Origin: Bdellovibrionales bacterium | Lineage (GTDB): Bacteria > Bdellovibrionota > Bdellovibrionia > Bdellovibrionales > UBA1609 | Assembly: GCA_022450595.1 (NCBI GenBank) | Contig: JAKUPT010000023.1 | Span: 1 to 42,817 of the forward strand | Direction of reading: 5' to 3' | Length of the DNA stretch: 42,817 nucleotides | Shown here: in pieces, positions 1 to 42,817 of the stretch | Layout of the letters: every line of letters starts with the position of its first letter | How positions within the stretch are numbered: position 1 is the stretch's first letter | Made by a program: the position numbers and the translations under genes | The notes under the pieces: model-generated | Told to the model about the DNA's origin: nothing | The model's input: the letters and a program-made list of their open reading frames with translations, nothing else | The model's database searches: none

Positions 1-1059
1 GACGAAGTCGTTGTTGTTGATGGCTACATGGATTTGCTCGCACTTTTTCAAGCGGGCTTTAAAAATGTTGTGGCCACACTTGGAACAGCTCTTACAGAGA
101 GCCATGCAAAGCTTATCAAAAGATACACCCGCAATGTGATTGTGCTTTTTGATGGAGATGCTGCCGGTCAGTCCGCCTCTCAAAGAAGTTTACCAATACT
201 GTTATCACAAGGCTTACTACCAAGAGGTTTAACTTTGCCTGAAAACTTGGACCCGGATGAGTACATTCAAAAGCACGGTGTTGAATCTTTAAAAGATAAA
301 ATGCAGTCTTCAAGAGAGCTTTTTTACTCTTTTCTTGATCAAGCCATGCATGGCTACACCGGAGCTGCCAGCGATAAAGTGGTTGTGATCGAAAAACTGG
401 CTCCTATTTTGTTAGCCTGTTCTGACAGAAGCTTAATGATGCTTTATATAGATGAAATTCAAAGCAGATTGCAGGTGGATGAGCGTTGGTTGATGAGGGC
501 ATTAGCTCCTTTTAAGGAAAAAAATGCCAAAACGACCAATAATTCACCAGATAAGGTGCCAAAAAGAGCCCCGGAGTTGACCAAAAACAGTCCTTCAGAC
601 GTCTATAATTTGAGTGAGATTAGTAAATCTGAGTGCTTCTTATTGAATTTAGCGCTTATTGATGAGGATTTACTAAAAATGCTAGAGAATCATGAGGTTT
701 TGGAACAATTTTCGCATAAAGTATTAGCAGCATTTTTACATGAGCTAACTCAACTTTATGGACAAATGCCAAATAAATTTGATACTTTATCAGCTTCGGT
801 TGTTTCAAAAGTGGAACCAAAAAGTATTTTAGGACTACAATTCGATGAAATACTTACAGCACTTAACGAAGATGATAGGAAAAAATTATTTAATGACTGC
901 CTTCGAAAAATTAAAGAGGCCTATTTAAAAAGGCAAGCAAAGAATCTTTCGAACCAGTTGCGTGGCAAATCGTCAAAAGAACAACTCGAAGAGTTGGAAC
1001 AGCTAATGAAGATACAAAAGACAAAGCTGTCACTAAAAACTCGAACTAATGAACCCTAA
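1..1059 (+). CDS. dnaG: DNA primase, 3' part (DnaG), truncated by window start
   Basis: DnaG synthesises RNA primers for DNA replication and is recruited by the replicative helicase. The frame is open from base 1, so the gene starts upstream of the window; the first in-frame ATG at 28 is internal. The visible protein begins inside the Toprim domain: [10 protein letters not shown] and the following TLGTALT stretch are typical of the catalytic core, and [10 protein letters not shown] supplies the metal-binding Asp residues. The rest, roughly residues 170-350, is helical and less conserved, matching the C-terminal helicase-interaction domain. The zinc-binding and N-terminal RNAP-like parts are outside the window. 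The stop lies 20 bp before rpoD, the conserved dnaG-rpoD arrangement, so the two are probably co-transcribed. Confidence 0.95.
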
Positions 1060-1079
1060 TTAAGTGGGAGATGTGCTTA

Positions 1080-2906
1080 ATGGCAAAAGATACCATGGAT
1101 ACAAAAAACCAAACTCCGGAAGAACTTCCTTTAGATGAACAAAAAAAGGTCATCAAAGAAGAAATTCAAAGATTTATAAAGCTTGGCAAAGAGCAAGGCT
1201 CAGTCACGATTGAAGAGATCAATGAGCTTCTACACCCTGGGATATTAGACCCCGTTGTGCTAGACGAATTTATGCAGGCTTTAGAGGTCCATGGGGTCAA
1301 TATTTCTGAAGACACTGAAAGCAAGTCTGACGACGACGAAGAAGATTCTGATGAGTTTGTTCTAGCAAACCCTGATGAAGATTCAGATGATGATGAAGAC
1401 GAAAAAGACCTGTCAGACTCTAAGAGCAGCGACCCAGTTCGCTTGTACTTAAGAAAGATGGGAAGCGTTTCTCTATTAACTCGTGAAGGTGAAGTAGAAA
1501 TCGCCACTCGTATTGAGCGTGGAGAAAGAGAAATTGTTCGTGCCATTTTAATGTCACCGATTGGAACCAATGAAATCATTCAATTGGGTGTTCGTTTAGA
1601 CGAAAACCGCATTAAGATGAAGTCTATCTTTAGAGGACTTGAGGACGAAGAAACTCAGTACGATGAAGAAGAATACAGACAAAAAATTGATGAGTTGATT
1701 GGTCATATTAAAGAGTACCAAGAAAACGCAAAAAAACACTTTGATGTTTTAAAAGAAAACCTACCAGGCACTCCAAAGTTTGTTGAAGCCAATGAAAAGC
1801 TCACTGAACTTAACCAAAAGTTAATGGTTCACTTTGAGTCTATTAACTTTAACAGAAAAACAATTAACAGAATTGTGATTAAGTTTAAAAACTTAGTGTC
1901 TCGTATGGCTGAGCTTCAAAAAAGAACTCGTGAAGCTGTGAAGTTTACCTTTTCAAAAGATTTAGACGCCCTTCTTGAGCGCGCTAAACTTATTGAGACC
2001 AACAATGTTGAGCTTCAAAAGATGTCTCGCGAGACAGGCCTGTCTTACAATAAATTTTATACATATGCTCGCTCTGCAAAAGACGCTCAACAGCGTTTAA
2101 GCAGACTTTTAGATGACACACAAATGTCTTACGAGTGGATCCGTGACACTTACACGGCCATTTGGAAAGGTGAGCGTGAAGCCGACAAAGCCAAGTCAGA
2201 GTTGGTGGAAGCAAACCTTCGTTTAGTGGTATCAATTGCTAAAAAGTACACGAACCGTGGCCTTCAGTTCCTAGATCTTATCCAGGAGGGTAACATTGGT
2301 TTGATGAAAGCTGTGGATAAGTTTGAATACCGTCGTGGTTATAAGTTTTCAACCTATGCCACATGGTGGATCCGTCAGGCTATCACTCGTGCCATTGCCG
2401 ACCAAGCTCGTACGATCCGAATTCCTGTGCATATGATTGAAACGATTAACAAACTTGTTCGTACTTCTCGTCAGCTTGTTCAAGAACTTGGCCGAGAGCC
2501 AATTCCTGAGGAAATTGCTGAGCGTATGGATATGCCGGTTGATAAGTGCCGTAAAGTTTTAAAAATTGCTAAAGAGCCGATCAGTCTTGAAACTCCAGTG
2601 GGTGAAGAAGAGGATTCTAGCCTTGGTGATTTCATTGAAGACAAAAAGGTCATTAACCCATCAGACGCCATTGCAAACTTAAACTTGGCTGAGCAAACCC
2701 GTAAAGTGCTTGCCACTTTAACTCCACGTGAGGAAAAGGTTTTAAGAATGCGTTTTGGTATTGGGGAAGAGGCCGATCACACTCTTGAAGAGGTGGGCCA
2801 AGACTTTAACGTGACTCGTGAGCGTATTCGACAAATTGAGGCAAAAGCATTAAGAAAGTTGCGTCATCCGAGTAGATCCGGTAAGTTAAAGACCTTCAAC
2901 GATTAA
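1080..2906 (+). CDS. rpoD: RNA polymerase primary sigma factor RpoD (sigma-70)
   Basis: This is the housekeeping sigma factor that directs RNA polymerase to -35/-10 promoters. The C-terminal half contains all conserved regions: region 2 with [20 protein letters not shown], then [13 protein letters not shown] (2.3/2.4), region 3, and region 4 with [20 protein letters not shown] as the -35-binding helix-turn-helix. The N-terminal third carries region 1.1 and a strongly acidic Asp/Glu/Ser linker around residues 80-120. A sigma-70 non-conserved region separates regions 1.2 and 2. I chose the ATG at 1080 rather than 1071 because GTGGGAG at 1064-1070 is then 9 nt upstream. It follows dnaG closely and precedes a tRNA gene. 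Length, about 608 aa, is normal for proteobacterial RpoD. Confidence 0.98.
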
Positions 2907-2912
2907 TTTTGC

Positions 2913-2989
2913 GGGGGCTTAGCTTAGTTGGTTAAAGCATCCGGCTCATAACCGGAGGATCGCAAGTTCGAGTCTTGCAGCCCCTACCA
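2913..2989 (+). tRNA. tRNA with CAU anticodon (elongator Met or Ile2)
   Basis: A complete cloverleaf can be drawn: acceptor stem GGGGGCT / AGCCCCT (one G-U at position 1-72), D arm with GTTGG, anticodon stem TCCGG / CCGGA with loop CTCATAA (anticodon CAU), T arm GCAAG TTCGAGT CTTGC, discriminator A and encoded CCA. It lacks the three consecutive G-C anticodon-stem pairs and the 1-72 mismatch of initiator tRNA. It is therefore either elongator tRNA-Met or the lysidine-modified tRNA-Ile2 that reads AUA. I cannot separate these two by eye. It starts 6 bp after the rpoD stop. Confidence 0.95.
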
Positions 2990-3043
2990 ACTTTTGCCTT
3001 AAGGCAAAAGTTGTTCCGCCATAGCCCCAGCGGGGCGACGGCG
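2989..3043 (+). repeat. Two hairpins just downstream of the tRNA
   Basis: A perfect 24-bp palindrome, AACTTTTGCC and its complement meeting at TTAAGG, occupies 2989-3012 and overlaps the last base of the encoded CCA. It is followed by a GC-rich hairpin at 3017-3043 (inner stem GCCCC/GGGGC with loop AGC, outer CGCC/GGCG). Neither has a T-tract directly after it, so they look more like tRNA 3' processing or stabilising structures than intrinsic terminators. The true terminator appears to be the next hairpin. Confidence 0.6.
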
Positions 3044-3065
3044 AACCCTAAAATCAAATTTCACA

Positions 3066-3096
3066 AAGGCCAAGCCCAAAAAGCTTGGCCTTTTTT
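3066..3096 (+). terminator. Intrinsic terminator of the dnaG-rpoD-tRNA unit
   Basis: A 10-bp perfect stem (AAGGCCAAGC / GCTTGGCCTT) with a 7-nt loop is followed by a run of T residues (3091-3096). This is a classical rho-independent terminator on the + strand. It closes the transcription unit that reads through rpoD and the tRNA. Confidence 0.9.
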
Positions 3097-3132
3097 ATCA
3101 CAACCTGAAATTTACTTGTAGTACGTATAGAT

Positions 3133-3534
3133 TTATTTTTTTAAATCTGAAACCAAGCTAACAATCTCTTTATTAGAGTCTATAGTCCAAACATCATAAG
3201 TTGGGTCATCATCTATATTCGAGTAAACAGCTATCTTGAAGTAATCTTTTTCTATTTTACAGTCATTACAAAATTGATTTTTTACTGTAGTTACTTGATA
3301 GCTACTTTTTTGAACTATGGATTTAAAAGAATCTTTTTTTTCAACTCCTAAATAGGATTTAGATACAGAATAATTTGCTTTTAAATCTACATATAACTCT
3401 ACTAATAGTTTTCTTGCTATATAATGTGGTTCTTGCTTATAGCTTTGTCGTCGACTATCAGACATCCATTTTATAAAAACTATTGTTATTATGACAACAA
3501 ACACAAATAATAAAGAAATAATTTTTTTATTCAT
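3133..3534 (-). CDS. Small membrane-anchored protein with pilin-like C-terminus
   Basis: I do not recognise a named family. The 133-aa product begins MNKKIISLLFVFVVIITIVF, a single N-terminal hydrophobic segment, followed by an ectodomain of about 110 residues with Cys residues in NQFCNDCKIEKD. The end, YDVWTIDSNKEIVSLVSDL, resembles the terminal strand of type IV pilins and pseudopilins, which often read D-x-W-T-I-D. The prepilin peptidase motif (G before F-x-x-x-E) is absent, so processing as a pilin is not supported. The ATG at 3534 was preferred to an upstream TTG at 3570, which would add 12 residues ahead of the hydrophobic helix; neither has a clear ribosome binding site. It is followed on the same strand by nothing until the rpoD terminator. 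Function unknown. Confidence 0.6.
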   Translation of the reverse strand: MNKKIISLLFVFVVIITIVFIKWMSDSRRQSYKQEPHYIARKLLVELYVDLKANYSVSKSYLGVEKKDSFKSIVQKSSYQVTTVKNQFCNDCKIEKDYFKIAVYSNIDDDPTYDVWTIDSNKEIVSLVSDLKK

Positions 3535-3536
3535 GC

Positions 3537-3559
3537 ATATAAGAATAGCGTTCTTATAT
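3537..3559 (-). repeat. Hairpin immediately upstream of the pilin-like gene start
   Basis: ATATAAGAA at 3537-3545 pairs perfectly with TTCTTATAT at 3551-3559 around the 5-nt loop TAGCG. It ends 2 bp before the ATG of the leftward gene, so in that mRNA it would occupy the usual ribosome-binding position. No Shine-Dalgarno sequence is visible. A T-run follows on the + strand, but no rightward gene precedes it, so a terminator role is unlikely. Confidence 0.4.
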
Positions 3560-3618
3560 TTTTTTAACAAGTACTCTGGACTTTAAATCTTTTAAAAATT
3601 GAAGGGTGAAAAGAAAGC

Positions 3619-4638
3619 TTAATACTCATAAGTCACACCAAACTCCGGTGCAATAAAATCACTAGGTAAAACTTGAGACTTTTTGAGTGCATCCTCTAAG
3701 TCAGCCATAGGTTGATCTTTTGGCTCATCTGTAAGGCCCTCAAAGGTGCCAAAATGCACGCCCATGGCCTTTTTCAGCTCCAAGTCTAAGAACACCCTCA
3801 CCGACTCCTCAGGGTTGATATGGGCGTCTTTCATAAACCATCTGGGCTCATAGGCGCCGATTGGGATTAACCCGATATCCATGGGGCCATATTTTTCTTT
3901 TATCATATTAAAAACTTTGCCGTAGCCGGTGTCTCCTATAAAAAAGATTTTTTGAGAGGCCTCTATATAGAATCCGCCCCATAAAGTTTTTCGTTTATCA
4001 AAAAGCCCACGAGCGGACCAGTGTTGAACTGGGGTAAAGTGTAGAGAGATATTTTTAAACTTAAATTCCTCCCACCAGTCCATTTCATAAACGTTTTTAA
4101 TGCCAATGTCTTCAAGCCGCTGCTTGTTGCCAAGACCGACAAGAAATGTTGGTTCAAATTTTTTATTTAATCTTTTGAGGGTTGGGTAGTCCAAATGGTC
4201 ATAGTGATCATGGCTAATGAGCACAAGGTCTATGGGAGGTAAGTCTTCAAATTTAATGGCCGGCTGTATAACCCTTTGCGGGCCAATCCAAGAAAACGGA
4301 GAAGCTCTATCTGAGTAGTGGGGGTCGGTTAGAATATTTATATTATCAATTTGAATTAAAACAGTAGTGTGACCAATCATGGTCATCTTTAATTTTTTGG
4401 ATCGTTGATATTTTGGCTTATAAAACTCTTGATTTTCAACCATCTCCCAATCGGAGCCCTCATTGGCAAGCTTCCACCTCATAACAGTAAGAAAACTTTT
4501 ATCATCAAAAGGCTCAATATTGTTAAAACGACTGCCATCATAGGGTGCTTGAATTTTTCTTTGAGCTTTTGTCACTTCTATACCACTACAAGCACTACTG
4601 ATTAATCCAACTAAGAGTATTAAAACTAGAGTTCTCAA
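3619..4638 (-). CDS. Metallo-beta-lactamase-fold lipoprotein, NAPE-PLD-like
   Basis: The protein belongs to the metallo-beta-lactamase superfamily, in the branch related to N-acyl-phosphatidylethanolamine phospholipase D and UlaG-like hydrolases. The zinc motif HDHYDH is at about residues 143-148, preceded by TMIGHTTVLIQ and LTDPHYSDRASPF, and followed by HFTPVQHWSARG, FIGDTGYG and GVHFGTF, which together give the expected His/Asp ligands. The N-terminus (RTLVLILLVGLISSAC) is a lipoprotein signal with Cys17 as the lipidated residue. I chose a TTG start at 4638 because GGAG lies 8 nt upstream and the signal peptide then begins correctly; the longer ATG start at 4671 adds acidic residues before it. 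Substrate is unknown; related bacterial proteins act on phospholipids or cyclic/phosphodiester substrates. Likely monocistronic or co-transcribed with the downstream small gene. Confidence 0.85.
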   Translation of the reverse strand: MRTLVLILLVGLISSACSGIEVTKAQRKIQAPYDGSRFNNIEPFDDKSFLTVMRWKLANEGSDWEMVENQEFYKPKYQRSKKLKMTMIGHTTVLIQIDNINILTDPHYSDRASPFSWIGPQRVIQPAIKFEDLPPIDLVLISHDHYDHLDYPTLKRLNKKFEPTFLVGLGNKQRLEDIGIKNVYEMDWWEEFKFKNISLHFTPVQHWSARGLFDKRKTLWGGFYIEASQKIFFIGDTGYGKVFNMIKEKYGPMDIGLIPIGAYEPRWFMKDAHINPEESVRVFLDLELKKAMGVHFGTFEGLTDEPKDQPMADLEDALKKSQVLPSDFIAPEFGVTYEY

Positions 4639-4852
4639 ATCAACATCTCCATGAAAATCTAAAGTTATCATTCTCTTATATTCTTGGGTAAGAGTTTTGT
4701 GTTAATAATTTAATTGGTCAACTTCAGTCGAACTAAAGTGTTTCTATCTGATTTGCTCAATCTCAAACCAATAAACTAACTAAAGATAGTGTTAATTAAT
4801 ATAATAATGGTGAAAATTTATGGAAAAGCTTTTAATACTAAAAATAAAAGTA

Positions 4853-4884
4853 TGTCTGTACCTATGTCTGTCTGTACCTATGTC
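4853..4884. repeat. Perfect 16-bp tandem duplication
   Basis: TGTCTGTACCTATGTC occurs twice back to back (4853-4868 and 4869-4884). It lies in the intergenic region upstream of the DUF1538 operon. It may be a simple slippage product, or a paired binding site for a regulator on one DNA face (16-bp spacing is about 1.5 helical turns, which argues mildly against same-face binding). Confidence 0.85.
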
Positions 4885-4942
4885 GAGATAAAATTAGAGA
4901 TTGGTCCTAAACAGTTTTTTAATCTAGATGCCGAAAAATGAG

Positions 4943-5034
4943 ATAAGTTTAATATCGTAGGTAGCATCTTAGTTTTCACATCTTATGTATGTACGGTCAT
5001 TGCGCGTTCTCAACTCCTACGATGTTAAACCTAT
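4943..5034 (+). promoter_or_regulatory. Large leader hairpin before the DUF1538-PII operon
   Basis: A 19-nt arm at 4943-4961 pairs with 5016-5034 (17 Watson-Crick pairs, one G-U, one A-C mismatch) around a 54-nt loop. It ends 27 bp before the GTG start. It could be a leader RNA element controlling the operon or a protein-binding inverted repeat in DNA. It does not match any riboswitch consensus I know. Confidence 0.45.
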
Positions 5035-5061
5035 TTTAAGTTTTTAAGGGGTTTAGGATCG

Positions 5062-6774
5062 GTGGCAAAAGAAATTCGTTTTGGAGAGTTTTTAAAAGAG
5101 CTCTCAATCAATCATCATGAAATCAGCTATAAACACTTAACTTCTCAAAAAGCCTCTTCCTCAAAAGTAAAACTTAAAGGCATGGATATATATAGGCTTT
5201 TATCACCTTACGTCAGCGTCAGGTTTATGGATCAGTTTAAAGCGGTTGTACCATTAGCCATTTACTTAGGGCTATTTCAATTTTTTTTATTAGGTAAGTC
5301 TATTCAAGATTCTGGTGTTATTGCCGGTGGCTTATTTGCAGTCCTTGTTGGTCTTATGATGTTTATGGAAGGGCTAAAGTTGGGACTTATGCCTTTTGGT
5401 GAAATGATTGGCAACACTCTTCCTAAAAAGGCCCCTATGTCTTTAGTGCTGTTAATTGCTTTTTTATTAGGTATTGGTGTGACCTTCGCAGAACCTGCCA
5501 TTGGGGCCTTGCAGGTGGCCGGAGGTATTGTTGATCCCGCCAAAGCTCCTTATTTATATGCATTACTCAATCAGTACTCAGGAGCTTTAGTGCTAGTGGT
5601 AGGAGTAGGTGTTGGAATAGCTGCCGTCCTTGGCACACTTCGATTTATTTACAACTGGAGCTTAAAGCCACTGGTTTATATGACTGTTATTCCTGTGGCT
5701 GTTTTGAGTATCATTGGTATGTTTGACCCAGAACTTTCTAAAGTCATTGGACTGGCATGGGACTGTGGAGCTGTGACCACGGGCCCAGTAACAGTTCCTT
5801 TGGTTTTAGCTTTAGGAATTGGTGTGGCTTCAGCAGTTGGGCAAGGCAGTTCTTCACTTGCAGGGTTTGGTATTGTGACTCTGGCCTCGATTTTTCCGAT
5901 TTTGGGAGTTTTACTACTAAGTTTTTACGTAGCAAACACAGTGACCCCAGAAAGTGTTATGGCCATGGTGGAAAGTACCAAAATGGCGGCACAAGCTGCA
6001 CCGGCTTGGTATGAGCAAACTCCATTTGTTGAAATGGTTTTAGGTGTAAGAGCAATTGTGCCACTGGTTTTATTTTTGTTTTTTGTTTTAACGGTGGTGT
6101 TAAAAGAAAAACTCAAGCAAGCCGGTATCATTAGGTATGGTTTGTTTTTAGCCGTTATTGGAATGGTGATTTTTAACCTAGGACTGACCTACGGACTTTC
6201 AAAACTGGGGAGTCAATCAGGTGGACTGGTGCCAGGCTCTTTCACCGCTATTGAAGCTATGCAGGGCTCTCCTATTTATCCTTATGCTTTAGGGCTTGGT
6301 ATTTCTATACTCTTTGCTTGGTGTTTAGGATTTGGAGCCACATTGGCAGAGCCTGCTTTAAATGCTTTGGGAGCCACCGTTGAAAACTTAACCAACGGAG
6401 CCTTTAAAAAATCGATGTTGATGTATGCGGTGGCCTTAGGAGTGGGTGTTGGTATTGCCGTAGGAACAGCTAAAATTATTTTTAATATTCCTTTAGCTTA
6501 CATTTTAGTGCCAGGTTACATAGTGGCTTTAATATGCACATACTTATCCACAGAAGAATTTGTGAATATCTCTTGGGATAGCGCAGGAGTGACAACGGGA
6601 CCGGTGACTGTACCTTTAGTGCTCGCTATGGGACTTGGCTTTGGCGAAGCTTTAGGAGCCATTGAGGGTTTTGGAATTCTTGCCTGTGCCTCACTTTTTC
6701 CAATCTTAGCAGTATTAATGACAGGACTTTATGTTCAGTGGAAAACCAAAAAAATGATTAAGGAGAGTCAATAA
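5062..6774 (+). CDS. DUF1538 family multi-pass membrane protein (putative transporter)
   Basis: This 570-aa polytopic inner-membrane protein matches the DUF1538 family, whose transport substrate is not established. It contains an internal duplication. An FAEPAIGALQ-type segment near residue 142 recurs as LAEPALNALG near residue 427, and VTTGPVTVPLVLA recurs near residues 237 and 510. Each half therefore carries the same AEPA and TTGPVTVPLV signatures, as in inverted- or tandem-repeat transporters. The first ~80 residues are hydrophilic. A GTG start at 5062 is used, with AGGA at 5055-5058 and AAGGGG further upstream. The stop codon shares one base with the ATG of a PII-like gene (TAATG), and a second PII-like gene follows. 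This context argues that transport is gated by a nitrogen-, carbon- or nucleotide-sensing PII protein, by analogy with AmtB-GlnK and SbtA-SbtB. Confidence 0.85.
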   Translation: MAKEIRFGEFLKELSINHHEISYKHLTSQKASSSKVKLKGMDIYRLLSPYVSVRFMDQFKAVVPLAIYLGLFQFFLLGKSIQDSGVIAGGLFAVLVGLMMFMEGLKLGLMPFGEMIGNTLPKKAPMSLVLLIAFLLGIGVTFAEPAIGALQVAGGIVDPAKAPYLYALLNQYSGALVLVVGVGVGIAAVLGTLRFIYNWSLKPLVYMTVIPVAVLSIIGMFDPELSKVIGLAWDCGAVTTGPVTVPLVLALGIGVASAVGQGSSSLAGFGIVTLASIFPILGVLLLSFYVANTVTPESVMAMVESTKMAAQAAPAWYEQTPFVEMVLGVRAIVPLVLFLFFVLTVVLKEKLKQAGIIRYGLFLAVIGMVIFNLGLTYGLSKLGSQSGGLVPGSFTAIEAMQGSPIYPYALGLGISILFAWCLGFGATLAEPALNALGATVENLTNGAFKKSMLMYAVALGVGVGIAVGTAKIIFNIPLAYILVPGYIVALICTYLSTEEFVNISWDSAGVTTGPVTVPLVLAMGLGFGEALGAIEGFGILACASLFPILAVLMTGLYVQWKTKKMIKESQ

Positions 6775-7163
6775 TGTCTCGTAGAAGTCTAACAGTACTT
6801 ACAGATATTAGTTTAATCACTTGTATTGTTCAAAAAGGTCTTGCGGATAAGATTGTAAAAGCCGCACGTGATGCTGGAGCTCAGGGAGCCACAGTTTATT
6901 ACGCTAAGGGCACAGGTGTGAGAGAGCGCTTAGGACTTTTTGGAGTGGCTGTTGAAGTTGAAAAAGAAGTGATCAACATTGTTGTGCCTCAAGAGCAGGT
7001 CGAACAAATCATTGAAAAGATGTATTTAGCAGGAAAGCTAGACACTCCAGGTATGGGATTTATTTATGCCACTCAATTGGATAAAGCCGCGACCTTTATT
7101 CCTGAAGAAGTCATCACAAAACTGGAATCACAAGTGGAAACAGAAAAAGCAAAAGTGGCTTAA
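6774..7163 (+). CDS. PII-like signalling protein, DUF1538-associated (first copy)
   Basis: A 129-aa protein with the length and ferredoxin-like pattern of the PII (GlnB/GlnK) superfamily. It has a first strand (LTVLTDISLITCIVQKG), a helix (ADKIVKAARDAGAQGATV), a T-loop-like segment containing YAKGTGVRERLGLFG, a strand KEVINIVVP, a helix EQVEQIIEKMYLAGK and a C-terminal GMGFIYATQLDKA. GTGVRERLG sits where the nucleotide-binding and effector-sensing T-loop lies in PII proteins. The uridylylated Tyr of GlnB is not recognisable in its usual context. PII proteins are cytosolic trimers that plug or modulate transporters and enzymes. Start and stop overlap with the upstream DUF1538 gene implies translational coupling and roughly matched synthesis. 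Confidence 0.8.
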   Translation: MSRRSLTVLTDISLITCIVQKGLADKIVKAARDAGAQGATVYYAKGTGVRERLGLFGVAVEVEKEVINIVVPQEQVEQIIEKMYLAGKLDTPGMGFIYATQLDKAATFIPEEVITKLESQVETEKAKVA

Positions 7164-7174
7164 GGAATTTAAAA

Positions 7175-7513
7175 ATGACAAAAAAATTTGCGCATAAAAA
7201 ATTTAAAACCATAACTTTAATTTTAAATAAAGGTGAAGGTTCAAAGATTGTAAACAAAATGTATGAACAAGGACACACAATGGTTGATCTTCACTCCGCA
7301 AGGGGCTCTCACATTGGTGCTCCAACAGATAAAAAGGGCAAACCTCTAGTCACAGAACAAGAAGTAGTCACCTGTGTGGTGCCGGAAACCGAAGCCCAAC
7401 AGCTATTTGAGGACTTGTATTTGTTCGCCAAACTCAATCATCCCAATCATGGTTTGATGTATATGGAGTCTTTGAGTCAAATTGTACCCTATAATTTACA
7501 AACCGCCTCATAG
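7175..7513 (+). CDS. PII-like signalling protein, DUF1538-associated (second copy)
   Basis: A second, divergent PII-superfamily protein of 112 aa follows 11 bp after the first. Recognisable elements are the opening strand KFKTITLILNKGEG, helix SKIVNKMYEQGHTMVDLHSARGSH, strand EVVTCVVP and helix ETEAQQLFEDLYLFAKLNHPNHGLMYMESL. The HSARGS segment occupies the early T-loop position that is AKGTG in the first copy. Two different PII-like subunits could form separate homotrimers or a heterotrimer on the same transporter. No further gene follows closely, so this probably ends the operon. A small hairpin (TGGTTAT / ATAACCA, 7554-7575) lies 40 bp downstream, without a good T-tract. Confidence 0.75.
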   Translation: MTKKFAHKKFKTITLILNKGEGSKIVNKMYEQGHTMVDLHSARGSHIGAPTDKKGKPLVTEQEVVTCVVPETEAQQLFEDLYLFAKLNHPNHGLMYMESLSQIVPYNLQTAS

Positions 7514-7655
7514 TTAAATTATTACAAAATCAGAAAAAACTAATAATATTAGGTGGTTATTTTTATCAATAACCAGCCCTATTAAGAGCCGCTAAAATGC
7601 GATGCGGTAAGCGCTTGTGTTTTGCCCCTGAATGGTGCTAATTCACAGTAACTTT

Positions 7656-8108
7656 ATGAGATATATACACTGTGTAGGGCCTTATATTACTTGGCTGGTG
7701 GGAATTTCACTATTTTCCATCTCAGCCAACACATACTTTCCAAAAACGGAGCAGATAAAGCTGCAAACCGAATCGTCGTTTTATTGTAAATTTTCTGCCG
7801 AATCAGACATTGAAAAGATTCATTTCTCAGCTCCAGAGGTTGATCAAAAAACGTCTGATCAAAAAAGAAAACTGGATATTATTTTTAAAGACTCGGATCA
7901 AAATGATGTCAAAAAATTTGATTGTTTTAAAGAACCTAATTCATTCAGATGTGAGTGGACCGCATATAACTATATTTTGATTCCTTATAAAGGAAAAAAA
8001 ATCTCAGAGCCCAATAAAAAGGGTGGAGAGTTTTTAGCACAGTGGCATCACAACGCTTTTGATATAAAAGGTGAACAGGTTTTTTGTTACCAACTTCATG
8101 TTTTATGA
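7656..8108 (+). CDS. Small exported protein of unknown function
   Basis: I do not recognise this protein. From the second ATG it begins MRYIHCVGPYITWLVGISLF and then SISANTYF, which looks like a signal peptide with cleavage near SAN or a membrane anchor. The mature part is about 125 residues, hydrophilic and lysine-rich, with four Cys residues (YCKF, DCFK, RCEW, FCYQ) that could form two disulfides in the periplasm. The ATG at 7656 was chosen because it gives a normal signal-peptide length; the frame opens earlier at an ATG at 7632. Neither start has a clear Shine-Dalgarno sequence. It stands alone, with about 140 bp of non-coding sequence before it and about 550 bp after. Confidence 0.55.
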   Translation: MRYIHCVGPYITWLVGISLFSISANTYFPKTEQIKLQTESSFYCKFSAESDIEKIHFSAPEVDQKTSDQKRKLDIIFKDSDQNDVKKFDCFKEPNSFRCEWTAYNYILIPYKGKKISEPNKKGGEFLAQWHHNAFDIKGEQVFCYQLHVL

Positions 8109-8657
8109 ACATTTTTTTATAATAAACTCGACCTCTGTCTATTATCTAAGTCTCAGTTTTATCCGATTATATTAATAAGATCCGTTAGGTACCGGAGCTT
8201 GGGTGGTGAGGGGCTTTTTAATCCCTCCTACCGCTTTTATTCAATTTATATCTCTGAAAATCTGTTTGGTTGAATCATATTTAGAGAAAAAATCAGAAAT
8301 TCAATCAGTATATGAAATGTATTTTACATGAGTTTTTCAAAAAACTATCCGATAAATAATAAATAACAATAATTATTTTTATAAATGATAGATACCATTT
8401 ATTGTTAAGATTTTTACTCTAGGGTTAGAGCACTTAAATGTTCGTAATGATGATGTCCTATAAAAGGAATAAATCGCTGGCCAATTAAGGAGACCTTTGT
8501 CCACAAAGAATTACGTATATGTGTTGTTTTGTAACGTATTAATTTGATATGAGAATATTTTAATTATTTGTTTTTAAATGATACAAAATTAACTATTTAT
8601 AACTAGAAAATATTTAAGTGTGCTAATCTATTAATATATTAAGGTCATGAGGGGGAG
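8109..8657. other. AT-rich intergenic region before the prepilin/VWA gene
   Basis: I see no gene here. A G-rich segment with an imperfect hairpin lies at about 8203-8232 (core GAGGG at 8208-8212 pairing with CCCTC at 8223-8227). It might terminate the preceding gene, though the T-rich tract is in the loop rather than after the stem. The 3' half is very AT-rich, as expected for a promoter region of the downstream gene, but I cannot choose one promoter with confidence. Confidence 0.5.
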
Positions 8658-8660
8658 TTG

Positions 8661-10963
8661 GTGAGACTTTTAAATAATCAAGGTTTTAGTTTAACTGAAG
8701 CTTTAGTAAGTTCAGCCTTGTTAGGTGCAGTTTTTTTAAGTGTTGCCTTGGGCGTAGATAAAATCAACACTCACCAAAATCAAACGGCACAATTACAGTC
8801 CAGTGAATTAATTAAAAATAGTTTGTACTCAATATTAAATAACCCTAAAGCTTGGGAAAACACTCTCAATGATAGCTCTAATACTGTGTTTAATTGCATA
8901 AGATTAAATACTAACTGCAAAGGTAAATCCGGTTCTATTAATGTAGTCAGACAGTCTAACAACAGTGTTTATTTTAAAGCAGATGGAGACTCGGGATTTA
9001 AAACCAATGGAAAAGTATGTAAAAAATCAGATGATGGGAGTAATTGCTTTTTAACAACAAAGCTTAATGTGACTTTTCTATGCGAAGGTGAGTGTAAATC
9101 ACCCCTAGCTAAAATTGATGGCACATTTTATATGTTCAACTCTCCTAATCAAAATGTGATTAACAGTTTGAATTTTCAAATGTTAAAGTCTTTAAAATCA
9201 GATGATTGCGCTTTGGGCTGCCGCACAGAAGTGATCAACCCACAAGTCACAGCCACCAAAACAGTTACAGATGGGCTTGCCACCTCGGATCTGAAGGTTG
9301 TAATGGTCGTTGATAATTCTAGTAGCATGAAAAATGCCCAACAGTTTTTAGCTGCTGGTTTAAAACCATTAATGAGTAAAATTCGATCTCTTAATATTAA
9401 AGTTCAATTTTTAATTTATACGACCACCCAATTTTATGGTGAGGGTGAAAACTATGTTGCTGACAAAACAAGGTGGCATCGTTATACAGATCGCGATGGT
9501 GTTTACAAAGAAACAACAGGATGGTTTAACTACTATGTACCGACATTGATGTTGAAGCCACTACAGAGATTAGACTTCGACCACCTGTTGGCGGCAAAAA
9601 TTTAATCATCAAACCAGGCATGTCTGATACAGACTTTGAGTATATCTCTAACCGAGTGGCTGGTCTTGTCTCTGAGGGCGTTGGCATTAGGGGGAGCTCT
9701 GAAGAACAAGGTCTATGTACTGTGGCCAGAACACTTTTTGATAGAGGCTATCAGGCTCCATTTGTAGAGGGTGATAATGTTTTATTTTTAGTCTTAACAG
9801 ATGAAAACGATGCCAGTGGTGAAAATTGTTATGCGCAGAAAAAAGAAGTCAGGGAATGTTCTGATGAATACAACCCCCATGGACGTTTAAAAGCAAGCTT
9901 ATGTGATCAGTCCAATCGAGGTACTTGTGACCGAGTGGTTTACAAAGCTGACTCGGGAAGTGAACAACACATTGTGGCTCGAAGACGCGTTAGCTACAAG
10001 TGCACTAATGAGATTGAGTCTGATGGTGAGATTTTAAGCTCCACAACAACTGATCGTTTAGCTTACACTTATCCTGGTCGTTGTGCCGACAGAGTGTATG
10101 GCAGTGGTGTTTGCAACTCTTTAGATTTTCAAAAAATTCATAACAGACCACAATGCGAAGGTGAAAACGATAGCTTTGTTTATTGCAACACCTCTTGTGA
10201 GGAGCGAACAAGCTTTACAGCGTCTTATGTAGATAATGAGCCTGAAAAAACAAATGGTGCGAATTTATTCAGTCATCCCTTCACAACTTCAGATGGTAAG
10301 AGCTATGCAAATTTACTGGAGTACTTTAAACAAAGGTATCCTGACGGAACCTTTACCATGGAAAAAACAGCCTCTTATGGTGAGTCACGATCTAAATCTT
10401 GTGAAAATTTGCCTCCAGAAATAGTTACTTTCCAAGATATGCTTGATATTGATACAAAGGTGAATTCCTTAAACGATGCAATTAAACAACAAGCAAATCT
10501 CTTGTTTGGTGAAGATGGGTATACAATGTCTCTTATTATTAATGACGAAAAGTTGAATCAAAAAGCGGGATGTGATTTGGTCAATGCTCAGTCTTATGGT
10601 TCAGCTTATAAAGACCTTTCCAGTCAGCTAAAAATCCCTGGGACAGTGAGTTCTATTTGTGAGTCTGATTATTCTTTGGCTCTAGAAAATGTCACCACTT
10701 TTGCCGAAAAAGTGGCGTCTGAAATGAAGAAAACCATCACTTTAAATGAAGGAGAAAGAGTGATTAAAATCACGGCCACCGATGCTAATGGTGGAGTCAA
10801 AACTCTTTCAAGCCCTAATGATTATATCATTCAGGGGCTTGTTGTGACTTTCACGGAGGAGTTTGTTGCAAACAATAGTGGCAGTGTTGAGGTCACAATT
10901 GGTAAGACTCCTCCAGAGCTAAAGCAAATCAAACCAAAGTGGATGGCCTCATCCAATCCGTAA
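8661..10963 (+). pseudogene. Prepilin-like protein with von Willebrand A domain, interrupted by a frameshift
   Basis: The 5' part (8661-9605) starts with a type IV prepilin signal, NNQGFSLTEALVSSALLGAV, with the expected G-F-x-x-x-E cleavage site. About 190 residues of pilin-like ectodomain follow, and then the start of a von Willebrand A domain with the metal-binding motif DNSSSM near residue 216. The 3' part (9542-10963) continues this domain in the -1 frame: DIDVEATTEIRLRPPVGG directly precedes the first downstream Met, then LFLVLTDENDASG and a Cys-rich C-terminal region. Both reading frames are open only between 9530 and 9605, so one base appears lost, or two gained, there. No slippery heptamer is visible. 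Intact, this would be a ~765-aa minor pilin carrying a VWA adhesion domain at a pilus tip. GTG at 8661 is preferred over TTG at 8658 because of GAGGGGGAG just upstream. A sequencing error remains possible. Confidence 0.75.
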
Positions 10964-10976
10964 ATCTAAACTACTG

Positions 10977-11009
10977 AATTCACTGAGTATTATAAAAACT
11001 CAGTGAATT
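10977..11009 (+). terminator. Probable terminator after the prepilin/VWA gene
   Basis: A perfect 12-bp inverted repeat, AATTCACTGAGT (10977-10988) and ACTCAGTGAATT (10998-11009), has a 9-nt loop and lies 14 bp after the stop codon. The following sequence is T-rich but interrupted. It would separate this gene from rnpB. Confidence 0.6.
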
Positions 11010-11036
11010 ACTATATTTCATTTTTCACAACAGCTC

Positions 11037-11066
11037 TTGTTTTTCTGCAAATTAAAGTGCTATAAA
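11037..11066 (+). promoter_or_regulatory. Sigma-70-type promoter of rnpB
   Basis: TTGTTT at 11037-11042 and TATAAA at 11061-11066 are separated by 18 bp. The -10 box ends 6 bp before the inferred 5' end of RNase P RNA at 11073, which is the correct distance for transcription initiation. Confidence 0.7.
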
Positions 11067-11072
11067 GCATTT

Positions 11073-11429
11073 AAGGCAAACAAGACTATCGCTTCATTTA
11101 ATGGAGAGGAAAGTCCGGACTCCATATGGCATCGTAAAGGGTAATTCCCTTCCACCGCAAGGTGAGGACTAGTGGAACAGAGAGAATGTCCAGGGCATTG
11201 ATCCTTAAGGCAGAAAGTGAGCCTTTTGGGGAGCTGCTGGAGTGAAAGCAGCTAAACTCTACGAGGAGCAAGACCAAATAGGAAGACGCTTGAGTGCGGC
11301 CAGTACAAAGTCTTCGGGTAGGTTGCTTGAGCTTGGTAGTAATGCCAAGCCTAGAGGAATGATAGTCACCTTAAACCAGAGTTGATCGCTTTGGTTTGAG
11401 TCACAGAATCCGGCTTATCGTTTGCCAAA
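11073..11429 (+). ncRNA. rnpB: RNase P RNA, bacterial type A
   Basis: This is the catalytic RNA that cleaves 5' leaders from pre-tRNAs. The universally conserved P4-side segment GAGGAAAGTCCGGACTCC lies at about 11105-11122, and the 3' partner ACAGAATCCGGCTTATC at about 11403-11419. The ends pair as P1 (GGCAAAC at 11075-11081 with GTTTGCC at 11420-11426). The segment AAGACTATCGCTT after P1 also matches the family layout. Between them are CACCGCAAGGTG-like and GGTAGGTTGCTTGAG-type elements of the specificity domain. The length of about 357 nt is normal. Exact ends are inferred from P1 pairing and the promoter. It has its own terminator. Confidence 0.95.
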
Positions 11430-11441
11430 AAAGATCTTTAT

Positions 11442-11469
11442 GGGGTGCATTTGCACCCCTACTTTTTTT
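11442..11469 (+). terminator. Intrinsic terminator of rnpB
   Basis: GGGGTGC (11442-11448) pairs with GCACCCC (11453-11459) around ATTT, and is followed within 4 nt by seven T residues (11463-11469). It lies 12 bp after the RNase P RNA and just before the tryptophan dioxygenase start. It also shows that an upstream in-frame start at 11445 is not a real translation start. Confidence 0.85.
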
Positions 11470-11480
11470 GGGGGCAAAAA

Positions 11481-12554
11481 ATGTATTACGGCGACTACCT
11501 AAAACTAGATCAGTTATTGTCAGCACAACAATTAGAGAGTGAAAAAAAAGGCAGATATGCTCATGATGAAATGCTATTCATAGTAGTTCATCAAGCCTAT
11601 GAGTTGTGGTTTAAACAAATGCTTCACGAAATTGATTCTATTATTGATGTGTTCAAGCAAAATCCAGTGGAGGAGAAGCATCTATTCACCGCCAACTCTC
11701 GCCTAGACCGTGTAGTTAAAATTCAAAAACTCATTTTAGAGCAAATCGACATTATGGAAACCATGACTCCCATGGACTTTTTAGAGTTCAGAGACTTGTT
11801 GGTTCCAGCCTCTGGCTTTCAAAGTGTTCAGTTCAGAGAACTGGAAATTAAATTGGGTTTAAGCACCAAAAGACGTTTTCAAGTCGACCAAAAGTACTTT
11901 ACCGGAAGACTAAGTGAGGACGATCAAAATAAAGTTCATAGCTATGAAAAAACAGAAAATATTTTAGATTTATTAGAAGCTTGGCTTGAGCGCATTCCTT
12001 TTGTAAAAACCCAAGACTTTGATTTTTGGCAAGAGTATCAAAAAGTCATTGATGATTTAATCACAACAGATGAAGACATCATTAAAGCACATAACCAAGG
12101 TGATGAGTTAAAGGCTGAACTGAAGCGACTGGAATCCACCAAGCAAACTTTTGCAAGCCTTTTTGATGAAGACATTCATCAACAAATGTTAGAAAAAGGC
12201 GACCGGCGCATGAGCCGGGAGGCTTTATTGAGCGCTTTGTTTATACTTTTATACAGAGATGAACCCATTTTGTATCAACCCTTTGAGCTTTTGACTCATT
12301 TAATGAATATCGATGAGCAAATCACCACGTGGAGATACAAACATGCAATGATGGCTCATAGAATGTTAGGCAGTAAAATTGGAACAGGCGGGTCCAGTGG
12401 ACACCAGTATTTGAAAAACACCACTAGTCATAACCGGGTGTTTATAGATTTATTTAATTTGTCCACGTTTTTAATCCCTCGTTCCAAGCTTCCAAAGTTG
12501 CCAGAGCATTTAATAAAAAAACTAAACTATCACTTTAACCATGAAGACTTATGA
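11481..12554 (+). CDS. kynA: Tryptophan 2,3-dioxygenase (heme enzyme)
   Basis: Tryptophan 2,3-dioxygenase opens the indole ring of L-tryptophan with O2 to give N-formylkynurenine, the first kynurenine-pathway step, in the cytosol. The N-terminal YGDYLKLDQLL and HDEMLFIVVHQAYELWFKQMLHEID are family hallmarks; His, Tyr and Phe residues here line the substrate pocket. RLDRVVKIQKLILEQIDIMETMTPMDFLEFRDLL and SGFQSVQFRELE follow. The distal heme-ligand region AMMAHRMLGSKIGTGGSSG is near the C-terminus. The ATG at 11481 is preceded by GGGGGC; the frame extends upstream to 11445, but that part overlaps the rnpB terminator. The stop overlaps the kynureninase-like gene start (ATGA), so the two are translationally coupled. 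The formamidase for the intermediate step is not in this window. Length, 357 aa, is larger than many bacterial homologues and closer to animal ones. Confidence 0.93.
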   Translation: MYYGDYLKLDQLLSAQQLESEKKGRYAHDEMLFIVVHQAYELWFKQMLHEIDSIIDVFKQNPVEEKHLFTANSRLDRVVKIQKLILEQIDIMETMTPMDFLEFRDLLVPASGFQSVQFRELEIKLGLSTKRRFQVDQKYFTGRLSEDDQNKVHSYEKTENILDLLEAWLERIPFVKTQDFDFWQEYQKVIDDLITTDEDIIKAHNQGDELKAELKRLESTKQTFASLFDEDIHQQMLEKGDRRMSREALLSALFILLYRDEPILYQPFELLTHLMNIDEQITTWRYKHAMMAHRMLGSKIGTGGSSGHQYLKNTTSHNRVFIDLFNLSTFLIPRSKLPKLPEHLIKKLNYHFNHEDL

Positions 12555-13693
12555 AGCAGTACAAACAACTATTTAGTCAATTTTTAGAAAGCCCCCATAA
12601 ACACTTTGCAGCTCACAGCCATCACTACTGGCCCGATGTGAGTCTGAAAGCCACCACTGATTATTGGCAGCTCTCCAAAGAAAAGGTCGATCAGAAGTGG
12701 GGAGAGATTTTTGGCCCTAAGTTAAAAGAACTAAGACAACTTATTTCAAAGCAGTTGGGATTTAAAAAGTCTGAACAACTGGTGTTTGCATCAAGCACAC
12801 ACGAGTTGGTTTACCGAGTTTTAAGTTGTTATTTTGGCAAAAAAATAAAAATCTTAACTACCGATAGCGAATTTTACAGTTTTAAAAGACAGGCTTACAG
12901 GCTACAAGAAGTAGGAGCTGTAGAACTTATTGAGGTCCCTTTAGAGCCTTTTGATAACTTTGAAGAAAGATTTTTACAAACAGCTCAACAGGAATCACAC
13001 GATTTTGTGTTCTTAAGTCATGTTTTTTTTAATTCTGGGTACGTGGTTGATTTAGATCAAACTCTCAAAGAGCTCACTCAAAATACACCACCTGTTTTTA
13101 TTGATGGCTATCACGGTTTTATGGCTGTGCCTTTTGATTTTTCAAAATATGAAGATAAAATTTTTTATACAGCCGGGGCTTATAAATACGCAGCTAGTGG
13201 TGAGGGCTGTTGTTTTATGTATGTCCCAAGCAACTTCACTTTAGATCCAGTTTATACTGGGTGGTTTGCAGGCTTTAATGAGCTCTCAAGTGAGTTCACT
13301 CAAGTTCACTTTCCTAAAGACGCCCAAAGGTTTATGGGCTCCACTATGGACTACACCCCCATGTTTCGCCTTAAGGCTTATCTTTCTGAGCTAGAATCCA
13401 AAAACATCAGCTTGAGTGAAATACAACAGTACATTAACTCTTTAAAAGAGTTCTTTATTGAAAACTTATCTCGCTCAAAATACGCCTTTTTAAATGAAGA
13501 CACCTTGTTGTTGCCGCCGGGGCTTTGTGGTCAGTTTTTGAGTTTTAAAATGGCTACCGAAGAGCTTTGCAAGGGCGCCCACGAACAACTTTCAAAAGAT
13601 AGAATCATTACTGATTACAGGGGTTGTGTTTTAAGAATAGGTTTTGGCATTTATCATGACCAAGAAGACTTAGAGACTTTTTTTAAGACTTAG
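12551..13693 (+). CDS. kynU: Kynureninase-like PLP enzyme (aminotransferase class V)
   Basis: A 380-aa fold-type I PLP enzyme of the class V aminotransferase group. FASSTHELVYRVLSCYF contains the phosphate-binding turn. FIDGYHGFMAVPFD supplies the Asp and His near the pyridine ring, and FYTAGAYKYAASGEGCCFM contains the Schiff-base Lys in AYKY. The C-terminal RFMGSTMDYTPMFRLKAYL segment resembles the substrate-binding part of kynureninase. Translational coupling to tryptophan dioxygenase (ATGA overlap) supports kynureninase, which would split kynurenine into anthranilate and alanine. The sequence is divergent from classical kynureninases, so a related cysteine desulfurase-like activity is the alternative. 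The 3' end overlaps the convergent methyltransferase gene by 11 bp. Confidence 0.75.
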   Translation: MKQYKQLFSQFLESPHKHFAAHSHHYWPDVSLKATTDYWQLSKEKVDQKWGEIFGPKLKELRQLISKQLGFKKSEQLVFASSTHELVYRVLSCYFGKKIKILTTDSEFYSFKRQAYRLQEVGAVELIEVPLEPFDNFEERFLQTAQQESHDFVFLSHVFFNSGYVVDLDQTLKELTQNTPPVFIDGYHGFMAVPFDFSKYEDKIFYTAGAYKYAASGEGCCFMYVPSNFTLDPVYTGWFAGFNELSSEFTQVHFPKDAQRFMGSTMDYTPMFRLKAYLSELESKNISLSEIQQYINSLKEFFIENLSRSKYAFLNEDTLLLPPGLCGQFLSFKMATEELCKGAHEQLSKDRIITDYRGCVLRIGFGIYHDQEDLETFFKT

Positions 13694-14750
13694 TGAGACG
13701 AGCGTACACAACGAGCTCTTTTCCTTGTCGTCCCCCAGCAGAGGTCTGCCATCTTGTCCAGTAAAGAGGACTAAAACTTTTATGAGTTCTACGTTCAATT
13801 TCCCATTCACTGCCTCCAAAAGGAGGGCCTGATGGGCGATCCATGGCAAAAAAGATTCCCAATAAATGCCCTTCAGAATGAAGAAGTTTTCGCCAAACTT
13901 TGACGAGCTCATCGCGTTTTTGCGGACGAATGGCGCAGTAAAGTGTGTGTTCAAAAACAATATCAAATTGCTCTATGTATTTATCATCTAAATTAAAAAC
14001 ATCCTGCTGAACAAATTCTAAGTTTTTCACCCCGGAGTACTTTTCCTGAGCTCTTTTAATGGCCTCGGGACTAAAGTCAAAAGCTGTAACCAGATGACCT
14101 TGCTCGGCCCAGTGAGCAGCATCGTTGCCACTACCACAACCTAGAACTGCCACTCGGCTTCGAGTCAGCTTCAGTTGGGGTAAGGTATGAACCAGTGCCG
14201 GGTTAGGTGCATTCATTTCCCAACCAGGGGTTTCATTATCATTATAAGCTTTGGTCCAATAATCAGAGCTATCAATTTCGTTGTAGTCTTTGTCTTGGGC
14301 AGTTGTTAGCCAATAGGGCAAAGAATAATATTTCCCGTTGACTGTAAAACCATCGTCGTCAAATTCATCCACTAAATTAAAAAACTCATTTTGAGCCTTA
14401 CGGGAAAACACAAAAGGAATGTTGTCTTCAGTCCGACCTAAAAAACGGTCCCACTCATCAATGGAAAGCTTATTTAACTCAAAAGGAATATGAACTCCAT
14501 AATGTGCTATAAGTGTCCACCTTGTTTTGTCCTCATTGCACTCAACTTGCTGAACCACAATGGGCTGATCATAGGCTTCGACAATAGCCGTCACATCATT
14601 GAGTTTTGTGGCTATGGAATCATTCTCGAGTCGATGAAGATTATTGAGCAAAGCTTTGCCCTCATCAGGTTCTTTTAACTGTTGTCCTGAGAAAACAAAA
14701 AAACCTTCTTCGTCAATTTTTATAAATTTATCGATCTGATCAAATTTCAT
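13683..14750 (-). CDS. TPMT-type SAM methyltransferase with unassigned N-terminal domain
   Basis: The C-terminal ~190 residues form a Rossmann methyltransferase of the thiopurine/thiol S-methyltransferase type. YWTKAYNDNETPGWEMNAPNP is the family opening, VAVLGCGSGNDAAHWAEQGH the SAM-binding motif I, TAFDFSPEAIKRA motif II and FEHTLYCAIRPQKRDE the post-I region. GIFFAMDRPSGPPFGGSEWE follows. Related enzymes methylate thiols, thiopurines, selenite/tellurite or halide. The N-terminal ~155 residues (IDEEGFFVFSGQQL, WTLIAHYGVHIPFELNKLSIDEWDRFLGR, FVFSRKAQNEF) form a separate acidic domain that I cannot assign. The ATG at 14750 has AGG 5 nt upstream; a GTG two codons earlier is the alternative. 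Its start overlaps the end of the upstream leftward gene, so the two form an operon. Confidence 0.8.
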   Translation of the reverse strand: MKFDQIDKFIKIDEEGFFVFSGQQLKEPDEGKALLNNLHRLENDSIATKLNDVTAIVEAYDQPIVVQQVECNEDKTRWTLIAHYGVHIPFELNKLSIDEWDRFLGRTEDNIPFVFSRKAQNEFFNLVDEFDDDGFTVNGKYYSLPYWLTTAQDKDYNEIDSSDYWTKAYNDNETPGWEMNAPNPALVHTLPQLKLTRSRVAVLGCGSGNDAAHWAEQGHLVTAFDFSPEAIKRAQEKYSGVKNLEFVQQDVFNLDDKYIEQFDIVFEHTLYCAIRPQKRDELVKVWRKLLHSEGHLLGIFFAMDRPSGPPFGGSEWEIERRTHKSFSPLYWTRWQTSAGGRQGKELVVYARLTKS

Positions 14751-15168
14751 CGTCACCTGGGGTGATCACAACACCATTATTGTACTCAATAGTGTTGTTT
14801 TCAATTTTAAGCTCATCAAGATTCCATAATTCTACATTTTCATCACCAGAAGATTCTGTGGAGCGATTTAAAATAGCATAACCTTCAAAACTCAGTTGGG
14901 CCTGTTCCGTCACTTCAGCCGCACTGTCTTCAAAACTGTACAAAAAAGAGGCCTTCATTTTTTTATTGCCTAAGCTTTCTGTCCAAAAACGAGTGAATTG
15001 AACATTTTGAGCTGAAGGCAGCTGAGACTTAATGGAAGTTTCAATAAGGGTTTTCAGCTCTGTTTGAATGCTATAATGAATTTCTTGATGCATAAGGGGC
15101 TTTTTTTGAATAACAGCCCAAGACCAGCTAAGAAGTAATACCAAAAGTATCAGATTTAAAAATTTCAT
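14740..15168 (-). CDS. Small membrane-anchored or exported protein, unknown function
   Basis: No family is recognised. The 142-aa product begins MKFLNLILLVLLLSWSWAVIQKKP, a signal peptide or signal anchor, followed by an acidic extracytoplasmic domain. That domain has amphipathic helix IQTELKTLIETSIKSQL and beta-rich stretches (NVQFTRFWTES, MKASFLYSFED, AQLSFEGYAIL). The tail is very acidic. The ATG at 15168 is preferred over a TTG two codons upstream. It overlaps the start of the TPMT-type methyltransferase gene by 11 bp, so the pair is translationally coupled, but nothing in the sequence links their functions. It is transcribed divergently from the leucine-degradation operon. Confidence 0.65.
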   Translation of the reverse strand: MKFLNLILLVLLLSWSWAVIQKKPLMHQEIHYSIQTELKTLIETSIKSQLPSAQNVQFTRFWTESLGNKKMKASFLYSFEDSAAEVTEQAQLSFEGYAILNRSTESSGDENVELWNLDELKIENNTIEYNNGVVITPGDDEI

Positions 15169-15262
15169 CGGCAAAAACCTGTTTCGTAAATTATTAATAG
15201 ATCTTTGTATTTAAACAGGTGTCACGGCGCGCAATCAATGAAATAAACCGACTCACAGTTAG

Positions 15263-15291
15263 TGGACAAATTTCAATTGGGCTCCTATACA
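15263..15291 (+). promoter_or_regulatory. Probable promoter of the leucine-degradation operon
   Basis: TGGACA (15263-15268) and TATACA (15286-15291) with a 17-bp spacer form a good sigma-70-type promoter. Transcription would start near 15298, leaving a leader of about 23 nt that includes the AGGTGAGG ribosome binding site. No convincing LiuR-type operator was seen. Confidence 0.5.
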
Positions 15292-15320
15292 TGAAGGACG
15301 TATTTTTAAAGGTGAGGCTT

Positions 15321-16928
15321 ATGCAAACATTAGAATCCAGTCTTCAAACAAACTCTGACACATTTAAAAATAATTCGGAGTTTATGAAAGAGCTACTAAA
15401 TGAGTACCACTCAAAGCTTAAGGTGATTGAAAGTGGCGGTGGTGAAGAGGCACAAGCCCGACATAAAAAAAGAGGAAAACTCACCGCCAGAGAACGCATT
15501 CAAACTTTGATAGATCCAGGAAGTCACTTTTTAGAGTTCTCACAATTTGCAGCTCACGACATGTACGACAATCAAGCCCCAAGCGCCGGTGTAGTAACAG
15601 GCATTGGAGTCGTGCATGAGCAAGAGTGCGTGATTGTTGCAAACGATGCTACAGTTAAAGGCGGCACCTATTTTCCAATGACAGTTAAAAAGCATTTAAG
15701 AGCCCAAGAGGTAGCTTTAGAAAATGGTCTTCCATGTGTTTATTTAGTCGACAGTGGTGGAGCCTTTCTACCTCTGCAATCAGAAGTGTTTCCTGACAGA
15801 GACCACTTTGGTCGTATTTTTTATAATCAAGCACAAATGTCCGCTCAAGGAATTGCTCAAATCTCTGTAGTGATGGGAAGCTGTACTGCAGGTGGTGCTT
15901 ATGTTCCAGCTATGAGTGATGAGAATGTGATTGTTAAAGGCAATGGCACAATTTTTTTAGGTGGTCCACCACTTGTAAAAGCCGCCACGGGTGAAGAGGT
16001 CACAGCCGAAGAACTCGGCGGGGCTACAGTTCATTGTGAAAAAAGTGGTGTGACCGATCATTTTGCTGAAGACGATGACCACGCTCTTGAAATCACAAGA
16101 GACATTATTTTTAATTTAAACAAAACCAAAAACATTCCAGTGAAGACTCAACCTGTGGAAGAGCCTTTATTTAATCCCAATGAAATTTACGGAGTGATTC
16201 CTAAAGACTCTCGTCAGCCATTTGATGTGAAAGAGGTGATTGCTCGCATTGTTGATGGTTCTAAGTTTCACGAATTCAAAGCCAACTATGGCAAAACTCT
16301 AGTGACGGGCTTTGCTCACATTTGGGGTTACCCAGTAGGAATTATTGCCAACAACGGAGTGCTTTTTAGTGAAAGTGCTTTAAAGGCTGCACACTTTGTT
16401 GAGCTTTGTGATCAACGAAATATCCCCCTTGTGTTTTTGCAAAACATCACAGGCTTTATGGTCGGTAAGTATTATGAAAATGAAGGGATGGCTAAGCATG
16501 GGGCCAAGATGGTGATGGCTGTGAGTAATACCAGAGTTCCAAAGTTTACCGTAGTTATTGGAGGCTCTTATGGTGCTGGCAACTACGGTATGTGTGGTCG
16601 TGCCTTTCAACCAAGACAGTTATGGATGTGGCCAAACGCCAGAATTTCAGTGATGGGTGGGGAGCAGGCAGCAAATGTGTTGTTAACAGTTAAAAAAGAT
16701 CAAATGGCTGCAAAAGGTCAATCAATGACTGCAGAGCAAGAGCAAGAGTTTAAGCAACCATTTCTTGATAAGTATGCTAGTGAAAGCTCGGCATACTACT
16801 CATCGGCCCGCTTATGGGATGATGGTATCATTGATCCAAAAGACACCCGCAAAGTTTTAGCCCTTGGTTTACAAGCCAGTTTTAATAAACCCTGGGAAGA
16901 AATACGCAAGGGTGTTTTTAGAATGTAA
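15321..16928 (+). CDS. mccB: Methylcrotonyl-CoA carboxylase, carboxyltransferase (beta) subunit
   Basis: The beta subunit transfers carboxyl from carboxybiotin to 3-methylcrotonyl-CoA, giving 3-methylglutaconyl-CoA in leucine and isovalerate breakdown. The protein contains both crotonase-fold carboxyltransferase halves: [22 protein letters not shown] at the start, [31 protein letters not shown] and [17 protein letters not shown] in the N-terminal half. [41 protein letters not shown] and [15 protein letters not shown] lie in the C-terminal half. [11 protein letters not shown] and [15 protein letters not shown] are more like MCC-beta than propionyl-CoA carboxylase. The ATG at 15321 has AGGTGAGG 5 nt upstream and gives 535 aa, the standard length. 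The frame is open further upstream but without a signal. It heads an operon with hydratase, biotin carboxylase, carrier and HMG-CoA lyase. Confidence 0.93.
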
Positions 16929-16941
16929 ATGGAGGGTCGGA

Positions 16942-17709
16942 ATGTCTTTTGTAGAATTTAACATTCATAAGCAAGTCTGCTCAATTGAGTTAAGTCGAGA
17001 AGAAAAGCGCAATGCTTTTAATCCCGAAATGATTGAAGAATTGACCCAAGCCTTTGAAAAGGCAGCCAAGGACTCTGAAGTGGCCGTTGTATTGCTAAGA
17101 GGCAAAGGCAAGAGTTTTTGTGCCGGCGCTGACCTTGGATGGATGCAGTCTATGGTTAACTATAACTTTGATGAAAACTTGGAAGACTCTCATAAACTGC
17201 ACAAAATGTTTGAAGCCTTGGAAGCCATTAATGTGCCAGTGATTTGTTACGTGCAAGGTCATGTGATGGGTGGAGCCTTAGGGCTTTTAGGAGTCAGTGA
17301 TTATGTATACTCCGATGAACAGACAAAATTTGGATTCACTGAAGTCAGGCTTGGTTTAGTTCCTGCCGTCATTAGTCCTTTTTGTTTAAAACGTTTGAAT
17401 TTAAAAGATGCTAAGCAGTTAATGATGAGCGGTGAAGTGTTTTCAGCCAAACAGGCTAGTGAGGTTGGGCTGGTAGATTCAGTTGGGCGAATGGATGAGA
17501 TCCAACAGCACATTGATGAATTAATAAAGCATTTTAAAACTTTGAGCTTACCAGCTGTTAAAGCCACAAAAAAACTACTTAACGATATAAACCAAATGAG
17601 TGACTTGCAGCAAGTAACTCCACTGACAACTAAGGTGATTTCTGAAAGACGAGTCAGTGAGGATGCACAGACAAGATTAAAAAACTTTTTAAATAAGGCC
17701 AAAAAATGA
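16942..17709 (+). CDS. liuC: Enoyl-CoA hydratase, probable methylglutaconyl-CoA hydratase
   Basis: A 255-aa crotonase-family protein. SREEKRNAFNPEMIEELTQAFEKA opens the fold. LLRGKGKSFCAGADLGWMQ contains the first oxyanion-hole motif (CAGADL), and CYVQGHVMGGALGLLGVSDY the second oxyanion-hole strand and helix. KFGFTEVRLGLVPAVISPF holds the catalytic Glu region. In this operon the expected reaction is hydration of 3-methylglutaconyl-CoA to HMG-CoA, between the carboxylase and the lyase. LGWMQ after the oxyanion motif is common in the methylglutaconyl-CoA hydratase group. The ATG at 16942 has GGAGGG 5 nt upstream. Its stop overlaps the start of the biotin carboxylase gene (ATGA). Substrate assignment rests mainly on context. 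Confidence 0.85.
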   Translation: MSFVEFNIHKQVCSIELSREEKRNAFNPEMIEELTQAFEKAAKDSEVAVVLLRGKGKSFCAGADLGWMQSMVNYNFDENLEDSHKLHKMFEALEAINVPVICYVQGHVMGGALGLLGVSDYVYSDEQTKFGFTEVRLGLVPAVISPFCLKRLNLKDAKQLMMSGEVFSAKQASEVGLVDSVGRMDEIQQHIDELIKHFKTLSLPAVKATKKLLNDINQMSDLQQVTPLTTKVISERRVSEDAQTRLKNFLNKAKK

Positions 17710-19178
17710 TTGAAAAAGTAGCTATAGCCAACAGAGGCGAAGTCGCCGTTCGTATTATTAGAGCCTGTCAGGAGATGGGACTTGAAACAGTACTTCTTCA
17801 CTCTGAAGCCGATATGTCGACGAAGGCTTATCGTATAGCTGACCAATGCATTTGCATAGGGCCAGCCTCTGTTCAAGAAAGCTATTTAAATATCCAAGCT
17901 AATATCGATGGTGCCTTAGCTGCTGGTGCCGATGCCATTCATCCAGGCTTTGGCTTTTTATCTGAGAATGCTGAGTTTGCAAGGGCTTGCGAAAATAATC
18001 GTTTGATTTTTGTTGGGCCAAGTGCTGAATGCATTGAACTGTTTGGAGACAAAATTTCGGCAAAGCAGTTAGTGAAAACCGCGGGAGGCCCGGTTATACC
18101 GGGGTATCAGGGTGATGATCAAAGCTTTGAGAATTTAAAAAAACAAGCCAGCCAAATTGGTTACCCATTAATGGTAAAAGCCGCAGCCGGTGGTGGAGGA
18201 CGAGGTCTTCGAGTTGTCTACGAGGAAGGTCAATTTGAATCAGCACTGGAGTCAGCACAAAGAGAAGGACTCAATAGCTTTGGTTCTGCCCAAGTGTTTT
18301 TAGAGAAATATTTAAATGAATCAAAACATATTGAAGTTCAAATTTTTGCTGATGCTAAGGGTGAGGTATTTCATTTGTATGACAGAGAGTGCTCTGTGCA
18401 AAGACGCCATCAAAAGGTGATTGAAGAGGCCGTTAGTGCCACTTTAGATGAAAATACAAGGCAAGAAATCTGTAACACAGCTGTGAAGATCGCCAAGCAG
18501 TCTGGCTACAAAGGCGCTGGAACAGTAGAGTTTTTATATGAAAAAGGTGAGTTTTATTTTTTAGAGATGAACACGCGATTGCAAGTTGAGCATCCTGTCA
18601 CTGAGCTTGTGTTAGGAGTGGATCTCGTAAAAGCTCAAATTTTGACGGCTCAAAACAAGGCTGTAACTTGGAAGCAAGAGGATTTAAAACCTCGTGGACA
18701 TAGCATTGAGTGCCGCCTATACGCAGAAGACGCTTACAATCAAGGAGTTCCGAGCACAGGTCGCTTGGGATATCTTTACTGGCCCGATGCTCCGGGAAGA
18801 CGTTTTGATGTGGGCTTTGAAATAAATGATGAAGTCACCTCTTATTATGACCCCATGTTGGCAAAAGTCATTGTCTGGGATGAAACCAGACCAAGAGCTA
18901 TTCAAAAAATGATTCACACCTTAAAAGAAACAGTCGTGTTTGGGGTTAAAACTAACATACCTTATTTGATTGAACTGTTGTCTCATCCTGAGTTTGTTAA
19001 TGGCACAATGACCACACGATTTATAGACACTTATTTTCCAAAAGGTTTAGAAGCCAAAGAGTTTTCTGAAGATGATGTACTTATCGCAAAGCAGATCGCT
19101 AAAAAGATCAAAGACAATCAATCAGGCACAGACCACCATCATCCCAGTCCTTGGACTTCTACATGGGGGGAGAGCTGA
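17706..19178 (+). CDS. mccA: Biotin carboxylase subunit of methylcrotonyl-CoA carboxylase (stand-alone)
   Basis: This ATP-grasp enzyme carboxylates biotin with bicarbonate. Recognisable parts are KVAIANRGEVAVRIIRACQEMG, AIHPGFGFLSENAEFA, the biotin/ATP lid MVKAAAGGGGRGLRVVY, RDCS-like ECSVQRRHQKVIEEA, FLEMNTRLQVEHPVTELV and GHSIECRLYAEDAYNQGVPSTG. The protein ends at 490 aa, shortly after the biotin-carboxylase C-domain. MccA proteins usually continue for another ~150-200 residues with a BT coupling domain and the biotin carrier. Here the carrier is encoded by the next gene and the BT domain is not evident. The gene overlaps the hydratase stop by 4 bp and its own stop overlaps the carrier start (TGATG). 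It could in principle also serve an acetyl- or propionyl-CoA carboxylase, but the operon favours methylcrotonyl-CoA. Confidence 0.88.
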   Translation: MIEKVAIANRGEVAVRIIRACQEMGLETVLLHSEADMSTKAYRIADQCICIGPASVQESYLNIQANIDGALAAGADAIHPGFGFLSENAEFARACENNRLIFVGPSAECIELFGDKISAKQLVKTAGGPVIPGYQGDDQSFENLKKQASQIGYPLMVKAAAGGGGRGLRVVYEEGQFESALESAQREGLNSFGSAQVFLEKYLNESKHIEVQIFADAKGEVFHLYDRECSVQRRHQKVIEEAVSATLDENTRQEICNTAVKIAKQSGYKGAGTVEFLYEKGEFYFLEMNTRLQVEHPVTELVLGVDLVKAQILTAQNKAVTWKQEDLKPRGHSIECRLYAEDAYNQGVPSTGRLGYLYWPDAPGRRFDVGFEINDEVTSYYDPMLAKVIVWDETRPRAIQKMIHTLKETVVFGVKTNIPYLIELLSHPEFVNGTMTTRFIDTYFPKGLEAKEFSEDDVLIAKQIAKKIKDNQSGTDHHHPSPWTSTWGES

Positions 19179-19552
19179 TGCAGAAACTTAATTTAGATTT
19201 TGAAGGTGAAAATATTCAAGTGTTGGCCGAAAAGATAAATGGTCAATTGTGGTTTTATTATAAGGGAAAAACTTTTTGTTATGAATTAGAAAAAAGAAGC
19301 TCTCGAAAGTCCTCTCAAAAGGATTTAAACCCAGAAGATATTCTTGCTCCTATGCCAGGAAAAATTTTAAAGTTAGGATTTAAAAAAGGCGATACTGTTC
19401 AAGCTGGAGATGTGGTTGTGGTTATGGAAGCTATGAAAATGGAATACAACCTAGAAGCAAAAATCAGCGGTACGATCGAGGTGCTTAACTGTGCTGTTAA
19501 CGATCAGGTAAGCAAAGATCAAGTGTTGGTAAAAATCAAGGAAGAGTCATAA
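19178..19552 (+). CDS. Biotin carboxyl carrier protein (separate subunit)
   Basis: A 124-aa biotinyl protein. The C-terminal ~70 residues are a biotinyl domain: ILAPMPGKILKLGFKKGDTV, then VVVMEAMKMEYNLEAKISG with the biotinylated Lys87 in the MKM motif. The tail, VNDQVSKDQVLVKI, is also typical. The N-terminal ~50 residues contain LDFEGENIQVLAEKINGQLWFYYKGKTF, a small beta-rich piece like the pre-carrier region of propionyl- and methylcrotonyl-CoA carboxylase alpha subunits. The ATG at 19178 was chosen because GGGGGGAG at 19165-19172 precedes it and it forms a TGATG overlap with the upstream stop. It shuttles carboxybiotin between the biotin carboxylase and MccB. Confidence 0.9.
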   Translation: MQKLNLDFEGENIQVLAEKINGQLWFYYKGKTFCYELEKRSSRKSSQKDLNPEDILAPMPGKILKLGFKKGDTVQAGDVVVVMEAMKMEYNLEAKISGTIEVLNCAVNDQVSKDQVLVKIKEES

Positions 19553-20473
19553 ATGAAAGTCAAAGTTGTAGAGGTTGGAGCCCGAGATGGACTTCAAAAT
19601 GAAGACACACCCTTAGACATTAAAACTAGATGGCAATTCATACAAAAGCTATCAAACACTGGGCTGCAACATATTGAGGTGGGGGCTTTTGTATCTCCAA
19701 AATGGGTGCCTCAAATGGCAGGTAGTGACAAGCTGGTAAAAAAGGCCTTAAAAGCAAAAGCGGATCATAAAGTTAAAGATTCGGTGAAATACTCAGCCCT
19801 AGTTCCCAATGTCCGTGGTATGGAAGATGCCTTAAAAACAGGAATAAAAGAAATTGCCATTTTTGGAGCCAGCAGCGAAAGCTTCTCTAAAAAAAATATT
19901 AATTGTTCTATTGCTGAGTCTTTTGATCGTTTTGAAAAAGTCATGAAGCTTGCCAAAAAGAATAAGATTCGAGTCAGAGGCTATTTAAGTACAGCCTTTG
20001 GATGTCCTTATGAAGGCAAAGTAAAGCGTCAAAAAGTTTATCCATTAATACAAAAAATGTTAGAGCTTGGAGTCTATGAAGTTTCTATTGGCGACACTAT
20101 TGGTGTGGCCACTCCTAAACAAGTAAATGCCTTTTTAGAGGGGCTACAAGGAAAGGTCGATTTTAAAAAAGTAGCCATGCATTTTCATGACACTCGAGGC
20201 ACTGCACTTGCAAATGTTTATGCCAGTTTAAACTATGGAATCAAAACTTATGACTCTAGCATTGGTGGACTTGGAGGCTGCCCGTATGCTTTAGGAGCAT
20301 CAGGAAACCTTGCCACCGAAGACCTTATTTATATGTTAGAGGGCATGGGCATTAAAACAGGTGTGGACATTCAGTCTTTAATTGAAATTAAAAGATGGAT
20401 CGAAAAAAAGCTTGATAGATCACTGCCTTCCCATGTTGGGCGCTCAGGCTTACCACTTAAGGACACCATTTAG
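19553..20473 (+). CDS. mvaB: Hydroxymethylglutaryl-CoA lyase
   Basis: HMG-CoA lyase cleaves HMG-CoA to acetyl-CoA and acetoacetate, the last step of leucine degradation. The TIM-barrel DRE-metallolyase signature is clear: VVEVGARDGLQNE at residues 5-17 (catalytic Arg and metal Asp) and HIEVGAFVSPKWVPQMAGSD. VSIGDTIGVATPKQV, AMHFHDTRGTALANVYASL (metal-binding His pair) and the lyase loop GLGGCPYALGASGNLATED with its conserved Cys follow. Length, 306 aa, is normal. The ATG follows the carrier-gene stop directly (TAA-ATG), so it belongs to the operon. The operon lacks isovaleryl-CoA dehydrogenase, which must be elsewhere. Confidence 0.95.
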   Translation: MKVKVVEVGARDGLQNEDTPLDIKTRWQFIQKLSNTGLQHIEVGAFVSPKWVPQMAGSDKLVKKALKAKADHKVKDSVKYSALVPNVRGMEDALKTGIKEIAIFGASSESFSKKNINCSIAESFDRFEKVMKLAKKNKIRVRGYLSTAFGCPYEGKVKRQKVYPLIQKMLELGVYEVSIGDTIGVATPKQVNAFLEGLQGKVDFKKVAMHFHDTRGTALANVYASLNYGIKTYDSSIGGLGGCPYALGASGNLATEDLIYMLEGMGIKTGVDIQSLIEIKRWIEKKLDRSLPSHVGRSGLPLKDTI

Positions 20474-20503
20474 TTGGCACTAAAGCTGCTAAGTAAATAG
20501 GCT

Positions 20504-21811
20504 ATGTTGGGGAAGTCACTGGTCATTTTTACTCTAATAACAGCAGCTTTATTTTCATGGGTCTTATTGGGAAGTCTCAAGCAGGATAATTGTATTAATT
20601 CCAATACGATTAGAAATATTATCATTTTTGATGTAAAATCCCAGAAAAAAGTCAATCACTGCAATGACTTAAAATTTTCAACTGAGCACTATGATTATAG
20701 TGAAATTAAGCTGATCAAAGCCGTTAATTCCTTGAGTAAGCACTGGTTTTTTGAGTCCAAACGAACACCCTATAAGTTTCCCATTAGAAAGCCCAAATAC
20801 ACTTCATCAAAGAAAATAGAAGCACAGGTCTTAGATCAACTGCTTCACTTTAATTTTTTTAGATCTAAGCCCATCACATGGATTGAAAAAAGTTATCTTT
20901 TGTTTTTAAAAAAAATAATGTTGGATGAAAAAAGTGATTTAAAAAAACTGACTGATTATCTTCAAGCGGCCTCTCATTGTGACGGTTGTCAGCACAAAGT
21001 GATTGAGAACCTTGCCGATGCGCCTAAAGAGTTTCATCAAGCCTTAGCTCAGTACATCTCTGAATATTTATTTAAGAGTTATCAAGAGTCTTCTTTAAAG
21101 CAAAAACTTATGTTTGATTATTTTATTAAAAGAGGGGATTTAGCCTCTTCTTTAAACACCATAAAGGCCCTAGCCATAAAAGACTCATTTTTAAAACTAA
21201 ATCTAGCTTCACAAATTAAAACCATTACGACTTGGATGAGGTTCTACTCTCAACAACAGTCACAGGTGGTTTTAAATTTGGATTTGAGCCAAGAATTGCT
21301 TCCAACAGCTTATGAATTTAACACGTCATTACCTTTAAGTTGGCAAGACTTTTTGCCTATCAACTCCACTAAAGCACAAATAAAAATAAATAATAAAAAT
21401 TATGATTTAATAAAAGGCTGGGTCTTTAATCTGAATCAGAAGGTTTCAAGGAATAAGCAGGTCTTTTTGTTTCAGTGTACTTATCCAAAACTTAAAAAAG
21501 CCATGCAGTATCTTTACAACACACCAAAACTTGTCTTCGTAAAGATTTGTAACATTCAGCAGCTATTAAAGGTTTTAAAGTCCATGGATGAATCAAAGGG
21601 AAAATTGCAATTGGCAAAATTAAATTTTAAATATGTTGAATATAACCTTAGCTCTTTAAAAATTATTGAAAAAAAACTACATCAAAACTTTCTTTTAAAA
21701 CCTCAAAACTTGAGTTCTATTTTGTACTGGCAAGAGCTTATTCAAGATCCGGTCACTAAAATCACACAGCCAAAGGCTGCTATTGATGGAGTCATTTCAT
21801 TTAGGAATTGA
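20504..21811 (+). CDS. Lineage-specific membrane-anchored protein, unknown function
   Basis: I do not recognise a family. The 435-aa protein starts MLGKSLVIFTLITAALFSWVLL, a single signal anchor, and the rest is soluble, lysine-rich and largely helical. Repeating leucine-rich helices between residues ~110 and 260 (YLLFLKKIMLDE, ISEYLFKSYQES, FDYFIKRGDLASSLNTIKALA) suggest a TPR- or alpha-solenoid-like fold. HCDGCQHKVIENL contains a CxxC. It would face the periplasm if the N-terminus is an anchor. It begins 30 bp after HMG-CoA lyase and may be read from the same promoter, but it has only a weak AGG in front of the ATG. It converges on the lipoprotein gene with 4 bp between the stops. Confidence 0.65.
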   Translation: MLGKSLVIFTLITAALFSWVLLGSLKQDNCINSNTIRNIIIFDVKSQKKVNHCNDLKFSTEHYDYSEIKLIKAVNSLSKHWFFESKRTPYKFPIRKPKYTSSKKIEAQVLDQLLHFNFFRSKPITWIEKSYLLFLKKIMLDEKSDLKKLTDYLQAASHCDGCQHKVIENLADAPKEFHQALAQYISEYLFKSYQESSLKQKLMFDYFIKRGDLASSLNTIKALAIKDSFLKLNLASQIKTITTWMRFYSQQQSQVVLNLDLSQELLPTAYEFNTSLPLSWQDFLPINSTKAQIKINNKNYDLIKGWVFNLNQKVSRNKQVFLFQCTYPKLKKAMQYLYNTPKLVFVKICNIQQLLKVLKSMDESKGKLQLAKLNFKYVEYNLSSLKIIEKKLHQNFLLKPQNLSSILYWQELIQDPVTKITQPKAAIDGVISFRN

Positions 21812-21815
21812 TGGA

Positions 21816-22391
21816 CTAAAGACTCATTTGTTTTAAAGATCCACACTCAAATCTACTACTGTTTAAACCAATGCTGTGTGTATCTATAAAGACCTCTTTT
21901 AATAACTGTGTCTCGGGTGAAAAAGCGAGGCTTAAATACTCTGTGGTTCCAAAAGTGGTATTTTCATAAGTCAGGTCATATCTAATACGGGAGTCCGTGC
22001 AGCTAAAACCCTGTATTTTATAGTTTTTTTGAATATCTAATTCTACAGCTGATGTGTTTTGTGTTTCAATATTCAATCTATTTGAATCAGTTTGAATAGA
22101 CACCTTACACTGATTTTTTGCTAAGTCCTGGCCGTGATACATTCCTGCAATATTTAATTGATGAATTTTGGTGATGGCCATTTTTAAAAAGGCTTTGTTT
22201 TTTTGTGGATCACCAATCCAATCATATCGTGGAAAAGAGGTGCAATCGTACTCTGTGTACAGGCTGCTGTCTTGTGTGGCAACAGTGGTAGTGTTCTCTT
22301 CCTGTGTGGAGTCCATATTATTAGGACCTCTCTCCGCACAGGACAGAACAAAAATTAAGCTACTTAGTTTGATTAATACTTTTAATCTCAT
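21816..22391 (-). CDS. Small lipoprotein, unknown function
   Basis: The 191-aa product begins MRLKVLIKLSSLIFVLSCAE, a lipoprotein signal peptide with lipobox VLSC and Cys18 as the first mature residue. A low-complexity Thr/Ser/Asn/Glu linker follows (NNMDSTQEENTTTVATQDSS), and then a domain with Cys residues in YDCTSFPRYDWIGDP, NQCKVSI, FSCTDSR and FECGSL, enough for two disulfides. The beta-rich composition suggests a lipocalin- or immunoglobulin-like fold, which I cannot confirm. The ATG at 22391 has GGGGGA 6 nt upstream. Its start lies inside the 3' end of panD (32-bp overlap), so it is the last gene of the CoA operon by position only. Confidence 0.75.
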   Translation of the reverse strand: MRLKVLIKLSSLIFVLSCAERGPNNMDSTQEENTTTVATQDSSLYTEYDCTSFPRYDWIGDPQKNKAFLKMAITKIHQLNIAGMYHGQDLAKNQCKVSIQTDSNRLNIETQNTSAVELDIQKNYKIQGFSCTDSRIRYDLTYENTTFGTTEYLSLAFSPETQLLKEVFIDTHSIGLNSSRFECGSLKQMSL

Positions 22392-22719
22392 TATTTTCCC
22401 CCACAAAAATTAATTGTGGTTGGTGGTTTTTTGCTTCTTCTAATTCAAAATCTGCATAACAACAAATAATGACAAGGTCTCCGGGTTGTACGTGTCTTGC
22501 CGCGGCTCCATTTAAGCAAATTTCGCCTTTTTTGCCAGGAATTACATAAGTGGAAAACCTAGCTCCGTTGTTACAGTTGTATATATCAACTTTTTCAAAC
22601 TCAAAAAGATGAGCGGCATCAATAAGTGTTGGATCTATAGATACAGAGCCTTCGTAATTTAAGTCCGCATCTGTTACTACTGCACGATGAATTTTAGATT
22701 TTAGCAGATTCAGTCTCAT
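22360..22719 (-). CDS. panD: Aspartate 1-decarboxylase (pyruvoyl enzyme)
   Basis: PanD makes beta-alanine from aspartate for pantothenate synthesis. The proenzyme self-cleaves between Gly24 and Ser25 in LNYEGSVSID, converting Ser25 to the pyruvoyl cofactor. Conserved features are MRLNLLKSKIHRAVVTDADL with Lys9, then DIYNCNNGARFSTYVIPG (Tyr and Arg for substrate binding) and CLNGAAARHVQPGDLVIICCYA. Length, 119 aa, is typical. The ATG at 22719 is preceded by GGAGG. About 80 bp separate it from coaX. This gap contains CCAGTTAGCTGG, a possible small hairpin, and panD may also have its own promoter there. Confidence 0.96.
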   Translation of the reverse strand: MRLNLLKSKIHRAVVTDADLNYEGSVSIDPTLIDAAHLFEFEKVDIYNCNNGARFSTYVIPGKKGEICLNGAAARHVQPGDLVIICCYADFELEEAKNHQPQLIFVGENNEIKSINQTK

Positions 22720-22797
22720 TGTTTCCTCCAATAGTTATACTGCATAAGTTAAATTAAATCCAGTTAGCTGGGTAAATGTGTTAAAATTTAAATATTT

Positions 22798-23568
22798 TCA
22801 AACATTCATCATTAATGAAAGGTGTAAGCCTTGCAAAACAAGGTCAGGGCTTTCAATGTCAAATATGTCTTCTTCTTTAAAAAGGCTGGCAAAACCGCCT
22901 GTACCAATGACTTGAGGGGTGTTGCCATTAAACTCTTCTTTAATAATTCGCCTTTTGATCTCTTTAATCATTCCAAGGGTCCCGAAGTAAAGTCCAGATT
23001 GAATGCCTTCAACCGTGGTCTTTCCCACACATCTCTCAGGCACTACAATCTCAACGGATGGTAGCTTCGAGGTTCTAGTTTCTAGGGCTTCCATAGAGAT
23101 GCGAAGGCCGGCCAATATGGTGCCCCCTAAGTACTCTTTGTTTTTACTTAAAACACAAAAAGTTGTCGCCGTGCCAAAATCTATAATAATAATGTCTTTA
23201 TCCGGATAGAGGTGAGAGGCCGCAATGGCATTGGCGATGCGGTCTGAGCCCACCTCTAAGGGGTTTTTGTATTTAATTTTCAACCCGGTTTTTACCCCAG
23301 CTTGTAAAATAAATGGGGACTTATTAAAGTACTTCAAGCAACAGTTTCGAATTGAATGGATAACCTCTGGAACCACAGAACAAAGTGCTATTTGATGAAT
23401 ATGATCGGGGTTAATGCCGTTTTCTCTTAAAACAGAACGTAAAAAGATTCCAAATTCATCGGAAGAAAAACCTCCCTTAGAGTTCTTTCTAAAACGAAAC
23501 ATAAGTTGGTCTTTGGTAAAAACACCGCCATAAATTTGCGAGTTTCCCACATCAAGACATAAGATCAT
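22798..23568 (-). CDS. coaX: Type III pantothenate kinase
   Basis: CoaX phosphorylates pantothenate, the committed step of CoA synthesis, and unlike CoaA is not feedback-inhibited by CoA. The ASKHA-fold motifs are present: [16 protein letters not shown] (phosphate loop), [21 protein letters not shown] (substrate Asp/Arg), [14 protein letters not shown] and [26 protein letters not shown] glycine motif lies near the C-terminus. Length, 256 aa, is standard. Its ATG lies within the 3' end of coaBC (17-bp overlap), so it is coupled to it. Together with panB, panC, panD and coaBC it covers most steps from ketoisovalerate and aspartate to 4'-phosphopantetheine. Confidence 0.95.
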
Positions 23569-24751
23569 GAGTGTTCTCCTGATTAATAGGTTTTATAAAG
23601 TTAGGAATTTCTTCTATGGCCTGAACCGCCTCGGCTAAAGGCTCTAATTGGTTGTTGTACAAATTGAACTGATGTTGACCAGCTTCTATTTCTAGCATGT
23701 CGTTATGAACAATGTAGTCCACATAAGGGCAAAGTTTTTTCACAGCTTCTTTTCTTTCGCTGTCCAATAAAGTTTTGGTCAATTTAAATCCCACAATGGT
23801 GGAGTGTGGACTTAAGGCTTTTAGGCTTTGAATCAGCTTAGGGTTTTTAGTCAGTGTCAGGTCAATTTGCTCTTCATCGGAGTTGATTTTTATGCTCTCA
23901 TTAGTCGGTAGAGAGTTAATAAAACTCACAGAGTAATCACTGACCGCGGCTGCATGATAGATAACATCAAACTTTTCATTTTTAAGTAAACCAAACAACA
24001 GACTTTCTAAAGATTTAAAGCTTGTGAATTCATAATTTTTAGCCATCTTAAGCGCTTGAGCAAATTTTGCTCGTAAGTACGTTACTTCATAACCCTTAGC
24101 TTGTAGGCTCTGAGCCAGCTTTAAAGCCGTATTGCCTGTAGAGGTGTTTGTGATAGATCTTACGCCATCAATAGGCTCAGAGGTGCCACCGGCTGTGATT
24201 AAAACCTTCTTTTTTGTTTGAGGCTTAAAGATAAAGTTATAAATGCTTTCCACTTCTAGCATTCTTCCCGAGCCATATTCTCCACAGGCAAGCTCTCCTG
24301 TTTGCGTGGAAAGAACTTGATAGCCAAAATCCATAAGCTTTTTCAACGAACTTTGAGTGGTCAGATGTTCATACATTTTGCTGTTCATAGCTGGAACAAT
24401 GTAAAAGTCTTGAGGGCGATCAAAAGCTAAAAATAAACTAGAAGCCAAGTCACTTCCTGTGCCATTAGCCCAATTGTTTATAGACTTTGCAGTTGTTGGA
24501 CATGTAATCACCATGTCGGCGTTTCTTGCCAGATGGATATTGTCCATCAAATGGCCCTCTTCAAATGTGTCGGTGGCCACCGGTTGCCCGGTCAGCCCTT
24601 CAAGTGTGGCCGTGCCAATAAACTTAAGTGCTGAGGGAGTGGCGACACATTTTACTTTATGACCGTTTTTCACCAGTTTTGAGATCAACTCACAGGCTTT
24701 AAAGCAGGCAATAGAGCCGGTTAACATAAAAAGAATATTAGACTTCAACAT
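23552..24751 (-). CDS. coaBC: Phosphopantothenoylcysteine synthetase/decarboxylase
   Basis: This bifunctional flavoprotein joins cysteine to 4'-phosphopantothenate using CTP and decarboxylates the product. The N-terminal CoaC half shows [37 protein letters not shown] with the active-site His, [11 protein letters not shown] (PxMNxxM motif) and [10 protein letters not shown] with the catalytic Cys. The C-terminal CoaB half begins [21 protein letters not shown] and contains [24 protein letters not shown] and [10 protein letters not shown]. Length, 399 aa, is normal. The ATG at 24751 is preferred over a TTG two codons upstream. It overlaps the panC stop by 14 bp and coaX by 17 bp, showing tight coupling. 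Confidence 0.95.
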
Positions 24752-25490
24752 TATCAATTAACCTCACATCACCTAGCCAAGCGGCAGCCAGTCTTCGATG
24801 GTTCCAGTCTTCAACATAGTCCACATTAAAACCAAGTTCGGTGAGCTGTTGTTGGGCTTGCTCAGCGTCGCTGGCATTTTTAAGAACTTCATTAAGTTTA
24901 GGTGCCAATTGTTTTTGTTCAGAGTTAAGTCTTTGGTTTCTAGAGCTCAGAGCAAGACCCGACTCCTCTCTCACTGTCGGCACGGGCACTAAGGTGATTG
25001 GTAAAAACAAAGCTTCAATCATTCCCTCAATCAGAGTCATTTGTTGAAAGTCTTTTTCTCCAAAATAAACATTATGAGGAATACAAATATTAAAAAGTTT
25101 TAAAACAACAGTGAGAACTCCATCAAAGTGCCCAGGGCGACTGGCCCCACAAAATTTTTGACTCAATTCGGTCTCGGTCACTTTATATTTAAAGTCATCA
25201 GGGTAGAGCATTTCGTAGTTGGGTAAGAACACCGCACTCACACCCATATCCTCTAAAGCATTGAGGTCGTCACCAAGGGAGTTCGGGTAGTTAGCCAGGT
25301 CCTCTTTGTTGTCAAACTGAGTGGGGTTGACAAAAATACTCACAATGGTGATGTCGGCTTCATTCAGACTTGTTTGAACCAATTCAAAGTGTCCTTTGTG
25401 AAGCGCACCCATGGTGGGAACAAACCCAATAAGGCCCATTTGCTCAAGCCGCCATTGTTTAAACTCGTTTATATCGTTAAATACCATCAT
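24738..25490 (-). CDS. panC: Pantothenate synthetase
   Basis: PanC condenses pantoate with beta-alanine using ATP. The nucleotidyltransferase motifs are VPTMGALHKGHFELVQ (HxGH-like HKGH), IFVNPTQFDNKEDLANYP and CGASRPGHFDGVLTVVLKLFNI. YFGEKDFQQMTLIEGM and the KMSKS-like LALSSRNQRLN follow. At 250 aa it is shorter than the usual ~280, mostly through a reduced C-terminal dimerisation part. The ATG shares bases with the panB stop (ATGA). A second ATG follows immediately and could also be used. Confidence 0.95.
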   Translation of the reverse strand: MMVFNDINEFKQWRLEQMGLIGFVPTMGALHKGHFELVQTSLNEADITIVSIFVNPTQFDNKEDLANYPNSLGDDLNALEDMGVSAVFLPNYEMLYPDDFKYKVTETELSQKFCGASRPGHFDGVLTVVLKLFNICIPHNVYFGEKDFQQMTLIEGMIEALFLPITLVPVPTVREESGLALSSRNQRLNSEQKQLAPKLNEVLKNASDAEQAQQQLTELGFNVDYVEDWNHRRLAAAWLGDVRLIDNVEV

Positions 25491-26278
25491 ACTTCGTAAC
25501 TTTCGTTAATGTTTGGAAAATCGCCACTTTCAACAGCCTCAACATATTCGTTGCAGGCTTTTTTTATAATTTCATGACCTTGAATAAACTGTCTGACAAA
25601 CTTAGGCTTAAATTCAGTGTTCATGCCCAGCATGTCTTGTAAAACCAGAATCTGCCCATCAGTGTGAGGGCCAGCACCGATTCCAATAGTGGGGATCGCA
25701 AGATCTTTAGTGATCCGTTCTGCAAGTTGAGTGGGAACACATTCAAGCACTAGAGAAAAACATCCACTCTCTTGCATCATTAAAGCTTGGTTGTAGATCA
25801 GTTCCGCCTTGTCTTTTTCTTTGCCTTGAACTTTGAAGCCTCCCAATTGATGAACAAACTGAGGTGTTAACCCAAGGTGCCCCATCACTGGAACGCCGGA
25901 ATTCACACAATGTTGAATCAGCTCTAGGTTTCCTAGGGCTCCCTCAATTTTTATGGCCTCAGCCCCGGCTCTCATAATGGTTTCCACGTTGTCCATATTG
26001 GTTTTTAAGTCTTTGCGGTTAGATAAAAACGGCATATCTCCCACAACAAATTTTTTGGGCGCTCCTTTTTTCACGGACTGTATATGTAAAGCCATAAGTT
26101 CACAGTCGGCAGGGATTGTGCTGTTGTGCCCATGCATGACCATGGCTAAAGAGTCACCAACCAAAAGAGCATCCACATTGGTGTCGTTTAAAAGCTGTGC
26201 GGACCAAAAATCGTAGCATGTGAGCATACTCAGTTTATGGCCATTTTGTTTTTTAGTTTTAAAGTTCAAGATGCTCAC
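25487..26278 (-). CDS. panB: 3-methyl-2-oxobutanoate hydroxymethyltransferase
   Basis: PanB adds a hydroxymethyl group from methylene-tetrahydrofolate to ketoisovalerate, forming ketopantoate. Family motifs are SMLTCYDFWSAQLLND, DALLVGDSLAMVMHGHNSTIPA, VVGDMPF, GAEAIKIEG, PVMGHLGLTPQF and TIGIGAGPHTDGQILVLQDMLGM. Length, 263 aa, is normal. I chose GTG at 26278 because AGGAG lies about 8 nt upstream and it gives the usual N-terminus. The frame opens earlier at 26314 but that start would sit inside the upstream gene. The reductase expected next, PanE, is absent; a DUF2520 gene overlaps the 5' end instead. Confidence 0.95.
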   Translation of the reverse strand: MSILNFKTKKQNGHKLSMLTCYDFWSAQLLNDTNVDALLVGDSLAMVMHGHNSTIPADCELMALHIQSVKKGAPKKFVVGDMPFLSNRKDLKTNMDNVETIMRAGAEAIKIEGALGNLELIQHCVNSGVPVMGHLGLTPQFVHQLGGFKVQGKEKDKAELIYNQALMMQESGCFSLVLECVPTQLAERITKDLAIPTIGIGAGPHTDGQILVLQDMLGMNTEFKPKFVRQFIQGHEIIKKACNEYVEAVESGDFPNINESYEV

Positions 26279-27008
26279 GAGGAGTCTCCTTTTTTTCATT
26301 TTGATAAAATTCATAAAAACTCAAATAAATCGACTTAAGAGCATCACCACTTAAGCTCTCTAAGTTTTTCTCAATGGTGTGATGGTCCTCTCTAGCCAAG
26401 GGGCCTGTCAGTGATCCTGTGGGATCATTTTTAATATTTTCAAACACCGCCTGCAAATAGGGCATTAAAACTGTTTGCGGCAATTGCAATTGGGTTTGAA
26501 ATCTTTCAGAAACCGCTTTCCATAAAATGTTGCTAAAATTTCCGGCCACCACACAGTAGCTGTGATAAAGGGCTTTTTTTTCTGTCGGTATTTTAAAGTT
26601 TGGATTTGTAAGATTTGGAAAAACACTTTCAAAACTTGGCTCTGAAGGGGTGCTGATAAAGCTGATGGATTGATAGGTTTCCAAAGAGTAAAGTGTCTCT
26701 GAAAAAGTCATCAGTGGATGAAAACCATAAATTTCTGAAAAATGAAGAGCCCCACTAAAGTGCACAACTGTGAGGTCCATGTCTTTAAGATATGCTTTGT
26801 AAAACTCTAAAATCGCTTTATCTTGAATGGCCAATAAAACAACCGGGTTGTCTTGAAGATAATGCTGAAGCTGTTCATAATTATTTTTTTTACGAGACCA
26901 AGTTTTAAAGGAAATATTTGAAAGCTTAAAGTAATGCGATAGGTGCCGAGAAAGTCGGCCGTCACCTACAATGAGGTATTTTTGATTGTTAAGCGGTGCT
27001 TGTCCCAT
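26259..27008 (-). CDS. Rossmann-fold DUF2520 protein, candidate ketopantoate reductase
   Basis: A 249-aa protein with an N-terminal NAD(P)-binding Rossmann domain (KYLIVGDGRLSRHLSHYFKL, a GxGxxS/G-type turn) and VVLLAIQDKAILEFYKAYL. A C-terminal DUF2520 helical domain follows, with ALYHSYCVVAGNFSNILW and LTGPLAREDHHTIEKNLESL. HFSGALHFSEIYGFHPLMTF resembles the substrate loop of 6-phosphogluconate-dehydrogenase-like reductases. It is the first gene of the pan/coa operon and overlaps panB by 20 bp. PanE, which reduces ketopantoate to pantoate with NADPH, has the same two-domain layout and is missing here. I infer that this protein fills that step. The alternative is a related imine or pyrroline-carboxylate-type reductase. 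Confidence 0.8.
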   Translation of the reverse strand: MGQAPLNNQKYLIVGDGRLSRHLSHYFKLSNISFKTWSRKKNNYEQLQHYLQDNPVVLLAIQDKAILEFYKAYLKDMDLTVVHFSGALHFSEIYGFHPLMTFSETLYSLETYQSISFISTPSEPSFESVFPNLTNPNFKIPTEKKALYHSYCVVAGNFSNILWKAVSERFQTQLQLPQTVLMPYLQAVFENIKNDPTGSLTGPLAREDHHTIEKNLESLSGDALKSIYLSFYEFYQNEKKETPREHLEL

Positions 27009-27045
27009 GGATCAAGTCCTATATTCTAAAGTTGGCGTCTTCAGC

Positions 27046-27066
27046 GAGTCACTGAGTTCAGTGCTC
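27046..27066. promoter_or_regulatory. Operator-like palindrome upstream of the pan/coa operon
   Basis: GAGTCACTGAGTTCAGTGCTC is a near-perfect inverted repeat: CACTGA/TCAGTG separated by GT, extended by GAG/CTC with one extra T on the left. It lies 38-58 bp upstream of the DUF2520 start codon, an appropriate position for a repressor site. No regulator gene is nearby. Confidence 0.35.
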
Positions 27067-27171
27067 AGACATCTGCAAATTAATCCAAAAACAAACGAGT
27101 GTCATTTTATTTCTTAATGCGGAGCGTTTATTTTATTCAGATCGATTCAGCTGGATTTGTGCTTGGATGCC

Positions 27172-27292
27172 GCTTTCTCGGCAGACTTTTAAGAATGTGT
27201 TCAAAAAAGCTCAGACAAGCGGTGCTCGGGCTTTCGCCCTTGCGCTCCGAACTCGTTTTTTGAACACATTCTTAAAAGTCTGCCGAGAAAGC
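27172..27292. repeat. Long hairpin A: 37-bp perfect arms with 47-nt core
   Basis: The arm at 27172-27208 (starting GCTTTCTCGGCAGAC) is the exact reverse complement of 27256-27292. Pairing extends outward by GATG (27166-27169) and CATC (27294-27297) across a small bulge. The enclosed 47 nt (27209-27255) hold a core that recurs, inverted, in hairpin B. The centre of the core can form its own GGGC-TTTC-GCCC hairpin. Arms of this length would make a very stable RNA hairpin or DNA cruciform. Confidence 0.9.
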
Positions 27293-27440
27293 TCATCTCG
27301 TTAGAAGAACAAATTAAGAAAGTCCTCATATTAAGTTGGGGAAGTGTTCATAAAACCAAAGCTTGGCTTTTTTATATATTTAATAATCTATATCAAAAAA
27401 TGATAGGGGAAAAAACTGAGTGCCAAGACTGTAAGAAAGA

Positions 27441-27541
27441 GCATAAATTGGGTTCTGTGTGCAAAATGCGAGTTCGGAGCGCAAGGGCAAAGCCCGAGCA
27501 CCGCTTGTCTGAGTATTTTGTGCACAGAACCCAATTTATGC
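27441..27541. repeat. Long hairpin B: 27-bp arms with the same core inverted
   Basis: The arm at 27441-27467 (starting GCATAAATTGGGTTC) pairs with 27515-27541 at 25 of 27 positions; the only mismatches are the two adjacent bases TG/CA. The 47-nt interior contains 27469-27513, which is the reverse complement of the core in hairpin A apart from one missing base near its centre. The arm sequences of A and B are unrelated. The element ends 26 bp from the stop codon of the HAD nucleotidase, so it may act in the 3' region of that leftward mRNA. Confidence 0.9.
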
Positions 27542-27566
27542 GGCTTTACTTATAAAAAACGAGGGA

Positions 27567-28949
27567 TTAAACCTCATGAGCCATACTCTTACGGTGAGAA
27601 CGAAAGTACGTGCGAGGGTTTTGTTTAAATAGGTCACCAAGGCTTGCCATGTAGATACAAGCAAATCGCTCCACTTGATAAGCAAAATAGCTTTCCTCAA
27701 TGCCCGCACGAAACACTTCGCCCCAGTAGGGGTTAAAAAACTGATCGTGCTCTTTAATCAGTGGGCTTAAAGATTTATCAATCTCTTGAATGTCTTCCGT
27801 CAACTTTTTGATTTTGTCTTTATGGTTTTGATGGTCATTTTCGATCTGATCAGAAATAAGATCATCAAGCTTTCTTTCTATGGGCACTTTCTCAGCCATG
27901 AGATGATTAATTTTTTCTGTTGTTGTTTGTGCCTTTTGAAACTGATCAACTTCTTCACGGAGTTCTTCCACAACAAGAGCGGTTCGCCAGGCACAGTCTT
28001 TTTTCAATCTTAAAATATCGCCATAGATATGATCACCAATATACAAAATTTCATCGGCATCTAAGTTTAAATCAGAGGTCAATCTGTTGGCACAGCCCCC
28101 TTGATAGATGCCACCCTTTTCAACCTTACCAGTCACATTAGTCATAGAGCCGTCATCAGGGTTTACTTTTAAAAATGGAGTGTTGTCTGTGAAAAACTTT
28201 GGTTTTTGCGCCAGTGTGATTGTAAATTCAAACACATCACTCCAGTGATCATGTTCTTTAAGAAGGGGAGTGATGGCATAGTCTAAAAGAAGTTTTGTGT
28301 ATGCGTAGTCAGAGTTGGTCGCGATAAATACTTTTTTGTCGTGTTTTTTAAATCTTTCAAGGCCATCAACAATTTCTTGGTCTTTAATAATATAATCTTC
28401 AATGTTGTTTCGAATGACATCTTTAATACTGCCGTCACGGTGAGCTTGATCCAGCACTACAGCAAGATCTGTGGCCATTGTGGCATAGTCTGGTAGCGTA
28501 TGATTTTCAGAATGGTCTTTTAAATCTACAAGTTGAGCAAACAAAGTGGCAAAAGAAATAGAAAAGGATGTATCGACTGGGTCATAGTTGGAGTCACCTA
28601 AATCGATATAAGTACTTTTATAAAGTGTTTTTTGTTTTTTATAATCAATACGATTCAGTCCATGATAACTTGCTCTGATGGCTGCGTGACGAGATAGCTT
28701 AATTACATTGCCTTTGTTTTTATCAATGACAAGACCTCTAATAGCTCTTGAGTAATCAAATTTTAATTTTAAAACAGACTCGGGATAGCCCTGCTGCTCA
28801 ACGAGTTTCTTAAGCATCACGTTGTGAGCTAACTTTTCAAAGTTCGAAGTTTTATAACGAATCAGTGTGTGGTCCATATCAAGACCAATGTAGTTGATGC
28901 GTTTCATGTTTAAAGTTCTATTTACAAAAACACCAGGATGTAGACTCAA
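27567..28949 (-). CDS. HAD-family IG 5'-nucleotidase (cN-II-like)
   Basis: A 460-aa protein of HAD superfamily subfamily IG, the group of eukaryotic cytosolic purine 5'-nucleotidase II (NT5C2), which dephosphorylates IMP and GMP. Motif I is YIGLDMDHTLIRYKTSNFEKLAH with nucleophile Asp24 and acid Asp26. Motif II is KVFIATNSDYAYTKLLLDY, and motif IV is EILYIGDHIYGDILRLKKD. TDNTPFLKV and GGIYQGGCANRL match the cap and substrate region. A coiled segment lies around residues 320-390 (EKVPIERKLDDLISDQIENDHQNHKDKIKKL). A TTG start is used because GGAG lies 7 nt upstream, overlapping the rhodanese stop; the ATG 14 codons later is the alternative. In a predator it may salvage host nucleotides. It is co-transcribed with the rhodanese gene. 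Confidence 0.88.
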   Translation of the reverse strand: MSLHPGVFVNRTLNMKRINYIGLDMDHTLIRYKTSNFEKLAHNVMLKKLVEQQGYPESVLKLKFDYSRAIRGLVIDKNKGNVIKLSRHAAIRASYHGLNRIDYKKQKTLYKSTYIDLGDSNYDPVDTSFSISFATLFAQLVDLKDHSENHTLPDYATMATDLAVVLDQAHRDGSIKDVIRNNIEDYIIKDQEIVDGLERFKKHDKKVFIATNSDYAYTKLLLDYAITPLLKEHDHWSDVFEFTITLAQKPKFFTDNTPFLKVNPDDGSMTNVTGKVEKGGIYQGGCANRLTSDLNLDADEILYIGDHIYGDILRLKKDCAWRTALVVEELREEVDQFQKAQTTTEKINHLMAEKVPIERKLDDLISDQIENDHQNHKDKIKKLTEDIQEIDKSLSPLIKEHDQFFNPYWGEVFRAGIEESYFAYQVERFACIYMASLGDLFKQNPRTYFRSHRKSMAHEV

Positions 28950-28952
28950 ATT

Positions 28953-29309
28953 TTACTCCTTTTCTACTGGATAGTTTTTTTCATTCCATGCAATCATTCC
29001 ACCGAGCATGTTGTAGACTTCAGAAAAACCACTTTCTTTTGCAAACTCTGTGGCGTGTCCAGATCTTGCTCCACTTCGGCATACAAAAACAATGGTTTGA
29101 TCTTTGGGAAGCTCGTCAATCTTTTGAGGAAGTTCGTCCAAAACAATGTGTTTAACTCCTTGAATATGGCCCAGCTCACCAGTGAGCTCATCAGGGCGTC
29201 TAACGTCAACCAAGAAAAGTTGGTCTTTAGACTCTTGCACTTCGTCAACGGGAATGTCCATAACTGTGGAGTGATTTGGATTTTGTTGTGGATTTTTAAA
29301 AATTGACAT
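28953..29309 (-). CDS. Single-domain rhodanese-like sulfurtransferase
   Basis: A 118-aa rhodanese-fold protein. The active-site loop is VCRSGARSGHAT with catalytic Cys77. LFLVDVRRPDELTGELGHIQGVKHI is the usual entry to the domain, and GFSEVYNMLGGMIAWNEKNYPVE the conserved end. Such single-domain proteins transfer sulfane sulfur to thiols or serve as sulfur carriers in the cytosol. The ATG at 29309 was chosen because AGGAAG lies 6 nt upstream and it gives the standard length. The open frame extends to 29438, but that part is unlike the family and lies in the divergent promoter region of the helicase gene. Its stop codon overlaps the ribosome binding site of the nucleotidase gene. Confidence 0.9.
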   Translation of the reverse strand: MSIFKNPQQNPNHSTVMDIPVDEVQESKDQLFLVDVRRPDELTGELGHIQGVKHIVLDELPQKIDELPKDQTIVFVCRSGARSGHATEFAKESGFSEVYNMLGGMIAWNEKNYPVEKE

Positions 29310-29414
29310 CAAATTCTTCCTTTCTTTTTTGTCATCCATTGCTCTGCTGTGGAATCTGTGGAAAGATGGCCAACCAGTATAGGGGATATCTTTCAAGAGT
29401 ACAAAGGACTTTTT

Positions 29415-30704
29415 ATGGCACTCACGCCTCAACAACAAATTGCCTACAATTTTATGAGCACTGGCGAAAATGTATTTCTCACCGGTGAGGCGGGAAGTGG
29501 AAAAAGCTTTTTAATTCGAGAGTTTATGAAAGACAAAAGCTCAAAAGAGTTTCCAATTTTGGCGAGCACGGGTGCGGCCGCAGTTCTTGTCGGTGGGCGC
29601 ACTTTTCATAGTTTTTTTGGTCTTGGAATTATGGAGGGCGGTCCTGAACAAACTATTGAAAGAGCCTTAAAAGACCGCCGTGTGATCAAGCGTCTGCAAG
29701 AGGTTAAAGGGGTGATTATTGATGAGATCTCTATGATCTCAGGCACTACTTTTATGGTGGCCGAAGAGATTGCTCGCATGGCCCGAGGGAAAGATGAGCC
29801 TTGGGGAGGCTTGCAAGTGATTGCCGTCGGAGACTTTGCACAGTTGCCACCGGTAGAAGTTGGCGGCAACCCTTTAAAAAAGAATTGGGCTTTTATTCAA
29901 CGAACTTGGAAACACACAAACTTTATTCCATTTCAACTTACAAAAAACTTAAGAACCAACAACGAAGACTTTTTAACTGTTTTAAATTATGTACGAAGGG
30001 GAGAAGTTACAAATCTTGTCAGTGATTTTTTAAATCAACGCAAAAAAAATCCAAAGTCTGAGTTAAAAAATGTCACAAGATTGTATCCTAGGCGTTATCA
30101 AACCGAAACTTACAATAAAAAAAGATTAGACGAATTGGAGAGTGAGCTTAAGGTTTTTCCTTCCATTTTTTGGGGCAAAGAATGGGCTATTCAGCAGTTA
30201 AAAAAGCACTCACCCCTAGCTGAAAAAATTGAGTTAAAACAACAAGCCTTAGTAATGTTAAGAAGCAATGACCCCATTGGAAGATGGGTCAATGGCACCA
30301 CGGGGTGGGTGGAAGAGTTCAAAGATGATCATATATTTGTACGATTAAAAGAAAGTAACGCCCTTGTTAAAGTAGAGCCTATGACTTTTTCTTTGTTAGA
30401 TGCAGAAGGAGAGCCCGTCGCCAGTGTTACGAACTACCCGCTTTCTTTAGCTTACTCCACCACCATTCATAAAGCTCAAGGTATGACATTAGATGGTGCC
30501 ATTATAAATTTAAAATCCTTATGGGAACCAGGACAGGCCTACGTAGCACTTAGCCGAGTGAAAGACCCGAAGTCTTTGTATATTGAGGACTGGTCGGCCA
30601 GCTCCATAAAAACAGATCCCATGGTGATGAAATTTTATGAACATGTGAAAGCCTATTTAGAAGAGCTTATGGCCTCAGAGCCAAGCATGGAAAGCAGACT
30701 ATAA
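29415..30704 (+). CDS. PIF1-like superfamily 1 DNA helicase
   Basis: A 429-aa SF1B helicase, related to PIF1 and RecD2, that unwinds DNA 5' to 3'. Motifs in order are TPQQQIAYNFM (Q motif), GEAGSGKS at 24-31 (Walker A), ILASTGAAAVLVGGRTFHSFFGLG (Ia), VIIDEISMIS (Walker B) and QVIAVGDFAQLPPV (III). LTKNLRT (IV), then VTNYPLSLAYSTTIHKAQGMTLDGAII (V) and GQAYVALSRVKDPKSLYI (VI) complete the set. The compact size fits bacterial PIF1 helicases, which resolve G-quadruplexes and R-loops. The ATG at 29415 has AAAGGA upstream; a longer start at 29349 lacks one. It is transcribed divergently from the rhodanese-nucleotidase pair. Confidence 0.92.
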   Translation: MALTPQQQIAYNFMSTGENVFLTGEAGSGKSFLIREFMKDKSSKEFPILASTGAAAVLVGGRTFHSFFGLGIMEGGPEQTIERALKDRRVIKRLQEVKGVIIDEISMISGTTFMVAEEIARMARGKDEPWGGLQVIAVGDFAQLPPVEVGGNPLKKNWAFIQRTWKHTNFIPFQLTKNLRTNNEDFLTVLNYVRRGEVTNLVSDFLNQRKKNPKSELKNVTRLYPRRYQTETYNKKRLDELESELKVFPSIFWGKEWAIQQLKKHSPLAEKIELKQQALVMLRSNDPIGRWVNGTTGWVEEFKDDHIFVRLKESNALVKVEPMTFSLLDAEGEPVASVTNYPLSLAYSTTIHKAQGMTLDGAIINLKSLWEPGQAYVALSRVKDPKSLYIEDWSASSIKTDPMVMKFYEHVKAYLEELMASEPSMESRL

Positions 30705-30875
30705 AATAATTATGAAAAAACAAACTAGTAGCTTTATTGTTCAATTGCTAGAATTTAAAGTTCCTTAAGTCATTTGTAAATATTGATGGGGCTGATTATC
30801 TAGTTATTCGTACGACTAAGTTTGATATTAAATGTTTAAAGTTTTTTACTACAATTTTTCTTTCGCCTTAGCGTT

Positions 30876-31682
30876 CTAAAAATTCAACATTCTATCCAAT
30901 TCTACTATATGTTTGTTCTTGTTGTATTTAACATAGCCTTTTTTTAAAATTTGATAGACTTCAAAAATTCTTTTGTTTGTGAGTTCCTTTTGTTTTTCAG
31001 ACAGATCAAAATTTTTAACAATGTTTAATAAAGACTTAATTCTCCACTCATCAAAAATGTATTCTCTCTTAGAGACTTGATCAGAATGTCCTGAATTTAA
31101 AACCACAAGTTCTTTATCAATTAAGCCAAAATGATATTTTGTCGCTACTCGAAGCCAAAAGTCATAGTCTTCACACACTGGGTATTGTTCATTGAAAAGC
31201 CCAACAGTGGTAAATACCTCTTTATGCACACAAGCCGATGACATACTTACTGGGCATAGCTTTGTGGCCATTTCAAAAATGTCACCTTTTTGTTTTAAAT
31301 GCTTTTTTTTAGGGTAGTGGCGTTGGTGGTTTTTAAACCAAATGTCTTGTGATTGAAAAACCTTGTACTCAGCGTTTTCAATAAACTGTTGAAACTGCTC
31401 CAGCTTGTTGGGAAGCCAAAGGTCATCGGAGTCTAAAAAACAAATCCACTCATGCTTTGCCTTTTTGATTCCATAATTTCGAGCACTTGCTGGGCCTTGA
31501 TTTTGGTTCAAATGATAAATTTTTATATTTGATTGAGTCGGTTGCCAATACTGGGTTTGATCCGTTGAACCATCGTCAACAACGATAAGCTCCCAACAGG
31601 CTTTGGTTTGCGCCTGTACACTTTGAACAGCCGATTGCAGCTGTTCCCACCGGTTGTAAGTTGGAAGGATCACACTAAACAT
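30876..31682 (-). CDS. Family 2 glycosyltransferase
   Basis: A 268-aa GT-A fold glycosyltransferase that uses a nucleotide-sugar donor. It shows SVILPTYNRWEQLQSAVQSV at the start, DDGSTD at residues 36-41 (nucleotide binding), NQGPASARNYGIKKA, FLDSDDLW with the DxD-type metal site at 84-87, and CEDYDFWLRVA with the catalytic-base ED motif. No membrane segment is visible, so it probably acts at the cytoplasmic face on lipopolysaccharide, capsule or protein acceptors. It is alone, with no polysaccharide cluster around it, so the acceptor cannot be inferred. It converges on the helicase gene across a 171-bp gap in which I see no clear terminator. Confidence 0.9.
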   Translation of the reverse strand: MFSVILPTYNRWEQLQSAVQSVQAQTKACWELIVVDDGSTDQTQYWQPTQSNIKIYHLNQNQGPASARNYGIKKAKHEWICFLDSDDLWLPNKLEQFQQFIENAEYKVFQSQDIWFKNHQRHYPKKKHLKQKGDIFEMATKLCPVSMSSACVHKEVFTTVGLFNEQYPVCEDYDFWLRVATKYHFGLIDKELVVLNSGHSDQVSKREYIFDEWRIKSLLNIVKNFDLSEKQKELTNKRIFEVYQILKKGYVKYNKNKHIVELDRMLNF

Positions 31683-31839
31683 ATGTAGGCTTATATAAAC
31701 TGAGTCGTTATGTCCTGTAAAGAAGATATAAATATTTAAAAATACAGTGTTTTTTGTAATGAATATGTGGTCAGACTTATGCTTTACTTTGAGTTTTTTT
31801 CATGTAAATTTGTCTCTGTACAGGCTGGGCGATAATAAA

Positions 31840-31868
31840 TTGAACTTATTGCTTCTGAACAGTAGTAT
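31840..31868 (+). promoter_or_regulatory. Promoter of the tyrosine-degradation operon
   Basis: TTGAAC (31840-31845) and TAGTAT (31863-31868) with a 17-bp spacer form a good sigma-70-type promoter. It lies 33 bp before the hpd start codon, whose ribosome binding site is AGGAGGG at 31891-31897. Confidence 0.65.
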
Positions 31869-31901
31869 TTTAGAGTTTTAACCTTACTGTAGGAGGGAAG
31901 G

Positions 31902-32993
31902 ATGGAGACAATGACTACTTCAACACCGAAGACTAATATTCAAAATTTTGATCATAACAGAGAGACTTGGGAAAACCCCATCGGTTTAGATGGCACAGAG
32001 TTTTTAGAATTTGCAGCTCCAGATCCAGATGAAATGGAGAGACTGTTTTATAGACTTGGGTTTAAAATGATCGCTAAGCACAAAAGTAAAAATGTGTTTT
32101 TGTACCGCCAGGGCAAAGTGCAGTTTATTTTAAATAAAGAGCCAGGTTCTTTTGCTCAAAAGTTTTATGAATCTCATGGTCCATCGATTTGTGCTGCAGG
32201 CTTTAGAGTAAAAGACGCTAAACATGCCTTTAATGAAAGTGTAAAAAGAGGGGCCAAGCCTTGCACCGATGAGCAAAGTCATAGTTTTGCCACAGTTTAT
32301 GGTATTGGTGACTCGGCTGTTTACTTTGTTGATAAGTACGAAAAGTTAAATTCTTACTCTGAAGATTTCATGTTTTTTGAAAACGAACCTAAAGCCGATG
32401 GTTTTGGTTTTAAGTACATTGACCACATGACAAACAATGTGCCTAAAGGTGAAATGAAAACTTGGTGTGATTTTTATGAAGGTATCTTTAACTTTAAAGA
32501 AGTCAGATTTTTTGACATTAAAGGGCAAAAGACAGGTCTTAATTCAAAAGTGATGAAATCACCTTGTCAAAAAATTGTGATTCCTATTAACGAGCCCACA
32601 GAAGGTAAATCTCAAATTCAAGAGTACCTAGATGAGTATCATGGTTCAGGCATTCAGCACGTGGCTCTTGCTACAGATGACATTATTGAAACTGTTCGCC
32701 AGATGAAAAAACAAGGCATTGAGTTTTTAGACACTCCAGACAGCTACTACGACATGATCAATGAACGTGTTCCCAATGTGACAGAAGACATTGAAGTGTT
32801 GCGAGAGCTTAAAATTTTAGTTGATGGAGACGATGAAGGCTACTTGCTGCAAATTTTTACCAAAAACCTTATTGGTCCAATCTTTTTTGAAGTGATTCAA
32901 AGAAAAAACCACTATGGTTTTGGTGAAGGAAACTTCCAAGCCCTTTTTGACGCCATTGAAAGAGACCAAAAAGCTAGAGGCTACTTAGATTAA
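31902..32993 (+). CDS. hpd: 4-hydroxyphenylpyruvate dioxygenase
   Basis: HPPD converts 4-hydroxyphenylpyruvate to homogentisate in tyrosine degradation, using Fe(II) and O2. The two vicinal-oxygen-chelate domains are recognisable. The N-terminal one reads NPIGLDGTEFLEFAAPDPDE and FRVKDAKHAFNESVKRGA. The catalytic one carries the iron ligands in FKYIDHMTNNV, GSGIQHVALATDDI and GPIFFEVIQRKNHYGFGEGNF, two His and one Glu. Length, 363 aa, is normal. A Met three codons downstream is an alternative start, but the strong AGGAGGG suits the first ATG. It is followed 14 bp later by homogentisate dioxygenase. Confidence 0.96.
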   Translation: METMTTSTPKTNIQNFDHNRETWENPIGLDGTEFLEFAAPDPDEMERLFYRLGFKMIAKHKSKNVFLYRQGKVQFILNKEPGSFAQKFYESHGPSICAAGFRVKDAKHAFNESVKRGAKPCTDEQSHSFATVYGIGDSAVYFVDKYEKLNSYSEDFMFFENEPKADGFGFKYIDHMTNNVPKGEMKTWCDFYEGIFNFKEVRFFDIKGQKTGLNSKVMKSPCQKIVIPINEPTEGKSQIQEYLDEYHGSGIQHVALATDDIIETVRQMKKQGIEFLDTPDSYYDMINERVPNVTEDIEVLRELKILVDGDDEGYLLQIFTKNLIGPIFFEVIQRKNHYGFGEGNFQALFDAIERDQKARGYLD

Positions 32994-33007
32994 TAAGAGG
33001 TTTTATT

Positions 33008-34105
33008 ATGCATCACTATTGGCAAGGTAAACCAACCAGACAAGCTCATAAAGGAATTCCTGAGGGGTTGTATGAAGAAGAACAGGGTCATTTAGGTTTT
33101 TATGGACCGGTTTCACACCTTATTCGTAAAAAACCCAGCACCCGTTGGGTGGATATTGAAGGCGACCTAAAGCCAAGACTATATGACTTAGTTGAACTAA
33201 AGCCTGTCACTCATATGCAGCGTATGTTTTTTAACAACGACACTGAAGTAGGTATGTGGTGGGTGCAAGACACTCCCGAGGCTGCGATTCGAAATGCTGA
33301 TGGTGATGTGGTATTATTTTGTCACAAAGGTAAAGGCTCTGTGCTGACTGAGTACGGAGAGCTTTCTTACACTCCTGGTGAGTACGTGGTTATTCCAAAG
33401 TGTGTGGCTTATTTAATTGTTCCAAATGAGAGCACTCAGTTTTTGTACATTGAAAACAAAAACAGCCATTACATAGAGCCGGACCGAGGCATAGCAGGCC
33501 GACACGCCGTTTACGATATGCAAACACTTGGCAGGCCAGACCTTGAAAAACTTCATTCCACATTAAGTGAAAAAAACATAGAGGTTAAAAAAATTCGCAT
33601 TCAACACTTGGGAGAGCACACAACTTATAAGTATGCAGAGTGTGCTTTTGCGGATGTTGTAGGGTGGAAGGGCGATTTGTTCCCTTACACACTTCATATG
33701 GACAATATGATGCCTTTAATGAGTCATAGAGCTCACCTGCCGCCGAGTGCTCATACAACATTTGTGGCTAAAAACTTTGTGATTTGTACGTTTTTACCTC
33801 GCCCTTTAGAAGAAGACGACGATGCCTTAAAGGTTCCTTTTTATCATCAAAACATAGATTATGATGAGATCCTTTTTTATCACGATGGTGACTTTTTTAG
33901 TCGTGACAATTTACATGCTGGAATGTTGAGCTTTCATCCGGCTGGTTTTCCTCATGGCCCTCATCCAAAAGCCATTGAGAAATCAAAAAGTAAAACTCAC
34001 ACTGATGAATATGCGGTCATGATTGATACAAGGTTTCCTTTGCACAGAGACGAAATGTTAAGTGGAGTTGAGGTTCAGGATTACTGGAAATCATGGATGA
34101 AGTGA
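33008..34105 (+). CDS. hmgA: Homogentisate 1,2-dioxygenase
   Basis: HmgA opens the homogentisate ring to give maleylacetoacetate. The cupin-fold protein shows GHLGFYGPVSHLI near the start, VLFCHKGKGSVLTEYGELSYTPGEYVVIP (cupin strands), TFVAKNFVICTFLPRP and YDEILFYHDGDFFSRDNLHAGMLSFHPAGFPHGPHP, which supplies the iron-ligand Glu/His cluster, and DEYAVMIDTRFPL. At 365 aa it belongs to the short bacterial form rather than the ~430-aa form of Pseudomonas and animals. AGAGG precedes the ATG by about 7 nt. Its TGA overlaps the start of ribD (TGATG). Maleylacetoacetate isomerase and fumarylacetoacetase are not in the window. Confidence 0.93.
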   Translation: MHHYWQGKPTRQAHKGIPEGLYEEEQGHLGFYGPVSHLIRKKPSTRWVDIEGDLKPRLYDLVELKPVTHMQRMFFNNDTEVGMWWVQDTPEAAIRNADGDVVLFCHKGKGSVLTEYGELSYTPGEYVVIPKCVAYLIVPNESTQFLYIENKNSHYIEPDRGIAGRHAVYDMQTLGRPDLEKLHSTLSEKNIEVKKIRIQHLGEHTTYKYAECAFADVVGWKGDLFPYTLHMDNMMPLMSHRAHLPPSAHTTFVAKNFVICTFLPRPLEEDDDALKVPFYHQNIDYDEILFYHDGDFFSRDNLHAGMLSFHPAGFPHGPHPKAIEKSKSKTHTDEYAVMIDTRFPLHRDEMLSGVEVQDYWKSWMK

Positions 34106-35202
34106 TGTCTCCAATGACAGATAAAGAAGCTATGTTATTAGCCATTAGTGAGGCTAAAAAAGGTATAGGCTTTGTGTCACCCAACCCCCCTGTAGGTTGT
34201 GTGATATTAGATAAAGATCGTAATTTTTTAGCTTCAGGCTATCACCAAAAACTAGGTTCAGATCACGCAGAATTAGATGCCTTAAAAAAAATTAAAGATA
34301 CAGAAGAATTAAAGGGCGCACATGTCTATGTCACCTTAGAACCTTGTGCTCACGAAGGGCGAACACCCTCCTGTGCTAAAGCCTTAGCGCAACTTCCAAT
34401 TTCATCTGTGGTTTATGGACTCAAAGACCCAAATCCATTGGTTGCAGGTAAGGGCTTACAAATTCTCTTAGATGCAGCCATTGAAGTTAAATGTATTGAG
34501 GGTTTAAATTTAGAGCTTGAGAACTTAGCCGAATGCTTTTTATTAAATATGCGGGAGAGCAAGTGTTTTATTGCTTTAAAAGTGGCAAGCTCCATAGATG
34601 GTCAAATCGCAATGTCCAGTGGTGAAAGTCAATGGATCACCTCATCCAGAGCGAGAGAATACAGTCATGACTTGCGAGGTATGTATGATGCCACGGCTGT
34701 GGGATTTGGAACTTATCTAAAAGACAACCCCTCTTTAAATATTCGCCATGGAAAGTTTCAGAATAAAAAAAATCATAAAGTAGTGCTCTTTGATCAAGAG
34801 GCTGAAAGCTTGAAATCTATTGAAAATTCCAACTTATATCAAAGCAATCAAAAGCAGAATATTCATATTGTGGTGGATTCAAAACATAAAAACATAGAAA
34901 ACATTTTAGGTTTAAACATACTTTTTTGTGATTTCAATAATGGCTATCAAGATCTGCATCAACAGTTGTTTCAACATGAGATTTACTCTTTGTATATTGA
35001 AGGCGGGGCAAAAGTCTTGTCAAAATTTATCAGTCAAAAAGCATTTAATACTTTATATTTATTTGTGGGTTCAAAAGTCTTAGGAAAAGGTCTATCTTGG
35101 ACAAAAGATTTAGAGTTTTCATCTTTAAGTGAGACATTAGACCTGAAGTTGTCTCAACATGAAATCTTAGATAACGATATAATGCTGAAATACAACATTT
35201 AA
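34105..35202 (+). CDS. ribD: Riboflavin biosynthesis deaminase/reductase RibD
   Basis: RibD deaminates diaminohydroxyphosphoribosylaminopyrimidine and reduces the ribosyl side chain in riboflavin synthesis. The N-terminal zinc deaminase domain has DHAELDAL (His54, Glu56) and LEPCAHEGRTPSCAKALAQ with both zinc Cys residues. The C-terminal reductase domain shows ALKVASSIDGQIAMSSGESQWITS, DATAVGFGTYLKDNPSLNIR and LYIEGGAKVLSKFI. Length, 365 aa, is normal. The ATG at 34105 overlaps the hmgA stop (TGATG); an in-frame ATG at 34093 would lie inside hmgA. Its placement in a tyrosine-degradation operon is unusual; no other rib gene is present. Confidence 0.93.
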   Translation: MSPMTDKEAMLLAISEAKKGIGFVSPNPPVGCVILDKDRNFLASGYHQKLGSDHAELDALKKIKDTEELKGAHVYVTLEPCAHEGRTPSCAKALAQLPISSVVYGLKDPNPLVAGKGLQILLDAAIEVKCIEGLNLELENLAECFLLNMRESKCFIALKVASSIDGQIAMSSGESQWITSSRAREYSHDLRGMYDATAVGFGTYLKDNPSLNIRHGKFQNKKNHKVVLFDQEAESLKSIENSNLYQSNQKQNIHIVVDSKHKNIENILGLNILFCDFNNGYQDLHQQLFQHEIYSLYIEGGAKVLSKFISQKAFNTLYLFVGSKVLGKGLSWTKDLEFSSLSETLDLKLSQHEILDNDIMLKYNI

Positions 35203-35250
35203 AATGTATCGAACTGCTTAAAATAATTAACTATTTTTTTAATTTACCCG

Positions 35251-36150
35251 ATGTGTATTTTGATGACGTCGGTTAAAAATATGGAATCTAATATTGAGTT
35301 TGATGAGATAATCTCTCCGAAGTGGAGTGGTTGTCATGTTGTTAAGATTTGTGAAGATCTGAACTTATCGAGTTTAAATACTAAAAGCATTGGTGTGAGC
35401 CATGAAAACGAGATGGGATATCTTGTAGAGCTTGTGGCCGACAACGGACTTCATCATGTTGTTCAATTAAGCAATAATAAGTTTGAGTCAGAACTCAACA
35501 CTTCAGCCTTAATGCTTTCAGACAGTGACACTTTTTTCAACAAGCCCGTGGTATCTGTACTTTCTCCATTAGAAACAGATGTACATGATGATTCTGAGTA
35601 TATTATTTGGGAAAAAGAATTTACGTATAAAGAAACGAAAACAAGGGACTTAGATGAGTTAGAGGAGTTTTTAGCCACAATCATTCGTCAAAAGTCTACG
35701 ATTCAAAGTGTTCGTTTAATTGCAGATGAGCTTTATACAAACGCTGTTTACAATGCGCCTTTGTCGAAGTTTGGAAAGCAACTTTTAAAAGTATTGCCCT
35801 TTAGAAGGTATAACAAACCAAAATCTGCAAAACTTTTCATAGCACAACACAATGATAGACTTGTTGTTGGATGTGAAGATCAGTTTGGGAGCTTAAGTGT
35901 TTCGGCATTAATGAAGCGAGTAAAATCTATTTATGAAAAAGGTGTGGGAGATTCTATAAAGTTTACTTCAAGTACTGGTGCCGGAATTGGCACTTATATG
36001 ATCATGCAAGCATGTACAAGTTATTTTGCTGCAGTATTTGAAGATAAAAAAACGCTAGTTATGGGTGTCATACCACTTGGTGTGAGTTCAAGAAAGCGTG
36101 AAGAATTGCCTAAAAATATACATTTAATTCAATATAAAGGGGGTCAGTAA
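35251..36150 (+). CDS. GHKL ATPase-domain protein, RsbW-like
   Basis: The C-terminal ~150 residues resemble the ATPase fold of anti-sigma-factor kinases. SVRLIADELYTNAVYNAP is an N box, VVGCEDQFGSLSV occupies the G1 position, and TSSTGAGIGTYMIMQACTSYFAAVF the G2/lid region. The N-terminal ~110 residues are acidic and not recognised. The stop codon overlaps the start of a STAS-domain gene (TAATG), so the pair resembles the SpoIIAB-SpoIIAA or RsbW-RsbV arrangement used in partner switching. No sigma factor gene is adjacent. The start is uncertain: ATGs at 35251, 35263 and 35281 all lack good ribosome binding sites. The gene heads a five-gene cluster with a hybrid sensor kinase and two receiver proteins. 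Confidence 0.7.
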   Translation: MCILMTSVKNMESNIEFDEIISPKWSGCHVVKICEDLNLSSLNTKSIGVSHENEMGYLVELVADNGLHHVVQLSNNKFESELNTSALMLSDSDTFFNKPVVSVLSPLETDVHDDSEYIIWEKEFTYKETKTRDLDELEEFLATIIRQKSTIQSVRLIADELYTNAVYNAPLSKFGKQLLKVLPFRRYNKPKSAKLFIAQHNDRLVVGCEDQFGSLSVSALMKRVKSIYEKGVGDSIKFTSSTGAGIGTYMIMQACTSYFAAVFEDKKTLVMGVIPLGVSSRKREELPKNIHLIQYKGGQ

Positions 36151-36626
36151 TGGGTCATATGAAATTAGGATCTTCAATGGATGGTGATACACAGATCATT
36201 GAAGTGGCAGGACAAATTGATGAGGATGCAAACTTCTCAAGTGCGGAGTTAAAGTCAGATAAAATTCACTTAGACCTATCGGGAATTGATGCGATTAATT
36301 CTTGTGGAATTAGAGAGTGGATAAAGTGGATTAAAACAGCGCCTGAGAGTTCGCAGATTACTTATAGTAAATGTCCAAAAGTGATAGTGGACCAAATCAA
36401 TATGGTGGCAGGATTTTTACCAAATAATGCACAAGTGGAATCATTTTATGTTCCGTATTACTGTGATGAATCAGGGGCTGAAAAAATGGTGTTGTTTGAA
36501 AGTGGTAAAGACTATAACCATGGTGAGTTGAACCCACCTGAAGATGTTAAGTGTGACGAATCTGGTGAAGAAATGGAAATGGACGTTATTGAGGCTAAAT
36601 ATTTTAAATTTCTTAAAGGTGCTTAA
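36150..36626 (+). CDS. STAS-domain protein with degenerate C-terminal zinc-ribbon-like tail
   Basis: A 158-aa protein whose first ~100 residues fit the STAS fold of anti-sigma factor antagonists. TQIIEVAGQIDEDANFS is the first strand pair. KIHLDLSGIDAINSCGIREWIKWI follows, with Ser51 at the position phosphorylated in SpoIIAA-type proteins. The C-terminal ~55 residues contain PYYCDESG and, 35 residues on, VKCDESGEEMEMD. These look like two halves of a zinc ribbon in which the second Cys of each CxxC has become Ser. Both ends are translationally coupled (TAATG with the ATPase gene before and the kinase gene after). It is probably the binding partner of the upstream ATPase protein. Confidence 0.7.
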   Translation: MGHMKLGSSMDGDTQIIEVAGQIDEDANFSSAELKSDKIHLDLSGIDAINSCGIREWIKWIKTAPESSQITYSKCPKVIVDQINMVAGFLPNNAQVESFYVPYYCDESGAEKMVLFESGKDYNHGELNPPEDVKCDESGEEMEMDVIEAKYFKFLKGA

Positions 36627-38551
36627 TGGATTATAGCTTTTTTGACTCTTTAATAGATGGTGTCTTTGTTTTTGATGAAAGCAAAACTGTCACCTATTGT
36701 AACGAAGCTGCAGCAAGCTTAGTCGGTTTGTCTGTAAGGCGTGTTTTAAAGGGCAAAAAAGTATATGAATTAATAAAATTTGATGATCAAGATTTGTTTT
36801 CGATGCCTAAAGGAACTAAAGGTGAATCCTCTCCTGTGCCAAACACTGAGCTTGAATTTACTATTATAAAGTCACAAGAGGTTGGAAAAATACAGTTGAC
36901 CCTTCAGCCTTTCACGGATCCTTCTGGCGCTAGCCAATGGATTTTGATTCTTCACGATGTTACTCTAGAGGAGACTCTTCATAGTAAATATCATGCACAA
37001 CTTGAAGCTAAAGAGGAAGTGATTGAAGAGTTAAAAAAAGCAAAACAAAAAATAGAAAATTACTCTAAAAATCTTGAAAAAATGGTGGCTGAGAGAACCG
37101 AGGCCCTAAATCAAGCCAACATGACCTTAAAAGCTATAATGAATAGCTTAGGTCAGGGCTTTTTAACATTTAATAAAGATGGCCTTTGTGGAGATATCTA
37201 CACTCGAGCTTGTGAGTCTATTTTAGAGTCTAATCCCCAAGATAAAATGATATGGGAGGTATTGAATCTCAATGAAGACGAAATTCCTCACATAAAAATG
37301 TGGCTTCAAGCCTGTTTTCAAGAAAACTTACCTTTTGAAAGCTTAAAAGATCTTGGTCCATCTGATTATCGTCACAGCCAAGGTTGGCATATCAGTTTAG
37401 ATTTTTACCCTATTAGAGATAATGACAATAAAATACTTCAAGTAGTGATGGTCGCTACAGATAAAACAAAACAGATAGAAGCTGAAAGAGCTATGGAAGT
37501 TGAAAAACAAAACTCTCTAATGATGATTAAGCTCGTTAAAAATAAAGATCAGTTTTTAGACTTTTTGTCTTCAGTTGAAGAGAAAATCCAATGGTTGTCT
37601 GATATATCAAAAGATAATTTTAACCTTGAGGAGACCTATAGAGTTTTACACACTTTAGAGGGAGAAGCTGGTATATTTTCAGTTAAAAAAGTTGTCGATG
37701 AATGTAAAAACTGCCAACAAATATTAGAACCATTAAAAGCTAAAATCACCGATGAAAAACATAAAATTATTGATGAGTTTTTAAATAAAATTTCAGATCT
37801 CAAAACATCATACTATAGTTTTTTAGATGAAAATCAGGAACTATTTAAAACATTCAAATTATATGACTCTGACAAAACTGTAAATTTAGCTATAAATGTT
37901 ATTGAAAATTACTATAGATTTTTAAATAAAAAGCCTGAAATAAGTGAGGCTATTGAAAAGTTTGACAATGATTTTAGAAAAACAGATATCAATAATTTAT
38001 TTTTTCATTTTGATGATTTGATTTCACTTGTGGCGGAAAAAACTGGTAAAAAACTTAATCCTATAAAATTGAATAAAAATAAAATAAAAGTTTACTCAGA
38101 GCCCTTAAAACCATTTTTTAATACCTTAGTCCATGTTTTTAGAAATGCAGTAGATCATGGCATAGAGAGCCCAGAGGAAAGACAGTCAATTCAAAAACCA
38201 GAATTTGGAACTATAACTATTGATTGCTATGAGAATGCAAACACCATAAGCATTGCTATCGCTGACGATGGCAAAGGAATAGATCCAGAGGTTATTAGGA
38301 ATAAACTTCCTCAAAAATCAAAAGGTCTAAGTGACAAAGAAGTGATTCAACTGATCTTTGAACCAGGGTTTTCTTCGAAAGATGTCGTTTCAGATTTCTC
38401 AGGTCGTGGTGTTGGTATGGATGCTGTAAAAAATATGGTTGAAAAATATAATGGCAATATTCATGTACAATCGATTATAGGTACAGGCACAAAATTATTT
38501 ATTGATCTTCCTAAGATACAAATAGATAATAATTACATAACGGCAGCTTAG
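36626..38551 (+). CDS. PAS sensor kinase with Hpt and CheA-like catalytic domain
   Basis: A 641-aa cytosolic signalling kinase without visible membrane segments. It has a PAS domain at ~1-115 (FFDSLIDGVFVFDESKTVTYCNEAA), a coiled coil at ~115-165 and a second PAS-like domain at ~165-290. An Hpt-like domain follows at ~305-410, with YRVLHTLEGEAGIF placing a phospho-accepting His at about 342. A CheA-type HATPase domain at ~470-635 completes it: LVHVFRNAVDHGIESPEER (N box), IADDGKGIDPE (G1), FEPGFSSKDVVSDFSGRGVGMDAVK (F/G2 region) and GTGTKLFIDLP. The P2, dimerisation and CheW-like domains of true CheA are absent. So it likely phosphorylates its own Hpt His and passes phosphate to the adjacent receivers. 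Start and stop couple it to the STAS gene, and the CheY gene follows after 10 bp. Confidence 0.85.
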   Translation: MDYSFFDSLIDGVFVFDESKTVTYCNEAAASLVGLSVRRVLKGKKVYELIKFDDQDLFSMPKGTKGESSPVPNTELEFTIIKSQEVGKIQLTLQPFTDPSGASQWILILHDVTLEETLHSKYHAQLEAKEEVIEELKKAKQKIENYSKNLEKMVAERTEALNQANMTLKAIMNSLGQGFLTFNKDGLCGDIYTRACESILESNPQDKMIWEVLNLNEDEIPHIKMWLQACFQENLPFESLKDLGPSDYRHSQGWHISLDFYPIRDNDNKILQVVMVATDKTKQIEAERAMEVEKQNSLMMIKLVKNKDQFLDFLSSVEEKIQWLSDISKDNFNLEETYRVLHTLEGEAGIFSVKKVVDECKNCQQILEPLKAKITDEKHKIIDEFLNKISDLKTSYYSFLDENQELFKTFKLYDSDKTVNLAINVIENYYRFLNKKPEISEAIEKFDNDFRKTDINNLFFHFDDLISLVAEKTGKKLNPIKLNKNKIKVYSEPLKPFFNTLVHVFRNAVDHGIESPEERQSIQKPEFGTITIDCYENANTISIAIADDGKGIDPEVIRNKLPQKSKGLSDKEVIQLIFEPGFSSKDVVSDFSGRGVGMDAVKNMVEKYNGNIHVQSIIGTGTKLFIDLPKIQIDNNYITAA

Positions 38552-38561
38552 GTAAAACTAT

Positions 38562-38981
38562 ATGATCGCAAAAACAGCCAACATTTTAGTCGTAGATGAC
38601 TCAGCACACATGCGAAAGCTCATCATCGATAGCTTAAAGCAGTTAGGCTTTAAGTCTTCAATTCCTGCTGAAAATGCCAGTGAAGCTTTAAGTCAGTTAA
38701 ATCAAGCCAAGCAAAGCGGAACACCTGTTGACCTTATTCTGTCTGATCTGAATATGCCAGGGCCTAGTGGCATGGACTTTTTAAAGCAGGTACGTTCATC
38801 TGATAGCTACTCGAGTTTACCCTTTATACTAATCACTACAGAGAATGAAAAGCAGGCAGTGATTGAAGCCGCTGTAAATGGTGTAAGTGGTTATATAGTA
38901 AAACCATTCGACGTACAGACTCTGTCCCAACGTCTAGTTGAGGCTTGGCAAAAGCATCATCCAAGTAGTGAAAAGCTTTAA
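38562..38981 (+). CDS. CheY-like single-domain response regulator
   Basis: A 139-aa stand-alone receiver. Conserved residues are the acidic pair Asp12-Asp13 in ILVVDDSAHMRKL, the phosphoryl-accepting Asp62 in LILSDLNMPGPSG, Thr in ILITTENEK and the Lys in GYIVKPFD. There is no output domain, so it should act by protein-protein interaction, as a phosphate shuttle or as a CheY at the flagellar motor. It begins 10 bp after the PAS/Hpt kinase gene, its most likely phosphodonor. The RR is followed after 30 bp by a multidomain receiver protein. Confidence 0.92.
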   Translation: MIAKTANILVVDDSAHMRKLIIDSLKQLGFKSSIPAENASEALSQLNQAKQSGTPVDLILSDLNMPGPSGMDFLKQVRSSDSYSSLPFILITTENEKQAVIEAAVNGVSGYIVKPFDVQTLSQRLVEAWQKHHPSSEKL

Positions 38982-39011
38982 TTGTATTTCAAATCTGCCG
39001 ATAACTAGGCT

Positions 39012-40949
39012 ATGAGAAAGCGTGATATTCATATTTTAATTGTAGATGATGATGCAAGTTTTGGTGAGTCTCTTTCAAGGACGATCTCTAAACTTGGCTA
39101 TAAGGCTACAGTTGAAACATCTGCTCAATCAGCCCTTCAAATTGCTAAGATTAAAAATATTCATGCGTTATTTATAGACTGTATGTTGCCAAAAACCAAC
39201 GGAGTTGAGTTGGCACAAGAACTAAGACGCTTAGGTCTTGATGATGTTCCTATTTTTTTAATGAGCGGTATATTTAAAGATAAAGCCTTTTCTCAAGATG
39301 CTATGAGAAAAACAAATGCCACTTTGTTTTTGTCAAAGCCATTTGAAACTAAAGACTTTCAAGCCCAGCTTGAGGACTACTTAAGTCAAGTGGTAGAAGT
39401 ACCTAAGCTTCCTCTTCATGCACTACTTGCAAAGCCTATGGCTTCAAGAAGAGACAGAATTAAAGCCTTAGAAAAGATGGATGAGATCAATGGCTTTGAC
39501 TTACCTTTTGTCATTAGTATTTTGATTCAAGGTGAAAGTAGCGGCCATTTAAATATATATTCAACTGAAGGTGATATTTTTGGCATTACATTTTGCAATG
39601 GGATACTAACAAAGGTAGATACCGCTAACACCAATACTGTTATAGAAAAATTATTAATTGAAAAAGATTATATATCAACAGAAGACCTTACTACCTATAA
39701 AAATATGAATAATAAAGGTGATGTTCTTAAAAATTTAATCGAGTATAATTTTATTAGTCCCCACATAGTTGGTGAAATTAAACTAGAACAAATGTTTTTA
39801 GAAATCGAGGACTTGATTACCTCCAATAAATTACAAATTAATTTTTCACCAGCCGAAGTTGAATGTGAAGATGTTTATATCAGTAGAAACCTATTAACAG
39901 TTGCTTTTGCTCAAGGGTTAGAAAAAAAATATAAACTAGAATGGTTACAATGTTTTTATGAACCATGGCTGGATCATAAAATATACATAGGGCCAGCTTA
40001 TGTAGACCTTTCTCAGGTATTGCAATTTAATGCTATTAAACGTGTACAAAATATTTTTAAAGATATTAAAGAAGAAAAAACACTTAGAGATATATTAGGT
40101 GAAAATAAGTATGATAAAAAGCAATTATACGTAGCTTTGCACATTCTTGCGATCAAAAACTTTATAGTTTTTGATGACCAAAAAAAGAAAACAGAAAAAT
40201 CTCAAACTGATGTTGATAGAATGAGTCTTATTTATGAATCTTTAAAAGACAAAAATCCATTTGAAATCTTTGAATACTTTGGAGCTCCTGCAAAGTGCCC
40301 TCCATCTGAAGTTGATAGAATTTACAAAGAATTTGTAAAATCAAACCATCCAGATAAATTTAATAATGAAGATGAGGACAAGAAGAAAGTTATAAACTCA
40401 CTATTCGGAGTCGTAACTTCAGCACATCATATATTGATGGATCCCAATAAAAGAACTAAATATGAGAATGAGAAAAAGCAGGAAAGTATAAAAAAACAAC
40501 TACAAGCAGAAAATATTATCTCTCAAGCCGTTAAAAAACTCCAATTAGGGCACTATCAAACAGCGCTTGAAATGGTAGCTGAAGCCGATAACCTCTATAA
40601 TCATCACAATCACCAGTTGTATATGATGTGGGCTAAAATTAAAATGCAGGGGGCTTCTGTAAATTCTGATATTATAAAGAAAGCTAATGAGTTTTGTCGT
40701 GATTATCCTGAGGATGAAAGAAAATCTGCCATATTTTTATTCTTTCAAGGTTTAGTTAAAAAATCAGAGAACAAAATCGATGAGGCGGCAAACTATTTTC
40801 AAAAATCTTTAAACGTGGATAACCGATTTTTAGACGCCAGACGTGAGCTTGGATTGTTAGCTCAAAGTAAGCCAAAAGAAAAAGAATCTATTCTCAATAA
40901 AGATTTAGGTGAAGTGATTGGCTCTTTTTTTAAAAAGAAAAGCAAGTAA
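39012..40949 (+). CDS. Response regulator with PATAN/DUF4388, J-domain and TPR regions
   Basis: The N-terminal receiver (1-125) has Asp12-14 in ILIVDDDASFG, phosphoryl-accepting Asp56 in LFIDCMLPKTNG and Lys109 in LSKPFE. Residues ~150-350 resemble the PATAN/DUF4388 output domain (SSGHLNIYSTEGDIFGITFCNG). A J-domain follows at ~410-490, with VDRIYKEFVKSNHPDKFNNEDEDKKK containing the HPD motif at 446-448, which in DnaJ proteins stimulates Hsp70 ATPase. The C-terminal ~150 residues form TPR-like helices (LGHYQTALEMVAEADNLY, DEAANYFQKSLNVDNRFLDARRELG). It is the last gene of the signalling cluster; its stop abuts that of trmJ on the other strand with no spacer. The function is unknown; the architecture suggests a phosphorylation-controlled co-chaperone or scaffold. 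Confidence 0.85.
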   Translation: MRKRDIHILIVDDDASFGESLSRTISKLGYKATVETSAQSALQIAKIKNIHALFIDCMLPKTNGVELAQELRRLGLDDVPIFLMSGIFKDKAFSQDAMRKTNATLFLSKPFETKDFQAQLEDYLSQVVEVPKLPLHALLAKPMASRRDRIKALEKMDEINGFDLPFVISILIQGESSGHLNIYSTEGDIFGITFCNGILTKVDTANTNTVIEKLLIEKDYISTEDLTTYKNMNNKGDVLKNLIEYNFISPHIVGEIKLEQMFLEIEDLITSNKLQINFSPAEVECEDVYISRNLLTVAFAQGLEKKYKLEWLQCFYEPWLDHKIYIGPAYVDLSQVLQFNAIKRVQNIFKDIKEEKTLRDILGENKYDKKQLYVALHILAIKNFIVFDDQKKKTEKSQTDVDRMSLIYESLKDKNPFEIFEYFGAPAKCPPSEVDRIYKEFVKSNHPDKFNNEDEDKKKVINSLFGVVTSAHHILMDPNKRTKYENEKKQESIKKQLQAENIISQAVKKLQLGHYQTALEMVAEADNLYNHHNHQLYMMWAKIKMQGASVNSDIIKKANEFCRDYPEDERKSAIFLFFQGLVKKSENKIDEAANYFQKSLNVDNRFLDARRELGLLAQSKPKEKESILNKDLGEVIGSFFKKKSK

Positions 40950-41696
40950 TCATTCCTTCTTTGCAAGCTGACGTATGGTTTGTTGTAATACTTTTTCAAA
41001 TAGTCTTAATTCTCTTTGTGAGGGAGCTGATTTTTTAAGCATGCGTTTAAGTGTTTGAAATGCATTAACTCTTTTAGAGTCTAAGGTCATTCCTAAAGTC
41101 AAGAGCCATTGCTTCATAGTTTCTTCTACTTCCGACAATTGAATTTGTGACTGTTCGGGCTCGGCTCGAGTGTGTTCTTTTGTAAAAAACATATTAATAG
41201 CATCTTGAGCGATATAAAGAGTGAGAAGAACGGCTTGAGCTAAGTTAAAACTTTGAAACTCACTTAGTTTTGGCAGTTTACATATATAGTGACAAATCTC
41301 AATTTCACTGCTGTCTAAGCCGTGATCTTCTGGCCCAAAAAGCAATTGAACACCGCCTGAATGAATAGCTTCAGAGTGATCCACAGAAAGGTGTTTAAGG
41401 GTAGTTTTTAGGTCTTGTGAGGGGCGAAGTTTGCCCCCTCTTCTAGAGAGCCCAATAATAATTTTATTACTATGGTCTGCAACAAATTGACTTTTATTAT
41501 TATAAATTTTGATTTGATCGAGATGATCATTGGCGCCAGCAGCTCCCATTCTAGCTTCTTTTGAAAAGGGATCCGCTTTACTATCAATGACCGATAAACT
41601 TTTTGCTCCTAAGTTTGCACAAGCTCTAGCTGTAGCACCTATATTGGAAGAGTATTTAGGTCTAGCTAGAGCAACATGTATATCCACAGGGATCAT
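40950..41696 (-). CDS. trmJ: TrmJ-like tRNA (cytidine/uridine-2'-O-)-methyltransferase
   Basis: A 248-aa SPOUT methyltransferase of the TrmH/TrmJ class, which 2'-O-methylates tRNA, usually at position 32. Motif 1 is VALARPKYSSNIGATARACANLGAKSL (Asn-Ile-Gly-Ala-x-x-Arg), motif 2 is VQLLFGPEDHGLDSSEIEICHYICKLP and motif 3 is FQSFNLAQAVLLTLYIA, together forming the SAM-binding trefoil knot. The C-terminal ~80 residues are helical (LLTLGMTLDSKRVNAFQTLKRMLKKS), as in TrmJ, where this region contacts tRNA. Substrate assignment is by family resemblance; a TrmH-like rRNA enzyme is possible. Its ATG overlaps the stop of the aromatic hydroxylase gene (ATGA), so the two are coupled although functionally unrelated. 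Confidence 0.85.
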   Translation of the reverse strand: MIPVDIHVALARPKYSSNIGATARACANLGAKSLSVIDSKADPFSKEARMGAAGANDHLDQIKIYNNKSQFVADHSNKIIIGLSRRGGKLRPSQDLKTTLKHLSVDHSEAIHSGGVQLLFGPEDHGLDSSEIEICHYICKLPKLSEFQSFNLAQAVLLTLYIAQDAINMFFTKEHTRAEPEQSQIQLSEVEETMKQWLLTLGMTLDSKRVNAFQTLKRMLKKSAPSQRELRLFEKVLQQTIRQLAKKE

Positions 41697-42817
41697 AATT
41701 CAGCCACTTTAATACCATCATCGATTAACATAGCTGTTTCAGGCTTTTTTTCTTTTAAAGATGTTAAATGTTTTTTTATGTCTTTTTGTAAATCATCTAA
41801 ATTATGATCTACTGCAAGCTCGTAAATCTCAACAGCCATAAGCCATTGATCAGAATATAATTCTAAATAGTTTTCATAAATATTTTTAAGAGAGTTCTTA
41901 TCAAAACTGTTCTCTCTTGCTTCACGAATTCTTTTATAAAAGCTATGCTTGGTCTGCTCAGTTTCATTGTAAATTTTAGGCGGAATAAACTGGGGAGTAT
42001 AGTCGTCTTGTAATTCAAAGTTTTCACGATCGGCAGCACCACCAAATACACTGACAACTTGCTCTCCTAGAGCAAGATCAAAATTCCCCCAGCTTGGGTC
42101 AAAAAGAATTTTATCATTTAAAGTGATCTTGCAATTTTTAAAACTAATTAATATTGGATTTTGTTTTTTTGTAATTATTTTTTCTACTTTCCCAGTTAAT
42201 TTAATTCCAGAAGCGTATTCAAAATTTACTTCAGCGCCATGACAAACGCCATATTCTTTTAATTCGCTTAGTGATAGGTTAGATAGCTCTGTACCGTCTT
42301 TTAGTCGACCAATAGGGCTAGAGTATCCGTGGCTGTGATATTCCACGCCGTGGCCATCAAGCTGAGAGCTGTTGAATGAAATCTGGCTACCGCCTTTTAG
42401 TTTTATAAAACTGATTTCATCACCTTCATTATAGAAAAACTCAAGCACTCCACTTATTTGTAGCCCAGAGTTTAGTTCAATAGTGTTCACCGTTTCTGAT
42501 TCCAAAGCTTTTTCCAGACCATAAAGCCCTCCTCTAGAAAAGGCCATAGAGTTTGCTAACTCTTCAAGCACTTCTGTGAGACGATCAAAAGTATCTGCAA
42601 CAAATAGCTGTGGTTGAGGTTCTGTAATATCATAGTTATACTCTAGACATTTAATGCTGAGGGGAAGTTTTTTTACTTTATCTCCTAAACAAAGACGTGA
42701 CTCTCCAATAGAGGAAAGAAGACCTGCTCCGAAGATCTTAGGATCATCCAGAGGGCCAATTAAACCATATTCTGCGGTCCACCAGTTCATTCTTGATAGG
42801 TAAGCGGCCTCACTGAT
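41693..42817 (-). CDS. phhA: Aromatic amino acid hydroxylase (phenylalanine 4-monooxygenase), 3' part
   Basis: The reading frame is open to the right end of the window, so the gene starts outside it. The first visible residues, EAAYLSRMNWWTAEYGLIG, match the strand carrying the iron-ligand Glu of pterin-dependent hydroxylases (WFTVEFGL in the animal enzymes). The product continues with PKIFGAGLLSSIGES and ITEPQPQLFVADTFDRLTEVLEELANSMAFSRGG, the end of the catalytic domain. The two iron-ligand His residues must lie upstream. A C-terminal extension of about 270 residues follows, with a beta-rich part (GLQISGVLEFFYNEGDEISFIKL) and a helical tail. Such an extension occurs in a long bacterial form of the enzyme, and I cannot assign its function. 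The enzyme would convert phenylalanine to tyrosine, feeding the hpd-hmgA operon 7 kb away. Confidence 0.85.
   Translation of the reverse strand: MSEAAYLSRMNWWTAEYGLIGPLDDPKIFGAGLLSSIGESRLCLGDKVKKLPLSIKCLEYNYDITEPQPQLFVADTFDRLTEVLEELANSMAFSRGGLYGLEKALESETVNTIELNSGLQISGVLEFFYNEGDEISFIKLKGGSQISFNSSQLDGHGVEYHSHGYSSPIGRLKDGTELSNLSLSELKEYGVCHGAEVNFEYASGIKLTGKVEKIITKKQNPILISFKNCKITLNDKILFDPSWGNFDLALGEQVVSVFGGAADRENFELQDDYTPQFIPPKIYNETEQTKHSFYKRIREARENSFDKNSLKNIYENYLELYSDQWLMAVEIYELAVDHNLDDLQKDIKKHLTSLKEKKPETAMLIDDGIKVAEL

Follow-up and report, generated by a model that had tools for sequence, protein, structure and literature searches.

The window, the whole 42,817-nucleotide stretch of DNA that was analysed, contains a co-directional run of five genes (A-B-C-D-E, + strand, 35251-40949; open reading frames checked in the window), and the order of these genes is real and selected. 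We consider it somewhat probable that they form an operon specific to Bdellovibrionales, which would carry a signal from the envelope to the cytoplasm through two linked phosphorylation systems and would act at the protein level, not through transcription. The genes and their main features are:

35251..36150, + strand: gene A, 299 aa, putative SpoIIAB/RsbW-fold serine kinase (GHKL) with an extra N-terminal domain
35725..35742, + strand: N-box of A, DELYTN (aa 159-164); D159, E160, T163 and N164 invariant in 15 homologues
35977..35991, + strand: glycine-rich ATP-lid motif of A, GAGIG (aa 243-247), from the homologue alignment
36150..36626, + strand: gene B, 158 aa, putative STAS-domain antagonist whose C-terminal extension is conserved
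36300..36302, + strand: Ser51 of B in I-N-S-C-G, invariant in 20 homologues
36626..38551, + strand: gene C, 641 aa, PAS - coiled coil - (PAS) - Hpt - P3-like - CheA P4, no P5
37649..37651, + strand: His342 of C (LHTLEGEAG), predicted phospho-accepting residue of the Hpt domain, invariant in 21 homologues
38123..38515, + strand: HATPase_c / CheA P4 of C (aa 500-630), by Pfam and CheA profile match
38562..38981, + strand: gene D, 139 aa, stand-alone CheY-like receiver, predicted phospho-site Asp62
39012..40949, + strand: gene E, 645 aa, REC - PATAN - J-domain - TPR protein
39033..39371, + strand: receiver of E (aa 8-120, Asp56), Pfam 5.6e-17; D13, D56, S85 and K109 kept
39486..39860, + strand: PATAN/DUF4388-like region of E (aa 159-283, SPH motif 249-251), Pfam E=0.011
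40272..40466, + strand: J-domain of E (aa 421-485), Pfam DnaJ E=4.9e-7, above the curated cut-off; J-domain helix pattern in the model
40347..40355, + strand: HPD motif of E (aa 446-448), invariant in 50/50 HPD-bearing family members
40734..40823, + strand: TPR-like repeats of E (aa 575-604 and neighbours), Pfam; all-helical C-terminus in the model

Composition of the five genes

The A/B and B/C junctions are overlaps of 1 bp each (sequence TAATG), followed by gaps of 10 bp (C/D) and 30 bp (D/E); the reading frames, overlaps and spacing given in an earlier note on this DNA were all recovered. The 5' flank includes genes with matches to hppd, hmgA and ribD of the comparison set (the match to ribD by family model), and at the 3' flank a TrmJ-like methyltransferase gene lies on the opposite strand. 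The operon has neither a CheW gene nor a receptor gene. No sigma factor gene adjoins it within the window, and the earlier statement that the set includes no sigma factor and no DNA-binding gene holds.

Gene A alone had no convincing Pfam match, and a PDB profile search with it gave no match. Its predicted structure (pLDDT 85.5, pTM 0.86) later found SpoIIAB and RsbW as the best fold-search matches, with SpoIIAB 1til as the top PDB entry (E=1.2e-4). D159-E160..T163-N164, D210..G213, G243.G245.G247 and T268 are invariant in 15 homologues, and A shows both the GHKL ATP-binding motifs and the SpoIIAB fold of RsbW/SpoIIAB-type kinases. Going by the homologues, translation of A may in fact begin at 35263, its second Met. 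The beta-alpha order of the N-terminal domain of about 110-120 aa (window 35251-35610) resembles that in a receiver's second half, and the response regulator LvrC was also among the fold-search matches; A may have descended from a receiver-kinase fusion.

Gene B alone also lacked a convincing Pfam match. Pfam STAS matched weakly in two of 20 family members, and four of the five profile matches in PDB were STAS proteins, all weak (best TM1442, E=0.026). These matches, together with the motif, point weakly to a STAS protein. Ser51 is a conserved phosphorylatable residue at the switch position; it would be the positional equivalent of the phosphorylated Ser in SpoIIAA/RsbV and would be phosphorylated likewise. 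Two more B-like STAS proteins are encoded in the window genome (G000:C104:11848-12318 and G000:C35:49823-50281), with no adjoining A, C or E.

Gene C matched PAS (E=2.5e-11) and HATPase_c (7e-17) in Pfam, and its Hpt match (4.6e-4) was under the curated cut-off. The profile of C matched CheA with E=1.5e-57, in an alignment spanning the P3 dimerisation region and the P4 kinase region. C has the Hpt domain (P1) with its His, P4, and a P3 recognised by profile. C stops after P4, so the CheW-binding domain P5 is absent. It had been described as CheA-like without CheW and dimerisation domains; the former is correct, while the P3-like region in the profile alignment speaks against the latter. The CheA-like phosphorelay itself is supported by motif, profile and fold.

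Gene D gave a Pfam receiver match of 1.4e-23, with D13, D62, T92 and K114 invariant in 18 homologues. The acidic pair, phospho-Asp, Ser/Thr and Lys of response regulators are found in both D and E. When the fold search was made with E in full, all matches listed were receivers, so its J, PATAN and TPR regions rest on profiles and predicted helices. The PATAN/DUF4388 match, weak in E itself, was found in 23 of 27 homologues (best 4.8e-9), and the TPR match, weak in E alone, in 19 of 27. The four-part make-up first proposed for E agrees with these results, for PATAN and TPR by way of the homologues.

Conservation of the gene order

We annotated the neighbourhoods of E-homologue loci in 59 relatives and of 80 loci from a B-profile search, and removal of duplicate B sequences left 58 distinct loci with cluster-type B. 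The earlier note had set such a survey beforehand as a test that could refute it; it did not, as the genes proved to be conserved together. Chance or annotation artefact as the origin of the run is ruled out by this synteny, because it is conserved in many genera at 24-64% identity. B and C orthologues co-occur genome by genome in the window's family and in the Bdellovibrio family, and are jointly absent from the remaining genomes there. One 2.7 Mb genome of the Bdellovibrio family (G042, f8 in the order) lacks A, B, C and E altogether, unlike its relatives.

There are two layouts. In the first, that of the window, C directly follows B (25 of 58 loci), D comes next in all 23 loci that can be read beyond C, and E after it in 20 of 22; in 21 of the 25, A is immediately before B. 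In the second (28 of 58, including B. bacteriovorus strain kdesi), the order is FecR|PP2C-B-E, with E directly after B and C divergent beyond. The PP2C gene is just upstream in 25 of these 28 loci and a FecR-domain protein gene in 23, and A is missing from 23.

By sequence, the PP2C of the loci is a HAMP-containing membrane protein of SpoIIE/PP2C type. It is inside the locus in nine of the 25 window-type loci. Because FecR and PP2C genes are inside the locus in most relatives, a RsbU-like phosphatase and a FecR sensor belong to the system. The closest PP2C of the window genome (409 bits) is encoded on contig C82, divergently from a FecR gene as in the relatives, so that a cognate PP2C/SpoIIE phosphatase exists there but is unlinked to the operon. 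The partner-switch pair that the earlier note saw in A and B is real by motif, profile and fold, but it was incomplete, for relatives add the HAMP-SpoIIE/PP2C phosphatase and the FecR protein. Another sensor-phosphatase pair in the window genome consists of a second HAMP-PP2C gene beside a short FecR-like gene (L101, G000:C144).

An A-like SpoIIAB-type ATPase domain also forms the end of longer proteins, one in the window genome (L198, G000:C102, 2300-4075) and one in genome G048 (L197, 3944-5371); they occur in Bdellovibrio too. By eye, the start of these proteins resembles a cyclic-nucleotide-binding domain. The long A-like protein is a candidate stand-in kinase at loci without A.

E homologues are encoded by 48 of 59 relatives, and full-length ones (E<=1e-40) came only from the window's order when 97 genomes from all over the phylum were sampled. 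E is not obligatory, since a genome from another family of the order (G043) has FecR|PP2C-A-B-C-D without E, and another (G025) has A-B-C-D together and E elsewhere. From these two genomes the core of the system is FecR/PP2C plus A-D, with E as a frequent partner.

Many genomes, including that of the window, have a second copy, E', which adjoins mreC-mreD-pbp2-rodA and trxA (mreBCD-pbp2-rodA). Window-type E, Bdellovibrio-type E and E' were separate, well-supported groups in the tree. The neighbours of E' suggest a link of the E family to cell elongation. E' of the window genome (L080, G000:C120, 5129-7063) is itself REC-PATAN-J-TPR, and the rod-shape neighbours are found in most families of the order.

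Output of the operon

In the dual-switch model that we favour, an envelope signal would be sensed by the FecR-domain protein and the HAMP-PP2C, which would then remove the phosphate from Ser51 of B; A would re-phosphorylate B, and B would thereby switch partners. C, having intact motifs, would autophosphorylate at His342 and then phosphorylate both D and, at Asp56, E. Because B stays beside C or E even at loci without A, it probably makes contact with C or E as well, which would link the two arms. Phosphorylated E would use PATAN and TPR to dock on a target machine, to which its J-domain would bring DnaK in the window's lineage, and D would be a second output or a phosphate sink. E would then be a phosphorylation-controlled scaffold, able to recruit DnaK in that lineage. 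The leading guesses for its target are the pilus or polar machinery and the cell-elongation machinery.

The invariant catalytic residues of all five proteins count for this model, as do the gene order conserved in many genera, the joint presence or absence of B and C, the PP2C and FecR genes in the loci of relatives with their counterpart pair on C82, the SpoIIAB fold of A, the invariant HPD, and the cyanobacterial and Pseudomonas precedents cited below. Against it count the lack of a target gene for E inside the operon, the loss of the J-domain in the Bdellovibrio branch together with the non-obligatory E, and the STAS identity of B, which comes from weak profile matches and a motif.

The earlier note took a phosphorylation-controlled Hsp70 co-chaperone as the output. 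In its broader form, E is a phosphorylation-gated co-chaperone, C, tuned by the STAS switch, sets where and when DnaK acts, and the J-domain was later stripped in Bdellovibrio; we hold this as a tentative possibility. The narrower claim, that the J-domain is the main output and phosphorylated E a switchable co-chaperone in the window's lineage, appears doubtful to us. E of the window and its lineage have intact J helices with HPD, a full-length DnaK is encoded, and the invariance of HPD (50/50) compares with a mean column identity of 44% in the same proteins. However, all 24 cluster E proteins of Bdellovibrio type lack a recognisable J-domain, with at most 5.2 bits against a J-region model that gives the HPD-bearing set at least 74 bits, and they are still in the operon with D13, D56, S85, K109 and the S-P-H motif. 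In three E proteins of the window's family, also in the operon, the J fold persists (42-59 bits) but HPD is missing.

The J-domain is therefore strongly selected where present, yet not required for E to remain in the operon. Judged from these sequences, it is not the conserved output of the operon, though in the window's lineage it looks functional with its invariant HPD. As a general rule the co-chaperone output is not supported, because the J-domain is no longer recognisable in Bdellovibrio-type operons with intact receiver and one operon (G043) has no E; for the window's lineage the hypothesis survives. The independent losses make a role of E in Hsp70 recruitment directly testable. If E is a gated co-chaperone, it would be a direct two-component-to-chaperone output, and the loss in Bdellovibrio a natural experiment on what the J-domain adds.

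In genus g25 HPD is lost from both paralogues, E and E'. We considered that a dedicated Hsp70 partner was lost alongside it and rejected this: all the genomes have DnaK, and the presence of HPD is not paralleled by that of any second full-length Hsp70, which also weighs against the J-domain as main output.

On the cyanobacterial pattern, E could be a PATAN-type regulator acting on type IV pili or polar motility, with DnaK recruited as an accessory; we think this unlikely. In cyanobacteria, PATAN regulators such as PixG bind the pilus motor PilB (PMC12288463), and so, separately, does a TPR-DnaJ3/DnaK1 pair (PMC9239167); E unites PATAN, J and TPR in a single chain. By this analogy a motor or polar machine would be a reasonable target. 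But PilT is in 58 of 59 genomes, operon present or not, so that its co-occurrence is uninformative on a pilus link, and the location of E' beside mreBCD-pbp2-rodA points to cell elongation instead.

We give equally little credence to a classical transcriptional switch, in which A is an anti-sigma factor acting on a sigma factor encoded elsewhere (e.g. FliA) and C-D-E an independent phosphorelay merely sharing the operon. A is SpoIIAB/RsbW-like and B STAS-like, and the Pseudomonas HptB/PA3346/PA3347 system, where a Hpt-driven phosphorelay feeds a partner switch, works through FlgM/sigma-28 (PMC8256260). No sigma factor was seen among the marked, classified neighbours of the 58 loci nor adjacent to the operon in the window, and in the Bdellovibrio-type loci without A the PP2C and B stay with E.

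Relation to known systems

No paper describing the operon, the whole combination, its conservation throughout the lineage or a REC-PATAN-J-TPR effector was found in the literature searched, and none of the terms looked for occurred in the body of the transposon-sequencing article. We tried to place the B. bacteriovorus HD100 locus tag by a neighbouring superoxide dismutase gene and rejected it, as Bd1402 is described as L,D-transpeptidase. Each part has known relatives. The operon is widespread in the predatory Bdellovibrio and relatives, many of them uncultured. If its working is as we propose, it would show a serine-phosphorylation partner switch and a histidine-aspartate phosphorelay feeding one cytoplasmic effector.

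The RsbU/RsbW/RsbV and SpoIIE/SpoIIAB/SpoIIAA systems of Bacillus resemble it in the fold and motifs of A, the Ser position of B and the adjoining SpoIIE/PP2C in relatives. Unlike them, the operon lacks a sigma factor, carries an additional N-terminal domain on A, and is joined to a CheA-like kinase and two receivers. The HptB-PA3346-PA3347 system of Pseudomonas aeruginosa likewise couples a Hpt phosphorelay to a STAS partner switch, but one response regulator there holds phosphatase and kinase, whereas the operon type has phosphatase, kinase, STAS, Hpt kinase and receivers as separate genes, and its last protein is REC-PATAN-J-TPR. Gene C is similar to CheA in P3-P4 and in Hpt with phospho-His; it differs by a PAS sensor region in place of P2, by lacking P5, and by the absence of CheW and receptor genes from the operon. 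PixG/PixE PATAN-CheY proteins of cyanobacteria share with E the receiver and PATAN and have no DNA-binding part, but E has the order REC-PATAN with J and TPR fused on. DnaK1/DnaJ3 of Nostoc and Synechocystis also place a J-domain and TPR co-chaperone in a signalling setting; no receiver is described on DnaJ3, which is outside any kinase operon.
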